The notes under the pieces were generated by a model. That model worked only from the letters and a program-made list of their open reading frames with translations, searched no databases and was not told the DNA's origin. Source: Oscillospiraceae bacterium (lineage in GTDB: Bacteria; Bacillota; Clostridia; Oscillospirales; Ruminococcaceae). Taken from it: a stretch of 64,000 nt of DNA. The stretch spans positions 56,370 through 120,369 of the forward strand of contig SVMR01000004.1 in assembly GCA_015067315.1 (NCBI GenBank). The letters run 5' to 3'. This document shows, one piece after another, positions 1 to 64,000 of this stretch. The stretch's first letter is position 1. The number at the start of each line of letters is the position of its first letter. The position numbers and the translations under genes were made by a program.

Positions 1-755
1 CTTCTTGTATAAGGATGGACAGGATTTGCAAAAATTTCTTCCGTCGTTCCGGTTTCAACAAGGTGACCGAGATGAAGAACGCCGATTCTGTCGGAGATAT
101 ATTTTACCATCGAAAGGTCGTGGGCAATGAAAAGATATGCGGCGCCGGTTTCCTGCTGGATATCCCTCATAAGGTTGACAACCTGCGCCTGAATGGAAAC
201 GTCAAGGGCGGAAATACATTCGTCGGCAATAATAAGCTTCGGGTTCATAATAAGAGCCCTCGCGATACCGACCCTCTGGCGCTGACCGCCGGAGAACTGG
301 TGGGGATAACGTTCCGCGTGTTCCGGCGCAAGACCGACCTTCGCAAGGATTCTTGCGATTTTTGCGTCGCGGTCGGCTTTGTCAGTGTAAAGATGGTGGA
401 TATCAAGACCCTGTCCGATGATATCCGCAACCTTCTGTCTGGGGTTGAGGCATGCCATAGGGTCCTGGAAAATCATCTGCATTTCGGTGCGGAGTTTTTT
501 CTCGTCCGCCGCGGACATTTTTCCGGTGATATCAATTCCGTCGAAGGTGATTTTTCCCGCTGTGGGGTCATAAAGACGGATTATGGAACGTCCGATAGTG
601 GTTTTTCCTGAACCGGATTCGCCCACAAGTCCGTAAGTTTCGCCGGGATAAATTTCGAAGGAAACGTCATCAACGGCTTTTACGGTGAATTTTTTGCTGA
701 TCGGGAAATACTGTTTAAGATTTTCTACTTTAAGAAGCGGAACTCTTTCTTCCAT
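1..755 (-). CDS. oppF: Oligopeptide ABC transporter ATP-binding protein OppF (partial)
   Basis: This is the second ATPase of a peptide importer. It energises the OppB/OppC channel from the cytoplasmic face. The gene starts at ATG 755 and is open to the left window edge, so about 251 N-terminal residues are visible and the C-terminus is missing. Walker A (GESGSGKTT) lies near residue 45, the Q-loop (FQDP) near 92, the signature motif (FSGGQRQR) near 150 and Walker B (LIIADE) near 174, followed by the D-loop (SALD) and the switch His (IAHD). It follows oppD with no gap, so the two should be translated together. The order oppA-B-C-D-F is standard for OppABCDF/DppABCDF importers. The peptide size preference cannot be read from the ATPases. 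Confidence 0.93.
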   Translation of the reverse strand, partial: MEERVPLLKVENLKQYFPISKKFTVKAVDDVSFEIYPGETYGLVGESGSGKTTIGRSIIRLYDPTAGKITFDGIDITGKMSAADEKKLRTEMQMIFQDPMACLNPRQKVADIIGQGLDIHHLYTDKADRDAKIARILAKVGLAPEHAERYPHQFSGGQRQRVGIARALIMNPKLIIADECISALDVSIQAQVVNLMRDIQQETGAAYLFIAHDLSMVKYISDRIGVLHLGHLVETGTTEEIFANPVHPYTR

Positions 756-1832
756 TTATTTCGCCTCCTTCAGCATACGGTCGATTCTTGCCCGAAGTTC
801 CTTCGGCATTTCGACTTTCGGCGCGTTTTCGTCCAAAAGCCAGGTTGCGGCGCAATGGGTCTTGGAAACCCAGAACATCGGAGGTTCGGCAATTTCGTCG
901 ATTTTAAGCGCAAATTCGTTTCGGGGTGCAAAAGCGTCGCCTTTGATGCTGTGGAGCAGGTTGGGCGGGCTTCCGGGGATTGTATAAAGTCTTTCGTCAT
1001 GGGTTTCAAGATCCGGCAGTGCGGAAAGAAGTCCCCAGGTATAGGGGTGTTTCGGGTCGTAATAGACCTCGTCAACGGTTCCCTTTTCAACAATTTTTCC
1101 GGCATACATGATATTTACAAAATCCGCGACCTTTGCAACAACGCCCAGGTCATGGGTGATATAAATTACGGAAATACCGAGTTTTTTCTGAACTTCCTTG
1201 ATAAGTTCAAGAATCTTTGCCTGGATTGTAACGTCAAGAGCGGTTGTGGGTTCGTCGCAGATAAGGAGATCCGGATTGCAGGAAAGAGCTATTGCTATAA
1301 CAACCCTTTGGCGCATACCGCCGGAAAGCTGGTGAGGATAGTTCTTCATACGTTTTTCCGGGTCGGTGATTCCTACCATGTCAAGAAGTTCAACCGCGCG
1401 TTTCCATGCTTCTTTTTTCGGGGTCTTGAAATGCCAGATCATGCCTTCCATAATCTGGTCACCGATAGTCATGGTGGGGTTAAGGGAGGTCATGGGGTCC
1501 TGGAAAACCATTGCGATGCGCTTGCCGTTTATGGTCTGGCGCATCTGTTTTTTTGTGAGCTTGAGAAGGTCGATTGTTTCCTCCTCGCCCTTATCGTTTT
1601 TAAAAGTGAAAAGCGCTTTTCCCGCTTCAACTTTTCCGTTGGTATCAAGAATACCGATTGCGGTTTTAACGGTTACGGATTTTCCCGAACCGGATTCGCC
1701 TACTATTGCAACGGTTTCGCCGCGTCTTACCGCAAAATCAACGTTGCGGAGAGCATGAACTTTTCCGGCGGTTGTTGCGAAGGAAACGGACAGACCTTCA
1801 ACTTTAAGGATAAAATCGCCTTTTTCTTCCAT
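756..1832 (-). CDS. oppD: Oligopeptide ABC transporter ATP-binding protein OppD
   Basis: This is the first cytoplasmic ATPase of the peptide importer, pairing with OppF. Its 358 residues are a normal OppD length. Visible motifs are Walker A ([10 protein letters not shown]) near residue 46, [10 protein letters not shown] near 110, the signature LSGGMRQR near 168, Walker [13 protein letters not shown] near 188 and the switch ITHD. The C-terminal part contains [14 protein letters not shown] and the conserved proline and cysteine segment typical of the oligo/dipeptide transporter C-terminal domain (around residues 285-330). The start at 1832 has AGGAGGG a few bases upstream. It lies 15 bp after oppC and abuts oppF. 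Confidence 0.95.
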
Positions 1833-1847
1833 AAATCTGTCCCTCCT

Positions 1848-2894
1848 TTACATATCTTTCTGCTTCGGGTCAAGGGCATCGCGAAGACCGTCCGCAAGAA
1901 GGTTGAAGCTGAGCATAAGAAGCGCAAGAACTATAAGCGGGGATACTATCATATAAGGATGGGTCGAAAAGTTCTTGTATGCGTCGGAAATAAGAGTTCC
2001 GAGAGATGCCATCGGAGCAGGAATACCAAGACCTACGAAAGCAAGGAACGCTTCGGTAAAAATTGCGTGGGGAATGGAGAACATGGTCTGGGTGATGATC
2101 TGACCGATGATGTTGGGCATAATTTCCTTAAAGATAATTCTCATCGGGGAAGCGCCGAGAGTTTTTGAAGCAAGAACAAATTCCTGCTCCTTGAGTTTGA
2201 GCATCTGAGCACGGGCAATTCGGCTCATGGGGATCCAGCCGGTTATCATAAGGGCAACGATAATTGCGCCAAGACCCGGGCTTAGAACAAGGATCATAAG
2301 GGTTACAATTACAAGGTTCGGAATACTGTTGAGGATTTCCGCGCAGCGCTGCATAATCGCGTCGAGTCTTCCGCCGAAATAACCGGAAATAAGTCCGTAG
2401 GAAAGACCGAAGATAACGTCGATTACAACCGCAACAACCGCGATATAAAGGCTTATTCTCGTTCCTTCCCATACACGGGTGAAAATATCGCGTCCGAGAG
2501 TATCGGAACCGAACCAGTAATAAACGTCATCAAAACCGTTTTTTTCATAAAGGTTCTGTTCAATTTCTTTTCCGCCGAGGAAAATGCTTTCGGTACCGTC
2601 AAAAATCCCGAGATTTTCAAGTCCGGGAATTCGGGGAGCAAGGTTCTGCTGTTCAATAATCTGGCTCTCATAGGTATAGGGAGTCATTGCGGGACCCGCA
2701 ATCGCGAAGAAAATTATAATCGCAATCATGATAAGACCGAAAATTGCGCCTTTGTTGCGAAGGAAGCGGACAAGAGCATCCTTCCAGTAGTTCTGGGAGG
2801 CAAAGTTGCGGTCAACATGGGCGTTTATGTCGTTATGGGTAAGTTCAAATGCGTCTGCCGGAAGCGCAGAATAATCAAAATTTTCAGCTTTCAT
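1848..2894 (-). CDS. oppC: Oligopeptide ABC transporter permease OppC
   Basis: This is one of the two membrane permeases of the peptide importer, 348 residues. The start chosen is ATG 2894, preceded by GGAGG at good spacing. A longer in-frame reading to 2957 would overlap oppB heavily and adds unrelated sequence. It has an N-terminal cytoplasmic arm and transmembrane segment, the motif DTLGRDIFTRVWEGTR after the first periplasmic-side loop, and the EAA-type ABC-contact loop (KTLGASPMRIIFKEIMPN) followed by further membrane segments. It overlaps the oppB end by 11 bp, indicating translational coupling. Confidence 0.94.
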   Translation of the reverse strand: MKAENFDYSALPADAFELTHNDINAHVDRNFASQNYWKDALVRFLRNKGAIFGLIMIAIIIFFAIAGPAMTPYTYESQIIEQQNLAPRIPGLENLGIFDGTESIFLGGKEIEQNLYEKNGFDDVYYWFGSDTLGRDIFTRVWEGTRISLYIAVVAVVIDVIFGLSYGLISGYFGGRLDAIMQRCAEILNSIPNLVIVTLMILVLSPGLGAIIVALMITGWIPMSRIARAQMLKLKEQEFVLASKTLGASPMRIIFKEIMPNIIGQIITQTMFSIPHAIFTEAFLAFVGLGIPAPMASLGTLISDAYKNFSTHPYMIVSPLIVLALLMLSFNLLADGLRDALDPKQKDM

Positions 2895-3828
2895 GATTAT
2901 CCTCCTTCGAAAGACGAATTCTCGGGTCGATGATACCGTAAAGAATATCGACCACAAGCATTATGCCGATATACATAAGGCTGTAAATAAAAGAAAGAGC
3001 GATTGTTACGTTATAGTCGTTCTGCTGAATCGAACGTACCATAAGTTCGCCGATTCCGGGAATGGAGAAAATCTTCTCGATAACAAGGGAACCGGTCATG
3101 GTATTAACAATCAGCGGACCGAGAACGGTGATAATCGGAATAAGCGCGTTGCGGAGCGCATGGCGGATTATAAGCTTCGGACCGCTTATGCCTTTGCTTT
3201 CCGCAAGAAGCATATAGTCGCTTCGGAGAACTTCGAGCATTTCCGTTCTTGTAAATCTTGCGATGTTCGCCATTGAGAACATTGAAAGAGCAACGGTCGG
3301 AAGAATCGAAGAAACGAAAGGATTTGCGGATTCATAAAGAATCGGGAACCAGCCGAGGCGGGAACCGAAGGTATATGAAAGGGCAAGGGCGAAAACATAG
3401 GACGGAAGCGAAACGCCGAGAACCGATATTACGGTTGCAATGGTGTCAAAAATCGTGTTGTGTTTAAGCGCCGCAACAAGACCCAGCAAAAGACCGATTG
3501 ATGCGCCGAGGAAAACGGCCTGTCCGCCAAGGCGGATTGACGTCGGGACCCTGTTTTCAAGAAGCTGGGTTATGGGCACGTTCGTCGCGATATTATAGGA
3601 AACGCCGAAGTCGCCTTTTGCAATATTGAAAAGATATCTGAAATAGCGGACAACCATCGGGTCGTTAAGTCCGTATTTTTCGTTGAGAACGTCGATCTGT
3701 TCCTGGGAAAGTTTATCGTCGTTGAAAGGCGAACCGGGCATTTTATCAAGCATCAGGAACAGGAGCATGAGAAGTACAAGAATCGCAACAATTGAGTATA
3801 AAACTCGCTTGAATATGTATTTCTTCAC
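2884..3828 (-). CDS. oppB: Oligopeptide ABC transporter permease OppB
   Basis: This is the partner permease of OppC, 314 residues with about six membrane segments. It begins MKKYIFKRVLYS with the OppB-type first helix. The cytoplasmic EAA loop is seen as AESKGISGPKLIIRHALRN, and the C-terminal IDPRIRLS is typical of the family. The start codon is GTG at 3828, with AGGAGGG 11 bases upstream. A hairpin at 3861-3890 separates it from oppA, so oppBCDF are probably made at a lower level than the binding protein. Confidence 0.94.
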   Translation of the reverse strand: MKKYIFKRVLYSIVAILVLLMLLFLMLDKMPGSPFNDDKLSQEQIDVLNEKYGLNDPMVVRYFRYLFNIAKGDFGVSYNIATNVPITQLLENRVPTSIRLGGQAVFLGASIGLLLGLVAALKHNTIFDTIATVISVLGVSLPSYVFALALSYTFGSRLGWFPILYESANPFVSSILPTVALSMFSMANIARFTRTEMLEVLRSDYMLLAESKGISGPKLIIRHALRNALIPIITVLGPLIVNTMTGSLVIEKIFSIPGIGELMVRSIQQNDYNVTIALSFIYSLMYIGIMLVVDILYGIIDPRIRLSKEDNHES

Positions 3829-3860
3829 TGAGGTTTATCCCTCCTTATATAAAAGCATAC

Positions 3861-3890
3861 AGTGACCCGTTATAAGACGGGCCACTGTAA
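3861..3890 (-). terminator. oppA-oppB intercistronic hairpin
   Basis: A 12-bp stem with a 6-base loop lies between oppA and oppB. Its one imperfect pair is an A/C mismatch on the plus strand but a G-U pair in RNA made from the minus strand, which supports a role in the opp transcript. Only a short T-rich stretch follows, so it is more likely a partial terminator or 3'-end stabiliser than a full stop. Confidence 0.7.
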
Positions 3891-3929
3891 GGCCTTGAAT
3901 TATCAAATAATTGATTTTGCTTTAAGATA

Positions 3930-5549
3930 TCAGCCGACTTTTACGTTTTTGAATACGCGGTTAAGACCAACTGCATGGAATTCAATGCCGGTGATGTCGG
4001 GTTTAATAAGAGAAGCGTTTGCGTTCTGATATACGGGGAGAATTACGGATTCATCAGCGATGATCTGTTCTGCATCTTTAATAAGCTGCCAACGTGCTTC
4101 TGCGTCAACTGCATACTCAACGGTTTTGATCTTGTTGAGGATTTCCATGTAAGCGTCGGAATGCCATGCGCCGTAGTTATGAGTATAACCGTCGGTCCAA
4201 AGATCCATATAGGTAAGCGGGTCTGCATAGTCAGGTCCCCATCTGCAAAGGCCAATGTCATAATCGTGTGCTTTCATAAGGTCGGAACGCTGTTTCTTCG
4301 GATAAGGCTGGAGGGTGATGGTAAGACCTGCAAGGTTGGTCTGGAGTTCCTGCTGGATGAATTCAGCAACGAGTTTTACGGATTCCTCATCATCAAAGAT
4401 AAGGGTGAGTTCAACGGAATCGGTGCCGAGCTCTGCAAGACCTGCTGCCCAAAGAGCCTGTGCTTCGGAAACATTGTATTCGTTGTAGGTAATGCCGGAG
4501 GATTCACGGTAATCTTTGCCGTCAGGACCGGTTGCAAGACCAACGGGAACACAGAAATCTGCCGGGAAGGAACCGTTTCTGAGGATGTTGTTGCAGATAG
4601 CTTCTTTATCGAATGCCATACCGATTGCTTTGCGGATGTTTACGTTTGCCATTGCGCCGCCTTTGGATACGTTAGGAGACATATACCAGAGGTAACCGGA
4701 TTCGGTTGCAAGGAACTCTGCGTCGCCTTTAAGAAGGTCTGCAAGTTCGGAAGAAAGTACGCAAACGTCAAGCTCGCCTGCCTGATATGCGTTGTATGCC
4801 TGCTGGGAATCGAGGATTACTTTATAGGTAAGACCTGCGAGTTCAACTGCGTCAGCATCATAATAAAGTTCGTTTTTAACCATTTTGAATTCGGTTGCTG
4901 CGGGGGTATATTCGGAAAGAGTGAAGCAGCCGTTAGAAAGATAATATTCCGGAGCGGAGCCATAGAGGTCGCCGCATTCTTCAACGAATGCTCTGTTCAT
5001 GGGGTAGAATACCGGGAAGAACATAAGAGTATCGAAGAATGCGCAGGGAACGTCGAATTCAACTACAAGGGTTTTGTCGTCTTTTGCATAAACGCCGAGT
5101 TCGGTTGCATCCATTTCGCCGGCATAAATTGCGGAAGCGTTTTTAATACCTGCGGTTTCGAAAAGGGAAGCATATTCTGCCGGAAGAGCCATAGCTCTCT
5201 GCCATGCAAATACGAAGTCGTCTGCGGTAACTTCTGCGCCGTTGGACCATTTTGCATCGCGGATATTGAAAGTCCAGGTCATACCGTCGGGGGAAATTTC
5301 ATAGCTTTCTGCCATACCGGGGATTGCTGCACCGGAAGCATCGCACTGGAAAAGGCCTTCGACCATGGCGCCGATTACTTCGAAGTCATCGCCTGCGGAA
5401 GTAAGAGCAGGGTCGATGGAATCGATTGCCGCGGTTACGTGAACGTTAAGGATTTTTCCTTCAGCACCGCCTTCTTCTTTGCCGCATGCTGCAAGGCTGA
5501 ATACCATAACAAGTGCAAGGATCAGGGAAAGAATTTTGTTGAGTTTCAT
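3930..5549 (-). CDS. oppA: Peptide-binding lipoprotein OppA (SBP family 5)
   Basis: This is the extracellular substrate-binding lipoprotein of the oligopeptide importer. It captures peptides and delivers them to OppBC. The 539 residues begin with a lipoprotein signal peptide ending in the lipobox SLAAC, with the lipidated Cys near residue 22. The mature part shows the SBP_bac_5 pattern: TSAGDDFEVIGAMVEGLF early, ISPDGMTWTFNIRDAKWSNG around residue 85, DVRKA-like NVNIRKAIGMAFDKEAI near 305, and the C-terminal IIADESVILPVYQN. It heads the operon behind a strong promoter (5628-5656). Peptide is the usual substrate of this family, but nickel- or sugar-binding relatives exist. Confidence 0.94.
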   Translation of the reverse strand: MKLNKILSLILALVMVFSLAACGKEEGGAEGKILNVHVTAAIDSIDPALTSAGDDFEVIGAMVEGLFQCDASGAAIPGMAESYEISPDGMTWTFNIRDAKWSNGAEVTADDFVFAWQRAMALPAEYASLFETAGIKNASAIYAGEMDATELGVYAKDDKTLVVEFDVPCAFFDTLMFFPVFYPMNRAFVEECGDLYGSAPEYYLSNGCFTLSEYTPAATEFKMVKNELYYDADAVELAGLTYKVILDSQQAYNAYQAGELDVCVLSSELADLLKGDAEFLATESGYLWYMSPNVSKGGAMANVNIRKAIGMAFDKEAICNNILRNGSFPADFCVPVGLATGPDGKDYRESSGITYNEYNVSEAQALWAAGLAELGTDSVELTLIFDDEESVKLVAEFIQQELQTNLAGLTITLQPYPKKQRSDLMKAHDYDIGLCRWGPDYADPLTYMDLWTDGYTHNYGAWHSDAYMEILNKIKTVEYAVDAEARWQLIKDAEQIIADESVILPVYQNANASLIKPDITGIEFHAVGLNRVFKNVKVG

Positions 5550-5585
5550 TTACATTTCACCTCATTCAACTGTTAATTTCACCTT

Positions 5586-5617
5586 CAATGAAATTCTTAG
5601 CAACCGAAGTTTCATTG
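5586..5617 (-). other. Hairpin in oppA 5' untranslated region
   Basis: Two perfectly complementary 8-base arms (CAATGAAA and TTTCATTG on the plus strand) flank a 16-base loop. The hairpin sits just downstream of the oppA promoter and about 37 bases before the start codon. It could stabilise the abundant oppA mRNA; no known riboswitch class is recognised. Confidence 0.5.
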
Positions 5618-5627
5618 TGATACCCGT

Positions 5628-5656
5628 ATATTACACCCCTTTTATTCGTTTGTCAA
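5628..5656 (-). promoter_or_regulatory. oppA promoter
   Basis: A perfect TTGACA (5656-5651), a 17-bp spacer and TATAAT-like TAATAT (5633-5628) are read on the minus strand. They lie about 80 bases upstream of oppA and match a housekeeping sigma-A promoter. Confidence 0.85.
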
Positions 5657-5973
5657 GTAAAAAATACAAAAAATATGAAACTTTTTTATAATATTTTGTT
5701 TTTCCAACAAACACAAATGTATTTTTACGGGATAATTTTACTTTAAACCATTAAAATATTTCTGTCGTTTTTGCCATAAAACGCCTGTTTCCGGAAAATT
5801 TTTGTTGATTTTATCAGTTTTTCAAAAACCGCTTTTGTATGCAAAAACATTGTATATTTTAGCATAATTTTGCATAAGTATTCAAATATTCAATTCCGTT
5901 GCAGCGTTTTACCGCGCAAAAGTGATTTTGCAAGTTATAAATATAAAATCCTGCAAATTTCGCAAAAACAGAC
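5657..5973. other. AT-rich gap, nothing recognised
   Basis: This stretch of about 317 bases lies between the oppA promoter and the terminator of the murT-gatD transcript. It is strongly AT-rich, with no coding frame that has a ribosome site and no recognised repeat, RNA or operator. It may hold upstream control sites for oppA that cannot be identified by eye. Confidence 0.5.
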
Positions 5974-6011
5974 AAAAAAACGCACCGTCTTCTGATTAAA
6001 AAGACGGCGCG
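5974..6011 (-). terminator. Terminator after gatD homologue
   Basis: A GC-rich stem (5982-5991 with 6001-6010, one G-U pair) with a 9-base loop is followed on the minus strand by a run of seven T. It ends the murT-gatD transcript. Confidence 0.9.
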
Positions 6012-6048
6012 GAGAATTTCAAATCTTCATTTTTCGGCAAAAAGGGGG

Positions 6049-6765
6049 TCAGATAAGTCCTTCAACAAGCATTTTTGCCGCTTTTTCTTCAAGGGAAAAG
6101 TCCGTTTCGCGGTAATCTTCGCCCAAAACGCAATGCAGAACTTCCTTCATCATAATCGGGTTTCTTGCAAGAACCGGACCGAGGCACCAGGTTGCAAAAA
6201 GGTTTTTATAGCGGCAGCCTTCCCCTTCGCCGACGGAACCTTTTCCGGAATCCGCTTTAAGAACCCTGAAAAGGCGGTTTTCGTTGGGGGCGTTGAATTT
6301 AACGCTTTCACAGCGGTAATAGGTTCCGAACATTTTTTCTTCCGGGGCAAATTCCGGAACAAGAACCGCGTCGCTTACGTAAAGGCTGTCGAATTCTTCC
6401 GCTTCGCAATCGAAAAGGCCGATTCCTTCATAGGTTTTTCCGTCAAGCATGGAAAAGCTTTTTCCGAAAAGCATATTGGAACTTCCGGTTGCGACAAAAA
6501 CCTTTCCGCTTTCGATATAATTAATTATATCTTCCTTATATTTAATAAAATCGGGGCTTATTGCGGAAACGTTATGGGGTTTTCCGTGGGTAAGAAAAAC
6601 GATATCGTAACCGGGAAAATCAATTTCATCGCCCACGCCGAGAGTTTCGGTTTCCGCTTCATATCCCATTTCGCGGATTCTTTTTTCGAAGGCGGTTACG
6701 TTTTTTCCGTCGCCGTTAAGGTCAAGGGCTTCGCCGTAGAGGTTGAGTATTCTTACTTTTTTCAT
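6049..6765 (-). CDS. gatD: GatD-family glutamine amidotransferase homologue lacking the catalytic residues
   Basis: In Gram-positive bacteria GatD releases ammonia from glutamine for MurT, which amidates the D-Glu of lipid II. This 238-residue protein overlaps murT by 4 bp and keeps the overall GatD layout, including GIGLFD near residue 115, GEGCRYKNLFATW near 180 and GPVLARNP near 196. However, the nucleophile-elbow motif CGGYQ is replaced by TGSSN (Thr93 in place of Cys), and the TYLHGP motif reads TWCLGP (Leu195 in place of the catalytic His). The GGGxD-type oxyanion segment is also altered (LTHGKPH). Family membership is inferred from operon position and pattern alignment from memory. Glutaminase activity is doubtful; it may act as a structural partner, or MurT may use free ammonia. 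Confidence 0.8.
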   Translation of the reverse strand: MKKVRILNLYGEALDLNGDGKNVTAFEKRIREMGYEAETETLGVGDEIDFPGYDIVFLTHGKPHNVSAISPDFIKYKEDIINYIESGKVFVATGSSNMLFGKSFSMLDGKTYEGIGLFDCEAEEFDSLYVSDAVLVPEFAPEEKMFGTYYRCESVKFNAPNENRLFRVLKADSGKGSVGEGEGCRYKNLFATWCLGPVLARNPIMMKEVLHCVLGEDYRETDFSLEEKAAKMLVEGLI

Positions 6766-8084
6766 AATTTTCTCAATTCCTCCAATACTTTATCTTCATT
6801 AGAGAAAACGGAGGAAGTCATTACGTAGATGTTTCCTTCGGTTTTTTCAAGGCAGGAACCCAGTTCCTCGTCCCTGTCGCAGATCTGAACTCTTTCCATG
6901 TCGATATCCGCAAGTTTAAGGCGCACAGCCATATCATAGCGGCGTTTTCCGACAATCACGATATGCTCAACCTCTCTGAGGTTTTCATAGGCAACGTCAT
7001 ACATAAAAAGAACGTCCCTGCGTTCGGTATGGAACATATTGTTCGAAATAATGATAAGGGTTCTGGGTCCTTCCTTATCCGCAACAAATTCAACGCTCTG
7101 GTCAATGGAAGCGGGATTCTGTTTTGTAAGGATAAGCTGGCATTTTCTTCCGAGAACGGAAAGTTCTTCGTAACGTTTTGTTACGCCGATATCAAAAGTT
7201 TCCGCGGCGGAAAGAACTTTTTCAAGTTCAATTCCCGCGGCGCCGGAACAGACCGCTGCCGCGGCAACGGTGTTGAACATGAAATAGGTCGCGTCGAAGG
7301 TGATTTTTGTTTCTTTTCCGTTGATATGGAATTTTCCGCCTTCAAAATCAAAATCATGTCCGACGAAATCCGCCTTCGGGCTTTCAAAACCGCAGTTTTT
7401 GCATCTGAACGAACCGACGTGATTATAATGGTAATAATCATAGGAAAGGTTGTGCATGCATTTGGGGCAGACTTTTGCGTCGTTTGTGCCGCTTCTGCAT
7501 TCCTTTGTGGAACGTTCGTTTTCGCCGAGGGCGAACCAGATAACCGGGTTTTCGATTCCCCAGCTTATCTGCTGTGAAACGGGGTCGTTTGCGTTAAGAA
7601 TATAGGTCGTTCCGGGGGTTACGCCCATTTTTATTTTTTCAAGAACAATTTCCGGACAGCAGTTGCGGACAATCTGGTCACGGAGAAGGTTTGTTACAAG
7701 AACGTAATCCGGGGTTGCTTCCTTTACAAAAAAGCGGAGCCAGCGTTCGTCGATTTCAAGAACGGAAAAATCCGCTTTTACCTTTCCGCCGAAGGTGCAG
7801 TTCGTAAGAAGGGCGGTTGTGATTCCGCCGAGCATATTGGAACCGAAGCTGTTGTTGATTACGGAAAAACCGTTTTCCCGGAGAATATGGGTCACCATAT
7901 TGGAAGTGGTGGTTTTTCCGTTGGTTCCGGTAATGCAGATGATCTTGCCATCAAAATCAAGCTTTTTCAAAAGATTCGGGCAAATCATTCTTGCAATATC
8001 GCCGGGTTTCGCCGTGCCTTTTCCAACAAGGCGACCGATGAAATAAAGCACTCTGCAAACGCAGATGGCAATGAATAATCTCAT
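6762..8084 (-). CDS. murT: MurT, lipid II isoglutaminyl synthase ligase subunit
   Basis: This Mur-ligase-like ATPase amidates the alpha-carboxyl of D-isoglutamate in lipid II together with GatD. It has 440 residues, close to the known family length. The P-loop GTNGKTTT lies near residue 55 and the Mur-type SVLEIDERW near 112. A four-Cys zinc ribbon (CPKC and CKNC, about residues 225-250) is typical of MurT, and a C-terminal DUF1727-like region contains RRDVLFMYD. The start is ATG 8084 with AAAGGAAG seven bases upstream. A longer reading to 8228 only translates the neighbouring palindromic repeat. The ligase motifs look intact, unlike those of its GatD partner. Confidence 0.93.
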   Translation of the reverse strand: MRLFIAICVCRVLYFIGRLVGKGTAKPGDIARMICPNLLKKLDFDGKIICITGTNGKTTTSNMVTHILRENGFSVINNSFGSNMLGGITTALLTNCTFGGKVKADFSVLEIDERWLRFFVKEATPDYVLVTNLLRDQIVRNCCPEIVLEKIKMGVTPGTTYILNANDPVSQQISWGIENPVIWFALGENERSTKECRSGTNDAKVCPKCMHNLSYDYYHYNHVGSFRCKNCGFESPKADFVGHDFDFEGGKFHINGKETKITFDATYFMFNTVAAAAVCSGAAGIELEKVLSAAETFDIGVTKRYEELSVLGRKCQLILTKQNPASIDQSVEFVADKEGPRTLIIISNNMFHTERRDVLFMYDVAYENLREVEHIVIVGKRRYDMAVRLKLADIDMERVQICDRDEELGSCLEKTEGNIYVMTSSVFSNEDKVLEELRKL

Positions 8085-8108
8085 GGATAAACTTCCTTTT
8101 TCAATATT

Positions 8109-8248
8109 GCCTCCCTTGTTAAAGGGAGGGGGACCGTTGCGGTACGCACGGTGGAGGGATTCTTTTTCTGCAACGGTTTTTTTATAATGAATCCCCCCGT
8201 CTTTTTTGATTTTCATCAAAAAAGCCACCCCCCTTTGACAAGGGGGGC
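8109..8248. repeat. Composite palindromic element between the M24 peptidase and murT
   Basis: This is a complete copy of the window's main repeat family. Each end is a CCTCCC...GGGAGG hairpin. Inside each end is a second hairpin with unrelated sequence: left ACCGT/ACGGT at 8133-8152, right TTTTTTGAT/ATCAAAAAA. The two halves are joined by GGAGGGATTC, a short AT-rich core and GAATCCCCCC. The element lies within one transcription unit, 7 bp after the peptidase stop. Confidence 0.85.
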
Positions 8249-8255
8249 TTTTTTA

Positions 8256-9320
8256 TTAAAGGGTAATAAGTTTCTTTTCGCTTTTGGTGATAACTTCGCA
8301 GCCGTCTTCGGTTACCATTACGATATCCTCGATTCTTACGCCGAACTGACCGTCAAGATAGATTCCGGGTTCAACGGACATAACGATTCCCGCTTCGGTA
8401 AGATCGGAGCAAAGGGGAGAGAATCTGGGGTTTTCATGGATTTCGAGTCCGAGGCTGTGTCCGAGACCGTGGCCGAATCTGCCCTCATAACCTGCGCCGT
8501 AGATCATATCTCTTGCAACCTTGTCGATGGAGTTGCAGGGAACACCCGCTTTTACAGCGTCGATTGCGGCAAGCTGCGCGTTAAGAACAAGGTTGTAAAC
8601 TTTTTCCTGTTCTTCGGAAATTTTGCCGATTGCGACGGTTCTTGTCATATCGGAGCAATAACCGTTATGTGCGGCGCCGAAGTCCATGGTCACAAAGTCG
8701 CCTTCTTTGACAATGTTCATGCCGGGAACCGCATGGGGCATGGAACCGTTTGCGCCTGCGGCAAGAATGGTATCGAAAGCAAGACCGGTTGCGCCGTTGC
8801 GGAGCATAAAATAATCGAGTTCAAGCTGAAGGTCTTTTTCGCAAAGACCGGGTTTTATAACTTCGAGCATATGGAGGAAAGCCTTGTCGGTAATTGCCTG
8901 GGCAGCGCGGATTTCTTCCATTTCGTCGGCGGATTTGATGCTTCTCTGGTGAAGAATAATGCTGTTGAGTCTGGGGTCATCAAGAAGCTCTGCGCTGAGA
9001 ACTTTGCGGAGGCTGAAAAGGCTTTCAACGGTCATATAACCGGATTCGATTCCAACGGTTTTTACTCCGAATTCCTCGAAAAGTTCGTTGAGCTGTTTTG
9101 CCATATCGGTCATAAGAACGACTTTTGCGTCGGAAACTGCTTTTGTGCCTGCTTCAACATAGCGGCTGTCAAGAAGAAGAACAGCGTTTTCCCTTGTTAC
9201 AAGAAGCGCGCCGGCGCTGGATGCAAAACCGGTGTAATAACGGCGGTTCACGTCGGAAGTGATGAGAGCCGCATCGATATCTTCGGGAAGCATTTGGGAA
9301 AGTCTTTTGATTCTGTCCAT
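8256..9320 (-). CDS. M24 family Xaa-Pro peptidase
   Basis: This is a cytoplasmic dinuclear metallopeptidase, probably an Xaa-Pro aminopeptidase or dipeptidase acting on proline peptides. The 354 residues form a creatinase-like N-domain (about 1-125) followed by the pita-bread catalytic domain. Metal ligands are seen as the Asp pair in TMDFGAAHNGYCSDMTR, the His in FGHGLGHSLGLEIHE, Glu in SVEPGIY and Glu in GVRIEDIV. It lies downstream of yqeG, 20 bp away, and upstream of a palindromic element and murT on the same strand. The family cannot separate PepP from PepQ by sequence alone here. Confidence 0.92.
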   Translation of the reverse strand: MDRIKRLSQMLPEDIDAALITSDVNRRYYTGFASSAGALLVTRENAVLLLDSRYVEAGTKAVSDAKVVLMTDMAKQLNELFEEFGVKTVGIESGYMTVESLFSLRKVLSAELLDDPRLNSIILHQRSIKSADEMEEIRAAQAITDKAFLHMLEVIKPGLCEKDLQLELDYFMLRNGATGLAFDTILAAGANGSMPHAVPGMNIVKEGDFVTMDFGAAHNGYCSDMTRTVAIGKISEEQEKVYNLVLNAQLAAIDAVKAGVPCNSIDKVARDMIYGAGYEGRFGHGLGHSLGLEIHENPRFSPLCSDLTEAGIVMSVEPGIYLDGQFGVRIEDIVMVTEDGCEVITKSEKKLITL

Positions 9321-9340
9321 TCTGAATCCTCCTTATACAA

Positions 9341-9814
9341 TTATCTTAAAGGTTTTTCAAAAAACCTTTTTATTTTTATAAATCTGTCGGTTTCGGGTCC
9401 AAGGGGTTCGGTAAGAATAACCTTTGCGCCAAGAATCCTTCCGCCGAGAACGTCGGTGAAAAGCTGGTCGCCGATAACGGCGGAATCCCCCGGTTCAAAA
9501 CCGAATTTTTCAAGAGCGCTTTTAAAACCTTTTGAAAGGGGCTTTTTGCTTTTGCTTACGTAATCAAGCCCCAGTTTTTTCGCAAAAGGTTTAATCCGGC
9601 GTTCGCTGTTGTTGGAAATTATAACAGGAACAATCCCGCTTTTTTTGATTTCCGAAAGCCATTCCGGAACCCCCGGAAAAGGTTTTTTTGAACCGTGGAA
9701 CGAAAGGGTGTTGTCCGCATCGAGCAGAACGATTTTTATTTTGTTTTCCAAAAGAAGTTCCGCTTTTATATCGGTTATTTTTTCAAAACGAAAATCCGGT
9801 TTTAAAATCGACAA
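9341..9814 (-). CDS. yqeG: YqeG-family HAD phosphatase
   Basis: This small HAD-superfamily phosphatase of the YqeG type has 157 residues. HAD motif I is DADNTL near residue 30, motif II VIISNN near 62, motif III the Lys of SKSKKPLSKGF near 85, and motif IV VIGDQLFTDVLGG near 107. The start chosen is TTG 9814, which has GGAGG at good spacing. An in-frame reading to 9904 would run over the rpsU terminator. The substrate is unknown, although mitochondrial relatives act on phosphatidylglycerophosphate. It is the first gene ahead of the M24 peptidase. Confidence 0.88.
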   Translation of the reverse strand: MSILKPDFRFEKITDIKAELLLENKIKIVLLDADNTLSFHGSKKPFPGVPEWLSEIKKSGIVPVIISNNSERRIKPFAKKLGLDYVSKSKKPLSKGFKSALEKFGFEPGDSAVIGDQLFTDVLGGRILGAKVILTEPLGPETDRFIKIKRFFEKPLR

Positions 9815-9844
9815 AAAGCCCTTTCCTCCTTTCCGGTTTTCCGG

Positions 9845-9878
9845 AAAAACAAGAAAGCGGACAGCAAAAGCCGTCCGC
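9845..9878 (-). terminator. rpsU terminator
   Basis: The stem GCGGAC/GTCCGC (9857-9862 with 9873-9878), extended by an inner GC pair, is followed on the minus strand by a T-rich tract. It lies 22 bp past the rpsU stop. Confidence 0.8.
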
Positions 9879-9900
9879 CATCCTCTTTTTCTGTTAGAAA

Positions 9901-10074
9901 TCAATACTTTCTCTTACGAGCTGCTTCGGATTTCTTTTTACGTCTTACCGAAGGCTTCTCATAGCACTCATGCTTTCTGACTTCTGCAAGAACGCCGGAG
10001 CGAGCGCAGGAACGTTTAAAACGTCTGAGTGCGCTGTCAAGAGATTCATTTTCTTTTACATGAATTTCTGCCAT
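9901..10074 (-). CDS. rpsU: 30S ribosomal protein S21
   Basis: Small basic ribosomal protein bS21 of 57 residues, normal for Firmicutes. It begins [20 protein letters not shown] and ends in the Lys/Arg-rich tail [14 protein letters not shown]. The ribosome site AAGGAGGG lies a few bases before ATG 10074. It is transcribed alone from its own strong promoter and has its own terminator. Confidence 0.97.
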
Positions 10075-10109
10075 AATCTGTTTCCCTCCTTCGCCATTGG
10101 GCTGGAGCT

Positions 10110-10127
10110 AAGAACAATTTTGTTCTT
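10110..10127 (-). promoter_or_regulatory. Palindrome in rpsU leader
   Basis: Perfect 8-base arms AAGAACAA and TTGTTCTT around TT sit between the rpsU promoter and the ribosome site. It could be an RNA hairpin or a protein-binding operator. Confidence 0.5.
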
Positions 10128-10149
10128 CGTACATAAATGTAACATTAAC

Positions 10150-10178
10150 ATTATATACTCGAAGGCCTTCGATGTCAA
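10150..10178 (-). promoter_or_regulatory. rpsU promoter with palindromic spacer
   Basis: A perfect -35 TTGACA (10178-10173) and perfect -10 TATAAT (10155-10150) have 17 bp between them. Most of the spacer is the 14-bp perfect palindrome TCGAAGGCCTTCGA, which may be an operator. Confidence 0.88.
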
Positions 10179-10331
10179 GTATAAATTTGCCACTAATTTT
10201 ATTAATTTTATATTAACATCTTAATACATTATTAAAGAGAAGGCTTTTATTGATGCGGTTTTTTGTTTTTCCGCCTTTTTTCGGAACACCCGGGTTCGTT
10301 TGAAGGTTTTCTTCGAATATGCATATACAGC

Positions 10332-10368
10332 AAAAGTCCCGCGTTTTCCGGAACGCGGGACTTTTAAA
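10332..10368 (-). terminator. Terminator of the Trp-like ABC operon
   Basis: A 14-bp perfect stem (10332-10345 with 10352-10365) has A/T-rich tails on both sides and a six-base loop. It lies just past the ATPase gene and could work in both directions. Confidence 0.9.
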
Positions 10369-10393
10369 AAAAGATATGAGGAAATGAAAGGAA

Positions 10394-11182
10394 TTATCCG
10401 AGGATTGCGCGGTCGGAAAAATGTCCGCCGACTTCGCTGAATTTTTTCATAAGGTCTTCAACGGTAAGCTTTTTCTTTTCTTCACCGGAAACATCATAAA
10501 CGATTCTGCCTTCGTTCATCATAATAAGGCGGTTGCCGTGTTTAATGGCATCGCTCATGTTATGGGTAATCATAAGTGCGGTAAGCTTGTTTTCGTTGAT
10601 GACTTTATCGGTGATTTCGAGAACTTTTGCGGCGGTTTTGGGGTCAAGGGCCGCGGTGTGTTCATCAAGGAGAAGAAGTTTCGGTTTAACCATAGTCGCC
10701 ATCATAAGGGTCAATGCCTGGCGCTGGCCGCCGGAAAGAAGTCCGACTTTTGCGGAAAGGCGGTCCTCAAGACCAAGGTCGAGAGAAACAAGCATATCGT
10801 GATAATGTTCTCTTTCCGCTTTTGTAACTTCCCAGCCAAGACCGCGTTTTTTGCCTCTTCTTGCGGCAAGAGCAAGGTTTTCTTCAATCTGCATGTTTGC
10901 TGCGGTACCGGTCATGGGGTCCTGGAAAACGCGGCCGAGAAGTGCGGCTCTTTTGTGTTCCGGAACAGCGGTAACGTCCTGTCCCGCAAGATGAATCGAA
11001 CCTTCGTCAATGGGCCATACTCCGGCAATTGCGTTGAGCAGGGTCGATTTTCCTGCGCCGTTGCCGCCGATTATGGTTACAAAATCTCCGTCCTCAAGAT
11101 GAAGATCGATTCCCTGAAGGGCTTTTTTCTCGGTGATTGAACCGGGGTTGAAAGTTTTTTTGATTCCTTTTAAATCAAGCAT
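10394..11182 (-). CDS. ABC transporter ATP-binding protein, TrpZ-like
   Basis: This cytoplasmic ATPase of an amino-acid-type importer has 262 residues. Walker A GGNGAGKSTLLN lies near residue 40, the Q-loop FQDP near 88, the signature LLSGGQRQALTL near 147, Walker B LLLLDEHTAALDP near 168 and the switch ITHN near 205. The DEHTAALDPK form and the short permease partner match the TrpXYZ/YtmLMN-like group of ABC_sub_bind transporters. It overlaps the permease gene by 8 bp and is the last gene before a strong terminator. Confidence 0.93.
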   Translation of the reverse strand: MLDLKGIKKTFNPGSITEKKALQGIDLHLEDGDFVTIIGGNGAGKSTLLNAIAGVWPIDEGSIHLAGQDVTAVPEHKRAALLGRVFQDPMTGTAANMQIEENLALAARRGKKRGLGWEVTKAEREHYHDMLVSLDLGLEDRLSAKVGLLSGGQRQALTLMMATMVKPKLLLLDEHTAALDPKTAAKVLEITDKVINENKLTALMITHNMSDAIKHGNRLIMMNEGRIVYDVSGEEKKKLTVEDLMKKFSEVGGHFSDRAILG

Positions 11183-12125
11183 TCTTTCCTGCCTCCTTTG
11201 CGCGTTTTCTTTCCGCTAATTTAAGGCGGAGGAAGGAGTTCTTGAAGTTCTTTTTAAGATAGGGAACTGCAAGGAAAATCGCAACGATTATTGCGGTGAA
11301 AAGTTTCATATCGTTTGTCGGGAGTTTGAGCCAAAGAACAACGCCCATGATGATGTAATAGAGGATACCGCCGATTACCGCGGAAGAAAGGCAGAGCCAG
11401 AAGGTCATGTGCTTTCCGAAGAATGCTTCCGCGAGAACTTCGCCGATGATGATGGAAGCAAGACCGATTACGATTGCGCCTCGGCCGATTGCAACGTCCG
11501 CAAAACCCTGGTACTGGGCAAGAAGACCGCCGGAAAGAGCGACGATTCCGTTTGAAAGAGCAAGAGCAAAAACCTTGCAGAAATTGATATTGATTCCCTG
11601 AGCCTTTGCCATTGCCTGGTTGCATCCGGTTGCGCGGATCGCGGAACCCGCTTCGGTTCCGAAGAACCAATAGAAAGCTGCAATAAGCGCGGCGGCGAAG
11701 ATAAGGGCAATTACAATCGCTTCGTTAACGGTACGAAGGGAAAGAATAAGGTCGTATTTATCGACGGAAACAGCCTGGTTCGGTTTGTTGCCGAGGATAT
11801 GAAGGTTGATGGAATAAAGTGCGATCTGGGTAAGAATACCTGCAAGAATAGGCGCAATGCCAAGCATGGTATGGAGAAGACCGGTAACAAGTCCCGCAAG
11901 CATTCCCGCGATTACCGCCACAATCATTGCCGCCCAGGCGGGCCAGCCCATGATTATAAGCATAACGGTTACTGCCGCGCCGGTTGCGAAGGAACCGTCA
12001 ACGGTAAGGTCCGAAAACTCCAAAAGCCTGTACGAAATGTACAGGCCAAGAGCCATTATTCCCCAAATTGCGCCCTGGGCAACATAGCCCGGGAAAGCGT
12101 TTAAAAGAGTTGTAATGTCAAGCAT
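11175..12125 (-). CDS. ABC transporter permease, TrpY-like
   Basis: This integral membrane permease of 316 residues has about eight hydrophobic segments, in the branched-chain/TrpY permease fold. GLYISYRLLEFSDLTVDGSFATG near residue 35 is the characteristic early loop, and RATGCNQAMAKAQGIN near 190 is the ATPase-contact region. The start is ATG 12125, with GGAGG 11 bases upstream; a TTG at 12143 is part of that ribosome site. It lies 36 bp after the binding-protein gene and overlaps the ATPase gene. Confidence 0.92.
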   Translation of the reverse strand: MLDITTLLNAFPGYVAQGAIWGIMALGLYISYRLLEFSDLTVDGSFATGAAVTVMLIIMGWPAWAAMIVAVIAGMLAGLVTGLLHTMLGIAPILAGILTQIALYSINLHILGNKPNQAVSVDKYDLILSLRTVNEAIVIALIFAAALIAAFYWFFGTEAGSAIRATGCNQAMAKAQGININFCKVFALALSNGIVALSGGLLAQYQGFADVAIGRGAIVIGLASIIIGEVLAEAFFGKHMTFWLCLSSAVIGGILYYIIMGVVLWLKLPTNDMKLFTAIIVAIFLAVPYLKKNFKNSFLRLKLAERKRAKEAGKNA

Positions 12126-12161
12126 TAAGAAATTTGCCTCCAAAATGGTATTTTAAATTAA

Positions 12162-13118
12162 TTATGCAAGAGGTGCATAGTCTTCCGGAACTTCGATTCC
12201 AAGAGCTTCGCAGTTTGCTTCGTTATAAAGTTTCTGAACTTCGGGAGCATACTGGATTTCCATATCGCCGGGGTTTGCGCCGTTTACAAGAATTTCGTAT
12301 GCCATAAGACCTGCCGCATAGCCGATATCATAGTAATCGATGGAAAGGGTTGCAACGCCGCATCCGCCGCAGATTCCGGATTCGCCTGCCACGATGGGTT
12401 TGCCTGCGGGAATTGCAACGTTTGCAATGGTTTCGGTGCAGGAAGCGGCGGTGTTGTCGGTGGGGATGTAAATTACGTCTGCTGCTGCGCAGGCGGCGGA
12501 AGTTACGTTTGCAACGTCGTTGGAATCAGCGAAGGTGAAAACTTCAACTTCGAATCCCATATCGGTGAGATATCCGGAAATAACGTCGGACTGATATACG
12601 GAGTTGGGTTCTGCGGAGCAATAGAGAATACCGATTTTCTTTGCTTCCGGGAAGAGTTCCTGAATCATTGCTGCCTGTTCATCAAGAGGAGCAAGGTCTG
12701 CGGTGCCGGTGATGTTGCTGCCGGTTTTTCCGGTCCAGCCTTCGATTTCAAGGGCGGTTGCATAGTCGGTGATGGAAGTTCCGACTACCGGAATGGTTGC
12801 GGATGCTGCGGCTGCTGCCTGGAGAGCGGCGGTTGCATTGCCCATCATAAGGTCAACGCCTTCCGCAACAAGCTGGTTGCAGATGGTGACACAGGTTGCG
12901 GCGTCGCCGGAGGCATTGTGTTCAACAAAAGTTACGTTGTCGCCGAGTTTTTCGGTAAGAGCAGCTTTAAAGCCTTCGGTTGCGGCATCAAGAGCAACGT
13001 GCTGAACAAGCTGGCAGATACCTACTTTGTAAGCGCCGTCGGATGCGGGTTCGCTTCCGCAGGAAGCCATGCAGAGAACCATTGCAAGAACCAAAAGAAT
13101 GCTGACGATCTTTTTCAT
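12162..13118 (-). CDS. ABC transporter substrate-binding lipoprotein, TrpX-like (operon copy)
   Basis: This extracellular binding lipoprotein of the ABC_sub_bind family has 318 residues. The lipobox is CMASC, with the lipid-bearing Cys near residue 20. The mature part has VGICQLVQHVALDAATEGF, FVEHNASGD, VDLMMGNATAALQAAAA, VVGTSITDYATALE and YIPTDNTAAS, all typical of TrpX-like proteins. The start at ATG 13118 gives the best spacing from GGAGG and the same length as its paralogue at 13604. Upstream lies a leader with an aromatic-rich peptide and a terminator, so the operon is probably attenuated. The substrate is inferred to be an aromatic amino acid and is not proven. Confidence 0.92.
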   Translation of the reverse strand: MKKIVSILLVLAMVLCMASCGSEPASDGAYKVGICQLVQHVALDAATEGFKAALTEKLGDNVTFVEHNASGDAATCVTICNQLVAEGVDLMMGNATAALQAAAAASATIPVVGTSITDYATALEIEGWTGKTGSNITGTADLAPLDEQAAMIQELFPEAKKIGILYCSAEPNSVYQSDVISGYLTDMGFEVEVFTFADSNDVANVTSAACAAADVIYIPTDNTAASCTETIANVAIPAGKPIVAGESGICGGCGVATLSIDYYDIGYAAGLMAYEILVNGANPGDMEIQYAPEVQKLYNEANCEALGIEVPEDYAPLA

Positions 13119-13145
13119 TTTCATTTCCTCCAATTTTAAAAACAG

Positions 13146-13184
13146 TTACAAAAAAAGCGATCCCCGGTTTTTGGGGACCGCTTT
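13146..13184 (-). terminator. Attenuator terminator ahead of the TrpX-like operon
   Basis: A 12-bp stem with one mismatch (13173-13184 with 13154-13165), a seven-base loop and a run of seven T on the minus strand form an intrinsic terminator. It sits between the promoter and the binding-protein start, only about 28 bases before it. Its 5' arm overlaps by four bases a segment (13181-13189) that can pair perfectly over 9 bp with 13208-13216, a candidate antiterminator. Confidence 0.78.
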
Positions 13185-13236
13185 GATTTACTTTTACATA
13201 AATCGCAAAATCAAAGACAGAGGCCAAAAGCCTTTT

Positions 13237-13326
13237 TTAAGAATTGTTCATGCGGAAATAAACGTTCTGGTATCGAACGTTAAAATACATGAAGTATTCT
13301 TTTCCGAAAACTTTCATGTTTTTCAT
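13237..13326 (-). CDS. Leader peptide rich in Phe and Tyr (29 residues)
   Basis: A short frame runs from ATG 13326 to a TAA at 13237. AAAGGA lies 10 bases upstream of the start. Of 29 residues, four are Phe (7, 12, 15, 24) and four are Tyr (11, 14, 19, 23), and no Trp codon is present. It lies between a near-consensus promoter and an intrinsic terminator upstream of the TrpX-like ABC operon. This is the layout of ribosome-mediated attenuation, where slow translation at scarce aromatic amino acids would favour read-through. The peptide has no other recognisable domain. Its role is inferred from layout and composition only. Confidence 0.62.
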   Translation of the reverse strand: MKNMKVFGKEYFMYFNVRYQNVYFRMNNS

Positions 13327-13370
13327 TGCCGCAAAATCCTTTCTGACTTTAATCGCTTTTGATGTTTAAA

Positions 13371-13399
13371 AGTATAACGCTTTAAAGAGATAAAGTCAA
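13371..13399 (-). promoter_or_regulatory. Promoter of the TrpX-like ABC operon
   Basis: TTGACT (13399-13394), a 17-bp spacer and TATACT (13376-13371) are read on the minus strand. The -35 box and most of the spacer (21 bp in a row) are identical to the promoter of the paralogous binding protein at 14612-14640. Confidence 0.82.
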
Positions 13400-13560
13400 G
13401 GGGTTTTTAAAAAGTTTTTTGCGTTTTTTTAAAACTTTTTCATTATACAGTATGGACCGCAGTTTTTTACAACATGCCATAGTACTATAACATAAAAAAG
13501 AGGGTAAAGCAAGTTTACCGCCATTTTTATGTTTATATTATGATTTATAAATGAAACATA

Positions 13561-13592
13561 AAAAAAACGCACCCTTTCGGGTGCGCTTTTTT
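13561..13592 (-). terminator. Terminator of the second TrpX-like gene
   Basis: A GC-rich stem (CGCACCC with GGGTGCG) and tight loop have T-runs on either side. It lies just past the stop at 13604 and separates the two binding-protein units. Confidence 0.9.
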
Positions 13593-13603
13593 AATCTGTT
13601 TTA

Positions 13604-14560
13604 TCAGCCGATTGCAACGTAATTTTCGGGAACGGTGATTCCAAGAGCGGCGCAGATATCTGCGTTATATTTCTTGACAACTTCGGGAGCATATCCGATT
13701 TCCATTTCGCCGGGGTTTGCGCCGTTAATAAGAATTTCGGCGGCCATCTGACCTGCGATGTAGCCGATATCATAGTAGCTGATGGAAAGAGTTGCCACGC
13801 CGAAACCTTTGCAGGCGTTTTCCTCGCCGGAGATAATCGGAACTCCCGCAGGAAGAGCAACGTTGTTTATTGTTTCCGCACAGGAAGCGGCGGTGTTGTC
13901 GGTTGGAATATAAAGAACGTCGGAAGAAGCGCAGGCGGCGGAAACCACGTTTGCAACGTCGTTGGAATCAGCGAAGGTGAAAACTTCGCAGGAAAGACCC
14001 ATTGCTTCAAGTTCCTCGATAACAACATTTGCCTGATATACTGAGTTGGGTTCCGCGGAGCAATATACGATACCCACGTTTTTTGCACCCGGGAAAAGTT
14101 CGGGAATCATTGCGGCCTGTTCATCAAGAGGGGCAAGGTCAGCCGTTCCGGTGATGTTTCTTCCGGTTGCGCCGTTCCAATCCGCAATTTCAAGAGCGGT
14201 TGCATAGTCGGTGATGGATGTTCCGATTATCGGAATTTCGGATGATGCCGCGGCGGCAGCCTGGAGAGCAGGGGTTGCGTTGCCCATAATAAGGTCAACG
14301 CCTTCGGAAACAAGCTGGTTGCAGATCGTTATGCAGGTTGCCTGGTCGCCGGAAGCGTTGTGTTCAATAAAAACAACATCTTCGCCCAAAGCTTCGGTGA
14401 GAGCGGCCTTAAAGCCTTCGGTTGCCGCATCAAGAGCCTCGTGCTGAACAAGCTGGCAGATACCAACTTTATATTTTCCGTCCGCGGCGGGTTCGCCTCC
14501 GCAGGCGGCAAAGGATAGAACCATTGCAAGAACGATGAGAATGCTTACGATTTTTTTCAT
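13604..14560 (-). CDS. ABC transporter substrate-binding lipoprotein, TrpX-like (solo copy)
   Basis: This is a paralogue of the binding protein at 12162-13118: same length (318 residues), same signal peptide style (lipobox SFAAC) and nearly the same motifs (VGICQLVQHEALDAATEGF, IEHNASGD, IGTSITDYATALE, YIPTDNTAAS). It has its own promoter and terminator and no adjacent permease or ATPase. It probably feeds the same membrane complex with a different ligand, affinity or expression level. The gene order suggests a tandem duplication. Its leader is short, about 50 bases, and has no leader peptide or attenuator. Confidence 0.92.
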   Translation of the reverse strand: MKKIVSILIVLAMVLSFAACGGEPAADGKYKVGICQLVQHEALDAATEGFKAALTEALGEDVVFIEHNASGDQATCITICNQLVSEGVDLIMGNATPALQAAAAASSEIPIIGTSITDYATALEIADWNGATGRNITGTADLAPLDEQAAMIPELFPGAKNVGIVYCSAEPNSVYQANVVIEELEAMGLSCEVFTFADSNDVANVVSAACASSDVLYIPTDNTAASCAETINNVALPAGVPIISGEENACKGFGVATLSISYYDIGYIAGQMAAEILINGANPGEMEIGYAPEVVKKYNADICAALGITVPENYVAIG

Positions 14561-14611
14561 TTTTTTATTTCCTCCGTTTCGGATTTTTCAAAAATGCTTT
14601 CGCCATTTAAA

Positions 14612-14640
14612 ATTATAGTGCTTTAAAGAGATAAAGTCAA
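14612..14640 (-). promoter_or_regulatory. Promoter of the solo TrpX-like gene
   Basis: TTGACT (14640-14635), a 17-bp spacer and a perfect TATAAT (14617-14612). It shares a 21-bp identical block with the promoter at 13371-13399, which suggests one regulator or recent duplication. Confidence 0.85.
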
Positions 14641-14724
14641 TAGGCTTTTTGTATTTTGCAATATTTTTTCAGCTTAAATTAATTATTTATATTATACCTT
14701 ATTTAAATAGAATTGTTTTCGCTG

Positions 14725-14753
14725 TTGACCGCTTCCGCGAGTTATGATAAAAT
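14725..14753 (+). promoter_or_regulatory. cca promoter
   Basis: TTGACC, a 17-bp spacer and TAAAAT. Transcription would start near 14760, only about 20 bases before the AAAAGGGGGCGG ribosome site at 14776-14786. Confidence 0.75.
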
Positions 14754-14827
14754 CTGTTTTGGGAAAAATTTTTTAAAAGGGGGCGGTTTTTACGGAACTT
14801 TCAGAAGGTTCAAAAAAAGTCATCGAA

Positions 14828-16111
14828 ATGCTTGAAAAATCTGGTTTTGAAGCTTTCGCCGTGGGCGGATGCGTCCGCGACAGCCTTCTTGGAAAAAAGC
14901 CTTTCGATTTTGACGTTACAACTTCCGCTTCCCCTGAGGAAATGAAGAAAGTTTTTAAAAACGAGCACGTTATCGAAACCGGAATAAAACACGGAACTCT
15001 TACGGTGCTCATAAACGGAGAACCGGTTGAAACAACCTCTTTCCGGGTTGAAAAAGGCTATTCCGACAACCGTCGACCGGAAAAAGTCGCCTTCGTCCGT
15101 TCCCTTTCCGAAGATCTTTCAAGGCGCGATTTTACAATAAACGCCCTTGCCTATAACGAAAAAACGGGCGTTGTTGATCTTTTCGGCGGAATTTCCGACC
15201 TCGAGCACGGAATAATCCGCTGTGTAGGAAATCCGGACAAACGCTTCACCGAAGATGCTCTCCGGATCATGCGGGCGCTTCGGTTTGCTTCGGTTCTCGG
15301 CTTTGAAATCGAAGGGGAAACCGCCGCTTCGATCAGGAAAAACTGCGGGCTTCTTAAAAAAATCAGCTCCGAAAGAATCTCCGCGGAACTTTCGAAGCTT
15401 ATTTGCGGAAAAAACGCCGCAAAAATCCTTCTTGAGCATCCGGAACCCTTCTTCGTGATAATTCCCGAACTTTCGGTGCTCAAAGGCTTTGACCAGCGGC
15501 ATTTCCGCCATCATCTCGACGCTTTCGGACATACCGCTGCGGTTCTTGAAGCGGTTCCGCCGGTTTTGGAACTGCGCCTTGCCGCCCTTTTCCATGATAT
15601 CGCAAAGCCTCTTTGCCAAACCCTTGACGAAAGCGGAACCGCGCATTATTACGGTCATGCTCAGATCAGCGCAAAACTTTCGGAGGAAATTCTCACCCGG
15701 CTTAAATTCGACAACGAAACGAAAAAAGCCGTTTTTGAACTTGTTTCTCGGCACGAAGACCGTTTTGGCGCCGAACCGAATGCAATAAAAAGGCTTCTTT
15801 CAAAAATCGGCGCGGAAAGTTATAAAAAACTCCTCTGCTTGATGAAAGCGGACGAGTACGGAAAACGGGAGGAATTCCGCCTTCCGGAAAGCGAATTTGA
15901 AAAATACCGGAAAATTGCGGATGAAATAATCGCAAAAGAGGAATGTTTTTCGCTGAAAAATCTCGCAATCGGCGGAAATGATCTGATTATGCTCGGATTT
16001 GTTCCCGGACCGGAAATCGGAAGAACCCTTGAGCATCTTCTCGATAAAGTTATAAACGGCGAACTTCCGAACGAAAAAAATCCGCTTCTTGAGGCCGCAA
16101 AAAACTTATGA
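14828..16111 (+). CDS. cca: CCA tRNA nucleotidyltransferase
   Basis: This enzyme adds or repairs the 3' CCA end of tRNAs. From ATG 14828 it has 427 residues. The nucleotidyltransferase core shows GGCVRDSLLG and FDFDVTTSA, then RRDFTINALAY and RFTEDALRIMRALRFA; an HD domain follows with LFHDIAKPL and SRHED. The first standard start may be too late. Homology-like sequence (SKKVIEMLEKSGFEAFAVGG) continues upstream to an ACG at 14792, which sits at the right distance from a strong ribosome site, and no ATG, GTG or TTG lies between. The true protein may be 12 residues longer. A bidirectional terminator follows. Confidence 0.93.
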   Translation: MLEKSGFEAFAVGGCVRDSLLGKKPFDFDVTTSASPEEMKKVFKNEHVIETGIKHGTLTVLINGEPVETTSFRVEKGYSDNRRPEKVAFVRSLSEDLSRRDFTINALAYNEKTGVVDLFGGISDLEHGIIRCVGNPDKRFTEDALRIMRALRFASVLGFEIEGETAASIRKNCGLLKKISSERISAELSKLICGKNAAKILLEHPEPFFVIIPELSVLKGFDQRHFRHHLDAFGHTAAVLEAVPPVLELRLAALFHDIAKPLCQTLDESGTAHYYGHAQISAKLSEEILTRLKFDNETKKAVFELVSRHEDRFGAEPNAIKRLLSKIGAESYKKLLCLMKADEYGKREEFRLPESEFEKYRKIADEIIAKEECFSLKNLAIGGNDLIMLGFVPGPEIGRTLEHLLDKVINGELPNEKNPLLEAAKNL

Positions 16112-16115
16112 ATTG

Positions 16116-16152
16116 AAAAAAGTGTGTTTTTTCAAGAAAAAACACACTTTTT
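16116..16152. terminator. Bidirectional terminator between cca and 16152 gene
   Basis: A long stem (AAAAAGTGTG... with ...CACACTTTTT) and short loop with A and T runs on both sides. It serves the convergent genes cca and the papain-like gene, whose stop codon lies within it. Confidence 0.9.
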
Positions 16153-16796
16153 TAATGCTTTTTTATAAATCTTTTAAGGAGTTCGGCGTTGTTTCCGATT
16201 GTTTTTCCTAAAAGAAAGAAAAAACTTTTATCTTCCGAAAAGCTGTCTTTCCCCCAAGCCGTGCCGGAAAGGAATTTTTCTCCGGAACCTTCATAAATTT
16301 TATAGGGTTCAAGGACTTCCGAAAGTTCTTTGATTGAGTAAAAATCCTTCTTTTCCCGGAATTTTATATCGGTGAAATTTTTGAGCATGCTCAGAACAAA
16401 TTCGGCGCAGGTGAATGAATTTTTTATCTCCACCCTTATTCCGAAGGGAAAAAGAGCGGCGGAAATCATGTTGTAGATGTATTTTTCCCGTTCCTCAAAC
16501 ATTTCCGCAATATAATTTTCCGCTTCCGAAAAGTCTTTTTTCTTCAACGGAACGGCGCAGATTTTTATTTTTCCGGTTCTTTTTCCGTTTTTGAGCCGAA
16601 GGGGCGATTCCGCAACAAATCCGCCGTAAAAAGGCGCCTTTTTATATTTTCTTGAAAAGGAATAAATCGTTCCGATATCTTCCGAAAACGAAATTCCCGC
16701 GTGATTATACGGAAATCCCGTTACGGCACGGATGAATTTTCCCATTCCGAGGGTCGTTTTTTCAAAAACAACAAAAATATATTTCCGTTCTTCCAT
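16152..16796 (-). CDS. Permuted papain-like (YiiX/NlpC-type) protein
   Basis: This 214-residue protein of uncertain function has no signal peptide. The order His first (FPYNHAGISF, His near 32) and Cys later (NSFTCAEFVLSML, Cys near 129) matches the circularly permuted NlpC/P60 or YaeF/YiiX amidase-like fold. In those families the pair forms a thiol active site on lipid, peptide or wall substrates. The assignment rests on these two motifs only. Its start is 2 bp past the stop of the 97-residue gene upstream, so the two are probably co-transcribed. Confidence 0.6.
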   Translation of the reverse strand: MEERKYIFVVFEKTTLGMGKFIRAVTGFPYNHAGISFSEDIGTIYSFSRKYKKAPFYGGFVAESPLRLKNGKRTGKIKICAVPLKKKDFSEAENYIAEMFEEREKYIYNMISAALFPFGIRVEIKNSFTCAEFVLSMLKNFTDIKFREKKDFYSIKELSEVLEPYKIYEGSGEKFLSGTAWGKDSFSEDKSFFFLLGKTIGNNAELLKRFIKKH

Positions 16797-16798
16797 TT

Positions 16799-17092
16799 TT
16801 AATATCTTTCGGGGTTTTCGTCAACAAATTCCCTGAATTTCGATTCGATCCAGAGGTTCGCTTCCGCAAGTCCTTCCGGCGAAAGGGGAAAATCCCGTTC
16901 AGCAACGTCGTCGGCGTGCTCATAGCTCATAACGGTATAAACCGCCGCATGGATAACGTCCTTTTCGCTGTCCGGGCAATGGCGCCAACGAAAATCCTTT
17001 CTGCTGTCGGTATAAATATTGTTTTCACGGAGCATATCCCATGTGGGTCTGTCGAGTTCAAGCGGCCTTTGCCATTCGCGTTTGTATCCCAT
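16799..17092 (-). CDS. Small conserved-looking protein of unknown function
   Basis: A 97-residue soluble protein, rich in Trp, Arg, Asp and Glu (GYKREWQRPLELDRPTWDML at the N-terminus, SEKDVIHAAVYTVMSYEHADD in the middle). No family is recognised. It has its own good promoter 38 bp upstream and a ribosome site before ATG 17092. It is the first gene of a two-gene unit with the papain-like protein, so a shared role is possible. Confidence 0.72.
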   Translation of the reverse strand: MGYKREWQRPLELDRPTWDMLRENNIYTDSRKDFRWRHCPDSEKDVIHAAVYTVMSYEHADDVAERDFPLSPEGLAEANLWIESKFREFVDENPERY

Positions 17093-17129
17093 TTTTCAGG
17101 TTCCTTTCGGTTTTGTTTTCTGTCATGAA

Positions 17130-17158
17130 ATTATATCACAGAAAAAAAGCTTTTTCAA
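17130..17158 (-). promoter_or_regulatory. Promoter of the 17092/16796 gene pair
   Basis: TTGAAA (17158-17153), a 17-bp spacer and a perfect TATAAT (17135-17130) on the minus strand. Confidence 0.8.
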
Positions 17159-17177
17159 CGGCGCGGAATTTTTGATA

Positions 17178-17206
17178 TTTACAATTATTTGCACTTATGA
17201 TAACAT
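17178..17206 (+). promoter_or_regulatory. Possible promoter of the YwaF-like gene
   Basis: TTTACA, a 17-bp spacer and TAACAT lie about 35 bases upstream of the TTG start. The match is weaker than for other promoters here. Confidence 0.45.
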
Positions 17207-17239
17207 ATCCTTGGATTTTTTACGGAAGGAGAGATTTTT

Positions 17240-17986
17240 TTGTCCGAATTCTGGTACACAAAAACAACCATGAACGAAATTGCGCCGGATTACGTCAATT
17301 TCACTCATTTCAGCCCGATACATCTTTTTCTGACCGCTGTTTTTATCGCAATTATCGCTGCGGCAATGGTTTTTTATAAAAAGCTCGGCGAAAAGGAAAG
17401 GCAGAAATTTCTTTACGCAATGTCCGTCCTTTTGGTTGCGGACGAACTTTTCAAGCATATCTGTTCCGCCGCAACGGGACAATGGGAATGGGAATTCCTT
17501 CCGCTCCATCTTTGCAGCTTCAATATTTTTGTCTGCGTTTATAATTCCTTAAAAAGGGATGACCTTTCTTCGGAGGTTCTTTATGCGACCTGCATTCCCG
17601 GGGCGGCTCTTGCCCTTCTGATGCCCACCTGGACGGATCTTCCTTTCTGGAATTTTATGAGTATCCATTCAAATTCCGTCCACGTTCTTTTGCTTATGTA
17701 TCCGCTTTTGCTTCTTGCGGGCGGATTCCGTCCGGATATAAAGCGGATTCCGAAGGTTTTTCTTGTTCTTCTTTGCGAATGCGTTCCGATTTTCTTCCTC
17801 AACAAGGTTCTTGATACGAACTTTTTCTTCCTCAACGGAACCGCAAACAACCCGGTTCTTGAAATTTTTGAAAAAATTTTTGGCGGGGAATTCTATTTCC
17901 TCGGAATGCCGGTTCTTCTCATTTTCGTCTGGGCGGCGATGTATCTTCCCTGGTATTTCCTCGGAAGAAAAAAAGCAAAAATATAA
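17240..17986 (+). CDS. YwaF-family (TIGR02206) membrane protein
   Basis: An integral membrane protein of 248 residues with about six transmembrane segments. LPLHLCSFNIF near residue 92, the NSVHVLLLMYPLLLL segment and FLNGTANNPVLEIFEK near 195 match the YwaF/TIGR02206 family, whose function is unknown. The start is TTG at 17240, with AAGGAGAG upstream. It is a single gene followed by the large repeat cluster at 18013. Confidence 0.85.
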   Translation: MSEFWYTKTTMNEIAPDYVNFTHFSPIHLFLTAVFIAIIAAAMVFYKKLGEKERQKFLYAMSVLLVADELFKHICSAATGQWEWEFLPLHLCSFNIFVCVYNSLKRDDLSSEVLYATCIPGAALALLMPTWTDLPFWNFMSIHSNSVHVLLLMYPLLLLAGGFRPDIKRIPKVFLVLLCECVPIFFLNKVLDTNFFFLNGTANNPVLEIFEKIFGGEFYFLGMPVLLIFVWAAMYLPWYFLGRKKAKI

Positions 17987-18012
17987 ATTGCGGCATATTA
18001 CCGCTACTTCTT

Positions 18013-18625
18013 ACCTCCCCTTGAAGGGAGGCTAATACCCTCCGGGAATCCTTTTTTTGCGGAACGTCGGGGACGACGTTCCCTACGGTAATGGAGAGAG
18101 GTTCATTGATACAATGTAGGGCGGGGGCTTGCTCCCGCCGTTTTTTAATTATCCGCCCGTTTTGTAATCGGACATGGTTTTCTCTCCCTCAGTCACCTAT
18201 GGTGACAGTTCCCTCGCCAGAGGGAGCTTGCCCTCCGGGTTGCTTGGTAATCCCTCTTTCGTCTTTTCTGCAACAAGTTGCAGAAAATCCACCTTCCCCT
18301 CTGGGAAGGCTGACCCTCCGGGTTTCCTTTTTACGGAACGTCGGGGACGACGTTCCCTACGGTAATGGAAAGAGGTTCATTGATACAATGTAGGGCGGGG
18401 GCTTGCTCCCGCCGTTTTTTAATTATCCGCCCGTTTTGTAATCGGACGGGGTTTTCTCTCCCTCAGTCACCTATGGTGACAGCTCCCTCGTCAGAGGGAG
18501 CTTGCCCTCCGGGTTGCTTGGTAATCCCTCTTTCGTCTTTTCTGCAACAAGTTGCAGAAAATCCACCTTCCCCTCTGGGAAGGCTTGCCCTCCGGGTTTC
18601 CTTCTTGCGCAAGGGAGCCTTTTAT
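18013..18625. repeat. Repeat cluster containing a 274-bp tandem duplication
   Basis: This gene-free stretch is made of palindromic modules. The block starting GGAACGTCGG at 18061 is repeated almost exactly at 18335, giving a 274-bp head-to-tail duplication. Each copy contains GAACGTCG/CGACGTTC, GGCGGG.../...CCCGCC (near 18116 and 18390), GTCACC/GGTGAC, and TTTTCTGCAAC/GTTGCAGAAAA hairpins with GGGAGG-type ends. Open frames crossing it (18091-18393, 18365-18886) only translate the repeat. Confidence 0.88.
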
Positions 18626-18694
18626 TTTTTTCATCAAAAAACCCACAAAAACAATCCGAAAAAGCATAAAAAAACGCCCTCTGTGGGGAAAAAT

Positions 18695-18723
18695 TTGACA
18701 ATTAAGCCATTTTTTAATATAAT
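18695..18723 (+). promoter_or_regulatory. Promoter of the G5/3D protein gene
   Basis: A perfect TTGACA (18695-18700), a 17-bp spacer and a perfect TATAAT (18718-18723) lie directly downstream of the repeat cluster. Confidence 0.9.
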
Positions 18724-18749
18724 AGGGTTTATTGAAAAGGAGGGGCTTT

Positions 18750-19835
18750 ATGCAAAAAGTTGTATCAAAAGCAGAAGTCCTTGTATCAAAACTCCGGCCG
18801 CGCCACCTTATTGCAGCGTTCTTTTTGCTTTTGCTGGCGTTTGTAATGCTTTGGTCCGCATCAAGAATCAAAAAAGTAACCGTTGATATCGACGGCGAAA
18901 AACAAACCGTTGTAACCGCCCTTGCAAGTCCCTACAGAGTTCTTGAGGAACTTGAAATTGAACTTGAACCGGAAGACAGGCTTACCGTAACCGGCTTCGG
19001 CGACGGCGGATTCTTCGGCGAACTTGGCGAAAACGAAGCGGAGATCAAGATACAAAGCGCCGTTGAAGTTGAAATTTCTGCTGATGAATTGAAATATCAT
19101 TTAACCCTTGCGGAAGGAGATACCGTTTCGGATGCCCTTGAAGTTTCCGGTCTTGAAATCCGGGAACACGATTTTTTAAACGTTGAGGAAACGAAAAAAC
19201 TCGAAGAAGGGGACGATATAAAACTCACCCGGGTTGATTATATCATCACCACCGAGGAGGAAACCATTCAAAGAGGCGAAACGATCCGTGGAACTTCACT
19301 TCTCACAAGCAAAAGACCGGTTATAATTTCCTACGGAAAAAACGGAACCCTTCTTAAAACCTATGAACAAAAGGTTGTTGACGGGGTTTATCACGAAAAG
19401 GAACTTGTTTCCGAGGAAGTTCTTAAACAGGCCACAAACGACGTTTATCTTCTTGGCGACGGAAGCGCAATTTCCCCGCTTGATTACGGATTCGAGATTG
19501 TAAACGGAATTCCAACAACTTATGAAAAAGTTTACACAAACGTCCGGGCAACCGGATATTACGCTCCCTACGGAGCGGGAACCGCAACCGGAAGACGCGC
19601 CCAGGTTGGTTACGTTGCGGTCGATCCGAAGATAATCCCCTACGGAACAAAAATGTGGATAGTTGCCCACGGCAACACCGGTTTTGTATATGGCTATGCC
19701 CTTGCGGCGGATACCGGCGGCGCAATGCTCTCCGGAAAAAACTTCGTCGATCTTTATTACGAAACCTATTACGAATGTGTACTGAACGGTCTTCGCCGCG
19801 TTGACGTATATATTCTTGAAACCCCGAAAAAATAA
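18750..19835 (+). CDS. G5 and 3D domain cell-wall protein (YabE/RpfB-like)
   Basis: An exported or membrane-anchored wall protein of 361 residues. An N-terminal membrane segment (about residues 22-42) is followed by two DUF348-like modules (VTVDIDGEKQTVVT and a second around 110-150), and a G5 domain around 165-250 with the Glu-rich strand ITTEEETIQRG. A C-terminal 3D domain (about 265-355) carries its Asp residues in VAVDPKIIPYGT, LAADTGG and VDLYY. This architecture is found in Firmicutes YabE/YocH-like and Rpf-like putative murein hydrolases. The start ATG 18750 follows AAGGAGGGG. Wall-lytic activity is inferred from the family. Confidence 0.9.
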   Translation: MQKVVSKAEVLVSKLRPRHLIAAFFLLLLAFVMLWSASRIKKVTVDIDGEKQTVVTALASPYRVLEELEIELEPEDRLTVTGFGDGGFFGELGENEAEIKIQSAVEVEISADELKYHLTLAEGDTVSDALEVSGLEIREHDFLNVEETKKLEEGDDIKLTRVDYIITTEEETIQRGETIRGTSLLTSKRPVIISYGKNGTLLKTYEQKVVDGVYHEKELVSEEVLKQATNDVYLLGDGSAISPLDYGFEIVNGIPTTYEKVYTNVRATGYYAPYGAGTATGRRAQVGYVAVDPKIIPYGTKMWIVAHGNTGFVYGYALAADTGGAMLSGKNFVDLYYETYYECVLNGLRRVDVYILETPKK

Positions 19836-19838
19836 TTT

Positions 19839-19978
19839 ACCTCCCCTGACAGGGGAGGAGGACCGTTGCCGTACGGCACGGTGGAAGGGTTAAAAACAAT
19901 GCGCAGAAATAAGTTTGTCGGGGATATCCCCCCTCAGTCTCGCTCTGCTCGACAGCTCCCCCTCCGGGGCGCTTATTA
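19839..19978. repeat. Palindromic element upstream of the GNAT gene
   Basis: It opens with a CCTCCCC...GGGGAGG hairpin and the variable hairpin ACCGTTGCCGTACGGCACGGT-type arms (ACCGT with ACGGT, loop side GCCGTACGGC). It continues through GGAAGGG and a core, then ends in CCCCCTCAGTC with a partly decayed right arm. It lies immediately after the G5/3D gene stop. Confidence 0.75.
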
Positions 19979-19999
19979 AAAGAAAGAGGTGCTTTAAAA

Positions 20000-20479
20000 A
20001 TGGTAGAATTAAGACCCATTACCGAAGAAAACTTTGAAGATTGCATAAGCCTTGACGTTCGCGAAGAACAGCAGGATTTCATCGCGGAAAATATGTGCTC
20101 CCTTGCGGAAGCATACGTTGCAATGACTTCCGGACCCGTTGTTCCGATGCCCTACGGCGTTTACGATGCCGAACAGGACAACATGGTCGGCTTCCTTATG
20201 ATCGGTTATGCCGAAGAAGGCGACGAGGACCTTCCGGAACCTTTCTATTGCATCTGGAGAATCATGACCGACGCAAACTGCCAGAAAATGGGTTACGGCA
20301 CCGCCGCGCTTAACGAAGCAATCAAAATCGTAAAGGAAATGCCCCTTGGCGAAGCAAAAAAACTTTGCGCCGCATATTCCCTTGAAAACAGCCGCGCAAA
20401 CAAACTCTTCAAAAAAGCGGGATTTGTTGTGGGCGAAGCAAACGAAGACGGAAACGTTCTTGCCGTTCTCGATATCTGA
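20000..20479 (+). CDS. GNAT family N-acetyltransferase
   Basis: This 159-residue acetyl-CoA-dependent acyltransferase belongs to the GNAT fold. The core motif A is ANCQKMGYGTAALNEAIKIV (about residues 93-112) with the Q/R-x-x-G-x-G/A pyrophosphate loop, followed by AYSLENSRANKLFKKAGF, the usual motif B. The pattern is closest to PaiA/BltD-like polyamine acetyltransferases, but the substrate is not certain. The ribosome site AAAGAGGTG precedes ATG 20000. Its TGA overlaps the next gene's ATG. Confidence 0.9.
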   Translation: MVELRPITEENFEDCISLDVREEQQDFIAENMCSLAEAYVAMTSGPVVPMPYGVYDAEQDNMVGFLMIGYAEEGDEDLPEPFYCIWRIMTDANCQKMGYGTAALNEAIKIVKEMPLGEAKKLCAAYSLENSRANKLFKKAGFVVGEANEDGNVLAVLDI

Positions 20480-20808
20480 TGTTTTGGGTATATATCCTTC
20501 TCTGCGAAGACAATTCCCTTTATACCGGCTTTACTGACGATATAAAGCACCGGATCTATTCCCATTATCACAGGCTTAAATCCGCCGCAAAATATACCAA
20601 AAGCCACAAGGTCTGCGGAATTTCCGCCCTTTGGAAAACCGAAAGCGAAACCGGCGCAAGAAAGCTTGAATACCGGATAAAACAGCTTCCGAAGGCGAAA
20701 AAACTTTTGCTTATTGAAAATCCGGATCGGATATCCGGATTCTTCCCGGAACTTTCGGAATTTGAATTTTTCCCGGAAAGCGACATTGAATTTGAAGACT
20801 GCATATAA
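20479..20808 (+). CDS. GIY-YIG nuclease family protein (YhbQ/UPF0213-like)
   Basis: This 109-residue protein has a single GIY-YIG domain. WVYILLCEDNSLYTGFTDDI is the GIY-YIG motif (here VYI...YTG), followed by the conserved Arg in IKHRIYSH, a Tyr-Thr-Lys segment, and Glu-Tyr-Arg-Ile-Lys with LPKAKKLLLI near residue 74, as in the small YhbQ-like proteins. Those may act in DNA repair, but the cell role is not settled. The start codon overlaps the GNAT stop (ATGATG-type TGATG), so the two are translationally coupled. Confidence 0.9.
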   Translation: MFWVYILLCEDNSLYTGFTDDIKHRIYSHYHRLKSAAKYTKSHKVCGISALWKTESETGARKLEYRIKQLPKAKKLLLIENPDRISGFFPELSEFEFFPESDIEFEDCI

Positions 20809-20812
20809 AAAC

Positions 20813-20840
20813 AAAAAAGCACCCGAAAGGGTGCTTTTTT
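20813..20840. terminator. Bidirectional terminator
   Basis: A perfect stem (AAAAAAGCACCC with GGGTGCTTTTTT) and a GAAA tetraloop lie between the convergent GIY-YIG and membrane-protein genes. Confidence 0.93.
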
Positions 20841-20845
20841 TTATT

Positions 20846-21919
20846 TCAGGCTGAAATTTCATCTCCAAAAATAAATTCAAGTAATTTTTTGCTGAATTTC
20901 CCGGGATTTCTTGCGGTATAAAAAAGAAAACCAGAGAATCCGATAAGTATTGCTCCGAAACAGACAGACATAACAGATAATTCCTCAAGGTCCTCTGTTC
21001 TGTCAAGATTTTCAGGAGAATAATAAACAAAACCGCTTTCATCCGAAATTCCGTAAACAACGTTTGCGTTACGGAAAAAGATTTTTGGCTTATATAAAAC
21101 AGAAAAAACAGTTTCTCCGTCACATTTTTCCATAAGGCGGTTTATATCGGAAATAAAGCGTTCGGATTTGGTACTGTATGCGTATTCCTCATTATCACTG
21201 TAAAGATAAAGATGCTTTGTGGTTTTTTCTTTTATTGTCTCAAAACTGCTGAAAGTAAGTTCTTTCGAAAAAAGTTCAGATTCATCCGGCGGAGAAAGAA
21301 GCGAAGGAAGAAAAATCGGTGCAAAAAGAAGTCCGGTTCCCAATACCAACAGGATAATCATTGCGATACCCTGCTCCTTCGGATTTTTCAGGTTTCCACG
21401 GAAAATATCATCCGGCTTTTCCGGAACGGTTTTTCCGGTTTGTTCAAAATATTTTTCTTTTACGATTTTATAAAATTCTTTCGCCGCGTTTGAATTCGAA
21501 AAATAAGAAACGCTCTTTTTTCCACAGCGGATGACATATTCATCGCCTTTGTTATTGAAACCGGTTACATCAGAATACAGAAACTCCTGCGTTCTTCCCC
21601 AAAAATCCCGGGAATAAAAACCGTTTTCGTCATAAACTATTGAATTAATTGCCATCCAAAAGAAAAATAAAATGAAAAGCGCGAGAAATGCGGCAAGGCT
21701 TACTCCTCCGAAAACTGACCAAATTGCAGAGCTTGCCGCTTCATAACCAAGCATAATCAATACGATTGAATAAAGAAAACAGATCAAAGCAGAAACGGAA
21801 ACGGGATAGCAGCAAATTTCGTTTTCCAAAGCCGTTTTTGCCTTTTTGCGCAAAACCTGAAACAGGAAAATATTCAATACAAGTACAATTCCAAAAGCAA
21901 TGAGCACGGAAATTTTCAC
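20846..21919 (-). CDS. Membrane protein of unknown function
   Basis: A 357-residue protein with about six hydrophobic segments: one at the N-terminus, two around residues 45-90, one near 185-205, and one near 320-340. A cytosolic stretch around 95-165 (NSIVYDENGFYSRDFWGRTQEFLYSDVTGF) resembles the PH-like segment of small bacterial membrane proteins. No named family is assigned with confidence. It overlaps the upstream P-loop kinase gene by 4 bp, ends the secA-trmL-TtcA-kinase series and stops at a shared terminator. Confidence 0.7.
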   Translation of the reverse strand: MKISVLIAFGIVLVLNIFLFQVLRKKAKTALENEICCYPVSVSALICFLYSIVLIMLGYEAASSAIWSVFGGVSLAAFLALFILFFFWMAINSIVYDENGFYSRDFWGRTQEFLYSDVTGFNNKGDEYVIRCGKKSVSYFSNSNAAKEFYKIVKEKYFEQTGKTVPEKPDDIFRGNLKNPKEQGIAMIILLVLGTGLLFAPIFLPSLLSPPDESELFSKELTFSSFETIKEKTTKHLYLYSDNEEYAYSTKSERFISDINRLMEKCDGETVFSVLYKPKIFFRNANVVYGISDESGFVYYSPENLDRTEDLEELSVMSVCFGAILIGFSGFLFYTARNPGKFSKKLLEFIFGDEISA

Positions 21920-22452
21920 AGAATCATCTCCCTGAGCATTTCTTCATCAAAATCTGCCGTTCCGTCGATTTCAATATGCTCTTCGCCGGTCGGTCTTTCA
22001 AAACCGCGCCAGTACATATTGATTTCTTCTTCGGAAACCGGAAGATTGTTCGGTCCGTTTTTGCCTTCTCTTTCGGCAAGACGTTTTTTGAGCACCGGCA
22101 AATCGGTGTTTATCCAGATGAGAACGGGTTCTCCGCCGCAATTTTCCGCATGAGCACGGAAAGCTTCCCTCTGCGCGACCTTGCAAAAAGGCATATCGAC
22201 GGAGCAGGAACGCCCTTCGGCGCAGAAATTGCGGATTTTCGCAAAAATCCTTTCCGTTGCCTGTTTATAAAGAAAATCCCTGTGCTCATCGGAAATAAGA
22301 TCTCCAAGAACGTAAAAATCCGGCCAGAGTTCCTCATCCATAGATATCCTCGGAACGCCGTAAAGTTCGAGTTTTTTTGAAAAAGAGGTTTTTCCGCTTC
22401 CGGAAATTCCGCAGATCATAAAAACTTTCGGCTTCTTTTCCAATTTGAGCAC
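21916..22452 (-). CDS. P-loop kinase-like ATP-binding protein
   Basis: A small cytoplasmic P-loop protein of 178 residues resembling predicted zeta-toxin/AAA_33-type kinases. Walker A is GISGSGKTS near residue 15, an acidic ISMDEE follows near 37, and IWINTDLPVLKKRLAEREG near 113 has the lid-type Arg residues. The substrate is unknown. The start is unclear: GTG 22452 lies only 2 bases after an AAAGG, while TTG at 22443 lies 8 bases after GGCGG and gives a protein 3 residues shorter. A palindromic element lies just upstream. Confidence 0.8.
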   Translation of the reverse strand: MLKLEKKPKVFMICGISGSGKTSFSKKLELYGVPRISMDEELWPDFYVLGDLISDEHRDFLYKQATERIFAKIRNFCAEGRSCSVDMPFCKVAQREAFRAHAENCGGEPVLIWINTDLPVLKKRLAEREGKNGPNNLPVSEEEINMYWRGFERPTGEEHIEIDGTADFDEEMLREMIL

Positions 22453-22462
22453 CGCCTTTCCT

Positions 22463-22613
22463 GAAAAGGCCCCCTTGCCTAAAGGGGGCTGTCACGCCAA
22501 AGGCGTGACTGGGGGATTCTTTTAAAAATTACCGGTATTTTTATGATGAATCCCTCCGTCTTTTTTAACCGCAAGCGGTTAAAAAATCCACCTCCCTTTG
22601 ACAAGGGAGGCAA
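22463..22613. repeat. Palindromic element between the TtcA-like and kinase genes
   Basis: A complete copy of about 150 bp. The outer hairpins are GCCCCCTT...AAGGGGGC and CCTCCCTT...AAGGGAGG. The inner variable hairpins are GTCACGCC/GGCGTGAC (left) and TTTTTTAACCGC/GCGGTTAAAAAA (right). The core between GGGGGATTC and GAATCCCTCC contains an ACCGGT centre. It lies between two genes on the same strand. Confidence 0.88.
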
Positions 22614-22617
22614 TATC

Positions 22618-23376
22618 TTAAATCTTCGCGTATCTTTCCGCGGAATCGTCGCCGGGAAGACCCCATCCGCAGACGTTTCCCCGCTGGATCGCGCCGAGAA
22701 GCTTGTTCGGAAGGCAGTCATATCCCTCTTCGTGCTCAAGACGCTCGATAAGTTTTTTGACGTGCTCGCGTTCCGTATGTTTATCCGCGGGACAGCGGCT
22801 TTTTACTATCGGGAAATGCTCATGGTTCGCAATTTTAACAATTTCGTCCTCGTGGCAATAAATAAGCGGACGGATAACGGTTATTTCCTTCCTCGAAAGC
22901 CAGGTTACCGGAGAAAAACAGCCGATTCTTCCTTCGTCAAAAAGGTTCATCATAAAAGTTTCGACCGCGTCCTCAAAGTTATGACCGAGAGCCATTTTGT
23001 TGCAGCCGTTTTCCTTTGCGACGTCATGGAGAAGTCCCCTTCTCATTCTTGCGCAAAGGGAACAGGGGTTCTTTTCCTTTCTGTCCTCGAAGATAACGTC
23101 TCCGATATGGGTGCGGCGCAAATCGAGTTTAACGCCGATTTTTTCGCAGAATTTTTCAATTTCGGAAAAATCGTTCGGTTCGCCGCCGAATTGGGGGTCA
23201 AGACAAACCGCAACGACTTCGTAATCGATTCCGATAAACCGGCGAAGACCCGCAAGACCCGCAAGCATTGCAACGGAATCCTTTCCGCCGGAAACACCCA
23301 CGGCAATTTTGTCGCCGTTTTCAATCATATTGTAATCTTCAATCGCCTTGCGCATTGCGCCCATAAGTTTCTGCAA
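22618..23376 (-). CDS. TtcA-like PP-loop ATPase (tRNA thiolation family)
   Basis: A cytoplasmic PP-loop protein of the TtcA/TilS superfamily, 252 residues. The PP-loop SGGKDS lies near residue 29, the CxxC motif (CSLCARMRRG) near 104, ALGHNFEDAVETFMMNL near 130, and a C-terminal CPAD near 195. TtcA makes 2-thiocytidine in tRNA with an Fe-S cluster; many Firmicutes homologues are uncharacterised. The reported start is TTG 23376. The only good ribosome site (GGAGG at 23406-23402) lies 25 bases upstream of it, seven bases before an in-frame ATT at 23394, so a non-standard ATT start adding six residues is possible. Palindromic elements flank it on both sides. Confidence 0.87.
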   Translation of the reverse strand: MQKLMGAMRKAIEDYNMIENGDKIAVGVSGGKDSVAMLAGLAGLRRFIGIDYEVVAVCLDPQFGGEPNDFSEIEKFCEKIGVKLDLRRTHIGDVIFEDRKEKNPCSLCARMRRGLLHDVAKENGCNKMALGHNFEDAVETFMMNLFDEGRIGCFSPVTWLSRKEITVIRPLIYCHEDEIVKIANHEHFPIVKSRCPADKHTEREHVKKLIERLEHEEGYDCLPNKLLGAIQRGNVCGWGLPGDDSAERYAKI

Positions 23377-23413
23377 AGTGTTATCGCCGGAAATGGTAAT
23401 TCCTCCTTTAAAA

Positions 23414-23544
23414 GCCCCCCTTGTTAAGGGGGGAGAGCCACGAAGTGGCGGGGGGATTCTTTATAAAATTTCGGTAATTGCGAAAGGAATCCCTCCGTCT
23501 TCGCCGCAAAGCGGCGAATCCACCTCCCTTTAGGCAAGGGAGGC
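23414..23544. repeat. Palindromic element abutting the trmL stop codon
   Basis: A complete copy. The outer hairpins are GCCCCCC...GGGGGG and CCTCCCTT...AAGGGAGG. The inner hairpins are GCCAC/GTGGC (loop GAA) and TTCGCCGC/GCGGCGAA. The core is flanked by GGGGGGATTC and GAATCCCTCC. Its right end touches the trmL TAA (23547-23545) with no spacer, which may mark the insertion point. Confidence 0.88.
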
Positions 23545-24063
23545 TTATATCTGATTTATTCCCGCGTCCGCCCAATCAAAATCCCGGAGTTCGCCTTTGA
23601 ACTGCAAATCCGGATAATCCCATTGGCGCAAAACCTCATAGGCGGCTATGGCAACGGAATTTGAAAGATTAAGGCTACGGAGGGTTGGCTTCATCGGGAT
23701 TCTTACGGCGGTTCCCGGGTTTTCAAAAAGCAGTTTTTCCGGAAGACCCGCGTCTTCCCTTCCGAAGAAGAGATAGCATCCGTCCGGATAGGAAACGTCG
23801 GAATGGCGATGAAGTCCTTTTGTTGTGAAATAATAAAAATCGCCACTGTTTTTCGAGAAAAAATCCCCGAGATTATCGTAAAAAGTTATATCAAGCTTGT
23901 CCCAGTAATCAAGCCCCGCTCTTTTGAGTTTTTTATCGTCGATAACAAAACCCATGGGGCGGATTATATGTAAACGGGCGCCGGTCACGGCGCAGGTTCT
24001 TGCAATATTGCCTGTGTTCTGGGGAATCTGGGGTTCAACAAGAACAAGATTAAGTTCCGCCAT
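23545..24063 (-). CDS. trmL: tRNA (cytidine(34)-2'-O)-methyltransferase TrmL
   Basis: A SPOUT-fold methyltransferase that 2'-O-methylates the wobble base of tRNA-Leu. It has 172 residues. The N-terminal VLVEPQIPQNTGNIARTCAVTGA is the family hallmark. The SAM knot is formed by LFFGREDAGLP near residue 98, IPMKPTLRSLNLSNSVAIAAYE near 123 and the C-terminal helix. It begins 2 bp after the secA stop, so it is co-transcribed with secA. Confidence 0.95.
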   Translation of the reverse strand: MAELNLVLVEPQIPQNTGNIARTCAVTGARLHIIRPMGFVIDDKKLKRAGLDYWDKLDITFYDNLGDFFSKNSGDFYYFTTKGLHRHSDVSYPDGCYLFFGREDAGLPEKLLFENPGTAVRIPMKPTLRSLNLSNSVAIAAYEVLRQWDYPDLQFKGELRDFDWADAGINQI

Positions 24064-24065
24064 TT

Positions 24066-26783
24066 TTATTTACCGCAGCAATGTTTGTATTTTTTTCCGC
24101 TTCCGCAGGGGCAGGGATCGTTTCTTCCGACTTTTTTCTTCTTTACAACGGTTGCGGAAACGCTTCCGTCGCCGGAAGATTCAACCGGAACGGCAACCTG
24201 CTCTCTCTGTGGAGCAGCTTTTACCCGGACGGTCATAAGCATTTTTACGGTATCTTCGCGGATAGCTTCGATCATCTGGTCGAACATATCGAAACCTTCG
24301 ATTCTGTATTCAACAACAGGGTCGTGCTGAGCGTAGCTGCGGAGATAGATTCCCTGTTTAAGGTCGCTCATGGCGTCGATATGATCCATCCATTTAAGGT
24401 CAACGTTCCGGAGAAGGGCAACGCGTTCCAGTTCGCGCATAACCTCGGGAGTGAACTGTTCTTCGCGCATGGAATAGATCTCTTCCATTCTGTCGGAAAG
24501 GATTCCGATGATATCGGCTTTTGTGATTTTTTCGAATTCCTCTTTGGTGAAGCGAAGGTCGCCGTCGGTAAGCATCCATCCGAGGTAGTAATCCCGAAGA
24601 CCGTCAAGGTTCCAGTCCGCCTTGCTTTCATCGTTAGCAAGGTAGATATCAACGGTCTTCTCGACGGATTCTTTTCTCATATTTGCGATGGAAGTGCTTA
24701 TATCCTCGCCTTCAAGAACTTTTCCGCGCTGACCGTAGATGATTTCTCTCTGCTGGTTCATAACGTCGTCAAAGCGAAGAACGCTTTTACGGGTTTCGAA
24801 GTTTCTGCCTTCAACCTTTTTCTGGGAGTTTTCAATGGTTCCGCTGAGCATTTTTGCGTCAACGGGAACGTCCTCAGGAATATTGAGTGTTTCCATGATT
24901 CCCTGGATTCTCTGTCCGCCGAAAAGACGCATAAGGTCGTCTTCAAGGGAGATGAAGAATCTGGTTTTTCCCGGGTCGCCCTGGCGTCCCGCTCTTCCTC
25001 GGAGCTGGTTGTCGATTCGGCGGGATTCATGGCGTTCGGTGCCGATTATATAAAGACCGCCGGCGTTTCTGACTTCTTCCGCCTTCGGGGCGATTTCCGC
25101 TTTGAATTTATGGAGAAGTTCGGAATAATGCGCTCTTGCGGCAAGGATATCTTCCGCGCCGGTTTCAAAATATGCGGTTGCGGCGTTTATCATTTCTTCC
25201 TCGTAACCGAGTTTTCTCATTTCCGCTTTCGCAAGGAATTCCGCGTTGCCGCCAAGCATGATATCGGTGCCTCGTCCCGCCATGTTGGTCGCAATGGTAA
25301 CCGCGCCGGGAGTACCCGCCTGGGAAACGATTTCCGCTTCCTTGTCGTGATGTTTTGCGTTGAGGACGTTATGGGGAATTCCGCGGCGTTTAAGCATGGA
25401 GCTTAAAAGTTCGGATTTTTCGATGGTTATCGTGCCGACGAGAACCGGCTGGTTCTTTGCGTGGGCTTCGGCAATTTCTTCAATTACCGCGCCGAATTTT
25501 CCCCGTTCGTTTTTATATACAACGTCGGGCATATCTTCGCGGATAACCGGTTTGTTGGTGGGGATTTCAACAACGTCAAGACCGTAGATTTCGCGGAATT
25601 CGTCGCTTTCGGTCATTGCGGTACCGGTCATGCCGGAAAGTTTTTTATACATTCTGAAGTAGTTCTGGAAGGTGATTGTCGCAAGGGTTTTGCTTTCTCT
25701 TGCAACGGTAACTCCCTCTTTTGCCTCGATTGCCTGATGAAGACCTTCGTTATAGCGTCTTCCAAGCATAAGGCGTCCGGTGAATTCGTCAACGATGATG
25801 ACTTCGCCGTCTTTTACAACGTAATCGGTGTCGCGTTTCATAACGCCGTGCGCCTTGATCGCCTGGTTGATATGGTGAAGAAGGGTCATGTTGTCGGCGT
25901 CGTTGATGTTTTCGACGTTGAAGTAAACTTCGGCTTTTTTTGCGCCTCTCGGAGTAAGGGTTGCGTTATGAGCCTTTTCGTCAACGATATAATCCGCTTC
26001 GATGCTGTCAACTTCCTCTTTGGAATCGTGTTCCTTTACTCGGATTGCGGAAAGGGTTCTTGCAAAACGGTCGGCTTTCTGGTAAAGGTCGGTGGATTTG
26101 TCGCCTCTGCCGGAAATGATAAGAGGGGTTCTCGCTTCGTCGATGAGGATGGAGTCAACTTCGTCAACGATTGCATAGGAAAAACCGCGCTGAACAAGGT
26201 TTTCTTTATAGGTCACCATGTTGTCGCGGAGGTAATCGAAGCCAAATTCGTTGTTGGTGCCGTAAGTGATATCCGCGGCATAGGCTTCTCTTCTGTCGTC
26301 GTTGGAAACGCCGTGGATTACAAGACCGACGGTAAGTCCCATATACGCAAAAACCTTGCCCATCCATTCGGAGTCGCGCTTTGCAAGGTAATCGTTGACG
26401 GTTACGATATGAACGCCTTCGCCGGTAAGGGCGTTGAGGTATGCGGGAAGGGTTTCAACAAGGGTTTTGCCTTCGCCGGTTTTCATTTCGGCAATTCTTC
26501 CCTGATGAAGAATAATACCGCCGATTATCTGTACCGGATAGGGGCGCATTTCAAGAACGCGGTCGCAGGCTTCGCGGCAGGCGGCAAAAGCTTCCGGAAG
26601 AATATCGTCAAGAGTTTCGCCGTTTGCAAGGCGTCCTTTAAGGATTGCGGTCTGGCTTTTAAGTTCTTCTTCGCTCATGGCGCGGTAAGTTTCTTCAAGA
26701 TCAAGAACTTTTTTTACAATCGGGTCTATTCTTTTAAGTTCCTTTTGGGAATAGTTACCGAAAATTTTATCAAGAAATCCCAT
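24066..26783 (-). CDS. secA: Preprotein translocase ATPase SecA
   Basis: The Sec motor that drives export of unfolded proteins through SecYEG. It has 905 residues. Walker [11 protein letters not shown] lies near residue 100, the DEAD-like motif [17 protein letters not shown] near 205, the cross-linking and wing domains follow, and [14 protein letters not shown] near 500 is helicase motif VI-like. The C-terminal zinc finger [13 protein letters not shown] (binding SecB and lipids in other bacteria) is intact. A strong promoter lies about 60 bp upstream and trmL follows directly. Confidence 0.98.
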
Positions 26784-26842
26784 TTTTCAATAAATCTCCT
26801 TTGTTTTTTAAAATGGAAAAAGCAATATTAATCTAATTTTAT

Positions 26843-26871
26843 ATTTTACCGCTAATATATAGTATTGTCAA
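26843..26871 (-). promoter_or_regulatory. secA promoter
   Basis: A perfect TTGACA (26871-26866), a 17-bp spacer and TAAAAT (26848-26843) on the minus strand. Confidence 0.85.
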
Positions 26872-26913
26872 TTAACGGAATGTAAACAATTAAATTAAGC
26901 CTTCCCTATCTAC

Positions 26914-26983
26914 TGTAGGGCGGGGGCTTGCTCCCGCCGTAATAATAATCCGGTGGCGGAGGGATTGTAACCCTGTCCAAATT
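26914..26983. repeat. Short GC-rich palindromic repeat
   Basis: TGTAGGGCGGGGGCTTGCTC-type module with arms GGCGGG and CCCGCC, followed by GGCGGAGGGATTGTAACCC and TGTCCAAATT. The same modules recur near 18113, 18387, 38060, 46862 and 62460. No gene lies between 26784 and 27100. Confidence 0.75.
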
Positions 26984-27012
26984 AAATCTGTTCTGTATAT
27001 TCTTCCCAAAAA

Positions 27013-27047
27013 ACAAAAAAAGAAAACCTCCGGCAGAGCCGGAGGCT
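27013..27047 (-). terminator. SDR gene terminator
   Basis: The perfect stem CCTCCGGC/GCCGGAGG with a 3-base loop is followed on the minus strand by T-rich sequence. Confidence 0.92.
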
Positions 27048-27100
27048 TTCTTTTTGTGGATTTGGGGGTATTATTAAGAACGTGGAAATAGCCTTTTGAT

Positions 27101-27847
27101 TTATTTAGCGGTCCATCCGCCGTCAACAACGATTTCGGTACCGGTTACAAAGGTGTTTTCGATTGCGAAAATAACTGCATGAGCAATTTCTTCCGGGACG
27201 CCGATTCTTCCGGTACCTGCGCTGATAGGATGGTTTGCAAGCATGGAAACCATCATTTCTTCACCAACAACGTCTGCGTTGACCATTCCGCTGAGAACGC
27301 ATGCGGGATGAATGGAGTTTACACGGATGCAATGGGGAGCAAATTCAAGAGCAAGAGCTTTGGTCATGCCGCGAACTGCGAATTTGGTGGTGTTATAAGC
27401 AATTTCATAGGCCTGACCGCGAAGTCCGGAAACGGAAGAGATGTTTACAACAGCGCCGCCTTTGCCCTGTTTTACCATCTGTGCAATGGCGTATTTGTCG
27501 CAATAAAGAACGCCGTTCTGGTTGATTCCGATTGCTCTCTCATAAAGTTCGGGGGTAAGATCAAAAAGGGTTGCCATGGGGTTGATGCCTGCGCTTGCAA
27601 CCATGATATCAAGATGACCGTACATTTCAACAACGTAATCAACCGCGGCTTTAACTTCCGCTTCTTTGGAAACATCAACTTTCACAAAAGGAACGCCGAG
27701 GCGTGCCGCTTCTTTTTTGCCGCCTTCTTCGTTATAGTCTGCGATAACGGGTTTGCCGCCTTTTGCAAGGATCATTTCAACGGTTGCAAGACCGATTCCG
27801 GAAGCACCGCCGGTAACAATAGCTACTTTGTCTTTAATATCAAACAT
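27101..27847 (-). CDS. Short-chain dehydrogenase/reductase
   Basis: A classical SDR oxidoreductase of 248 residues. The NAD(P)-binding motif TGGASGIG lies near residue 13, VDVSKE near 57, the NAG-like SAG in VASAGIN near 84, the catalytic Ser in NISSVSG near 137, and YNTTK (Tyr and Lys) near 151. Acidic Asp37 (VIADYN) suggests NAD preference. The substrate is not identifiable; the closest general styles are hydroxysteroid and sugar-alcohol dehydrogenases. It is divergent from a TetR regulator, with shared half-sites at 27900-27941, so it is probably that regulator's target. Confidence 0.93.
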   Translation of the reverse strand: MFDIKDKVAIVTGGASGIGLATVEMILAKGGKPVIADYNEEGGKKEAARLGVPFVKVDVSKEAEVKAAVDYVVEMYGHLDIMVASAGINPMATLFDLTPELYERAIGINQNGVLYCDKYAIAQMVKQGKGGAVVNISSVSGLRGQAYEIAYNTTKFAVRGMTKALALEFAPHCIRVNSIHPACVLSGMVNADVVGEEMMVSMLANHPISAGTGRIGVPEEIAHAVIFAIENTFVTGTEIVVDGGWTAK

Positions 27848-27899
27848 AACAACATCTCCTTATATTTTATGTTAACCATTTTACAATTAAACCGAAAAA

Positions 27900-27941
27900 G
27901 TTGACATAACCAAAGAATTGTAGCTGTCAACCTTGTTGACA
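27900..27941. promoter_or_regulatory. Candidate TetR operator between SDR and tetR
   Basis: Three copies of the same half-site occur in 42 bp: GTTGACA (27900-27906), TGTCAAC (27925-27931) and GTTGACA (27935-27941). The last two form a palindrome with a 3-bp spacer. A TATAAT at 27949-27954 follows directly, so binding here would block transcription of the regulator itself and probably of the SDR gene. Confidence 0.68.
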
Positions 27942-27987
27942 AATATTCTATAATGTACACATGAGTTATATAATTGGAGTTGATTTG

Positions 27988-28530
27988 ATGTTGAAGCTTG
28001 ATACAAAACAGATTTTTGTGGACGCAATAGTTGAACTTTCAAAAACAAAACCCATTGGAAAAATAACAATCCAGAATATTGTTGATTGCTGCGGAGCAGG
28101 TCGTCAGACTTTTTATAATCATTTTAGCGATAAGGAAGAACTTATTGAATATGTATATTTGTGCGATAGAAAAAAAGGCGAGGAAATTTTAAAAAATGAT
28201 TATTCTCTTAAAAAACATATGATAGAAATTCTTAATCTCTGCGCAGAAAAAAGACAGTTTTATATTCGAGCATACAGTATTTACGGACAAAATTCTCTTT
28301 CAGAATCTGTTTTTGGAGCTGCAGTTGAATATTATGAAAATTTGGTTGTTCAAAAAGCAGGAAAAGAAGCACTCGATGATGATATGAAAGTTGCCATAAG
28401 ATTTAATTGCTATGGGGAACTTGGTTTGGTAAAAGAGTGGATTAAAGAAAATATCCGTTGTTCTTCTGAAAAAATGGCGGACATAATTATTGATAATATT
28501 CCGGAAAGACTTAAAAAATATCTCGATTAA
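27988..28530 (+). CDS. TetR/AcrR family regulator
   Basis: A DNA-binding repressor of 180 residues from ATG 27988, which has GGAG eight bases upstream; ATG 27961 is further from any ribosome site. The N-terminal helix-turn-helix is seen in VDAIVELSKTKPIGKITIQN with GRQTFYNHFSDKEELIEYVY, the usual TetR recognition helix. The ligand domain has a Cys-Tyr-rich C-terminal half. It is AT-richer than its neighbours (codon choice TTT/AAA/ATA), a mild hint of transfer. It is probably autoregulated through the adjacent palindrome. Confidence 0.9.
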   Translation: MLKLDTKQIFVDAIVELSKTKPIGKITIQNIVDCCGAGRQTFYNHFSDKEELIEYVYLCDRKKGEEILKNDYSLKKHMIEILNLCAEKRQFYIRAYSIYGQNSLSESVFGAAVEYYENLVVQKAGKEALDDDMKVAIRFNCYGELGLVKEWIKENIRCSSEKMADIIIDNIPERLKKYLD

Positions 28531-28595
28531 GATTTTTTCCCTGAATTTTTGTTTTAGAAAATTCAGCATTTAAAACTCAAATTTTCGCCCCTTTT

Positions 28596-28640
28596 GCCCT
28601 TTTCGCCAAAAATGCGGAAAGGGCTTTTTGTCTTTTTTGC
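28596..28640 (+). terminator. tetR terminator
   Basis: The stem GCCCTTTTCGC with GCGGAAAGGGC is followed by TTTTTG and a further T-run. Confidence 0.8.
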
Positions 28641-28726
28641 CTATCCGGTGAAATAAAAAACGGAAATTTTGACGAAAATTCTTAAAAACCCCGAATTTTA
28701 TTAAAAAACGGGGAATAAAATGCCTA

Positions 28727-28755
28727 TTGATTTAACCTGTTTTTTTATATATAAT
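28727..28755 (+). promoter_or_regulatory. Promoter of the NifU-like/GGGtGRT operon
   Basis: TTGATT (28727-28732), a 17-bp spacer and a perfect TATAAT (28750-28755). The leader is about 90 bases long and holds no recognised riboswitch. Confidence 0.82.
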
Positions 28756-28851
28756 TATTATGGCGTAAATTCGGGGAGAATCTTCCCGGAAACCGCCGCA
28801 AAAAATTTGTGCAAAAGCAAAAATTTACATAATGAGAGGGGCAAAATCAAA

Positions 28852-29544
28852 ATGAACTGCTCAAAAGATGTCGAAAGGATGTGTCCCGTTACCAAAGGAC
28901 CCCACCACGGACCGGCTCCCATTCCGGAAGAAGGCCGCTGGGTAAAAGCCTATGAAATCAAAGATATCTCCGGTCTTTCCCATGGTATCGGCGCTTGCGC
29001 ACCCCAGCAGGGCGCTTGCAAACTCACCCTTAACGTAAAAAACGGTATTATCGAAGAAGCTCTTGTTGAAACAATCGGCTGTACCGGTATGACCCATTCC
29101 GCCGCAATGGCAGGCGAGATCCTTCCCGGAAAAACAATCCTTGAAGCTCTCAACACCGACCTCGTTTGCGACGCAATCAACGTAGCTATGCGCGAAATCT
29201 TCCTCCAGCTTGTTTACGGAAGAAGCCAGACCGCATTCTCCGAAGACGGTCTTCCCATCGGCGCAGGTCTTGAAGACCTTGGCAAAGGTCTCCGCAGCTC
29301 CGTTGGTACCATCTATTCCACCGGCGCAAAAGGCGTTCGCTATCTCGACCTTACCGAAGGCTATATCAGCTCTATCGCACTCGACGAAAACAACGAAACC
29401 ATCGGTTATAAATTTGTCCGCCTCGGCAAAATGATGGAAGACATCCGTCACGGTGTTCCCGCAGAGGAAGCTCTTGCAAAAAACACCGGCACCTACGGTC
29501 GCTATGCTGACGCACCCAAATATATCGACCCGAGAGAAGAATAA
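28852..29544 (+). CDS. NifU/IscU-like iron-sulfur scaffold protein
   Basis: A 230-residue cytoplasmic protein resembling the IscU/NifU N-terminal fold. GACAPQQGACKLTL (Cys49 and Cys56) and ETIGCTGMTHSAAMAG (Cys77) stand where the first two cluster-binding Cys of IscU lie. Where IscU has its third Cys (HCSxLAED), the sequence reads QTAFSEDG, so that ligand seems lost. A long C-terminal extension (about 140-230) is unlike IscU. The start is ATG 28852, with GAGAGGGG upstream. The GGGtGRT gene follows after 20 bp. The name follows general annotation practice; function is unproven. Confidence 0.8.
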   Translation: MNCSKDVERMCPVTKGPHHGPAPIPEEGRWVKAYEIKDISGLSHGIGACAPQQGACKLTLNVKNGIIEEALVETIGCTGMTHSAAMAGEILPGKTILEALNTDLVCDAINVAMREIFLQLVYGRSQTAFSEDGLPIGAGLEDLGKGLRSSVGTIYSTGAKGVRYLDLTEGYISSIALDENNETIGYKFVRLGKMMEDIRHGVPAEEALAKNTGTYGRYADAPKYIDPREE

Positions 29545-29564
29545 GGAAAGGAGGAGCTTAAACA

Positions 29565-30563
29565 ATGGCAGAATTTGAAGGTAAAGAAAGAAGACTTCCG
29601 AAAATTGAAGCCTGTCTTAAAGAAAACGGTTTTGCTTCCCTTGAAGAAGCAAGAGAAATTTGCCTTGCAAAAGGCGTTGACGTAGAATCTCTCGTCAAAG
29701 GCGTACAGCCCATCGCATTCGAAAACGCAGTTTGGGCATATACCCTCGGCGCAGCAATCGGTATCAAACGCGGCGTAACTTCCGCAGCAGATGCAGCAAA
29801 ATGCATCGGCGAAGCTCTCCAGTCCTTCTGCATTCCCGGTTCCGTTGCGGAACAGAGAAAAGTAGGTCTCGGTCACGGAAACCTTGGCGCAATGCTTCTT
29901 TCCGAAGAAACAAAATGCTTCGCATTCCTTGCAGGTCACGAATCCTTCGCAGCAGCAGAAGGCGCAATCGGTATTGCAAGAAACGCAAACAAAGCAAGAA
30001 AAACTCCTATCAGAGTTATCCTCAACGGTCTTGGAAAAGACGCCGCATATATCATTTCCAGAATCAACGGCTTCACCTATGTTGAAACCGATTTTGACTT
30101 CGAACACGACGAACTCAAAGTTGTCCGTGAAGTAAGATTCAGCGAAGGCGAACGCGGCAACATCCGCTGCTACGGCGCAAACGACACCCGCGAAGGTGTT
30201 GCAATCATGCAGAGCGAAGGCGTTGATATCTCCATCACCGGCAACTCCACCAACCCCACCCGTTTCCAGCACCTTGTTGCAGGCACTTACAAAAAATGGG
30301 CAGTTGAAAACGGCAGAAAATATTTCTCCGTTGCTTCCGGCGGCGGCACCGGCAGAACCCTTCATCCCGATAACGTAGCCGCAGGTCCCGCTTCCTACGG
30401 TCTTACCGACTCCATGGGCAGAATGCATTCCGACGCCCAGTTCGCAGGTTCTTCCTCCGTTCCCGCTCACGTAGAAATGATGGGTCTTATCGGCATGGGC
30501 AACAACCCCATGGTCGGCGCAACCGTTGCAGTTTCCGTAGCAGTTTACGAAGCCTGCAAATAA
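29565..30563 (+). CDS. GGGtGRT protein
   Basis: A 332-residue protein of a poorly characterised anaerobe family named after the motif SVASGGGTGRTLHPDN (about residues 263-278). Other conserved-looking parts are GVQPIAFENAVWAYTLGAAIG near 50, VGLGHGNLGAMLLSEETKCFAFLAGHESFAAAEG near 105 and the Gly-rich C-terminus. There is no signal peptide or clear membrane span. Ribosome site GGAAAGGAGGAG. It is the second gene of an operon with the NifU-like protein, and the pairing suggests a joint, still undefined metal or Fe-S function. Confidence 0.9.
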   Translation: MAEFEGKERRLPKIEACLKENGFASLEEAREICLAKGVDVESLVKGVQPIAFENAVWAYTLGAAIGIKRGVTSAADAAKCIGEALQSFCIPGSVAEQRKVGLGHGNLGAMLLSEETKCFAFLAGHESFAAAEGAIGIARNANKARKTPIRVILNGLGKDAAYIISRINGFTYVETDFDFEHDELKVVREVRFSEGERGNIRCYGANDTREGVAIMQSEGVDISITGNSTNPTRFQHLVAGTYKKWAVENGRKYFSVASGGGTGRTLHPDNVAAGPASYGLTDSMGRMHSDAQFAGSSSVPAHVEMMGLIGMGNNPMVGATVAVSVAVYEACK

Positions 30564-30566
30564 AAA

Positions 30567-30760
30567 AGCCTCCCTTGCCTAAAGGGAGGTGGCATTTTCG
30601 GTCATTGACCGAAAATGACGGAGGGATTCCCAATAGCCTTCCCCTTGAGGAGACTCCCCTGTTAGGGGAGATGTTGAGCGAAGCGAAGCAGAGGGGTCTG
30701 CCGTCTGCGGCGAGCAAAAGGTGGATTTTCGGCAATTCATTGCCAAAAAGACGGATGAGG
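30567..30760. repeat. Palindromic element after the GGGtGRT gene
   Basis: It begins 4 bp after the stop with GCCTCCCTT...AAGGGAGG, then the hairpin TTTTCGGTCA/TGACCGAAAA and GACGGAGGGATTCC. A second module follows with ACTCCCCTGTTAGGGGAG, then GGATTTTCGGCAA/TTGCCAAAAA near 30722-30750. It combines two copies in part. Confidence 0.82.
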
Positions 30761-30789
30761 TGTTCCTCCGTTTCCGCCATTATAAAAAC

Positions 30790-30825
30790 AAAAGCTCCTT
30801 TTCTTCGGAAAGGGAGCTTTTTCTT
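30790..30825 (+). terminator. Terminator after the GGGtGRT operon
   Basis: The stem AAAGCTCC.../...GGGAGCTTT with a short loop is followed by T-rich sequence. Confidence 0.82.
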
Positions 30826-30833
30826 TTGAGCAC

Positions 30834-30869
30834 GGGGTTTATTTTTGAGCATGCTCAAAAATAAACCCC
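30834..30869. repeat. 36-bp perfect palindrome
   Basis: An uninterrupted self-complementary stretch of 36 bases centred on GAGCATGCTC with GGGGTTT...AAACCCC ends. It has no loop bases, so it may be a cruciform or a dimeric protein site, or part of a degraded terminator. It lies between the operon terminator and the promoter of the 1407-residue protein. Confidence 0.85.
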
Positions 30870-30889
30870 CGAAACAGCCGGAAAAGGTC

Positions 30890-30917
30890 TTGCTTTAATA
30901 AATGAAAGTGGTACAAT
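30890..30917 (+). promoter_or_regulatory. Promoter of the large surface protein
   Basis: TTGCTT, a 16-bp spacer and TACAAT lie 70 bases before the start codon. Confidence 0.65.
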
Positions 30918-30987
30918 AAATTATATATTTTTAATGTTTTGTTATCTTCAATAAAAAGATTTTTATACTTTCCGGAGGTTTTTTGAT

Positions 30988-33900
30988 ATGAACCGAATTT
31001 TTAAAAGGACTTTATCGTTGATTCTGGCGGTGCTGATGATTTTCGGAGCCGCGCCGCAGATTGTTTCTGCAATGATGACGGAAGAGGCGGCGGTTTGCGA
31101 AGACGAACATTGCGAAGAACATTTTCATGAAGAAATAACGGAAACAGCGGAAGTTACTTCCGTTCCGGAGGAAAAAGAAACTGAAGAAATTCCCGAAGAG
31201 ACTGTTGAAGAAACAGTTTTGCACGAAGCGGAATCGGTTTCTCTTGATTCGGCGAATTCCGTTTCCGAAGCCGCCCTTGCTCTTCGCGAAAAGATGATCG
31301 CCCGCGAATCGCCGGCAACGATCCGCGTTGCGGAGGGAATTCTTCCTTCGGAAGTTCTTGCGAAAGCCTGGGAACATAACGGAACCCCGAACGAAGGCGA
31401 CTATATCCGCCATAACCAGATAGGCCATAATTACACGACCGTTTCCGGCGAGGACGAAAACGGCGCATACACAGAAATAACTTATACTTTCAACTGGCTT
31501 ACAACTGCGGAACAGGAAGCGGAAGTTGACGCCGCCGTTGATGCCGTTCTTGCGGAACTGAATCTTTGGGGAAAAACCGATTATGAAAAAATAAAAGGCG
31601 CGTACGATTGGGTTACCGAAAACGTCCAGTATGACTTCAACAACGAAGACAACGACGAATACGAACTTTGCCATTCGACCTATGCGGCGATTGTCCTTAA
31701 AGAAGCGGTCTGCCAGGGTTATGCAACCCTTTATTACAGGCTGATGCTCGAACTGGGCGTCGATTGCCGCTATATAAGCGGCATGGCGGGTTACGTTGAA
31801 ATCGAAAGCCACGCCTGGAACATAGTCGCCCTTGACGGAAAATATTACAACATGGACGCAACCTGGGACAGGGACCTTATGGGCCATTACAGAATGTTCC
31901 TTTGCACCGAAGCAAACTTTACCGAGCACCACCCGGATGCGGAATATCTCACCACTGAATGGAAGGCAAAATATCCCATGGCGGTCGTTCCCTATGTTTT
32001 CAACGTTGCCGCTTCCGGAAAACTTTCGAACGGAATGGAATGGGTACTCGACGGCGATACCGGAACTCTCACCGTTGCGGGAACCGGCGCAATTCCAAGC
32101 TACCGTTACAGCCACGCGCCGTGGTACGATTATAAAGACAGCGTAAAGGAAATCGTTGTTTCCGAAGGAATCACCGAAGTCGGCGAAAGGGCTTTTTATT
32201 GGTGCGTGAACTGCACTTCCCTTTCCCTCCCAAGCACCCTTACGGCTATCCGCGAATACGGTTTCAACAACCTCCGTGCTCTTGAATACGTAACTCTTCC
32301 GGAAAATCTTAAAATAATGGAATTCTGCGCCTTCTCCGAATGCGTTGCCCTCAAGGAAATCGTAATTCCGGACAGCGTTACAATTTGTGAATCAAGCGCT
32401 TTTTCAAACTGCTACGGACTTAAAACCGCAGTTATCGGAAAAGGACTTAAACAGATTCCGGACAGCATGTTCTTCGGCGACAGAAATCTTAGGGACGTAA
32501 CTTTGCCCGAAGGACTTACATATATCGGCGATACGGCTTTTGCGGACTGCGGTTTGTTCAAGTTCACAATTCCCGCAAGCCTTACCGGTCTTGGTTCTTC
32601 CGTTTTCAGCGGATGCCGCGGGCTTTACGAATTCATAGTAGAATCCGGAAACCAATATTATAAAGCCGTTAACGGAGTTCTTTTCACAAAGGACGGAAAA
32701 ACCCTTGTTGCATATACAATGGGAGATATAACTTCCTATTATTATGTACCGGCCGGAACAGAGGTCATCGCAAGAAGCGCATTCAACGATTCCTACCGCC
32801 TTGAACACGTTTATTTTCCGGACAGCCTCAGAATAATCGAGCCATATGCTTTTGCGTATTGCGAATCGCTCTGGGCAGTAACTTTTACTCCTAATATCAC
32901 AAGGATAGGGGATTCGGCATTCCGTTCATGCGTGAACCTTTACAGAGCAATGTTTGAAAACCCCGACGTAATTCTTGAATCATCCGTTTTTGCAAACTGC
33001 GATACCATGGAAGACATCACTCTTCCGGCAAACCTCAAGGAAATTCCGAACGGTCTTTTCTATGGAAGCGCAAGGCTTAATGAAGTAACGATTCCGAAAA
33101 GCGTTACAAAAATCGGTTCTTCCGCTTTCCTCGATTGCGATTCGCTCAAGACTATCACAATTCCGGGAAACGTAAAAACAATTGAACAGCAGGCTTTCGA
33201 TTATTGCGATAAGCTCGAAACCGTAATTATGGAGGAAGGCGTTCAGAAAATCGGCTGGCTTGCTTTCAGCAGAAGCCCGAAACTTAAAAAAGTTGTAATT
33301 CCTTCTTCCGTCACAACCATTGAAAATAAAAGTTCCACGGACTGGACTTTTATCGAATGTCCGAACGTTGTTCTTCACGTAACCTGCGGCACAGTCGGTT
33401 GGAATTACGCAAGAAGCAAGGGCCTTGCCCACAGCGATACCCATAACTATACGGCCAGCATAGTTGTTTCGCCGACCTGCACAGCCCAGGGTTATACCGT
33501 TTATACCTGCGCCTGCGGAGCATCTTACAGAAGCAACTATACCGCCGCTCTCGGTCACAGCTATTCGGCAACGGTTACAGCGCCTACCTGCACCGAGCAG
33601 GGTTATACCACCTATACCTGTGTAAGATGCAGCTACAGCTATACCGCGAATTACACCGAGGCAAAGGGTCACAGCCTTGTTCTTGAAAATTTTGTTGAGC
33701 CGACCTGCACCGAACCGGGTTACACCGGCGACGAAGTTTGTTCCGTTTGCGGAACAACGTATTACGGCGAAGCAATTCCGGAAACGGGACATTTTTATGA
33801 CGAGTATGTAACTCCGCCGACATGTACCGAACAGGGTTATACCGAATACATCTGCCTTGCCTGCGGCGAAAGCTATATCGAAAATTATGTGCCGGCCCTC

Positions 33901-35211
33901 GGACATACCGAAGTAACCGACGAAGCCGTCGCGCCCACCTGTACCGAAACGGGTCTTACCGAAGGTAAGCATTGCTCTGTTTGCGGCGAAATTCTTGTAA
34001 AACAGGAAATTGTTCCCGCTCTCGGACACACCGAAGTCACCGACGAAGCGGTCGCTCCGACCTGCACCGAAACCGGACTTACCGAAGGTAAACATTGTTC
34101 TGTCTGCGGCGAGATTCTTGTCGCACAGGAAGTTGTTCCCGCAACCGGTCACACCGAAGTAACCGACGAAGCGGTCGCTCCGACCTGCACCGAAACCGGA
34201 CTTACCGAAGGCAAACATTGCTCCATTTGCGGAACTGTTACCGTAAAACAGGAAGTTGTTCCTGCAACCGGACACACCGAAGTAATCGACAAAGCTGTAG
34301 CGCCGACCTGTACGGAAACTGGACTTACCGAAGGCAAGCATTGCTCCGTTTGTGGCGAAATTCTTGTAAAACAGGAAATTGTTCCTGCTCTCGGTCATAC
34401 CGAAGTAACCGATAAAGCGGTTGCTCCCACTTGTACCGAAACGGGTCTTACCGAAGGAAAACATTGCTCCGTATGCGGCGAGATTCTCGTTGAGCAGGAA
34501 ATTGTTCCTGCTCTCGGACATACCGAAGTAACAGACGAAGCGGTAGCTCCCACCTGTACCGAAACAGGTCTTACCGAAGGTAAACATTGTTCTGTCTGCG
34601 GCGAGGTACTTGTAAAGCAGGAAGTTGTTCCCGCTCTCGGACATACCGAAGTAATCGACAAAGCCGTCGCGCCGACTTGTACCGAAACGGGTCTTACCGA
34701 AGGAAAACATTGCTCCGTCTGCGGAACAGTTATCGTTGAACAGGAGATTGTTCCGGCTCTCGGTCATACCGAAGTCACCGACGAAGCCGTCGCACCCACC
34801 TGTACCGAAACGGGTCTTACGGAAGGCAAACATTGCTCCGTCTGCGGTGAGGTTCTTGTAAAACAGGAAATTATTCCGGCACTCGGACACACCTTCGGCG
34901 AATGGTACACCGTAACGGAAGCAACTCCGACTGAACCGGGCGAGGAACGCCGCGACTGTGAAAACTGCGATTATTACGAAACAAAAGTAATCCCCGCAAA
35001 AGGCTACGAACTGGGCGACATAAACCTCGACGGAAAAGTTGACGTAATGGATGCCTATTATATCCGCCTTGTTGTTGCGAAGCTCAGAAAACCGACGGAA
35101 CAGCAGATTCTGCTTGGCGACGTTGACCTCGACGGAAAAATAACCGCCATCGACGCGAACATAATCCGGAAATTTGCAATTAAAATGATTGAAACCCTTC
35201 CGGTACAATAA
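30988..35211 (+). CDS. Secreted transglutaminase-like, leucine-rich-repeat, dockerin protein (1407 aa)
   Basis: A large extracellular modular protein. A signal peptide (about 1-29) and a Glu-rich linker are followed by a transglutaminase-like domain (about 150-310) with a plausible triad Cys242 ([10 protein letters not shown]), His275 (ESHAWN) and Asp290 (NMDATWD). BspA-type leucine-rich repeats (about 341-805) come next. Then Cys-containing modules (about 810-970) and eight 41-residue repeats (971-1298) each have [21 protein letters not shown] sequence. A type I dockerin (1342-1407) has two calcium loops, [16 protein letters not shown] and [16 protein letters not shown]. Dockerins bind cohesins, so the protein may dock to a cell-surface or cellulosome-like scaffold. 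No cohesin is present in this window. GGAGG precedes ATG 30988. A lipoprotein gene follows 21 bp later. Confidence 0.9.
33898..34881 (+). repeat. Eight in-frame 123-bp tandem repeats
   Basis: Eight head-to-tail units of 123 bp (41 residues) lie inside the dockerin protein gene. Each unit has one Cys followed by a CxxC pair. Protein identity between units is very high, but codons differ widely at third positions. Recent slippage is therefore less likely than an older array kept by selection on the protein. Confidence 0.92.
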
Positions 35212-35232
35212 AAATTTTTCCGGAGGATCAAA

Positions 35233-35979
35233 ATGCAACTGAAAAAATTGCTTAAGATTTACTTTATAATTCTTGCCCTTGCTCTGGCTTTCGGCGGATG
35301 CGCGGATTCCGAAGAACCGGAAAACATCGAAATTCCGGAAGAAAGCGAAGTAATTATCGAAGAAGCCGAAGAATTCACCGAAGATTATTATGACCGCCTT
35401 TTTATGGACGAAGTTGTTATCGATGAAGTAAAAAGAGAAAATATTTTTTCCGCGCTTACCGATATAAAGATGAACACAGAGTTTATTAAAGATTTCAAAA
35501 TGGTTGAAAGTACCGAAGAGGGCGAAAAATACAGCTTCACCTATCGGGATACGAATTTTACTGTAATAATGGAATCGGATTCTGAAATCACCTCCGTAAA
35601 AGTCGGTGAAGACGGGGCGGACGTTTATCTTAAAGGTTACGAAGCTTACGATGCGGAAGATTATATTTTCACCGAAAGCATGAAAGACGGTATGAAGCAT
35701 ATGGTTGATAATGCTGTGGAAGTTTCGCTGGATTATCCGGAAAATTTTGAATATGCCGGCGACTGGTCTTTCAGACATGAAGAAAATTTTTATTACATAA
35801 GCGTGACTGTTCTTACCGGAACGGAAAAGACCGCTCATCCTCTGAGTCTTACCTGCTATTATGATGCTCCGGAAAACTGCATGTACTGGTATCGGCTTGT
35901 TGTTGACGGAAAAGAAATTTCGATTCCCATTGACTTTGATGTAATCGAAAAAGCCGAAAGACAGCAAATTTCCGATTAA
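35233..35979 (+). CDS. Lipoprotein of unknown function
   Basis: A 248-residue protein with a lipoprotein signal (lipobox LAFGGC, Cys near 23) and an acidic linker rich in Glu. The remaining domain is not recognised; it contains repeated beta-like stretches (SFTYRDTNFTVIMES, NFYYISVTVLTG). CCGGAGGA precedes ATG 35233. It lies 21 bp after the dockerin protein gene and before a terminator, so it is probably co-expressed with it, possibly as a membrane-anchored partner. Confidence 0.78.
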   Translation: MQLKKLLKIYFIILALALAFGGCADSEEPENIEIPEESEVIIEEAEEFTEDYYDRLFMDEVVIDEVKRENIFSALTDIKMNTEFIKDFKMVESTEEGEKYSFTYRDTNFTVIMESDSEITSVKVGEDGADVYLKGYEAYDAEDYIFTESMKDGMKHMVDNAVEVSLDYPENFEYAGDWSFRHEENFYYISVTVLTGTEKTAHPLSLTCYYDAPENCMYWYRLVVDGKEISIPIDFDVIEKAERQQISD

Positions 35980-35990
35980 TAAAAACAATA

Positions 35991-36025
35991 AAAAACTCCC
36001 CGCCATTCGGCGGGGAGCTTTTTTT
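35991..36025. terminator. Bidirectional terminator
   Basis: A stem AAAACTCCCCGCC with GGCGGGGAGCTTTT (one bulge) and ATTC loop between convergent genes, with T-runs on both sides. Confidence 0.92.
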
Positions 36026-36039
36026 AAACTCTGTAATTT

Positions 36040-37749
36040 TTATTTCTGTTCTTCCTCAATCGCTTTAAGAAGGATTTCTTTTGCGTAGGAAATGGATTCT
36101 TTTACGCTGCCTTCTTCGAAAGGAACGCGGAGGTTTGCAACTTTAAGAAGTCCGAGATAGCTCTTGCTTCCGCCGGCGTTGCAAAGGTTGAGATAATCTT
36201 TCCAAGCCTGCTCTTTGTTCTCCGCATAGCGTTTTTTAAATTCCATTGCGCCCATGGTTGTAAGGGTGTAGTTGATGTAATAGAAAGGATAGAGGAAGAT
36301 ATGGAGCTTGTGGTACCAATAACCGCCGCGGTCCATGAATTCGTCGTCGGAATAGGTTCTCCAGGGCATATATTTTTCCTCAAGTTTATGCCATTCGTAA
36401 GTTCTTTCCTTCGGAGTAAGGTCGGGGTTTTCGTAAATGATATGCTGGAATTCGTCAACAGCAACGCCGAAGGGAACAAAGGTGAGAGCTTCCTGGAGAT
36501 GTGCGAAGCGGTATTTGTCCGCCATATCGCCGAACATGTATTCGGCATAGGGATAGCAGAACTGTTCCATGGACATGGAATGGATCTCCGCAATATCGGT
36601 GCTTTCGTGGAAGTAATCCGCAACGGGCTGGTGACGCATTGCGCAGTATCCTGCGAAGGCGTGACCGAGTTCATGGGAAAGAACCTGCATATCAAAAATG
36701 GTGTGGTTGAAGCAGCTGAAAACAAAGGGAGCTTTATATTTTTTGAGGCTGGTCATATAGCCGGTGGAAGCTTTGCCCGGTTTGTTTTCAAGATCCATAA
36801 GGTTGTGGTCGATCATGAAATCAATGAATTCGCCGGTTTCGGGGCTTAATTCATGGTACATTTTTCTTGCCTGTTCAACAAGGAATTTTGCGTCGCCGAT
36901 GGGTTCCGCGTTGCCGTCCGGGAAAATGAATTTTTCATCATAAGCCATGATTTTTTCAACGCCGATGCGTTTTGCCTGAGCCTTATAAAGTTCCTCGCAA
37001 AGGGGAACGAGGTCGCGTTTTACCTGTTCGCGGAAAGCGGCAACTTCCTTCTGACCGTAATCGCTTCTGCCCTGGTTGATGTAACCGAGGGGGGTGAAGG
37101 TTTCGTAACCGAGAGCCTTGCCCATTGCGGTGCGGCATTTTACGAGTTTATCAAAAATCTCTTCCATTTTTTCTTCGTTGGAAGCATAGAATTCGGAATA
37201 TTTTGCAAAAGCGGCTTTACGGATTTCGCGGTCGGGGTTTCCGAAATAGCTCTGGATTCCGTAAAGGTTGAGAACCTTTCCGTCGAATTCAATGTTTGCG
37301 GTTGCCATAAGTTTCTGATATTCTGTGGTGAGTTCGGCCTGCTCCTGAAGATAGGGGATGAGTTCCGGTTTAAAGGAATCCAGTTCGCGGCGGATTTTGG
37401 TAAGATATTCCGGACCGAGATCCGCGTCGATTTCCGCGGCAAAGGGACTTTCGGCAAGGGCTCTTCCGAATTCGGTGAAAGTTGCCTGGGCAACGGGAAG
37501 ACGCTTGTGAAGGAATGCCATTTCGTCCTCATAGAATTTATCGGTGGTGTTGAGGGTGTTGCGGATATGGGCAACGGTGAACATTGTTTCCATATCCTCG
37601 TTGGCTTTGTCGGATTCAAGAATGATCTGTTTTACTTCCGCATAGCTTTTTGCCGCGCGGACTCTTACGGTGAGTTCTTTGCAGATTTCTTCCGCTTTGT
37701 CAATATCGGGGCGGACGTATTCAATTTTGTCAAAAGAAAAATTTTCCAT
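36040..37749 (-). CDS. M3 family oligoendopeptidase
   Basis: A cytoplasmic zinc metallopeptidase of the M3/PepF-like type, 569 residues, within the usual size for TIGR02289-type enzymes. The zinc motif HELGH is at residues 359-363 (MQVLSHELGHAFAGYCAM), and the third ligand Glu lies in ESTDIAEIHSMSMEQF about 28 residues later. It degrades short peptides, fitting the Opp importer upstream in the window. It is monocistronic, with a promoter at 37791-37819 and a shared terminator at 35991. Confidence 0.95.
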   Translation of the reverse strand: MENFSFDKIEYVRPDIDKAEEICKELTVRVRAAKSYAEVKQIILESDKANEDMETMFTVAHIRNTLNTTDKFYEDEMAFLHKRLPVAQATFTEFGRALAESPFAAEIDADLGPEYLTKIRRELDSFKPELIPYLQEQAELTTEYQKLMATANIEFDGKVLNLYGIQSYFGNPDREIRKAAFAKYSEFYASNEEKMEEIFDKLVKCRTAMGKALGYETFTPLGYINQGRSDYGQKEVAAFREQVKRDLVPLCEELYKAQAKRIGVEKIMAYDEKFIFPDGNAEPIGDAKFLVEQARKMYHELSPETGEFIDFMIDHNLMDLENKPGKASTGYMTSLKKYKAPFVFSCFNHTIFDMQVLSHELGHAFAGYCAMRHQPVADYFHESTDIAEIHSMSMEQFCYPYAEYMFGDMADKYRFAHLQEALTFVPFGVAVDEFQHIIYENPDLTPKERTYEWHKLEEKYMPWRTYSDDEFMDRGGYWYHKLHIFLYPFYYINYTLTTMGAMEFKKRYAENKEQAWKDYLNLCNAGGSKSYLGLLKVANLRVPFEEGSVKESISYAKEILLKAIEEEQK

Positions 37750-37790
37750 TAAAAAACCGTTCCTTTCAGATGCAAAAATTTTACAAGGCT

Positions 37791-37819
37791 ATAATAGCAA
37801 CTTTCGCGCTTTAAGTCAA
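37791..37819 (-). promoter_or_regulatory. Promoter of the M3 peptidase gene
   Basis: TTGACT (37819-37814), a 17-bp spacer and TATTAT (37796-37791) on the minus strand. Confidence 0.75.
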
Positions 37820-37865
37820 TGAAAGTCCATTTTTTCAACAGACCCCGCCGCAAAAAAAGGATTCC

Positions 37866-38355
37866 GGTTGGGCATTAGCCTTCCCAGAAGAGACTCCCCT
37901 GTTAGGGGAGATGTCTGCGAAGCAGACAGAGGGGTTGCCGTCTGCGGCTGAGCAAAAGGTGGCACGCCGCAGGCGTGATGAAAGAGGGATTACCAAAAAC
38001 CCGGAGGGCAAGCTCCATCTGACGAGGGAGCTGTCAGCGAAGCTGACTGAGGGATTGTAACTCCGTCCAATTACAAATCGGGCGGATAATATCCGCCCCC
38101 ATATTGTTTTAATAAACATCTCCGCGTTACGGTAGGAACGTCGTCCCCGACGTTCCGCAAAACCGTTTCCACCCTTCCGTCTTTTTCGTCGGCAAGCCGC
38201 CGAAAAATCCACCTCCCCTAATAGGGGAGGCTTAAAAGAATCCCCAGTCACGCAGCTGTTCTTAAAGGCGTGACAGCCCCCTTTGACAAGGGGGCCTTTT
38301 TTGAAAAACACCCTTCCACCGCTTCGCGGTCCCACTCCCCTCAAGGGGAGGTAAA
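37866..38355. repeat. Cluster of palindromic elements
   Basis: Several modules run together over about 490 bp without a gene. Hairpins include GTCTGCGAAGCAGAC, CACGCCGCAGGCGTG, GTCAGCGAAGCTGAC, GGGCGGATAATATCCGCCC, GAACGTCG/CGACGTTC and AGCCCCCTTTGACAAGGGGG. Ends are GGGGAG/CTCCCC type. The mixture suggests repeated insertion of elements into one another. Confidence 0.85.
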
Positions 38356-38427
38356 ACACGGACAGATAATATCCGCCCCTACGGTTTTTGAGGTAATTAT
38401 GCATTATGCACTTTGCATTCTGCATTA

Positions 38428-38456
38428 AAAAAGCACCCTTTCGGGGTGCTTTCGGT
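38428..38456 (-). terminator. tmk terminator
   Basis: The stem AAAGCACCC/GGGGTGCTTT with a TTTC-type loop and a following T-rich stretch on the minus strand, 4 bp past tmk. Confidence 0.85.
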
Positions 38457-38459
38457 TTT

Positions 38460-39089
38460 TTATAAAAGTTTGTCAATTTCGGTTTTAATTTGTTCAAAAA
38501 CCTCTTCAATGGTGCCGGTGGAATCGATTATTGCAATATTGTCCCGGTCTTTGAGCATATCAAAGACTATACCGTAGCGGCGGCGGGTTTCGGCGATCAT
38601 TGCGGCGTTTTCTTCGTAAATTTCAAAATGGGTTCTGCCCGCGCGGATATGTTCGTGGCATTTTTCCGGATCCATATCGAGGAAAATGCAGATATCCGGC
38701 TTTGTGATATAAGGACAGCCGAGGTTCATATTTGCGACCCAGTCGATGGCGCCGTCAACCCCCTGGTAAGCAAGGGAGGAATAATAATAGCGGTCGCAGA
38801 CAACGTCCGTTCCTTCGTTAAGATGCTTTATAATTCCGTTTTTGGGGCTTACGTTGTGCTGAACTCTGTCCGCCGCAAACATTGCCGCAAGTTCCTCGCG
38901 GGTTCTGGGATGTTCGCCGCCAAGACCGTCGCGCACCATTCCGCCAAGACCCGTTGCGGTCGGTTCCGCGGTATGATGGATCGTTCTTCCTTTGCTCCGG
39001 AGATATTCCGCAAGAAGATTTGCCTGGGTTGTTTTTCCGCTTCCGTCAACGCCCTCTATTACAATAAAAAGTCCGCGTTTGTTTTCCAA
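38460..39089 (-). CDS. tmk: Thymidylate kinase
   Basis: Phosphorylates dTMP to dTDP. From TTG 39089, which has AAAGGAG ten bases upstream, it has 209 residues, the normal length. The P-loop GVDGSGKTTQ lies near residue 11, the DRYYYSSLAYQG motif near 95, and the lid-region Arg residues in AGRTHFEIYEE near 148. A longer in-frame reading to 39152 would run across the promoter. It is a single gene with its own consensus promoter, divergent from ispD. Confidence 0.95.
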   Translation of the reverse strand: MENKRGLFIVIEGVDGSGKTTQANLLAEYLRSKGRTIHHTAEPTATGLGGMVRDGLGGEHPRTREELAAMFAADRVQHNVSPKNGIIKHLNEGTDVVCDRYYYSSLAYQGVDGAIDWVANMNLGCPYITKPDICIFLDMDPEKCHEHIRAGRTHFEIYEENAAMIAETRRRYGIVFDMLKDRDNIAIIDSTGTIEEVFEQIKTEIDKLL

Positions 39090-39123
39090 GATAAAAACGC
39101 TCCTTTCGGTTTTTCTATTGATA

Positions 39124-39152
39124 ATTATACCCGGTTGGAATGTGCTTGTCAA
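39124..39152 (-). promoter_or_regulatory. tmk promoter
   Basis: A perfect TTGACA (39152-39147), a 17-bp spacer and a perfect TATAAT (39129-39124) on the minus strand. Confidence 0.9.
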
Positions 39153-39256
39153 ACTTGTTTTTTCTTTTCAAAAAGCGGATTTTGTGGTATTATAATAATA
39201 TAAACGATTTGCGTTTTTCCCGAAAAGCGAGATTATTAAACAAGGAGGTTTTCTTT

Positions 39257-39982
39257 ATGGAAGAATTTTTTGAAGCAAGCCTTTTTCAAAAACCTTTTTT
39301 AAGCGCGGTTATTGTTGCCGCCGGAAGTTCCGTAAGAATGGGCGGAAAAGATAAAATTTTTCTTCCGATTGCGGGAATCCCGGTTATCGCAAGAAGCCTT
39401 CTTGCATACGAAAACTGCGGGGACGTTTCGGAAATCGTTGTTGTGACAAAGGAAAATTCAATCGATGAAATCAAAAAACTCGCGGAAGAATATAAGATAA
39501 CAAAGCTAAAAGCAATCGTTCCCGGCGGCGCGGCAAGGGCGGAATCCGTCAGAAACGGCGTTCTTGCGGTTTCTTCAAAAGCGGATTTTATCGCGATCCA
39601 TGACGGCGCAAGACCCCTTGTTCTTCCGGAAGACATAAGCCGCTGCGCGGAGGATGCTTTCCGCTGCGGCGGCGCAATTCTTGCGGTTCCTGCGACGGAT
39701 ACCATTAAATACGGAAGAAAAAACGGCTTTGTGGAATATACCCCCGCAAGGGAAAAGCTTTTTGCCGCCCAGACCCCCCAGATTTTTGATATAAAAATCT
39801 ATAAAGAGGCTATGGAACGGTCGTTCCGGGAACTTTCGGATTGGACAGACGACAGCAGGATTTTTGAAAACGACGCAAGAAAAGTTTTCCTTACCCCCGG
39901 AAAAAAATACAATATAAAAATCACCTCTCCGGAGGATATCCTTATTGCGGAAGCGCTTTTGAAAGGAAGGGAAGCAGAATGA
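39257..39982 (+). CDS. ispD: 2-C-methyl-D-erythritol 4-phosphate cytidylyltransferase
   Basis: MEP-pathway enzyme that joins MEP to CTP for isoprenoid synthesis. It has 241 residues from ATG 39257, after AAGGAGG; in-frame ATG 39140 lies in the promoter region. It begins with a short N-terminal extension, then the nucleotide-binding VIVAAGSSVRMGGKDKIFLPI near 22, AIHDGARPLV near 117, AVPATDTIK near 145, AAQTPQIF near 172 and TDDSRIFE near 195. It overlaps ispF by 4 bp. Confidence 0.95.
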   Translation: MEEFFEASLFQKPFLSAVIVAAGSSVRMGGKDKIFLPIAGIPVIARSLLAYENCGDVSEIVVVTKENSIDEIKKLAEEYKITKLKAIVPGGAARAESVRNGVLAVSSKADFIAIHDGARPLVLPEDISRCAEDAFRCGGAILAVPATDTIKYGRKNGFVEYTPAREKLFAAQTPQIFDIKIYKEAMERSFRELSDWTDDSRIFENDARKVFLTPGKKYNIKITSPEDILIAEALLKGREAE

Positions 39983-40446
39983 TAAGAATCGGTCACGGCT
40001 ATGACGTACATAAACTTGCCGAAGGACGCCGCCTTGTTCTCGGCGGAGTTGAGATTCCTTACGAAAAAGGTCTTCTCGGACATTCGGATGCGGACGTTCT
40101 TGCCCATGCGGTTGCGGATGCGCTTCTGGGCGCCCTTGCTCTTCCGGATATCGGAAGAAGATTCCCGGACAAGGATCCGAAATATAAGGACGCAAACAGC
40201 ATTCTTCTTTTGAAGGACGTTTATTCCGAAATTTTGAGCACGGGATATTCCGTCTGCAATCTCGACTGCACGGTTATTGCAGAAAATCCGATGCTCAAGC
40301 CGTTTATTGAACGGATGAGAGCCGTTCTTGCGGATGCTTTGAGCACAGATATCAGCAACGTGAACGTCAAGGCGACCACCGAGGAAGGGCTCGGGCTCCG
40401 CGGCGAAGGAATCGGTGCCCACGCGGTTGTTCTTTTGGAAAAATAA
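39979..40446 (+). CDS. ispF: 2-C-methyl-D-erythritol 2,4-cyclodiphosphate synthase
   Basis: MEP-pathway enzyme that cyclises CDP-ME 2-phosphate to MEcPP. Its 155 residues are the normal length. Metal ligands are Asp9 and His11 (GHGYDVHKL) and His in LLGHSDADVLAHAVADALLGA near 43. The C-terminal TTEEGLGLRGEGIGAHAVVLL is typical. It forms the ispDF pair with a 4-bp overlap and has a terminator right after. Confidence 0.97.
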   Translation: MIRIGHGYDVHKLAEGRRLVLGGVEIPYEKGLLGHSDADVLAHAVADALLGALALPDIGRRFPDKDPKYKDANSILLLKDVYSEILSTGYSVCNLDCTVIAENPMLKPFIERMRAVLADALSTDISNVNVKATTEEGLGLRGEGIGAHAVVLLEK

Positions 40447-40454
40447 TTTTTTTG

Positions 40455-40482
40455 AAAGGCGGGTTAAAAACCGCCTTTTTTT
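40455..40482 (+). terminator. ispDF terminator
   Basis: AAAGGCGGGTT with AACCGCCTTT stem and T-run, 9 bp past ispF. Confidence 0.92.
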
Positions 40483-40485
40483 GTT

Positions 40486-40850
40486 AAAAGGCCCCCTTGC
40501 CTAAAGGGGGCTGGATTTTTTAACCGCTTGCGGTTAAAAAAGACTGGGGGATTCTTTTGGAATTATCAGCCGGATTTAATTAAATAGGATTTACACCCTT
40601 TCGTCTTTTGCCTTCGGCAAAATCCAGCTCCCTTTGCACAAGGGAGCATGCCCTCCGGGTTTTTGGTAATCCCTCTTTCGTCACCTTCGGTGACACCTCC
40701 CCTCTGGGAAGGCTGACCCTCCGGGAATCTTTTTTTGCGGGCGACCACAAGGGTCGCCCCTACGGAGTTTCAATTAACTTTCAGCTTTACATTGAAAGGA
40801 ATCCCCTCGCCACTTCGTGGTCCTCTCCCCTTTGACAAGGGGCGCTATTA
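40486..40850. repeat. Cluster of palindromic elements upstream of Rrf2
   Basis: About 365 gene-free bases built from repeat modules. These include GCCCCCTTGCC...AAGGGGGC, TTTTTTAACCGC/GCGGTTAAAAAA, a core with CAGCCGG, TTTTGCC/GGCAAAA (loop TTC), GTCACC/GGTGAC (loop TTCG), GGGCGACC/GGTCGCCC followed by CCTACGG, and CCACTTCGTGG. It ends about 60 bp before the Rrf2 promoter. Confidence 0.85.
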
Positions 40851-40910
40851 CCATCCGGGAAGGCAAGCAAAAAATTAATGAAAATTTAAAAAATTTTATA
40901 TCCCTGCATC

Positions 40911-40939
40911 TTGCTATGAATTGACACTTGTGTTATAAT
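40911..40939 (+). promoter_or_regulatory. Rrf2 gene promoter
   Basis: TTGCTA, a 17-bp spacer and a perfect TATAAT. The spacer contains a TTGACACTTGTGT stretch, close enough to the -10 box to be a regulator site. Confidence 0.7.
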
Positions 40940-40989
40940 TAATTGCTTTAAATATTATTTATTATATAAAGATAAAGGATTTTTGCTGT

Positions 40990-41400
40990 ATGATGATTTC
41001 CACAAAAGGCCGTTACGGCCTCAGGCTTATGCTCGACCTTGCGGCAGAAGGCGGCGAAAGACCTGTTCCGGTAAAAGAAATTGCAAAAAGGCAGAATATA
41101 AGCGAAAAATATCTTGAACAGATCATAAGCCCCCTTTCAAAAGCCGGACTTGTAAAAAGCATCCGCGGCGCCCAGGGCGGTTATGTTCTTACAAAACCCG
41201 CGGCAGAAATAACCGCCGGAGATATTCTTCGGGCGGCGGAAGGAACAATCGCTCCTGTCGAATGCTGCGAAAGCGGATGCGACCGTTCCGACGGCTGCAT
41301 AACTTTCGGGCTTTATAAAAAGATTCAGGATGCGGTCGATTCCGTTGTTGATTCCGTAACCCTTGCGGATATGCTTGCGGATGTCGGAATTTCCGTTTGA
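40990..41400 (+). CDS. Rrf2/IscR family regulator
   Basis: A 136-residue winged-helix regulator. The N-terminal DNA-binding domain has ISTKGRYGLRLMLDLA and KEIAKRQNISEKYLEQIISPLSKAGLV, with the wing Gly-rich RGAQGGYVL. A Cys cluster in the C-terminal half (ECCESGCDRSDGC, about residues 93-105) matches the place where IscR/NsrR proteins hold an Fe-S cluster, so redox or Fe-S sensing is likely; CymR-type members lack these Cys. ATG 40990 and ATG 40993 are both possible starts. Its own promoter precedes it, and no Fe-S gene lies beside it. Confidence 0.92.
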   Translation: MMISTKGRYGLRLMLDLAAEGGERPVPVKEIAKRQNISEKYLEQIISPLSKAGLVKSIRGAQGGYVLTKPAAEITAGDILRAAEGTIAPVECCESGCDRSDGCITFGLYKKIQDAVDSVVDSVTLADMLADVGISV

Positions 41401-41436
41401 TAAGCCATATTTTACAGTTTTTTCACATTTGTTCCA

Positions 41437-41465
41437 TTGCTTTTAATCCCACAGACAAGTATAAT
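41437..41465 (+). promoter_or_regulatory. mreB promoter
   Basis: TTGCTT, a 17-bp spacer and a perfect TATAAT (41460-41465), with about 55 bases to the start codon. Confidence 0.78.
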
Positions 41466-41519
41466 ATTAATATATTATTTTTAACACCAACAACAAGCTC
41501 GAAAGGGGAGCCTCAATAA

Positions 41520-42551
41520 ATGAAATTCAACTTTTTTAATCAGGATATCGGTATCGACCTCGGTACTGCAAATACTCTTATTTTCAGCAAAGGCAAGGGC
41601 ATTATCATGCGCGAACCTTCCGTTGTTGCGGTTGATACCCGCACCGACACAGTCCGTTATGTAGGTCAGGAAGCAAAAGAAGTAATCGGCCGTACCCCCG
41701 GTTCAATCGTCGCGGTAAGACCTCTTAAAGACGGCGTTATTGCCGACTTTGACATCGCGGCTTCCATGCTCCAGATCTTCATCAAAAAAATCTTCAACAA
41801 CTCCATTTTTGCAAGACCCCGCTGCGTAATCTGCATTCCCTCCGGCGTTACCGAAGTTGAACGCAGGGCGGTCCGCGAAGCGGCAATGAAAGCCGGCGCA
41901 CGCCAGGTACATATCATTGAAGAACCCATGGCGGCGGCAATCGGCGCAGGTCTTCCCGTTGCCGAAGCATGCGGCAGCATGGTTGTCGATATCGGCGGCG
42001 GCACTTCCGAAGTTGCGGTTATCTCCCTCGGCGGTATCGTTGCATCCAAATCCGTCCGTGTCGGCGGCGACGAATTCGACGCGGCAATCATTTCCTACAT
42101 CAAGAGAAAATACAATCTCCTTATCGGTGAACGCAGCGCAGAGGCAATCAAAATGACCATCGGTTCCGCATTCCCCTTTGAAGAGGAGCTTGAAATGGAA
42201 ATCAAGGGACGCAACCTTGTTGACGGTCTTCCGAAAAATATGTTCATCACAAGCGAGGAAATCCGCGACGCGCTTTCCGATCCGCTTTCTTCCATTATGG
42301 ACGCAATCAAATCCACCCTTGAACGCACCCCTCCGGAACTTTCCGCGGATATTATTGACCACGGCATCACCCTTACCGGCGGCGGAAGCCTTCTTCACAA
42401 CATTGACAAACTTATCAGCAAGGAAACCGGCATGCCCGTTTATATTGCGGAAAACTCTCTCGATTGTGTTGCCGCAGGCGCCGGCGAAGTTCTTGACAAC
42501 ATCGATCTTCTCCGCGAAGTTGTTTCCGACAGCGAACGCCGTCTTGGATAA
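41520..42551 (+). CDS. mreB: Rod-shape protein MreB/Mbl
   Basis: Actin-like filament protein that guides lateral wall synthesis. It has 343 residues. The phosphate-1 motif is [13 protein letters not shown] near residue 10, the phosphate-2 motif [19 protein letters not shown] near 157, and the adenosine motif [16 protein letters not shown] near 282. An N-terminal amphipathic KFNFFN precedes it. AAAGGGGAG lies upstream. It is followed by a terminator-like hairpin and then a nuclease-bearing element that separates it from mreC. Confidence 0.96.
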
Positions 42552-42569
42552 TTTTCCGGAAATCCATCC

Positions 42570-42613
42570 ATGGAGGAACCGCTTTTTCCGAAAAACGGTC
42601 CTCCATTTTGTTT
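42570..42613 (+). terminator. Terminator after mreB
   Basis: ATGGAGGAACCG with CGGTCCTCCAT (one bulge) and a 14-base loop is followed by TTTTGTTT. It lies directly upstream of the nuclease-bearing repeat, so mreC and mreD may rely on read-through or another promoter. Confidence 0.75.
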
Positions 42614-42617
42614 AATA

Positions 42618-43082
42618 CCTCCTCAGAGGAGGAGGTGTCATTTCCAAAGGAAATGACGGAGGAGGGAAAACCTTGCCCAAAAACTTTGAATCAAATCCGG
42701 AATTGCGAGATAAATCAAGAGAATTGCGCAGAAATATGACCTTTGAAGAAAGGCAACTTTGGTATCATTTTTTGCGGAATTACGAAATACATTTTTCAAG
42801 GCAACGGGTAATCGGTAACTATATTGCAGATTTTTATTGCCGTAAAGCGAATCTCGTTATAGAAATTGACGGGGCGCAGCATTATACACCGGATTCCATT
42901 ACTTATGATAAAACAAGAACGGAGTATTTTAAAAGCTGCGGAATAGAAGTTCTCTGTTTTCTTAACAGAGATATTAACCGTAATTTTGAGAATGTTTGCG
43001 CTCATATTGACAAAAAAGTAAAATCGAGGATGGGTGAATCCCTCCTCAGTCAGCTTCGCTGACAGCTCCTCCTTTGAGGAGC
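42618..43082. mobile_element. Palindromic element carrying a DUF559 nuclease gene (copy 1)
   Basis: The left arm (42618-42668) has a CCTCCTC...GAGGAGG hairpin and GTCATTTCC/GGAAATGAC, then GGAGGAGGG. The right arm (43036-43082) has GAATCCCTCCTCAGTC, CAGCTTCGCTG and a GCTCCTC...GAGGAGC hairpin. These are the two halves of the repeat family found elsewhere without a gene. Here the core is replaced by a 130-codon endonuclease gene. The element lies between mreB and mreC. Confidence 0.7.
42673..43062 (+). CDS. DUF559 (Vsr-like) endonuclease domain protein, copy 1
   Basis: A 129-residue protein with a single DUF559 domain, a PD-(D/E)XK fold related to the Vsr mismatch nuclease. NMTFEERQLWYHFLR near residue 20 is the family start, and catalytic-type residues are in NYIADFYCRKANLVIEIDGAQH (Asp, then Glu-x-Asp) near 48-69. 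FLNRDINRNFENV closes the domain. The start is TTG 42673, and its ribosome site GGAGGAGGG belongs to the left repeat arm. The last ten or so residues are encoded by the right arm. It is homologous to the protein at 55715-56074. A role in mobility of the repeat is inferred from position only. Confidence 0.88.
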   Translation: MPKNFESNPELRDKSRELRRNMTFEERQLWYHFLRNYEIHFSRQRVIGNYIADFYCRKANLVIEIDGAQHYTPDSITYDKTRTEYFKSCGIEVLCFLNRDINRNFENVCAHIDKKVKSRMGESLLSQLR

Positions 43083-43110
43083 TATTTTCAGAAAGGAGGT
43101 GCGGCGCACC

Positions 43111-43992
43111 TTGCAAAAATTTTTAAAAAGCTGGTATTTCAAGGTTCTTTGCGGTCTTGCGGTTTTTTGCGTTGCAATAATGATCCGCGCCGCGGCTTCC
43201 GGAAGCAGCGAGGTTTTTCTTGCCCAGGCGGTTTCGGTAATTTCCCAGCCTTTCCTTAAATTCAGCGCTTCCGTGACCAATTCCGTAAGCGAATTCCTCG
43301 ACAGATTTGCAAACGCGGAGGAACTTTATCTTGAAAACCAGGAACTTCGGGAACAGCTTCGCCAGGCAAACGAAAAACTGATCGGCGCGGAACAGGATAA
43401 GCGCGAAAACGAACAGTTCCGTTCCTTCCTTGGTCTTAAAGAAACGAACCCGGACTATGAATTTGAACCGGCAACGGTAATCGGCCGGGATTCCACAAAC
43501 CGCTTTTATTCCTTCACAATCGATAAGGGCAGCATCAACGGCGTTGAGCCTGCGGACCCGGTTATAACCGCGGACGGACTTGTTGGAATCGTCTGGGAAG
43601 TGGGTCTTACCTATGCCCATGTAAGAACCGTTCTTGATATTTCCGTTGAAGCGGGCGTTTATGATATTTCAACCCGAGATTCGGGTATTGTAACCGGCGA
43701 CATCAGCCTTTCCGCCGAAGGACTTTGCAAGCTTAAATATCTTCCGCGCGAAAGCGGAATTGCAAGTGGAAACCTGATCGTAACTTCCGGAATCGGCGGC
43801 GTTTTTCCGAAGGACCTTGTTGTCGGAACGGTAAAATCAATTTCCGTAGATTCAAGCGGTCTTTCCCTTACCGCGGTTATTGTTCCCGCGGCGGATATTG
43901 AAAATGTGACCGACGTTCTTATAATAAAATCCTTCAACGGACAGTCGGAAGGATTTTCCGAATCCTCCGGGGAAGGCGGCGAAACCGAATGA
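43111..43992 (+). CDS. mreC: Rod-shape protein MreC
   Basis: Membrane-anchored extracellular scaffold of the elongation machinery, 293 residues from TTG 43111, which follows AAAGGAGG by 11 bases; GTG 43099 overlaps the ribosome site itself. One N-terminal membrane helix (about 10-30) is followed by a coiled coil (LYLENQELREQLRQANEKL, about 72-90) and the two-part beta domain with ATVIGRDSTNRFYSFTIDKG, VVTSGIGG-like IVTSGIGGVFPKDLVVG and IIKSF. It overlaps mreD by 4 bp. Confidence 0.94.
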   Translation: MQKFLKSWYFKVLCGLAVFCVAIMIRAAASGSSEVFLAQAVSVISQPFLKFSASVTNSVSEFLDRFANAEELYLENQELREQLRQANEKLIGAEQDKRENEQFRSFLGLKETNPDYEFEPATVIGRDSTNRFYSFTIDKGSINGVEPADPVITADGLVGIVWEVGLTYAHVRTVLDISVEAGVYDISTRDSGIVTGDISLSAEGLCKLKYLPRESGIASGNLIVTSGIGGVFPKDLVVGTVKSISVDSSGLSLTAVIVPAADIENVTDVLIIKSFNGQSEGFSESSGEGGETE

Positions 43993-44513
43993 CAAAATAT
44001 TTCCGCCGCAAAGTTCTTAAATTTCTGACCTATGCGCTTATTGTTTTCGGCGCGTATATAATCCAGACAACCCCCGGACTTTTTGATTTTTTCGGAATAA
44101 GTCCGATTCTTGTTTTGCCCGCCTGCATCTGCATCGCCGTATATGAAGGCGAATTCGCCGGTGGGCTTTTTGGTTTTTTCTTCGGGCTTTTCTGCGACAG
44201 CAATTCCGAAACGGTTTTTGGGTTCAATTCCCTTTTGTTCCTTGTTTTCTGCGTCTTCGCGGGACTTGCAACAATTTACATCTTCCGGAGAAGCACCATG
44301 AACATCATGCTTCTTTGCCTTGGGGCGCTTTTCCTTCGTTCCGTTCTTGAATTCGCTTTCAATTTCATCCTTTTCGGATACGAAAATCTCGAACCGTTTT
44401 TCTATACGGAAATTGCGCCGCAAATCGTTTTCTCCGCAATTTTTTCCCTGCCGTTCTGCCTTCTTTTCCGGTGGCTCCACAGAAAATTTGAACCGGAAAC
44501 AACGAAGGAATAA
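43989..44513 (+). CDS. mreD: Rod-shape protein MreD
   Basis: A small integral membrane protein of 174 residues with about five or six hydrophobic segments and little polar sequence. It partners MreC and the PBP2/RodA synthase. Position between mreC (4-bp overlap) and mrdA, together with length and hydrophobicity, supports the call. The hallmark PxxxE-like central motif is seen only loosely (YEGEFAGGLFGFFFGLFCD near 50). Confidence 0.9.
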   Translation: MTKYFRRKVLKFLTYALIVFGAYIIQTTPGLFDFFGISPILVLPACICIAVYEGEFAGGLFGFFFGLFCDSNSETVFGFNSLLFLVFCVFAGLATIYIFRRSTMNIMLLCLGALFLRSVLEFAFNFILFGYENLEPFFYTEIAPQIVFSAIFSLPFCLLFRWLHRKFEPETTKE

Positions 44514-44539
44514 AAAAATTCCCATAACAGTATTGAAAA

Positions 44540-44569
44540 GAATCCCCCTTTTAGGCAAAGGGGGCTTAT
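44540..44569. repeat. Half palindromic element between mreD and mrdA
   Basis: Only the end module GAATCCCCC with CCCCTTTTAGGCAAAGGGGG remains. It lies in the 80-bp gap of the mre-mrdA transcription unit. Confidence 0.7.
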
Positions 44570-44592
44570 AATGATGAAAGGAGGCGGACTTA

Positions 44593-46608
44593 ATGGCCGA
44601 AGGAAAAGACAGAAACGTTGCGCTTTGGCGCCAGAATCTTGTTGTAATATTCGTTCTTATCGTTGCGGCAATTTTTCTTGTCCGCCTTATGATAATGCAG
44701 ATTGCGGAGGGCGAATCCTACCGCTCCTATCTTACCGAAGGCTATTCCGTAACAAAAACAATCGAAGCTTCCCGCGGAGATATTGTTGACCGTTACGGAC
44801 GTTCCCTTGCGGCAAACCGTGTAAGATACGATATAACTTTCGACAAAAACAATATCGTGAAAGATTCCGAAAACTCCGTAATCCTTGAACTTATTTCGAT
44901 TCTTGAGGAAAACGGCGAGGAATGGATCGACAATCTTCCGATTACGAAAGAGGAGCCTTTTGAATATTCCGGAACCGAAGCCGCAAGAACAAAACTCCGC
45001 AAGCATCTCGACCTTGCGGAATTTGCCTCCGCGGAGGACGTTGTTTTCCGCCTTAAAGAAAAATACGGTCTTGAGGAAATGAGCAGCGAGGATTTCCGTA
45101 AGGTTGCGGGCGTCCGCTATGAAATGGACAGGGTCGGCTATAACTACGTCACCCCCTATACCTTCGCAAAGGACGTTTCCGCCGTTACAATCAACATAAT
45201 AAGCGAACACAGCTATTATTTCCAGGGCATTGAAATCACCGAAAACTATGAACGCCAATATCCTAACGGCGACGTTGCGCCCCATATAGTCGGAATAACC
45301 GGCATTATTTACGAAGAGGAATATGCCGAACTTGACAAAACGGTTTACGGAATCAACGATATAATCGGAAAAAGCGGTCTTGAACTTGCCTTTGAAAGCG
45401 TTCTTAAAGGCAAGGACGGAAAAATGAAAGTAACTTACGATGCAAACGGCGAAATCATAAGCGAAGAAATTATTGAAGAAGCCGTTCCCGGCGCAACGGT
45501 TGTTTCAACAATAGATATGGACCTCCAGCGAGTTGCATACAGCGCCCTTGAAAAACAGATACTCAATCTCCGCAACACCGCCGAAGCCGGAAAAGGCAAG
45601 GAATCCGAAGGCGGAGTTGTTGTTGTAATGGAAGTTGGAACGGGCGAAATTCTTGCGGCGGCAAACTATCCTTCCTATAATCTTTCAACATATTACCAGG
45701 ATTACGCCGAACTTCTTGAAACGGATTACAATCCCCTTTTCAACCGGGCGGCGGAAGGCACCTATGCTCCCGGTTCAACCTTCAAACCCGTTGTTGCAAC
45801 GGCGGCTCTCCAGCTTGGAAACATAAAGGCGAACACAACAGTAAACTGCGAACACGTTTACACATATTTTACCGACTACCAGCCGACCTGCCTCGGTCAC
45901 CACGGAAAAATAACAGTCCGCCAGGCTCTCGGTTATTCCTGCAACATCTTCTTTTATGAAACAGGAAGAATTATGGGAATCGACAATATCCGCCAGTATG
46001 CCTATTATTACGGTCTTGGAGAACCTACCGGAATTGAAATAAAGGAGCGCATCGGCCAGGTTTCGAACCCGAACTGGGCTTCCGAACACGGAATTTACTG
46101 GAACAACGGCGACGTTCTCCAGGCTTCCATCGGTCAAGGTTACAGTCTTTTCTCCCCGATTCAGATGGCGAACTACGTTGCGACAATCGCGAACAGAGGA
46201 GTCCGGGTCAACGCACATTTTGTAAAATCCATAAACTCCCATGATTTCAGCGAAATTCTTTACGAAACGCCCGTTGAAGTCCTTTCGGATATGGAAATGA
46301 CCGATTACACCTATGAAACGATCCTTTCCGGAATGCTCCAGTCTTCCCAGGATTCCTCCGGTTTCGTTTGGGGCGATTTCAATATAAAAGTCGCTTCAAA
46401 AACCGGTACCCCCCAGACCACCACAAAAACGGTTAACAGTACCTTTATATGCTATGCTCCGGCGGACGACCCGCAAATCGCAATCGCCGTTGTAATCGAA
46501 AAAGGTTGGCAGGGTTACACAGCCGCCCCGGTTGCAAAGGAAATTATGGAATATTATTTCGGAACCGGAACCGGAAACGCCCCGGAAACCGGAATCCTCG
46601 TTCCTTGA
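44593..46608 (+). CDS. mrdA: Penicillin-binding protein 2 (elongation transpeptidase)
   Basis: A class B PBP of the elongasome, 671 residues. One membrane helix (about 14-35) precedes the dimerisation domain with ASRGDIVDRYGRSLA near 58 and the PBP2-type RYEMDRVGYNY. The transpeptidase domain has Ser395 in APGSTFKPVV, the SxN motif in YSCNIFFYE near 452 and Lys603 in SKTGTPQ. It cross-links peptidoglycan outside the membrane. AAAGGAGG precedes ATG 44593. It is the last gene of the mreBCD-mrdA group and has a strong terminator. Confidence 0.96.
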   Translation: MAEGKDRNVALWRQNLVVIFVLIVAAIFLVRLMIMQIAEGESYRSYLTEGYSVTKTIEASRGDIVDRYGRSLAANRVRYDITFDKNNIVKDSENSVILELISILEENGEEWIDNLPITKEEPFEYSGTEAARTKLRKHLDLAEFASAEDVVFRLKEKYGLEEMSSEDFRKVAGVRYEMDRVGYNYVTPYTFAKDVSAVTINIISEHSYYFQGIEITENYERQYPNGDVAPHIVGITGIIYEEEYAELDKTVYGINDIIGKSGLELAFESVLKGKDGKMKVTYDANGEIISEEIIEEAVPGATVVSTIDMDLQRVAYSALEKQILNLRNTAEAGKGKESEGGVVVVMEVGTGEILAAANYPSYNLSTYYQDYAELLETDYNPLFNRAAEGTYAPGSTFKPVVATAALQLGNIKANTTVNCEHVYTYFTDYQPTCLGHHGKITVRQALGYSCNIFFYETGRIMGIDNIRQYAYYYGLGEPTGIEIKERIGQVSNPNWASEHGIYWNNGDVLQASIGQGYSLFSPIQMANYVATIANRGVRVNAHFVKSINSHDFSEILYETPVEVLSDMEMTDYTYETILSGMLQSSQDSSGFVWGDFNIKVASKTGTPQTTTKTVNSTFICYAPADDPQIAIAVVIEKGWQGYTAAPVAKEIMEYYFGTGTGNAPETGILVP

Positions 46609-46635
46609 AAAAACCGCATTAGCATGCGATAAAAC

Positions 46636-46673
46636 AAAAATGAGCACGGTGCTTTTGCACCGTGCTCATTTTT
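46636..46673 (+). terminator. mrdA terminator
   Basis: A 17-bp perfect stem (TGAGCACGGTGC with GCACCGTGCTCA core) and TTTT loop with A and T runs. It may act on both strands. Confidence 0.94.
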
Positions 46674-46683
46674 TTGCAAAAAG

Positions 46684-47366
46684 GTTCCCTCGTTAAAGGG
46701 GATTGGATTTTGTTCAGCCTCCCCTGATAAGGGAGGTGGATTTTCCGGCGGGCGAAAAGGCCCCCCTGCCTAAAAGGGGCTGTCACGCATTCAGGAACAG
46801 GTGCGTGACCGGAGGATTCTGCATGGATTACCGGCTGGTTTTCGATGGTTCCGCAAAATTAATGTAGGGCGGGGGCTTGCTCCCGCCGTTTTTAAAATTA
46901 TCCGCCCGTTTTGAATCGGACGGGGTTACAATCCCTCAGTATTTTGCCTTCGGCAAAATCCAGCTCCCTTTGCACAAGGGAGCCTTTTCGGGCGACCACA
47001 TAGGGTCACCCCTACGGAGTTCTAATTAACTTCCTGCTTTACATTTAAAGGAATCCCTCCACCATCTTCGATGGTCCCCCTTGCTCAGCCGCAGACGGCA
47101 ACCCCTCTGTCTGCTTCGCAGACATCTCCCCTAACAGGGGAGTCTCCTCAAGGGGAAGGCTAATGCCCTCCGGGAATCTTTTTAAAGAGAACGGATTCTT
47201 CGCTTCGCTCAGAATGACATTGGTCTGTCATTGCGAGCCTTCGAAGAAGGCGTGGCAATCCGTTTCTTCTTTTTGCCCTCCGGGTTGCTTGGTAATCCCT
47301 CTTTCGTCTTTTCTGCAACAAGTTGCAGAAAATCCACCTTCCCCTCTGGGAAGGCTTACCCTTCCG
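46684..47366. repeat. Large repeat cluster upstream of the M29 gene 3' end
   Basis: Nearly 700 gene-free bases of mixed modules. These include GGGGATTGGATT and CCTCCCC...GGGAGG ends, GTCACGC/GCGTGAC, a core with ACCGGCTGG, the GGGCGGG.../...CCCGCC module near 46866, TTTTGCC/GGCAAAA, GGGCGACC/GGTCACCC followed by CCTACGG, GTCTGC/GCAGAC, and TTTTCTGCAAC/GTTGCAGAAAA. A different unit (47202-47265), GGATTCTTCGCTTCGCTCAG with GTCATTGCGAGC, also occurs near 62363-62425. Confidence 0.85.
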
Positions 47367-47376
47367 GAAGCTTTTT

Positions 47377-48612
47377 TTAAAACACAAAGTTTCCGTTTTC
47401 GAAAATTGTTACTTCTTCTCCTTTGCGGGTTTTTCCGGTTATGGAAAGGTCGGCGGTTCCGACCATGAAGTCAACGTGAACTCCGGCGTTTGCGTTGATT
47501 CCGCGCGCAAAAAGTTCCTCTTCGGTCATTTCGTCGCCGCCTTCAATGCTGGAAGGATATGCTTCGCCGAAGGCAAAATGGCAGGAAGCGTTTTCGTCGA
47601 AAAGGGTGTTGAAAAAGGTGATTTTGCTGTTGGAAATTGGGGAATCATAGGGAACAAGGGCGATTTCGCCGAGGAAGCGGCTGTTTTCGTCGGTATCGAG
47701 AGCCTTGTTGAGAACTTCCTCGCCTTTTTCCGCGGTTGCTTTAACGATTTTTCCGTTTTCAAATTCAAAACGGATTTTGTCAACAATGTTTCCGTTAAGA
47801 ACAAGCGGTCTTGCGGAATAAAGAACGCCGTTGACTCCGTCGCGCTTCGGTGCGGAGAAAATTTCTTCGGTGGGCATATTTGCAACGAACTTATGTCCGG
47901 CTTTGCATTCTTCGCCGCCCGCAAGCCACTGGCAGTTTTCCGGAAGTTCAACAACAAGATCGGTTCCAAGGGAGTTTTTGTAATGAACGTATTCAAGATC
48001 CATTCCGGTAAGGGTTTTTGCTCTGCGTTCAAGGGTTGCGCAATGTTCTTTCCAGGCTTCGACAGCGTCGCCGTCTTCGGTGATCCTTACCATTTTGAAA
48101 ATGGTTTCCCAAAGTTTTTCGTTTGCTTCTTCGCCTTTAAGTTCCGGAAAAACTTTTTCCGCCCAGGAAGTTATCGGAACGGAAGCAACGCACCAGGGAA
48201 ATCCGTTTGTCATTTCAAGATTATAGAAATCCTTAAGGTCGCGGTTTGCGCCGATGCTGTAACGGCGCTGGCGTTCCTGATCAACGCCTTTAAGGTTTTC
48301 CGGGTCAGCGGCGGCGATTGAAATATAGCCTGCGCCTTCTTTTGCAAGGGTGTTGAGTCTTTCCGCATCCCAGGAATAAACCCCGTCAAAAAGGCTGTCG
48401 TCGGCGCGGAGCCAATGTTCGCGGGTGCAGTAATCGTCGCGCCAGAGCATTACAACGTCCTTTGCCCCAAGATCATAGGCGGCGGTTGTAAGAAGTCTTC
48501 CGAAATCCGCCCGGTCAACGGGGCAGTTTATTACAAGGGTCTGACCTTTCTGAAGGTTGATGCCGACGCCCACAATAAGTCTTGCGTATTGCCAAAGCAT
48601 TTTCTGGTTCAT
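47377..48612 (-). CDS. M29 family aminopeptidase
   Basis: A cytoplasmic metal-dependent aminopeptidase of the AmpS/PepS (M29) type, 411 residues. The start chosen is ATG 48612, with AAAGGAG seven bases upstream; TTG 48630 is part of the approach to that site. The N-terminal YARLIVGVGINLQKGQTLVI and VMLWRDDY are family-like. Likely ligands lie in GTDLVVELPE, NMPTEEIFSAPKRDGVNG near 250, GEIALVPYDSPIS near 315, and HFAFGEAYPSS and GVHVDFMVG near the C-terminus. It lies downstream of leuS, separated by a palindromic element. Confidence 0.94.
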   Translation of the reverse strand: MNQKMLWQYARLIVGVGINLQKGQTLVINCPVDRADFGRLLTTAAYDLGAKDVVMLWRDDYCTREHWLRADDSLFDGVYSWDAERLNTLAKEGAGYISIAAADPENLKGVDQERQRRYSIGANRDLKDFYNLEMTNGFPWCVASVPITSWAEKVFPELKGEEANEKLWETIFKMVRITEDGDAVEAWKEHCATLERRAKTLTGMDLEYVHYKNSLGTDLVVELPENCQWLAGGEECKAGHKFVANMPTEEIFSAPKRDGVNGVLYSARPLVLNGNIVDKIRFEFENGKIVKATAEKGEEVLNKALDTDENSRFLGEIALVPYDSPISNSKITFFNTLFDENASCHFAFGEAYPSSIEGGDEMTEEELFARGINANAGVHVDFMVGTADLSITGKTRKGEEVTIFENGNFVF

Positions 48613-48635
48613 AAAAATCTCCTTTCTCAAAAAAG

Positions 48636-48782
48636 CCTCCCCTTATCAGCGAAGGCAAAAGACGAAAGGGTGGAAATATTAATTCCACCCTTTATTTTAT
48701 TACTATCGGAAGCCGCAGAACGGACAGGGTTCCACCCTTCCGCGCAGCTACGCTATGCGGCACCTCCCCTGATAGGGGAGGC
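48636..48782. repeat. Palindromic element between leuS and the M29 gene
   Basis: The left end GCCTCCCCTTATCAG is partly decayed. The centre holds GGGTGGAA and TTCCACCC around an AT-rich core. The right part has TTCCACCCTTCCGCG, GCATAGCG-type arms and CACCTCCCCTGATAGGGGAGG. It ends 7 bp before the leuS stop. Confidence 0.8.
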
Positions 48783-48789
48783 AAATATT

Positions 48790-51189
48790 TTATTTTGCAA
48801 CGAAGTTTACGAGTTTTCCGGGAACGCAGATTTCTTTAAGGATGGTTTTTCCTTCAAGTTCCGCTGCGGCGGCTTCTTTTGCTGCGGCGATGCAGGCGTC
48901 TTTGTCTGCGTCGGCGGGAACGTTCATTCTCGCTTTGATTTTTCCGCAGATCTGAACGACCATTTCGATGGTTGCGTCAACGCATTTTGCTTCGTCATAA
49001 GCGGGCCAATCCTGTTTGCAAAGGAGTTCGTCATGGCCGAGAACTTCCCAGAGTTCCTCGGTGATATGGGGCGCAAAGGGATTGAGAAGGGTGAGGAAGA
49101 GTTCGTATTCATCCTTGGTGATGCTTCCGGTTGCGGTGATGTCGTTGATAAGGCTCATCATCGCGGCGATGGCGGTGTTTGCCTTAAGGTTGTCGATATC
49201 CTCGCCGACCTTTTTGATGGTCTTATGGAAGTTGCTTTCGAGTTCCGGGCGGATTCCTTCGCCGGACATAATATCCTGAAGAGCCCATACTCTGTCGAGG
49301 AAGCGTTTGCAGCCTTTGATGGAGTTGGTGTTCCAGGGAGCGGCTTTTTCGAAGTCGCCGATGAACATTTCATAAAGGCGGAGGGTGTCTGCGCCGTAAT
49401 CGCGGATCACGTCATCCGGGTTTACTACGTTTCCACGGGATTTGGACATTTTTTCGTTGTTTTCGCCAAGAATCATGCCGTGGCTGGTACGTTTGGAATA
49501 GGGTTCCTTGGTGGAAACTGCGCCGATGTCATAAAGGAATTTATGCCAGAAGCGGCTGTAAAGAAGGTGGAGGGTTGTATGTTCCATACCGCCGTTGTAC
49601 CAATCAACGGGCATCCAGTAATCAAGAGCTTCCTTGGAAGCGATTCCGGTATAGCAGGTGGGGTCGCAGTAGCGGATAAAATACCAGGAAGAACCTGCCC
49701 ATTGGGGCATGGTATCGGTTTCGCGGTGCGCTTTTCCTCCGCAGCAGGGGCAGGTTGTTTCGACCCAATCGGTCATGGTGGAAAGGGGGCTTTCGCCGGT
49801 ATCGGTGGGTTCATAGGATTCAACTTCCGGAAGGAGAAGAGGAAGCTGTTCTTCCGGAACGGGCTGCCAGCCGCATTTTTCGCAATAAATCATCGGAATG
49901 GGTTCGCCCCAGTATCTCTGACGGCTGAAAACCCAGTCGCGGAGTTTATAGTTTACTTTTGCATGACCGATTCCTTCTTTTTCAAGGTATTCGATCATTG
50001 CTTTTTTTGCTTCCTCAACGGTCATTCCGTCTTCGAAACCGGAGTTTACCATGATTCCTTCGCCGCAGTCGGTATATGCTTCTTCCTCAACGTTGCCGCC
50101 TTTGACAACTTCGATTATCGGAAGACCGAATTTTTTTGCGAATTCCCAGTCGCGGGTGTCGTGGGCGGGAACAGCCATAATCGCGCCGGTTCCGTAGGAA
50201 GTGAGAACGTAGTCGGAAATGAAAATCGGGATTTCTTTTCCGGTAACGGGGTTGATGCCTTTAACACCTTTAAGCATCACGCCGGTTTTATCCTTCGCAA
50301 GTTCGGTACGCTCGAAGTCGGATTTTTTAGCTGCTTCTGCCTGATATGCGCGGACTTCGTCGATGTTTTCAAGTCTGTCTGCCCATTTTTCGATATATGC
50401 GTGTTCGGGGCTCATTACCATATAGGTTGCGCCGAAGAGGGTGTCGCAGCGGGTTGTATAAACGGTGAGAACGTCGCCGAGGGTGGTGTTGAAGTTGACT
50501 TCTGCGCCGGTGGAACGTCCGATCCAGTTTTTCTGGGAGGTTTTAACTCTTTCAATATAATCGACTCCGTCGAGGTCGTCGATAAGGCGCTGGGCATATT
50601 CGGTGATTTTGAGCATCCACTGGGATTTGACCTTATGGACAACTTCGCTTCCGCAGCGTTCGCAGACGCCGTTTACAACTTCTTCGTTTGCAAGAACAAC
50701 CTTGCATCCGGTGCACCAGTTTACGTTTGCCTCTTTTTTATATGCAAGACCGCGCTTGAAAAGCTGGATGAAAATCCACTGGGTCCATTTATAATAATTG
50801 GGGTCGGTGGTGTTGATTTCTCTGTCCCAATCGAAGGAAAGTCCGAGGGATTTAAGCTGGGCCTTAAAATGGTCAACGTTGTTTTTGGTTACAATTTCGG
50901 GATGGATGTGGTTTTTGATTGCAAAGTTTTCGGTAGGAAGACCGAAAGCGTCCCAACCCATGGGATAGAGGACGTTATAGCCCTGCATTCTTTTCTTTCT
51001 GGAAACAATATCCAAAGCGGTGTAGGAACGGGGATGTCCTACATGAAGTCCCTGTCCGGAAGGATAGGGGAATTCAACAAGTCCGTAGAATTTGGGCTTG
51101 GTGTAATCGGTGGTTGCGGCATAGGGTTTCTTTTCGTCCCAAATGTCCTGCCACTTCTTTTCAATTGCGGCATAATCATAGCCTTTCAT
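48790..51189 (-). CDS. leuS: Leucyl-tRNA synthetase
   Basis: Class I aminoacyl-tRNA synthetase that charges tRNA-Leu, 799 residues. The HIGH motif is [16 protein letters not shown] near residue 45, the editing domain lies around 225-410 ([11 protein letters not shown] and [13 protein letters not shown]), and the KMSKS signature is [14 protein letters not shown] near 582. Two CxxC pairs (near 165 and 433) may bind zinc. The C-terminal anticodon domain is complete. It is controlled by a T-box leader at 51378-51630. A palindromic element lies between the T-box terminator and the start codon. Confidence 0.97.
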
Positions 51190-51215
51190 TTTTCGGTTCC
51201 TCCAGTTTTATTGAA

Positions 51216-51366
51216 ATGCGCCCCTTGTTAAAGGGGAGAGGGCCACATGCCGTAAGGCGTGGCGAGGGGATTCATTATTTCCCGGTAGTTTTCGGAGGGT
51301 ATCTGTTAAAGAATCCCTCCAGCGTGCGTACCGCAACGGTCCCCCTCCCTTTAGGCAAGGGAGGCA
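51216..51366. repeat. Palindromic element in the leuS leader
   Basis: A complete copy of the family. The outer hairpins are GCCCCTTG...AAGGGG and CCTCCCTTTAGGCAAGGGAGG. The inner hairpins are GCCACATGCC...GGCGTGGC type (left) and GCGTGCG...-ACGGT type (right). The core has CCCGGTAG between GGGGATTC and GAATCCCTCC. It lies downstream of the T-box terminator and upstream of leuS, so it must be transcribed in every read-through leuS mRNA. Confidence 0.87.
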
Positions 51367-51377
51367 AATAATAAAAA

Positions 51378-51630
51378 AATCCCGTCCTTCGAATTTCTTC
51401 GAAAGACGGGAAATAAATTTAACCCGCGGTACCACTTTCGTTGGCGCAAAAAAACTGCGTCCGGCTCGATTCCGTATAACGGCGGCGCCGTCCGGTTTTA
51501 CTCCCTTTTCGGTTTCTTCCGGCTGCTCGAAAGTGAGTTCATCCGCTTTTCCGCTTCCGCCTTTCACCAAAACGGCGGCTCTCTTTAAAACGGCAAAAAC
51601 AGACTACTTGTTCTTTGTCAAAGCATTTAT
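51378..51630 (-). promoter_or_regulatory. T-box leader of leuS
   Basis: The leader RNA is read on the minus strand. The T-box sequence TGGTACCGCG (51435-51425) is a near-perfect match to the conserved tRNA-acceptor-binding motif. It is followed by the terminator stem CCCGTC.../...GACGGG (51381-51410) and a T-run. Upstream lies a long structured stem I region. GAACTCAC at 51540-51533 contains a CTC triplet that suits a leucine specifier. Uncharged tRNA-Leu would stabilise the antiterminator and switch on leuS. The specifier position is by eye. Confidence 0.9.
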
Positions 51631-51653
51631 GCTATTCAAAACACATTAGATTA

Positions 51654-51683
51654 ATAATATCAATAATATAAGGGCTTTGTCAA
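51654..51683 (-). promoter_or_regulatory. Promoter of the leuS T-box leader
   Basis: A perfect TTGACA (51683-51678), an 18-bp spacer and TATTAT (51659-51654) on the minus strand. Confidence 0.75.
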
Positions 51684-51722
51684 GGGATTTTTATTTTTTT
51701 GAATTAAATCATTAAAAATATT

Positions 51723-51780
51723 GCAGGGGCGAACCTATGCGGTCGCCCGGAACGGAACGGTCAAGACCGTTCCCTACAGT
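51723..51780. repeat. Double palindrome downstream of rsfS
   Basis: Two modules: GGGCGA...GGTCGCCC and GAACGGTC/GACCGTTC, followed by CCTACAGTAAC. The same flank CCTAC(G/A)GT ends the related modules near 18085, 18357, 40760 and 47015. It may also act as an rsfS terminator. Confidence 0.75.
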
Positions 51781-51794
51781 AACAAAGTGAAGCC

Positions 51795-52151
51795 TTATTC
51801 TTCCTCGAAGTTGATTTCTTCGATTTTTGCGTCGGACCAAAGTCTTTCAAGGGAATAGAATTCGCGGACTTCGTCGTTGAAGATATGGACAATTACGCTT
51901 GCGTAGTCCATAAGGATCCAGCTTGCGGAAGCATAGCCTTCAACTCTCTGGGGCGCAATTCCGTCCTCATGACCGAGGGCAAAATCAATATCGTCGGAAA
52001 GGGACTGAACGTGGCTTTTGTTGGTTGCGGAAGCAATTACAAAATAATCGCCGATGCTGCTGATTTCGCCGATTTTGAGCACGCGAAGTCCGATTGCTTT
52101 TTTGCTGTCAAGGATTTTTGCGATTTTGAGTGCAAGTTCTCTGGATTCCAT
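51795..52151 (-). CDS. rsfS: Ribosomal silencing factor RsfS
   Basis: Binds ribosomal protein L14 and blocks subunit joining in starvation. It has 118 residues. ALKIAKILDSKKAIGLRVLKI leads to the signature ISSIGDYFVIASATNKSHVQSL near residue 30 and the C-terminal GYASASWILMDYASVIVHIF. AAAGGAAA precedes ATG 52151. It is the last gene of the yhbY-nadD-lipoprotein-yqeK-rsfS series. Confidence 0.96.
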   Translation of the reverse strand: MESRELALKIAKILDSKKAIGLRVLKIGEISSIGDYFVIASATNKSHVQSLSDDIDFALGHEDGIAPQRVEGYASASWILMDYASVIVHIFNDEVREFYSLERLWSDAKIEEINFEEE

Positions 52152-52156
52152 TAGGT

Positions 52157-52765
52157 TTATTTCCTTTCTTCATAAGTTATTAAAACGTTTTTATATTCTT
52201 CAAGAAGCGCTTCGGTGTCCCTTCCTTTCGGAAGTCCCCTTTTTTCAAGGTCGCCGGCAATCCAGCGGACTCCGTACGCAATTCCTTCGTCAAGGCTGTG
52301 ATCCGTAAGTTTGCGGGTATATTCCGCGTCCGGATAGTTTCTTTCTGCGCTTGTAAGATCCGCCATATAAACAACTTTTTCAAGGATGCTCATATTTCCC
52401 CTTCCGGAGGTATGGTAACGGATCGCGTTGAGCACGTCTTCGTCTGTAACGCCGATTTCGTGCTCGGCATATATTGCGCCGGCAATCGAATGCCAGAGCG
52501 CCGGGGATTTAAGGGTATCTTCGTCGGGTTTAATGCCCGCGCTTTTTATTACCGAAAGTTGTTCTTCGTTCGGAATACCCTTGCAGATATCATGGATAAG
52601 CCCGGCAAATCCGGCTTTTTCCGGGTCTGCGCCATATTTTTTTGCCAGAAACACCGCTCTTTCCGCAACGTTGATGGAATGAGCATATCGGTGCTCATTC
52701 ATTCGCGATTTGAGCACCGATTTTATTTCTTCTTCGGAAAACCGGCAGAATTTTTCAGTTTCCAT
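52157..52765 (-). CDS. yqeK: YqeK-type HD-domain hydrolase
   Basis: An HD-domain phosphohydrolase of the YqeK family, described as a diadenosine-tetraphosphate hydrolase. It has 202 residues from ATG 52765. The first HD residues are in NEHRYAHSINVAERAV near 26, the HD pair in LIHDICKG near 58, and HSIAGAIYAEHEIGV near 88 with AIRYHTSGRGNMS near 112. ATG 52768 is an equal alternative. Either start overlaps the preceding lipoprotein stop, so translation is coupled. The nadD-yqeK-rsfS group is conserved in Firmicutes, here with one extra gene. Confidence 0.94.
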   Translation of the reverse strand: METEKFCRFSEEEIKSVLKSRMNEHRYAHSINVAERAVFLAKKYGADPEKAGFAGLIHDICKGIPNEEQLSVIKSAGIKPDEDTLKSPALWHSIAGAIYAEHEIGVTDEDVLNAIRYHTSGRGNMSILEKVVYMADLTSAERNYPDAEYTRKLTDHSLDEGIAYGVRWIAGDLEKRGLPKGRDTEALLEEYKNVLITYEERK

Positions 52766-53751
52766 CATTCCGCCTCTTCTTCGCCCGGATAAGTTGCGAT
52801 AGCCTCGACCGCGGCGGGGAGATAGAAGCCTCTTCCGCAATCGATTATTTCGGAACTTGTTTCGGTAACGGCAAAAGTTATATAGAAGCAATCTTCATAA
52901 GCGCCATAGAAGTTGAGGTTTAAAATTCCGTTTTCGCGGAGCATGATGCTGTGGAAATAACCCGCCTCTTCCGCAATGAATTCAAGTTCCTCTTCCGTTG
53001 CGTCCGGATAATATTTTTCAAGAAGCTCGTCGATAAGTCCCTGTTTATAGATTATATCGATAACTTCGGAACCGGCTTTGTATGCTCTCAGATCCGCGCG
53101 GCGGAGAGAATCGTCCGCGCCGTATTCGCGGAATTCGCCGTTTTCAAGATAGAACCAGTATTTTTTTGTTGTGGGTTCCTGTTCTTTTGCTTTTTCCTCG
53201 TCCTCAAAATAATCGAAGGAAGTGAATTCCGCGGTAAAATCTTTTCCGCCGAGATATTCAAGATTTTCAAAAATACCGGAAACGGCGGTTTCGTAAACCT
53301 TGCTGTTTTCAATTCCGAAAACATAAGTAAGTCCGTCGTCAAAGTTTTCCGCAAAGAGGAAGGGGGTTCCCTCGACGGAAATCATTTCCGGGTTCTTCCA
53401 TTTTCCGCTCTGGTTGAGTTCAACCGCATAGTTTTCGTTGACGTACCAAAGGATTCCTTCAAGATATTCGTTTCCGGCTTTTCCGCAGAAAGCGAACGCT
53501 TCGGAATTTCCGTCGCCGTCAAAATCGTCGAACTGGAACCATATCGTCTGGCCTTCGCTGTAATCGGAAAGCTTGTCGCGGATAACTTCCTCCGCGTCGA
53601 TTTCCCTTGTCTGCTGTTCCATATCGACTTTTCCCACAAGGTCGTCAAGAAAACTTTCGTAACTTTCTTTCCAGCCGGCAGAACAGGCGGAAAGGCAAAG
53701 CGCCATAACCACAGTAATAACGGCGAAAAGAATCATTGTTTTTTTAAGCAT
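52765..53751 (-). CDS. Lipoprotein inserted between nadD and yqeK
   Basis: A 328-residue lipoprotein (signal with LSAC lipobox, Cys near 23) of no recognised family. FDDFDGDGNSEAFAF near residue 75 resembles an EF-hand or FG-GAP-type calcium loop (Asp-x-Asp-Gly-Asp-Gly). Acidic residues are common, as is Tyr in the second half. It overlaps yqeK by 3 bp and lies 20 bp after nadD, so it is co-transcribed with NAD and ribosome-factor genes. Why a secreted protein sits here is unclear. Confidence 0.78.
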   Translation of the reverse strand: MLKKTMILFAVITVVMALCLSACSAGWKESYESFLDDLVGKVDMEQQTREIDAEEVIRDKLSDYSEGQTIWFQFDDFDGDGNSEAFAFCGKAGNEYLEGILWYVNENYAVELNQSGKWKNPEMISVEGTPFLFAENFDDGLTYVFGIENSKVYETAVSGIFENLEYLGGKDFTAEFTSFDYFEDEEKAKEQEPTTKKYWFYLENGEFREYGADDSLRRADLRAYKAGSEVIDIIYKQGLIDELLEKYYPDATEEELEFIAEEAGYFHSIMLRENGILNLNFYGAYEDCFYITFAVTETSSEIIDCGRGFYLPAAVEAIATYPGEEEAE

Positions 53752-53771
53752 TTTTTCCTCCTGGATATCGG

Positions 53772-54371
53772 TCAGTTGTAATAAAGATAATGATCCCAGA
53801 TATAATCGTCAACACCCTCGGGAACCATTGAGGAAATGTCGTCCGCTCTGCGGACGGTTTCCCTTACGGAAGTTGATGAAATTTCCTTTACGTCTATGGG
53901 CACAATCCGGACTGTTGCGCCGTAGCTCCGGAGAACTGCCGCTTCCGCTTCAAGGGCGGAATCGTCCTCCCAGTTTCTTGCGGCAACCGCAAGAACGGCT
54001 TCGTCGGTGATTTTGTGCCATGCGTACCAGCGCCGGAAATAAAGAAGCATATCGCCGCCCATGAGAAGATAGAATTCGTCCTCCGGATAAATTTCGCGGA
54101 GCTGGGCAACGGTATCCGCCATATATCCTTCGTCTTCGCGCTTTATTTCAATATCGGAAACTTCGAATCCTTCAAGTTTTCCGAAGGCGAGACTGCACAT
54201 ATTCATTCTGTGCTCCGAAGGAGTCATGGCGAGTCCTTTTTTATGGGGCGGCTGATAGGCCGGGATAACTATTATCTTATCGAGAGAAAGTTCTTCCTTA
54301 AAAGTAAGGGCGGCGTTGACGTGGCCGACGTGAACGGGGTCGAAGCTTCCTCCGTAAATACCGATTTTCAT
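53772..54371 (-). CDS. nadD: Nicotinate-nucleotide adenylyltransferase
   Basis: Adenylates nicotinate mononucleotide in NAD synthesis, 199 residues. The nucleotidyltransferase motif GIYGGSFDPVHVGHVNAAL begins at residue 3, PAYQPPHKKG lies near 38, LLMGGDMLLYFRRWYAWHKI near 102, and the C-terminal ISSTSVRETVRRADDISSMVPEGVDDYI has the ISSTxIR signature. It lies 20 bp after yhbY. Confidence 0.97.
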   Translation of the reverse strand: MKIGIYGGSFDPVHVGHVNAALTFKEELSLDKIIVIPAYQPPHKKGLAMTPSEHRMNMCSLAFGKLEGFEVSDIEIKREDEGYMADTVAQLREIYPEDEFYLLMGGDMLLYFRRWYAWHKITDEAVLAVAARNWEDDSALEAEAAVLRSYGATVRIVPIDVKEISSTSVRETVRRADDISSMVPEGVDDYIWDHYLYYN

Positions 54372-54391
54372 TGGTTTCTCCTTTTTTTGAA

Positions 54392-54685
54392 TTAAGGAAG
54401 GATTATTTTGGGTTCCTTAAGGTTGCGTTTATAAACGACAAATTTTCTGCCGATTACCTGAACCGCTTCGCAGCCGGGAATTTTGTTCATAACTTCCTCA
54501 ATCGCTTCTTTTGAGGAAACGGGGGAGGTTTCGAGAACGGAAACTTTTACGATTTCTCTTGCGTTAAGAGCTTCGTCGATGTTGCCGATTACGGATTCGG
54601 TAACGCCTTCTTTGCCAACGGTTACAACTGCGGGAATTCCGTTTGCAAGGCTGCGAAGATAGGCGCGCTGTTTTGTAGTGATCAT
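54392..54685 (-). CDS. yhbY: YhbY-family RNA-binding protein
   Basis: A small CRM-domain protein of 97 residues linked to ribosome assembly. It begins MITTKQRAYLRSLANGIPAV and shows the hallmark VTVGKEGVTESV and a GRKFVVYKR-like GxxG region near the C-terminus. It sits between ftsY and nadD, as in many Firmicutes. Confidence 0.95.
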   Translation of the reverse strand: MITTKQRAYLRSLANGIPAVVTVGKEGVTESVIGNIDEALNAREIVKVSVLETSPVSSKEAIEEVMNKIPGCEAVQVIGRKFVVYKRNLKEPKIILP

Positions 54686-54734
54686 TAAAATTTCTCCTTA
54701 TTTATTTTATATTAACTTTTTGTCGGTTTCGTGT

Positions 54735-55637
54735 TTAATCAAAAATCGCTTTCGCGAATGCTTCCGGGTCGAAAGGCTGGAGATCCTCCGCCTTTTCGCC
54801 GACTCCGATGAATTTTATCGGAATGTTGAGTTCTTTTCTGATTCCGATTACAACGCCGCCTCTTGCGGTGCCGTCGAGTTTTGTAAGAACAATTCCGGTG
54901 ATGGGACAGGCGTTTCCGAATTCCCTTGCCTGGTTAAGGGCGTTCTGTCCGGTGGTTCCGTCAAGAACAAGAAGGGTTTCGACGGAAGATTCCGGCGCTT
55001 CCCTTTCGATAACTCTTCCGATTTTTGCGAGTTCGTCCATAAGACCTTTTTTGTTCTGAAGGCGTCCGGCGGTATCGCAGATTATAACGTCCGCCTTTCT
55101 TGCTTTTCCCGCAGCGATTGCATCAAAAACAACCGCCGCCGGGTCGGAACCTTCGGAATGTTTTATAAGTTCCGCTCCGCATCTGTCTGTCCAGACTTCA
55201 AGCTGGTCTATTGCGGCCGCGCGGAAGGTATCCGCCGCGGCAACGACGACTTTTTTGCCTTCGTCGATAAAGTTTTTTGCGAGTTTTCCGATTGTTGTGG
55301 TTTTTCCCGCTCCGTTAACTCCGATCATCATGATGATTGCGGGTTTGTTTTCAATGTTGAGTTCCTGTCCGCCCCGGAGCATTTCCGCAACGACCTCGTA
55401 CATCATTCCGCGGACTTTTTCCGAATCGGTGATGCCTTCCTTTTTAACTCTTTTGCGGAGTTCCTCACAGATTGCGCCGGCGGTAACCGCGCCGGTATCC
55501 GCAAGAACAAGAGCTTCCTCAAGTTCATCAAAAAGGTCTTCGTCAACGTGACCGCCGGAAAAAACGTCGTCAAAACGTTCTTTAAGCGATTCCCTTGTTT
55601 TTTTTAGTCCTTCGCTTATCTTACTGAAAAATCCCAA
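54735..55637 (-). CDS. ftsY: Signal recognition particle receptor FtsY
   Basis: SRP receptor GTPase that docks nascent membrane proteins at the translocon. It has 300 residues from TTG 55637, which has GGAGG eight bases upstream; an in-frame reading to 55688 enters the repeat. The N-domain (about 1-85) is followed by G1 [15 protein letters not shown] near 110, [13 protein letters not shown] near 140, [13 protein letters not shown] near 195, [10 protein letters not shown] near 252 and the closing [19 protein letters not shown]. It has only a short N-terminal extension, as in Firmicutes. Confidence 0.96.
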
Positions 55638-55661
55638 AGTATTTGCCTCCCTGGATGTTAT

Positions 55662-56133
55662 TGGCTCCCCTATCAGGGGAGCTGGCACGGCTCAGCCGTG
55701 ACTGAAGGGTGGAATCATCCAACCCGCTGTTTGATAATTTTGTCTATATACGCACAGACATTATTGAAATCGAATTTTATATCTCTGTTCAGAAAACGGA
55801 TAACTTCTATCCCTATTCCGGAAAAATATTCCGTGCGTTTTCTATCATATTCAACAGAATCCGGCAGATAGTGCTGTGCGCCGTCAATTTCTATTACAAT
55901 TTTTGCTTTTCTGCAATAAAAATCAACGATATATTCACCGAGGATTTCCTGTCTTCTGAATCTTTCGGGATATGACGAAAGGAAATCATACCAAAGGTGC
56001 CTTTCTTCCGGCGTCATATTTTTGCGAAGTTCCGCAGCATTATCCTGCAGTTTTTCATTTCTTTCTCTTCGCACGTTTTTTCCACCCTTTCGTCAAAACC
56101 TGCGGTTTTGCCACCTCCCCTGATAGGGGAGGC
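55662..56133. mobile_element. Palindromic element carrying a DUF559 nuclease gene (copy 2)
   Basis: One arm (55662-55713) has GCTCCCCTATCAGGGGAGC, the hairpin CACGGCT/AGCCGTG and ACTGAAGGGTGGAATC. The other arm (56082-56133) has TTCCACCCTTTCGTC, AACCTGCGGTT-type hairpin and CACCTCCCCTGATAGGGGAGG. The centre is a 120-codon nuclease gene read on the minus strand. The 472-bp element separates ftsK from ftsY and repeats the layout of the copy at 42618-43082. Confidence 0.7.
55715..56074 (-). CDS. DUF559 (Vsr-like) endonuclease domain protein, copy 2
   Basis: A 119-residue homologue of the protein at 42673-43062. NMTPEERHLWYDFLSSYPER near residue 20, then EYIVDFYCRKAKIVIEIDGAQH with the Asp and Glu-x-Asp catalytic pattern, and FLNRDIKFDFNNVCAYI at the end. 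The start is GTG 56074; AAAGGGTGG of the repeat arm lies upstream and can serve as ribosome site. The stop lies at the inner edge of the other arm. The family is widespread and its role mostly unknown. The repeat context suggests a selfish or repeat-maintenance function. Confidence 0.88.
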   Translation of the reverse strand: MRRERNEKLQDNAAELRKNMTPEERHLWYDFLSSYPERFRRQEILGEYIVDFYCRKAKIVIEIDGAQHYLPDSVEYDRKRTEYFSGIGIEVIRFLNRDIKFDFNNVCAYIDKIIKQRVG

Positions 56134-56139
56134 TTTTGC

Positions 56140-58770
56140 TTATTCATCGCTCTGAAGCTGTTTTTCAAGCCACTGTTCTTTTGTGATGAGGACCTGGCGG
56201 GGTTTGCTTCCTTCAAAGGGACCGACAATTCCGCGTTCTTCCATCTGGTCGATGATTCGGGCGGCTCTTGCATAGCCGAGCTTGAGTTTTCGCTGGAGCA
56301 TGGAGGTGGACGCCATTCCCATTTCGATTACGCATTCGATTGCGTCGTCAAGCATATCGTCGCCTTCGTCGAAGCCGCCTCCTTCGGAAGCATAATCGTC
56401 GGAAGCTTTCTTGCCTTTTTCCTTAACGGCAAGCTTTTCGATATCGTCGAGGATTCCTTCGTCATAGTTTGCCTGGCCGCCGTTTTTAACAAAGCGGACA
56501 ACTTCCTCAACTTCCCTGTCGGAAACGAAGCATCCCTGAACACGGCGCATATCCGTCTGGGGATAGAAAAGCATATCGCCTTTTCCGAGGAGCTTTTCGG
56601 CGCTGCCGTCGGAAATAATGGTTCGGCTGTCAACCTGGGAAGAGGTTTTGAAAGCGATTCGGCTGCCGATGTTCGCTTTGATAACGCCGGTGATAACGTC
56701 AACGGAAGGACGCTGGGTTGCAACAACAAGATGCATTCCCGCCGCTCTTGCAAGGGCGGCAAGGCGGTTTATGGAATCCTCAACTTCGTTCGCCGCAACA
56801 AGCATAAGGTCCGCAAGTTCGTCGATTATAATAACAACCTTCGGCATTCTCTGCATATCGTCACGGGAATCCGCAAGTTTGTTGTAACCCGCAATGTCGC
56901 GGACTCCGTTATCGGCGAAAAGCTGGTAGCGCTTCAGCATTTCGGAAACCGCCCAGTTGAGAGCGCCTGCGGCTTTTCTCGGGTCAGTGACAACCGGAAT
57001 AAGAAGATGGGGGATTCCGTTATAGACGGAAAGTTCAACAACTTTCGGGTCGATGAGAAGAAGCTTCACTTCGTCCGGGTTTGCCTTATACATAAGCGAA
57101 ATTATCATTGAGTTTATGCAGACGGATTTACCGGAACCTGTTGAACCCGCAACAAGAAGATGGGGCATTTCTTTAAGGTCCGCAAGAACGACGTTGCCGA
57201 CAATATCCTTGCCGAGGGCAACGGTCAGCTTCGATTTTGCGTCCTGGAATTCTTTCGATTCGATAAGTTCGCGGATATTGACTATATCCCTGTTTTTGTT
57301 CGGAACTTCGATTCCAACTGCGGCTTTTCCGGGAATCGGCGCTTCGATTCGGACTCCCTTTGCCGCAAGGTTAAGGGCAAGGTCATCGGAAAGGCTTGCG
57401 ATTTTGCTGACTTTAACTCCCGCTCCGGGCTGGAGTTCATATCTTGTGACTGCGGGACCGCGGTTTATGTCGATAACCCTTGCGGAAACGCCGAAGCTCT
57501 GGAGGGTGTTTGTAAGAATATCGGCATTTTTGCGGAGTTCTTCGGTGATATCGTCGTCGTTTGCGTTGTCCCGGAGCTGAAGAAGATCAGTGGGCGGGAA
57601 AGTATAGGGAAGGCTTTCAAGATCGTCCATGATTTCGGTGATTCTTTTTGCCTGTTCGTCCGCAAGAACCTTCATTTCCGCTTTTTCGATTTTCTTTGCG
57701 TTGGCCTGATCGACCATCGCCTTGCTTATGAGTTCTTCAAGAGCGGAATCCTTTGCGGCGGCTTCCGCCATCTGTTCTTTCGCGGGTTTAAAACCTTCGA
57801 TTTCCTCCTCTTTCGGAACTTCAACTTCCATATGCGCCTTGAATCCGTTTATGGGTTCTTCCTTTGCCGCCATGGGCTTCGGCTTGTCCTGTTTGACCGT
57901 TGTTACGGAGGGAGTGGGCGCGGCGGAAACGGTTTCGCTGTCGAGAGGGATATCTATCATTCTTTCCGCCGGATTCGTTTCTTTTACCGGAGCGTCAACG
58001 GGCGGAATTTTTGAAACGGGGGTTTCGGTTTTTCCAAGGAGTTTTTCCTTGGAGCGTTTTACTGAATCTTCCGTTTCCCTGGAAACGTATTTGGGGCCGT
58101 CATCAAGGGGAATATCGATTGCGGTCATTCTTCTTGCTTCGGAAACGGCTTTGTGCTGTTCAACCTGTTCGGTATAGACGGTTTTTACCTTTTCGCCGAC
58201 TTTTTTTGTTCCTTTTGCAAGACCGATAAGGGTCGTTCCGGTAAGAAGCATAAGAACGACGATAATCAGAACAATTCCGACTATTACAGCCGCAAGCCTT
58301 CCCATCAAGGCGATTGCGGTAAGACCGTAAACCGCAGAAAGAACGCCGCCGCCGGTAAGTTCTTTTCCGTATGTATAAAGCTGTCCGATTTTCTGGAATG
58401 CGCTTCCGGAAAGAACCATGTTCTCGCTGAAAACGGTTGTGATTCCCGAAAGAAGGATTATAAGCGCAAGACTTTCGTAACCCTGGGCGGCGGTTGAAAA
58501 GGTCGGTTTTTCAAGGGTGTTCATAACCGCAAGATAGATGAAAACCGGTCCGATAAGATACGCGCACCAACCGAAAAGTCCGAAAAGCGCAAAATGCATG
58601 CTTTGCCAGAGGTTTTCGCCCTTAACAAGGGTCATTGCAAGAAAAATTATTCCAAGGGCAAAAAATCCGATTGCGTAAAGCTGGCGGCGGGAAGAAATTT
58701 CCGCCGCGGTCGGTTTTTTTGACGAGGATTTTGTTCCTTTTTTTGTTGTGGTCTTTTTTGTTGCAGCCAT
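56140..58770 (-). CDS. ftsK: DNA translocase FtsK/SpoIIIE
   Basis: Membrane-anchored motor that pumps DNA at the division septum and, in spore-formers, into the forespore. It has 876 residues from ATG 58770, after AAGGAAGG. A Lys-rich start is followed by four membrane helices (about 28-190), a linker rich in Pro, Glu and Lys (about 200-370), the ATPase with [20 protein letters not shown] near 540 and [11 protein letters not shown] near 650, and a C-terminal gamma winged helix ([22 protein letters not shown] near 820). It lies 15 bp after uppP and upstream of the second nuclease-bearing element. Confidence 0.96.
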
Positions 58771-58785
58771 TGAAAGCAACCTTCC

Positions 58786-59649
58786 TTAAAATGTAATAAA
58801 ATTTCCGGTTATGTGTTCAAAAATTCCGATTCCGGTGATGATTAATCCAAGGGGAACAAGATACCAGGCGAACTTTGTGAATTTGTCGTTTTTCACAAGG
58901 AGTTTTACGGTTTTTATTGCGGCAATTCCGACAGCAAGGGCAACCGCCATTCCGATAAGGGCGGCAACCCAATTTATTTCAACTTCGCCGGAAAGCGCCG
59001 CAGGAACTTCAAGAATATTTGCCGCAAGAACCGCCGGAACGCCCATGATGAAGGAAAATGCAACCGCCTGTTCCCGGGAAACCCCGAGGATAAGTCCGGC
59101 GGAAATTGTTGAACCGGAGCGGGAAAGTCCCGGAAGAGGGGCGATTCCCTGCATGATTCCCATTCCGAGAGCCTGCTTCCAGTTCATGTTTTCGGCGGTC
59201 GTTCCGCCGGATTTCACGCATTTTCCGGAAATTACAAGCAAAGCGGCGGTAAGAAGGAAGCAAAGTCCTTCGACAACAATATCATTATCCGTTGAAAGGG
59301 AATTGTAAAAATCGGAGATGAAATAGAAAAAGCAAAGGGGAAGAAGGCTCATGATGAAAAGGAAGATAAGTCTTCTTGAACCGCTCATGTTGTTTTTATC
59401 GAATTTTCCGGTAAGGATTTCCTTCATCATCGAAAAGAATTCTTTTATCATATCAAGAAGTTCCTTCCAGAAGGCAATGGCAACCGCAAGAAGAGTTCCG
59501 AGATGGAGAAGAATCGAATAAATTCCGGCGGCCTCGCCGCTGTTTCCGGTAAAATGCTGGTAAAGGGAAAGATGTCCGCTTGAGGAAACCGGAAGGAATT
59601 CCGTAAGTCCCTGGATTATTCCCTGAATAACTGCGTCAAAAATGCTCAT
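58786..59649 (-). CDS. uppP: Undecaprenyl-diphosphatase
   Basis: Membrane phosphatase (BacA family) that recycles undecaprenyl carrier for wall synthesis; overproduction gives bacitracin resistance in other species. It has 287 residues with about eight membrane segments. QGLTEFLPVSSSGHL near residue 14 is the first signature, and MQGIAPLPGLSRSGSTISAGL near 170 is the second, with the active-site Arg. It is transcribed with tepA and ylzJ upstream. Confidence 0.97.
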   Translation of the reverse strand: MSIFDAVIQGIIQGLTEFLPVSSSGHLSLYQHFTGNSGEAAGIYSILLHLGTLLAVAIAFWKELLDMIKEFFSMMKEILTGKFDKNNMSGSRRLIFLFIMSLLPLCFFYFISDFYNSLSTDNDIVVEGLCFLLTAALLVISGKCVKSGGTTAENMNWKQALGMGIMQGIAPLPGLSRSGSTISAGLILGVSREQAVAFSFIMGVPAVLAANILEVPAALSGEVEINWVAALIGMAVALAVGIAAIKTVKLLVKNDKFTKFAWYLVPLGLIITGIGIFEHITGNFITF

Positions 59650-59684
59650 TTTTTCTCCTTATATGTAGCCGCAAAAGCGGCGGT

Positions 59685-59882
59685 TCAGTGTTTTCTGATA
59701 TAACCGGGGGAGTATTCCGATTTAAGGTAGTTTTTTAAATCCGTTGAAACAAGGCGCGAAACGGAAAAACCGGAAGGAGTCATTCTTCCTTCAAGAAGTC
59801 CGCCCCTTATATCCATAGTGACGGTTTCCGGAATATCCGCGGGAAAAATTCTGTCAAAAGGTTCGATAGTCCAAAGAATCAT
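59685..59882 (-). CDS. ylzJ: YlzJ-like protein
   Basis: A 65-residue protein matching the YlzJ-like family found next to tepA in Firmicutes. It begins [14 protein letters not shown] and ends with a basic YIRKH tail, without domains of known function. It overlaps the tepA stop by 4 bp (ATGA), which supports translational coupling and the family call. Confidence 0.88.
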
Positions 59883-60586
59883 TCCGCCTGCCTCCCTTCA
59901 ATTTTTGAATAGAGGCATTTAATTGCGTCGGAAAGTCCGCCGAGATTGTCGATAAGTCCTTCGGAAACCGCCGCTTCGCCGTCAAGAACCGTTCCCACGT
60001 CGGTTATGAGTTCGCCGGTGTTGAACATGAGTTCCCGGAACCGTTCCGCCTTCATTTTTGAATTATCGGTGACGAATTTCGTGATACGTTCCTGCATTTT
60101 GTCAAAATACGAAAGAGTTTGGGGAACTCCGAGAACAAGTCCGTTCATCCTTACCGGATGAATTGTCATTGTCGCGGAAGGAACAATAAAAGATTCCTTT
60201 GCGGAACAGGCAAGGGGAACGCCGATTGAATGTCCGCCGCCGAGAACAAGGGAAACGGTAGGCTTGCTCATTCCGGAAATAAGTTCCGCAATTGCAAGAC
60301 CCGCTTCAACGTCGCCGCCCACTGTGTTCAGCATCACGATAAGCCCTTCGATTTCCGGGTCTTCCTCAATCGCAACAAGCTGGGGGATAACGTGTTCGTA
60401 TTTTGTGCTTTTGTTCTGGGGTGGAAGGATATAATGTCCCTCAATCTGCCCGACTATTGTAAGGCAATGGATGCAGTGCTTGCCTTTTGTTTTTATTACC
60501 GAACCGGTTTCGATTATCTGGTCGGTCTGGGTTTCGGTTTCGTCCCTTTCGTTTTCTTCGGGACAGTTTTTGATTTCCTCTGACAT
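59879..60586 (-). CDS. tepA: ClpP-like translocation-enhancing protein TepA
   Basis: A ClpP-fold protein of 235 residues. In Bacillus TepA supports protein export and spore-related functions. The catalytic Ser is in [15 protein letters not shown] near residue 125 and His in TIHPVRM near 150. The Gly-rich [20 protein letters not shown] near 95 is typical of ClpP. The N-terminal 45 residues are Glu-rich. It starts the tepA-ylzJ-uppP-ftsK run from a promoter at 60667-60695. Confidence 0.93.
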
Positions 60587-60666
60587 ATTTCAAAACCTCC
60601 GGAGTTTTTTAATATTATGCTTCGAATTTTTGTTTATATGCGCCAGAGCAAACTTTCGTAAATTAC

Positions 60667-60695
60667 ATTATAGCAAAATAATATTAAATATACAA
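60667..60695 (-). promoter_or_regulatory. tepA operon promoter
   Basis: TTGTAT (60695-60690), a 17-bp spacer and a perfect TATAAT (60672-60667) on the minus strand. Confidence 0.75.
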
Positions 60696-60716
60696 GTATA
60701 TTTTATTATACAAATA

Positions 60717-60756
60717 AAAAGCAAAAAGGACGGAAATTTTCCGTCCTTTTTGCTTT
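60717..60756. terminator. Hairpin terminator between marR and tepA
   Basis: A long perfect stem (AAAAGCAAAAAGGACGG with its complement) and AAATT-type loop. It probably ends the marR transcript coming from the right and shields the tepA promoter. A weaker CCG/CGG hairpin lies at 60803-60828. Confidence 0.85.
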
Positions 60757-60851
60757 TGCGGGCAGCATATTTAAAAACTGTTTGAATGAATTTTTCCGTT
60801 TAAATAAAAACCGCATGAGCATCGGCTTTTTTGCTTTTGAGCACGGGGATT

Positions 60852-61310
60852 TCATTCCCTTGAAATTCCGTCTTCCGCAACTTTCTGAAGTCTTTCGAAA
60901 AGATTGTCAAGGGCGTTGTAAACAAGATCACGGTCAACTTCATCAAAAATTCCGCCGGAAACCGCGGCAACGGCAATTCTTGAAGTTTCGGAAACATATT
61001 CCGCAAGTTTCCTTCCTTTTTCGGTAAGGGTTATTTTTGAACGGTAGGTTCTTACAATTTTCTTTTCCCTTTCAATAAGACCTTTTTCTTCCATTTCCGC
61101 AATGATTCTTGAAACGGCGGCTTTATCCTTATCGCAGATTTCGCAAAGTTCGGAAGAGGTAAGCCCTTCCTCATAACGGCGGAGAGTTGCAAGATACTGG
61201 GCAAAGGCGCCTTTATAGCCCTGTTTCACCATTTCCGCCCTTTCGATTTTCTGAATCTGGCGGTGGATTTTTGAAATTATGTATAAAAACTGTTCAAAGC
61301 GGCTTATCAT
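60852..61310 (-). CDS. MarR family regulator
   Basis: A winged-helix repressor of 152 residues. LTSSELCEICDKDKAAVSRIIAEMEEKGLI near residue 50-80 is the recognition helix region, and the wing has KIVRTYRSKITLTEKG near 85. It is divergent from a ZIP-family metal transporter. Its -35 box lies inside the 14-bp palindrome at 61390-61403, so autorepression is likely. The Cys-rich helix (ELCEICDKD) could sense metal or redox state, which is speculative. Confidence 0.92.
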   Translation of the reverse strand: MISRFEQFLYIISKIHRQIQKIERAEMVKQGYKGAFAQYLATLRRYEEGLTSSELCEICDKDKAAVSRIIAEMEEKGLIEREKKIVRTYRSKITLTEKGRKLAEYVSETSRIAVAAVSGGIFDEVDRDLVYNALDNLFERLQKVAEDGISRE

Positions 61311-61374
61311 AAAAAGGCTCCCCCTTTTTTGCTTTTTTTGAAAAAATTGATAAAATCAATTCCCTTTATGATGA

Positions 61375-61403
61375 TTATATAGTGTTAAAGTTGACTTGTC
61401 AAC
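61375..61403 (-). promoter_or_regulatory. marR promoter with overlapping operator
   Basis: On the minus strand, TTGACA (61402-61397), a 16-bp spacer and a perfect TATAAT (61380-61375). The -35 box is half of the palindrome GTTGACTTGTCAAC (61390-61403), a likely MarR binding site. Confidence 0.8.
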
Positions 61404-61426
61404 AATTTGCGGTCAAAAAAAATTCC

Positions 61427-61455
61427 TTGTTGCGGCAAATAATATGTGATACAAT
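61427..61455 (+). promoter_or_regulatory. ZIP transporter promoter
   Basis: TTGTTG, a 17-bp spacer and TACAAT lie 45 bases before the start. The MarR palindrome is 24 bp upstream of the -35 box. Confidence 0.65.
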
Positions 61456-61499
61456 ATTGAATTATAAAAATGCTTTTTTCTGAAAGGAGATTTCTTTCA

Positions 61500-62288
61500 A
61501 TGACAGATACGATGAAAGTAATAATCGGCGTTTTGCTTCCGTTCCTCGGAACAACCCTCGGCGCCGCTTCGGTTTTCTTTATGAAGGGCGATATGAACCC
61601 GAAGCTCCAGAAAGCGCTTCTCGGTTTTGCTTCCGGCGTTATGGTTGCCGCTTCCGTCTGGTCGCTTATCATGCCCGGAATCGAAATGGCGGAAGCCGCG
61701 GGAAAAATCGCCTGGCTTCCGGCGGCGGCAGGTTTCCTCGGCGGAATGTTCTTCCTTCTCATTCTCGACAGCCTTATTCCCCATCTTCATCTCAATTCCG
61801 ATAAGCCGGAAGGACGAAAATCCACCCTCGGAAAATCCTTTATGCTTGTTTTTGCGGTCGCGCTTCATAATCTTCCGGAAGGAATGGCCGTGGGCGTTGT
61901 TCTTGCGGCAATGTTAAGCGGCGAAAGCGTTATCACAACCGCAGGCGCCTTTGCTCTTGCAATCGGTATCGCTATCCAGAACTTCCCGGAAGGCGCGATT
62001 ATTTCAATGCCTCTTGTGGGAACCGGTCTTTCGAAAAGAAAAGCTTTTAAATACGGTTTTCTTTCCGGCGTTGTTGAACCGCTCGGCGCTCTTCTGACCC
62101 TTGCGCTTGTTTCGTTTATTGAACCGGTTCTTCCGTTCATTCTTTCCTTTGCCGCCGGCGCAATGATTTACGTTGTCGTTGAAGAACTTATTCCCGAATC
62201 CCAGGACGGCGAACACAGCAACATTGCAACAATCGGCGTTGCAATCGGTTTTGCCCTTATGATGATTCTCGATATTGCTCTCGGTTAA
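61500..62288 (+). CDS. ZIP-family metal transporter
   Basis: An integral membrane divalent-metal transporter of the ZIP (ZupT/GufA) family, 262 residues from ATG 61500, with GAAAGGAG upstream. There are about eight membrane segments. The metal site motifs are VALHNLPEGMAVG near residue 125 and IAIQNFPEGAIIS near 160, where the first keeps HNxPEG and the second has Gln in place of His; SIDSL-like HLHL before residue 100 is the variable loop. Zinc, iron or manganese are possible substrates. The divergent MarR gene may regulate it. Confidence 0.92.
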   Translation: MTDTMKVIIGVLLPFLGTTLGAASVFFMKGDMNPKLQKALLGFASGVMVAASVWSLIMPGIEMAEAAGKIAWLPAAAGFLGGMFFLLILDSLIPHLHLNSDKPEGRKSTLGKSFMLVFAVALHNLPEGMAVGVVLAAMLSGESVITTAGAFALAIGIAIQNFPEGAIISMPLVGTGLSKRKAFKYGFLSGVVEPLGALLTLALVSFIEPVLPFILSFAAGAMIYVVVEELIPESQDGEHSNIATIGVAIGFALMMILDIALG

Positions 62289-62302
62289 GAAAGGTTTCCC
62301 AA

Positions 62303-62632
62303 AAGGCCCCCTTGTCAAAGGGGGCTGTCACGCCTTTAAGAATAGTTGCGTGACCGGGGAATTCTTCGCTTCGCTCAGAATGACATCGGTCTGTCATTGC
62401 GAGCTTTCGCAGAAGGCGCGGCAATCCGTTCCCTTTTTTCGGCGGGATTTATTAAAACAATGTAGGGGTGGATATTATCCGCCCGGTTTGTAGTTGGACA
62501 GGGTCACAATCCCTCAGTCAGCAGAGCTGACAGCTCCCTTTGCACAAGGGAGCCTACCCTCCGGGTTACTTGGTAATCCCTCTTTCGTCACCTTCGGTGA
62601 CACCTTTCCCTCCGGGAAGGCTGAACCCACGA
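62303..62632. repeat. Repeat cluster downstream of the ZIP gene
   Basis: About 330 gene-free bases with the modules GGCCCCCTTGTCAAAGGGGG, GTCACGC...GCGTGAC, the GGAATTCTTCGCTTCGCTCA unit with GTCATTGCGAGC (62363-62425, same as near 47202), GGGTGGATA...TATCCGCCC near 62466, GTCAGC/GCTGAC, GTCACC/GGTGAC (loop TTCG) and CCCTCCGGGAAGG. The ribosome site of the first Nudix gene follows. Confidence 0.83.
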
Positions 62633-62662
62633 GGGAGGACTTTTTCTGAAAGGAGTTTTCGC

Positions 62663-63052
62663 ATGATAAAAGTCGCTGCCGCAATAATCGAAAAAGAAGG
62701 CAAGGTTTTATATTGCCGCCGGGGTCCGGGCGGAAACTGTCCCGCTCTCTGGGAATTTCCCGGCGGAAAAATTGAAGAGGGCGAAACCCCTTTTGAAGCA
62801 ATAATCCGCGAAATAAGCGAGGAACTTTCCGCCGAAATCGAACCGCAGGAAATTTTCTGCGAATATTCCTTTTCATACCCGGAAAAGGAAATCTATTTTT
62901 ATTTCATCCGGGCAAAACTGCTTTCCGAAAAAATTGAACCGACTTTCCATTCGGAGATAAAATGGCTTTCGCCCTTCGAAGCGGAAAGCCTTGAATTCTG
63001 TCCCGCGGATATTTCCGCCGCCGAAAAACTGAAAGGAGCTTTTTCAGAATGA
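62663..63052 (+). CDS. Nudix hydrolase, MutT-like (copy 1)
   Basis: A cytoplasmic pyrophosphohydrolase of 129 residues. The Nudix box is complete: GGKIEEGETPFEAIIREISEEL near residue 36. The short MutT/CTP-pyrophosphatase-like layout, starting MIKVAAAIIEKEGKVLYCRR, suggests house-cleaning of nucleotides such as 8-oxo-dGTP or modified CTP. AAAGGAG precedes ATG 62663; in-frame sequence further upstream is repeat. It overlaps the second Nudix gene by 4 bp. Confidence 0.92.
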   Translation: MIKVAAAIIEKEGKVLYCRRGPGGNCPALWEFPGGKIEEGETPFEAIIREISEELSAEIEPQEIFCEYSFSYPEKEIYFYFIRAKLLSEKIEPTFHSEIKWLSPFEAESLEFCPADISAAEKLKGAFSE

Positions 63053-63516
63053 TAAATTCCACCCTTTGCTATATCGAAAAAGACGGGAAATACCTTATGC
63101 TCCACCGTGTCAAAAAACAAAACGACGCAAACAAAGATAAATGGATCGGAATCGGCGGAAAATTCGAGGATAAGGAAAGCCCGGAAGACTGCATTCTTCG
63201 GGAAGCGAAGGAGGAAACCGGACTTACCCTTACGGACTACCGCTACCGGGGAATAGTCACCTTCGTTTCCGACCGCTGGGAAACGGAATATATGCATCTT
63301 TTCACCGCGACCGGTTTTTCCGGCGAACTTCTGGATTGCGACGAAGGCGACCTTCTTTGGATAAGCCGGGAAAAACTGGATTCCATCCCGAAATGGGAAG
63401 GGGATAAAATTTTCCTCGAACTTTTGCAGAAAGACGAACCCTTCTTTTCGCTGAAGCTCCGCTATGAGGGTGAAAAACTCCGGGAAGCGGTTCTCAACGG
63501 AAAAGCAATTTTATAA
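63049..63516 (+). CDS. Nudix hydrolase (copy 2)
   Basis: A 155-residue Nudix protein that belongs to the longer 8-oxo-dGTP diphosphatase style (MutT/YjhB). The Nudix box is GGKFEDKESPEDCILREAKEETGL near residue 40, with DKWIGIGGKFE before it. Overlap with the upstream Nudix gene by ATGA shows that the two are co-translated. Sequence between the pair differs clearly, so they are not a recent duplication. Confidence 0.93.
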   Translation: MINSTLCYIEKDGKYLMLHRVKKQNDANKDKWIGIGGKFEDKESPEDCILREAKEETGLTLTDYRYRGIVTFVSDRWETEYMHLFTATGFSGELLDCDEGDLLWISREKLDSIPKWEGDKIFLELLQKDEPFFSLKLRYEGEKLREAVLNGKAIL

Positions 63517-63528
63517 AAGGTGATTTTT

Positions 63529-63732
63529 ATGTATTTCAAAACAAGGGAAGAGGAAGTTCTGTTCCTCAAAAAACTCTGGACTGACCAAAAAGTTGCCTGC
63601 CCCGTTTGCGGACACGAATTTCTGGAACATCTCCACAAAAAAGCGAAGAAAAGCGACACGGAATGGAAATGTTCCGAATGCGGCGAAATTTTCCGCACCA
63701 TAAATATGCTGATGGATCTTCCGGAAAAATAA
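63529..63732 (+). CDS. Small zinc-ribbon protein
   Basis: A 67-residue protein with CPVCGHEF near residue 24 and CSECGEIF near 49, forming a four-Cys zinc ribbon. The start is ATG 63529, after AAGGTGA, and not the earlier ATT/ATG reading. It follows the second Nudix gene by 12 bp, so it is the last gene of that operon. Function unknown. Confidence 0.8.
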   Translation: MYFKTREEEVLFLKKLWTDQKVACPVCGHEFLEHLHKKAKKSDTEWKCSECGEIFRTINMLMDLPEK

Positions 63733-63738
63733 ATCCGG

Positions 63739-63767
63739 TTGACAAAACCGCCGCAAAAAAGTAAAAT
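63739..63767 (+). promoter_or_regulatory. tRNA promoter
   Basis: A perfect TTGACA, a 17-bp spacer and TAAAAT lie 14 bp before the degenerate tRNA copy, and presumably drive both tRNA units. Confidence 0.82.
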
Positions 63768-63780
63768 ATATCAAAGTGAT

Positions 63781-63852
63781 GTCTCTATAGCTCAGCAGGA
63801 TAGAGCGTTCGCCTCCTAAGCGGCAGCTCGTTCGTTTCCTGGAGGGGCGGAA
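63781..63852 (+). pseudogene. Degenerate tRNA-Arg(CCT)-like copy
   Basis: The first 44 bases match tRNA-Arg(CCT) very closely: GCTCAG D-arm and the anticodon loop CTCCTAA. The 3' half has no pairing T-arm (TTCGTTT instead of TTCGAAT), the acceptor 3' strand AGGGGC pairs only in part, and no CCA is encoded. It looks like a broken tandem copy of the intact gene 93 bp downstream. Confidence 0.7.
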
Positions 63853-63873
63853 AACTGAATATTTTTTGAATAC

Positions 63874-63950
63874 GTCCCGGTAGCTCAGTAGGATAGAGCG
63901 GTCGCCTCCTAAGCGACAGGCCGTTGGTTCGACTCCAATCCGGGATGCCA
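63874..63950 (+). tRNA. tRNA-Arg (anticodon CCT)
   Basis: A 77-base tRNA with encoded CCA. The acceptor GTCCCGG pairs with CCGGGAT, the anticodon loop is CTCCTAA (anticodon CCT, decoding AGG), the T-loop has GGTTCGACTCC, and the D-arm GCTCAG...GAGC is normal. It is followed by a strong terminator. Confidence 0.94.
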
Positions 63951-63959
63951 AAAACCCTT

Positions 63960-63998
63960 GCTGCAAGCCCCTTTTCGGGGTTTGCAGCGTTAATTTTT
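63960..63998 (+). terminator. tRNA terminator
   Basis: The stem GCTGCAAGCCCC with GGGGTTTGCAGC (loop TTTTC) followed by a T-rich tail. Confidence 0.9.
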
Positions 63999-64000
63999 AT

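Follow-up and report, generated by a model that had tools for sequence, protein, structure and literature searches.

The window analysed here is the whole 64,000-nucleotide stretch of an Oscillospiraceae bacterium (GenBank assembly GCA_015067315.1, contig SVMR01000004.1). Its minus strand carries a trpX-trpY-trpZ operon for a substrate-binding protein, a permease and an ATP-binding protein. The operon is preceded, in the order of transcription, by a promoter, the Shine-Dalgarno-like motif AAAGGA, a 29-codon open reading frame (ORF) and a terminator with a U tract. Further upstream lies a first copy of trpX, with a promoter and a terminator of its own (Table 1). The original prediction, made from the letters of the sequence, had proposed at this place a Phe/Tyr-dependent attenuator for a TrpXYZ-like amino acid transporter. 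The near-consensus promoter, the frame with its ribosome site, four Phe, four Tyr and no Trp codons, and the intrinsic terminator were all found as it had described them.

Table 1 Features of the trpX leader region and its surroundings (positions in the window)
Feature	Position	Strand	Description
trpZ-like ATP-binding protein	10394..11182	-	PF00005
trpY-like permease	11175..12143	-	PF02653
trpX, second copy	12162..13118	-	PF04392; substrate-binding protein, Glu/Tyr at the ligand-determining positions; predicted to bind tyrosine
Intrinsic terminator hairpin	13154..13184	-	12 bp, 7 GC pairs, followed by U tract
Antiterminator 3' side A'	13174-13166	-	CCAAAAACC; terminator arm and loop
Antiterminator 3' side B'	13180-13178	-	CGG
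Antiterminator 3' side C'	13189-13181	-	AAAUCAAAG
Antiterminator 5' segment C	13216-13208	-	CUUUGAUUU
Antiterminator 5' segment B	13220-13218	-	CUG
Antiterminator 5' segment A	13224..13232	-	GGCUUUUGG; begins 4 nt past the stop codon
Leader peptide ORF	13237..13326	-	29 codons, MKNMKVFGKEYFMYFNVRYQNVYFRMNNS; 4 Phe, 4 Tyr, 0 Trp
Hairpin within the ORF	13261..13281	-	AACGUUC/GAACGUU; conserved aromatic codon 19 in the loop
Leader promoter	13371..13399	-	TTGACT-N17-TATACT; 10/12 consensus matches
Inverted repeat, leader promoter	13380..13395		CTTTA-N6-TAAAG; between -35 and -10
Terminator of the first trpX copy	13592-13561		Upstream of the leader promoter
trpX, first copy (trpX1)	13604..14560	-	76 % identity to the second copy; no leader
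Inverted repeat, trpX1 promoter	14636-14621		CTTTA-N6-TAAAG
trpX1 promoter			TTGACT-N17-TATAAT, read by eye

The leader peptide and its conservation

The last base of AAAGGA lies 10 nt ahead of the start codon of the leader ORF. At least eight Phe or Tyr codons were obtained in 0.14 % of 20,000 nucleotide shuffles of the ORF body, and at least five within 12 codons in 1.8 % of 20,000. The aromatic codons of the window leader are spread across 18 codons (positions 7-24), unlike the tandem runs of classical leaders.

The original prediction had suggested checking related genomes for this leader and for retention of its aromatic codons. A full orthologous leader was found in 13 of 15 genomes of the same genus, the window's own included, at 73-100 % identity and with the reading frame open in each of the 13. 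Positions 11, 12, 14, 19 and 23 are aromatic in all 65 cells of these orthologues, and the changes seen there are synonymous (UAU/UAC, UUU/UUC) or exchanges of Tyr and Phe, nothing else. Within codons 1-24 the sole length difference is 6 nt. The C-terminal end of the frame is variable, with total lengths of 27-30 codons and 40 codons in genome G010, in which the usual stop codon is missing and the frame (L015, 1575-1697) runs on through the antiterminator segment. Several non-aromatic residues (N3, E10 and R18) are also constant in all 13 peptides.

Two genomes of the genus, G006 and G011, lack the orthologous leader. In G006 the promoter was matched and the leader body was not; about 85 nt separate the -10 element from trpX, and this region has no ORF preceded by a Shine-Dalgarno (SD) motif but does retain a hairpin resembling a weak terminator (-12.4 kcal/mol). 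Loss of the frame with retention of the terminator in relatives had been named beforehand as evidence against attenuation; the frame is open in 13 genomes, and the outcome is not clean, since the frameless G006 with its weak hairpin is one such case in 15. The leader of G011 is unrelated; it encodes ...LASHRYYYYYYAFLRPKDV (YYYYYY) and is followed by a strong terminator. Comparison of the leader DNA with 61 genomes gave no convincing match beyond the genus, only short ones with a best E value of 5e-5. Seven of the same-genus relatives (six with the leader, plus G006) are Oscillospiraceae metagenome-assembled genomes (MAGs) from the gut of goat, sheep, cattle, roe deer and water deer.

The hairpin within the ORF shows double changes in four of its seven pairs, and its covariation score was equalled by none of 500 shuffles. 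In the window both of its arms are altered (S/A to N/V codons) and the loop codon is still aromatic (Phe to Tyr). It is possible that this is a pause hairpin. The pN/pS of the ORF is 0.70, a value as low as which was obtained in 26 of 100 column shuffles; this by itself is no proof of coding, and since the ORF overlaps the covarying hairpin, part of its conservation lies at the RNA level.

Two folds of the leader RNA

None of 200 dinucleotide shuffles folds as well as the leader RNA (13362-13140; z -5.7), and the minimum free energy (MFE) structure of the full leader additionally pairs the 5' end of the transcript with downstream stretches. When the 3' arm of the terminator is left out, the computed structure is an interrupted helix of A-A', B-B' and C-C', in which the terminator loop and 9 of the 12 5'-arm bases of the terminator are engaged. 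The perfect 9-bp pairing of 13208-13216 with 13181-13189 in the original prediction, four bases of which (13181-13184) are shared with the terminator stem, is present. The two mutually exclusive folds that it was taken to allow were obtained by computation and are kept in the orthologues; however, the pairing noted is the apical part alone of the longer helix.

In MFE structures of the region from segment A to the terminator loop, helix B is formed in all 13 orthologues and helix A in 12, G014 being the one in which it is broken, while the apical hairpin varies. With a longer stalled segment, helix A is missing from the MFE structure in G009, and 3 bp of it are left in G014. The energies of the antiterminators range from -15.4 to -24.3 kcal/mol, compared to -16.8 to -23.7 kcal/mol for the terminators. 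The z scores of the antiterminators against 300 shuffles each range from -1.0 to -5.6, the weakest being that of G004 (z -1.0, 46 of 300 shuffles as good).

In the alignment, 93.6 % of the cells are paired in helix A, 94.2 % in helix B and 77.9 % in helix C. Covariation of the antiterminator is modest, its score being equalled by 18 of 500 shuffles; three of its pairs have double changes, a number as high as which was found in 4 of 500 shuffles, and these pair counts are affected by MAFFT misregistering G012 and partly G013. Covariation of the terminator is strong (0 of 500 shuffles), and 8 of its 10 double-change cells are at alignment columns 68-69, which correspond to the internal loop of the antiterminator. 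Thus the bases that pair in both folds mostly hold and those that pair in the terminator alone move.

In 12 of 13 orthologues segment A starts 1-9 nt past the stop codon and should, given the generally known size of the ribosome footprint, be covered by a ribosome that has reached this codon. In the MFE structures of the full length the terminator wins, and the switch must therefore be kinetic.

It seems very likely that the leader (13399-13146) is a ribosome-mediated transcription attenuator. It is predicted to open the operon, whose product is a predicted tyrosine importer, under a shortage of charged tRNA-Tyr or tRNA-Phe. Once a ribosome had reached the stop codon, most of GGCUUUUGG would be covered by it; the antiterminator could then not close, the terminator would form and transcription would stop. 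A ribosome stalled at the Tyr or Phe codons would leave GGCUUUUGG free to pair with the 5' arm and the loop of the terminator ahead of the synthesis of the 3' arm; with the antiterminator formed, transcription would run into trpX-Y-Z. The stalling and the read-through are what we infer from the arrangement of the parts: a promoter, a ribosome site and a short ORF that lie ahead of a terminator, a layout conserved in all 13 orthologues; regulatory codons (8 of 29 Tyr or Phe) cognate to the inferred substrate; an antiterminator that by computation, and with modest covariation, excludes the terminator; and a segment A that in 12 of 13 orthologues lies within the expected footprint of the ribosome at the stop codon and in G010 is traversed by the frame.

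Phe/Tyr leaders at other trpX genes

The regions upstream of 120 trpX genes, 102 of them distinct, were compared. Forty were from trpX genes of the family, the best-scoring matches besides those of the window genome and of G014, and 80 were from named loci, the best 80 of 576 relatives, mostly Oscillospiraceae, Lachnospiraceae and other Clostridia MAGs. A leader was taken to be an SD-preceded ORF of 8-70 codons that ends just ahead of a terminator. The terminator scan misses some hairpins, such as that of L121 (MNFFFAPEYRYYYYYCSEK), which has an interrupted U tract and was left uncounted.

A pair of ORF and terminator was found in 33 of the 102 distinct regions. At least five Phe or Tyr within 12 codons occurred in 15 of the 102 (15 of the 33 with a pair) and at least six in 12, and there was no such leader in the other 87 regions. 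The YYYYYY leader of G011 is one of the 15. In shuffled ORF bodies (200 rounds) leaders with at least six were on average 0.24 and at most 2. The starts of 259 other genes from the 80 named loci served as a control; they gave 57 pairs, none of which reached five or six Phe or Tyr (15/102 compared to 0/259, Fisher 2.7e-9). The terminator alone was not enriched, being found near the gene start in 57 of 102 trpX regions and within 200 nt at 129 of 259 control starts.

With terminators this common near gene starts, and a weak hairpin without an ORF in G006, the hairpin might be read as a plain terminator that insulates the second trpX from the first, with the ORF arisen by chance. We give this reading hardly any credence: the ORF rich in Phe and Tyr is absent from all 259 control starts, and the second hairpin, which lies between promoter and gene, is not needed for ending the upstream gene because trpX1 has a terminator of its own. 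The attenuator remains the preferred reading of the hairpin.

The leaders are not all independent, as L096, L097, L102 and L105 are alike, as are L099, L133 and L134; L086 and L092 are from the window's genus, L092 being among the 15. The leaders of other genera share Phe and Tyr codons with the window leader, not its sequence; examples of the peptides are MFRHFFAAAYYYYYYFFKESNKGLCCN (L134), MNRSFYGRYFYFRAYFEALYFDMNKS (L065), MFSAARPAAPVFFYYFSRAPFWGRYCGVKSF (L047) and ...RFFFAQLFFGIFGFWFTPFPI (L097). The 18 best windows of 12 codons with at least four Phe or Tyr, which were chosen for these residues, contain 67 Phe, 43 Tyr and 1 Trp. A single Trp is present in 5 of the 18 whole leader peptides, and one of the 18, L159, is probably a chance ORF.

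When all pairs of amino acids were scored over the 33 leader ORFs, Phe/Tyr tied for first place with Phe/Arg at a threshold of at least five and with Ala/Phe at thresholds of at least six and at least seven. Runs of at least four of a single residue in 12 codons were found for Phe in 11, Ala in 6, Arg in 4 and Tyr in 3 of the ORFs. As runs of Phe outnumber those of Tyr, many of the leaders may respond mainly to Phe, although the ligand residues of the binding proteins speak for Tyr.

L134, L099 and L133 have in common the C-terminal residues LCC, encoded by UUGUGCUGC, and because these codons pair with the terminator arm, the end of the ORF in these leaders contains an antiterminator segment. 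The three peptides are otherwise different and are accompanied by one RNA module, UUUGUGCUGCA paired with UGCACAGA in the terminator arm, which forces the LCC ending. L136 has the same UUUGUGCUGCA past its stop codon and a different arm. When leaders were tested singly for pairing of the terminator 5' arm with upstream sequence, 4 of 17 (L133, L142, L092 and L105) exceeded their shuffles at the 5 % level.

The diversity of the peptides bears on another explanation, nascent-peptide arrest of the kind known for TnaC. There, the conserved KEYFMY..RFM..YC peptide would itself stall the ribosome on free tyrosine or phenylalanine, and codon starvation would not be the signal. The constant non-aromatic residues of the orthologues would suit such a peptide, but the other trpX leaders have no common peptide motif and share the density of Phe and Tyr alone, the YYYYYY leader included. 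Furthermore, codons 16-22 are under constraint at the RNA level from the hairpin, and arrest would, as we see it, require stalling when the amino acid is plentiful, contrary to the control of import with the present geometry. We therefore consider arrest improbable, and attenuation by codon starvation the better account of the window leader.

Ligand residues and T-boxes of the TrpX group

The closest solved relatives of the window TrpX are 6HNI, 3LFT and 3LKV. 6HNI is CD0873 of Clostridioides difficile, a tyrosine-binding lipoprotein of the same family, with the same Glu/Tyr determinants, and a distant homologue (phmmer E 4.7e-43). The preference of CD0873 for tyrosine is attributed to Glu263 together with Tyr279, that of VC_1101 (3LKV) for phenylalanine to Ala together with Tyr, and that of SP1069 (3LFT) for tryptophan to Ala together with Gln284 (PMC6816091, partial text). 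In the alignment the window TrpX has Glu and Tyr at the CD0873 positions, with the 16-residue spacing (245/261 of the aligned fragment, 246/262 when numbered from the ATG at 13118). The same two residues are found in 82 of 83 aligned TrpX proteins, a set made up of both window copies, the C37 paralogue and the proteins of the 80 named loci; the exception is the C37 paralogue, which has Val/Tyr. The 40 family loci, which contain gene starts alone, were left out of the set, and among them the protein of L061 was read separately. Against NF041285, the tryptophan type, the window TrpX scores 221.2 bits, below the curated cut-off of 390. From these residues we infer that the ligand is tyrosine. The TrpXYZ-like transporter of the original prediction stands as far as the trpX-Y-Z operon is concerned; predicted tyrosine importer is the better name. 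The genome also encodes prephenate dehydrogenase and prephenate dehydratase domains, and as these are kept, the importer is probably not the sole source of Tyr and Phe.

Two T-boxes give further readings. The third trpX homologue of the genome, the C37 paralogue (G000:C37:63293-64566; L003, L172), has 34 % identity; the T-box immediately ahead of it scores 90.2 bits, short of the cut-off of 93, and has the specifier UUC (Phe). In a relative, G072 (L061, G072:C231), a T-box of 107.8 bits with the specifier UAC (Tyr) stands before a trpX whose product has Glu/Tyr; it is the one T-box at trpX among the 60 of the 120 loci that were scanned. The reading of specifiers was checked on three T-boxes of the genome, CUC, AUG and UGC, which are followed by genes that we take to be LeuS-like, MetN-like and CysE-like, respectively. 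The window itself contains a T-box of 108.8 bits (51399-51630, minus strand); its specifier is CUC (Leu), and the gene behind it is leucyl-tRNA-synthetase-like.

The T-box specifiers and the ligand residues agree, pointing to Tyr for the group of the window TrpX and to Phe for the C37 paralogue. The leader codons, unlike the specifiers, are a mixture of Tyr and Phe. That Tyr/Phe rather than Trp should be the signal, as first proposed, is supported by the codons of the other leaders, the tyrosine-type residues of TrpX and the Tyr T-box at the relative's trpX.

The T-boxes of related trpX genes raise the question of whether the leader might be a structured RNA, a riboswitch or a degenerate T-box, that binds tyrosine, phenylalanine or tRNA directly, the frame being incidental. 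A highly structured leader with a covarying hairpin, and the pN/pS that column shuffles readily match, would be in keeping with this. However, at the gathering level Rfam gave in the whole window only the T-box at 51399-51630 and a tRNA, none in the leader, and no T-box (RF00230) was among 22 hits up to E 10. The frame, its start and the aromatic codons are retained in 13 of 13 orthologues, and what leaders of other genera share with it is the choice of codons and not the sequence. Direct binding is in our judgement very improbable, and the translated attenuator is preferred here as well. As for known leader families, Phe_leader (RF01859) scored 24.7 bits in the leader, compared to a cut-off of 55, and was rejected.

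Promoter and operator

In the promoter, TTGACTTT and TTTAAAG are invariant across the 13 aligned sequences. The CTTTA-N6-TAAAG repeat of both trpX promoters fits the operator consensus cacTTTAnnnnnnTAAAgtg published for HisR of Firmicutes, a regulator of the TrpR family (PMC9413887, partial text). A match to the operator at 9 or more of 10 positions was present in 46 of the 102 distinct trpX upstream regions, compared to 1.85 expected from mononucleotide shuffles. Genome-wide, the eight hits of ACTTTA-N6-TAAAG on the two strands fall at six distinct places (3 for the reversed pattern used as control), two of which are the promoters of the two trpX copies, and the genome contains one gene of the TrpR family. 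That the attenuator and a repressor of the TrpR family exert dual control over the importer is, on these grounds, a candidate mechanism and a reasonable hypothesis. As trpX1 has the same promoter and operator and no attenuator, one binding protein may be made while the importer operon is shut. A further CTTTA-N6-TAAAG site (G000:C31:12921-12938, L184) lies upstream of a gene that presumably encodes a polar-amino-acid substrate-binding protein; such a site is expected for a HisR-type regulon.

Discussion

The window leader has the layout of the enterobacterial trp, his and pheA attenuators, namely a short ORF with regulatory codons, a terminator, an exclusive antiterminator and blocking by the ribosome at the stop codon (general knowledge; PMC9413887, partial text). 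It differs from them in belonging to another RNA family, in having an importer as its target, in its occurrence in Clostridia, in its mixed and spread Tyr and Phe codons and in an antiterminator that makes use of the terminator loop.

Leader-peptide attenuation is already known in Firmicutes and has been predicted in Clostridia, and the proposed Tyr/Phe version on a TrpX-type importer is what is added here. His attenuators have been predicted in the Bacillus cereus group, in Peptostreptococcaceae/Lutispora and in Erysipelotrichales, with a his transporter possibly also among their targets (PMC9413887, partial text), and a His leader-peptide attenuator has been predicted for Bacillus (PMC2965389, partial text). 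A Leu-rich ilv attenuator of Staphylococcus aureus is supported by a reporter and mutants in a paper which also cites predictions of attenuators in Lactococcus and Streptococcus (PMC5794164, partial text). To the view that peptide attenuators for aromatic amino-acid import are rarely described in Clostridia it should be added that histidine ones have been predicted there. These attenuators resemble the window leader and sometimes replace a T-box (PMC9413887 and PMC5794164, partial texts); they differ in responding to His or Leu and in acting on his operons, hisS paralogues and ilv-leu. In the partial texts of PMC9413887, PMC2965389 and PMC5794164 on His and Leu attenuators there is no Tyr/Phe leader.

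The one case of regulation of a TrpX-type importer found in print is trpXYZ of Streptococcus suis (PMC9382623, partial text). There, too, an importer of the TrpX family is under 5' attenuation by starvation for an aromatic amino acid, but through a tRNA-binding Trp T-box with the specifier UGG and with no leader peptide. The uORFC-13-1 motif upstream of aroF in Acholeplasma is likewise a predicted leader with Phe codons by a terminator outside Proteobacteria, and differs from the window leader in lineage, gene and RNA (PMC8632094). A Tyr/Phe leader on a TrpX-type importer was not found among the matches listed from the open-access literature, as judged by titles and the beginnings of abstracts.

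Taken more widely, it is conceivable, and to us only slightly less probable than the contrary, that tyrosine importers of gut Clostridia possess a family of Tyr/Phe leader-peptide attenuators of several origins, which replace the T-box and are combined with a promoter carrying a TrpR/HisR operator. If dual control is confirmed, the system would be a Firmicutes counterpart, on import, of the dual control of trp in E. coli. A recurrent Tyr/Phe leader on TrpX importers would mean that uptake, too, is under translation-coupled attenuation in Clostridia, and such attenuation requires in these leaders a ribosome close behind RNA polymerase. A group of proteins now called tryptophan transporters would be re-annotated as predicted tyrosine importers, and the codons of the leaders would provide a simple readout of substrate specificity in uncultured gut bacteria.
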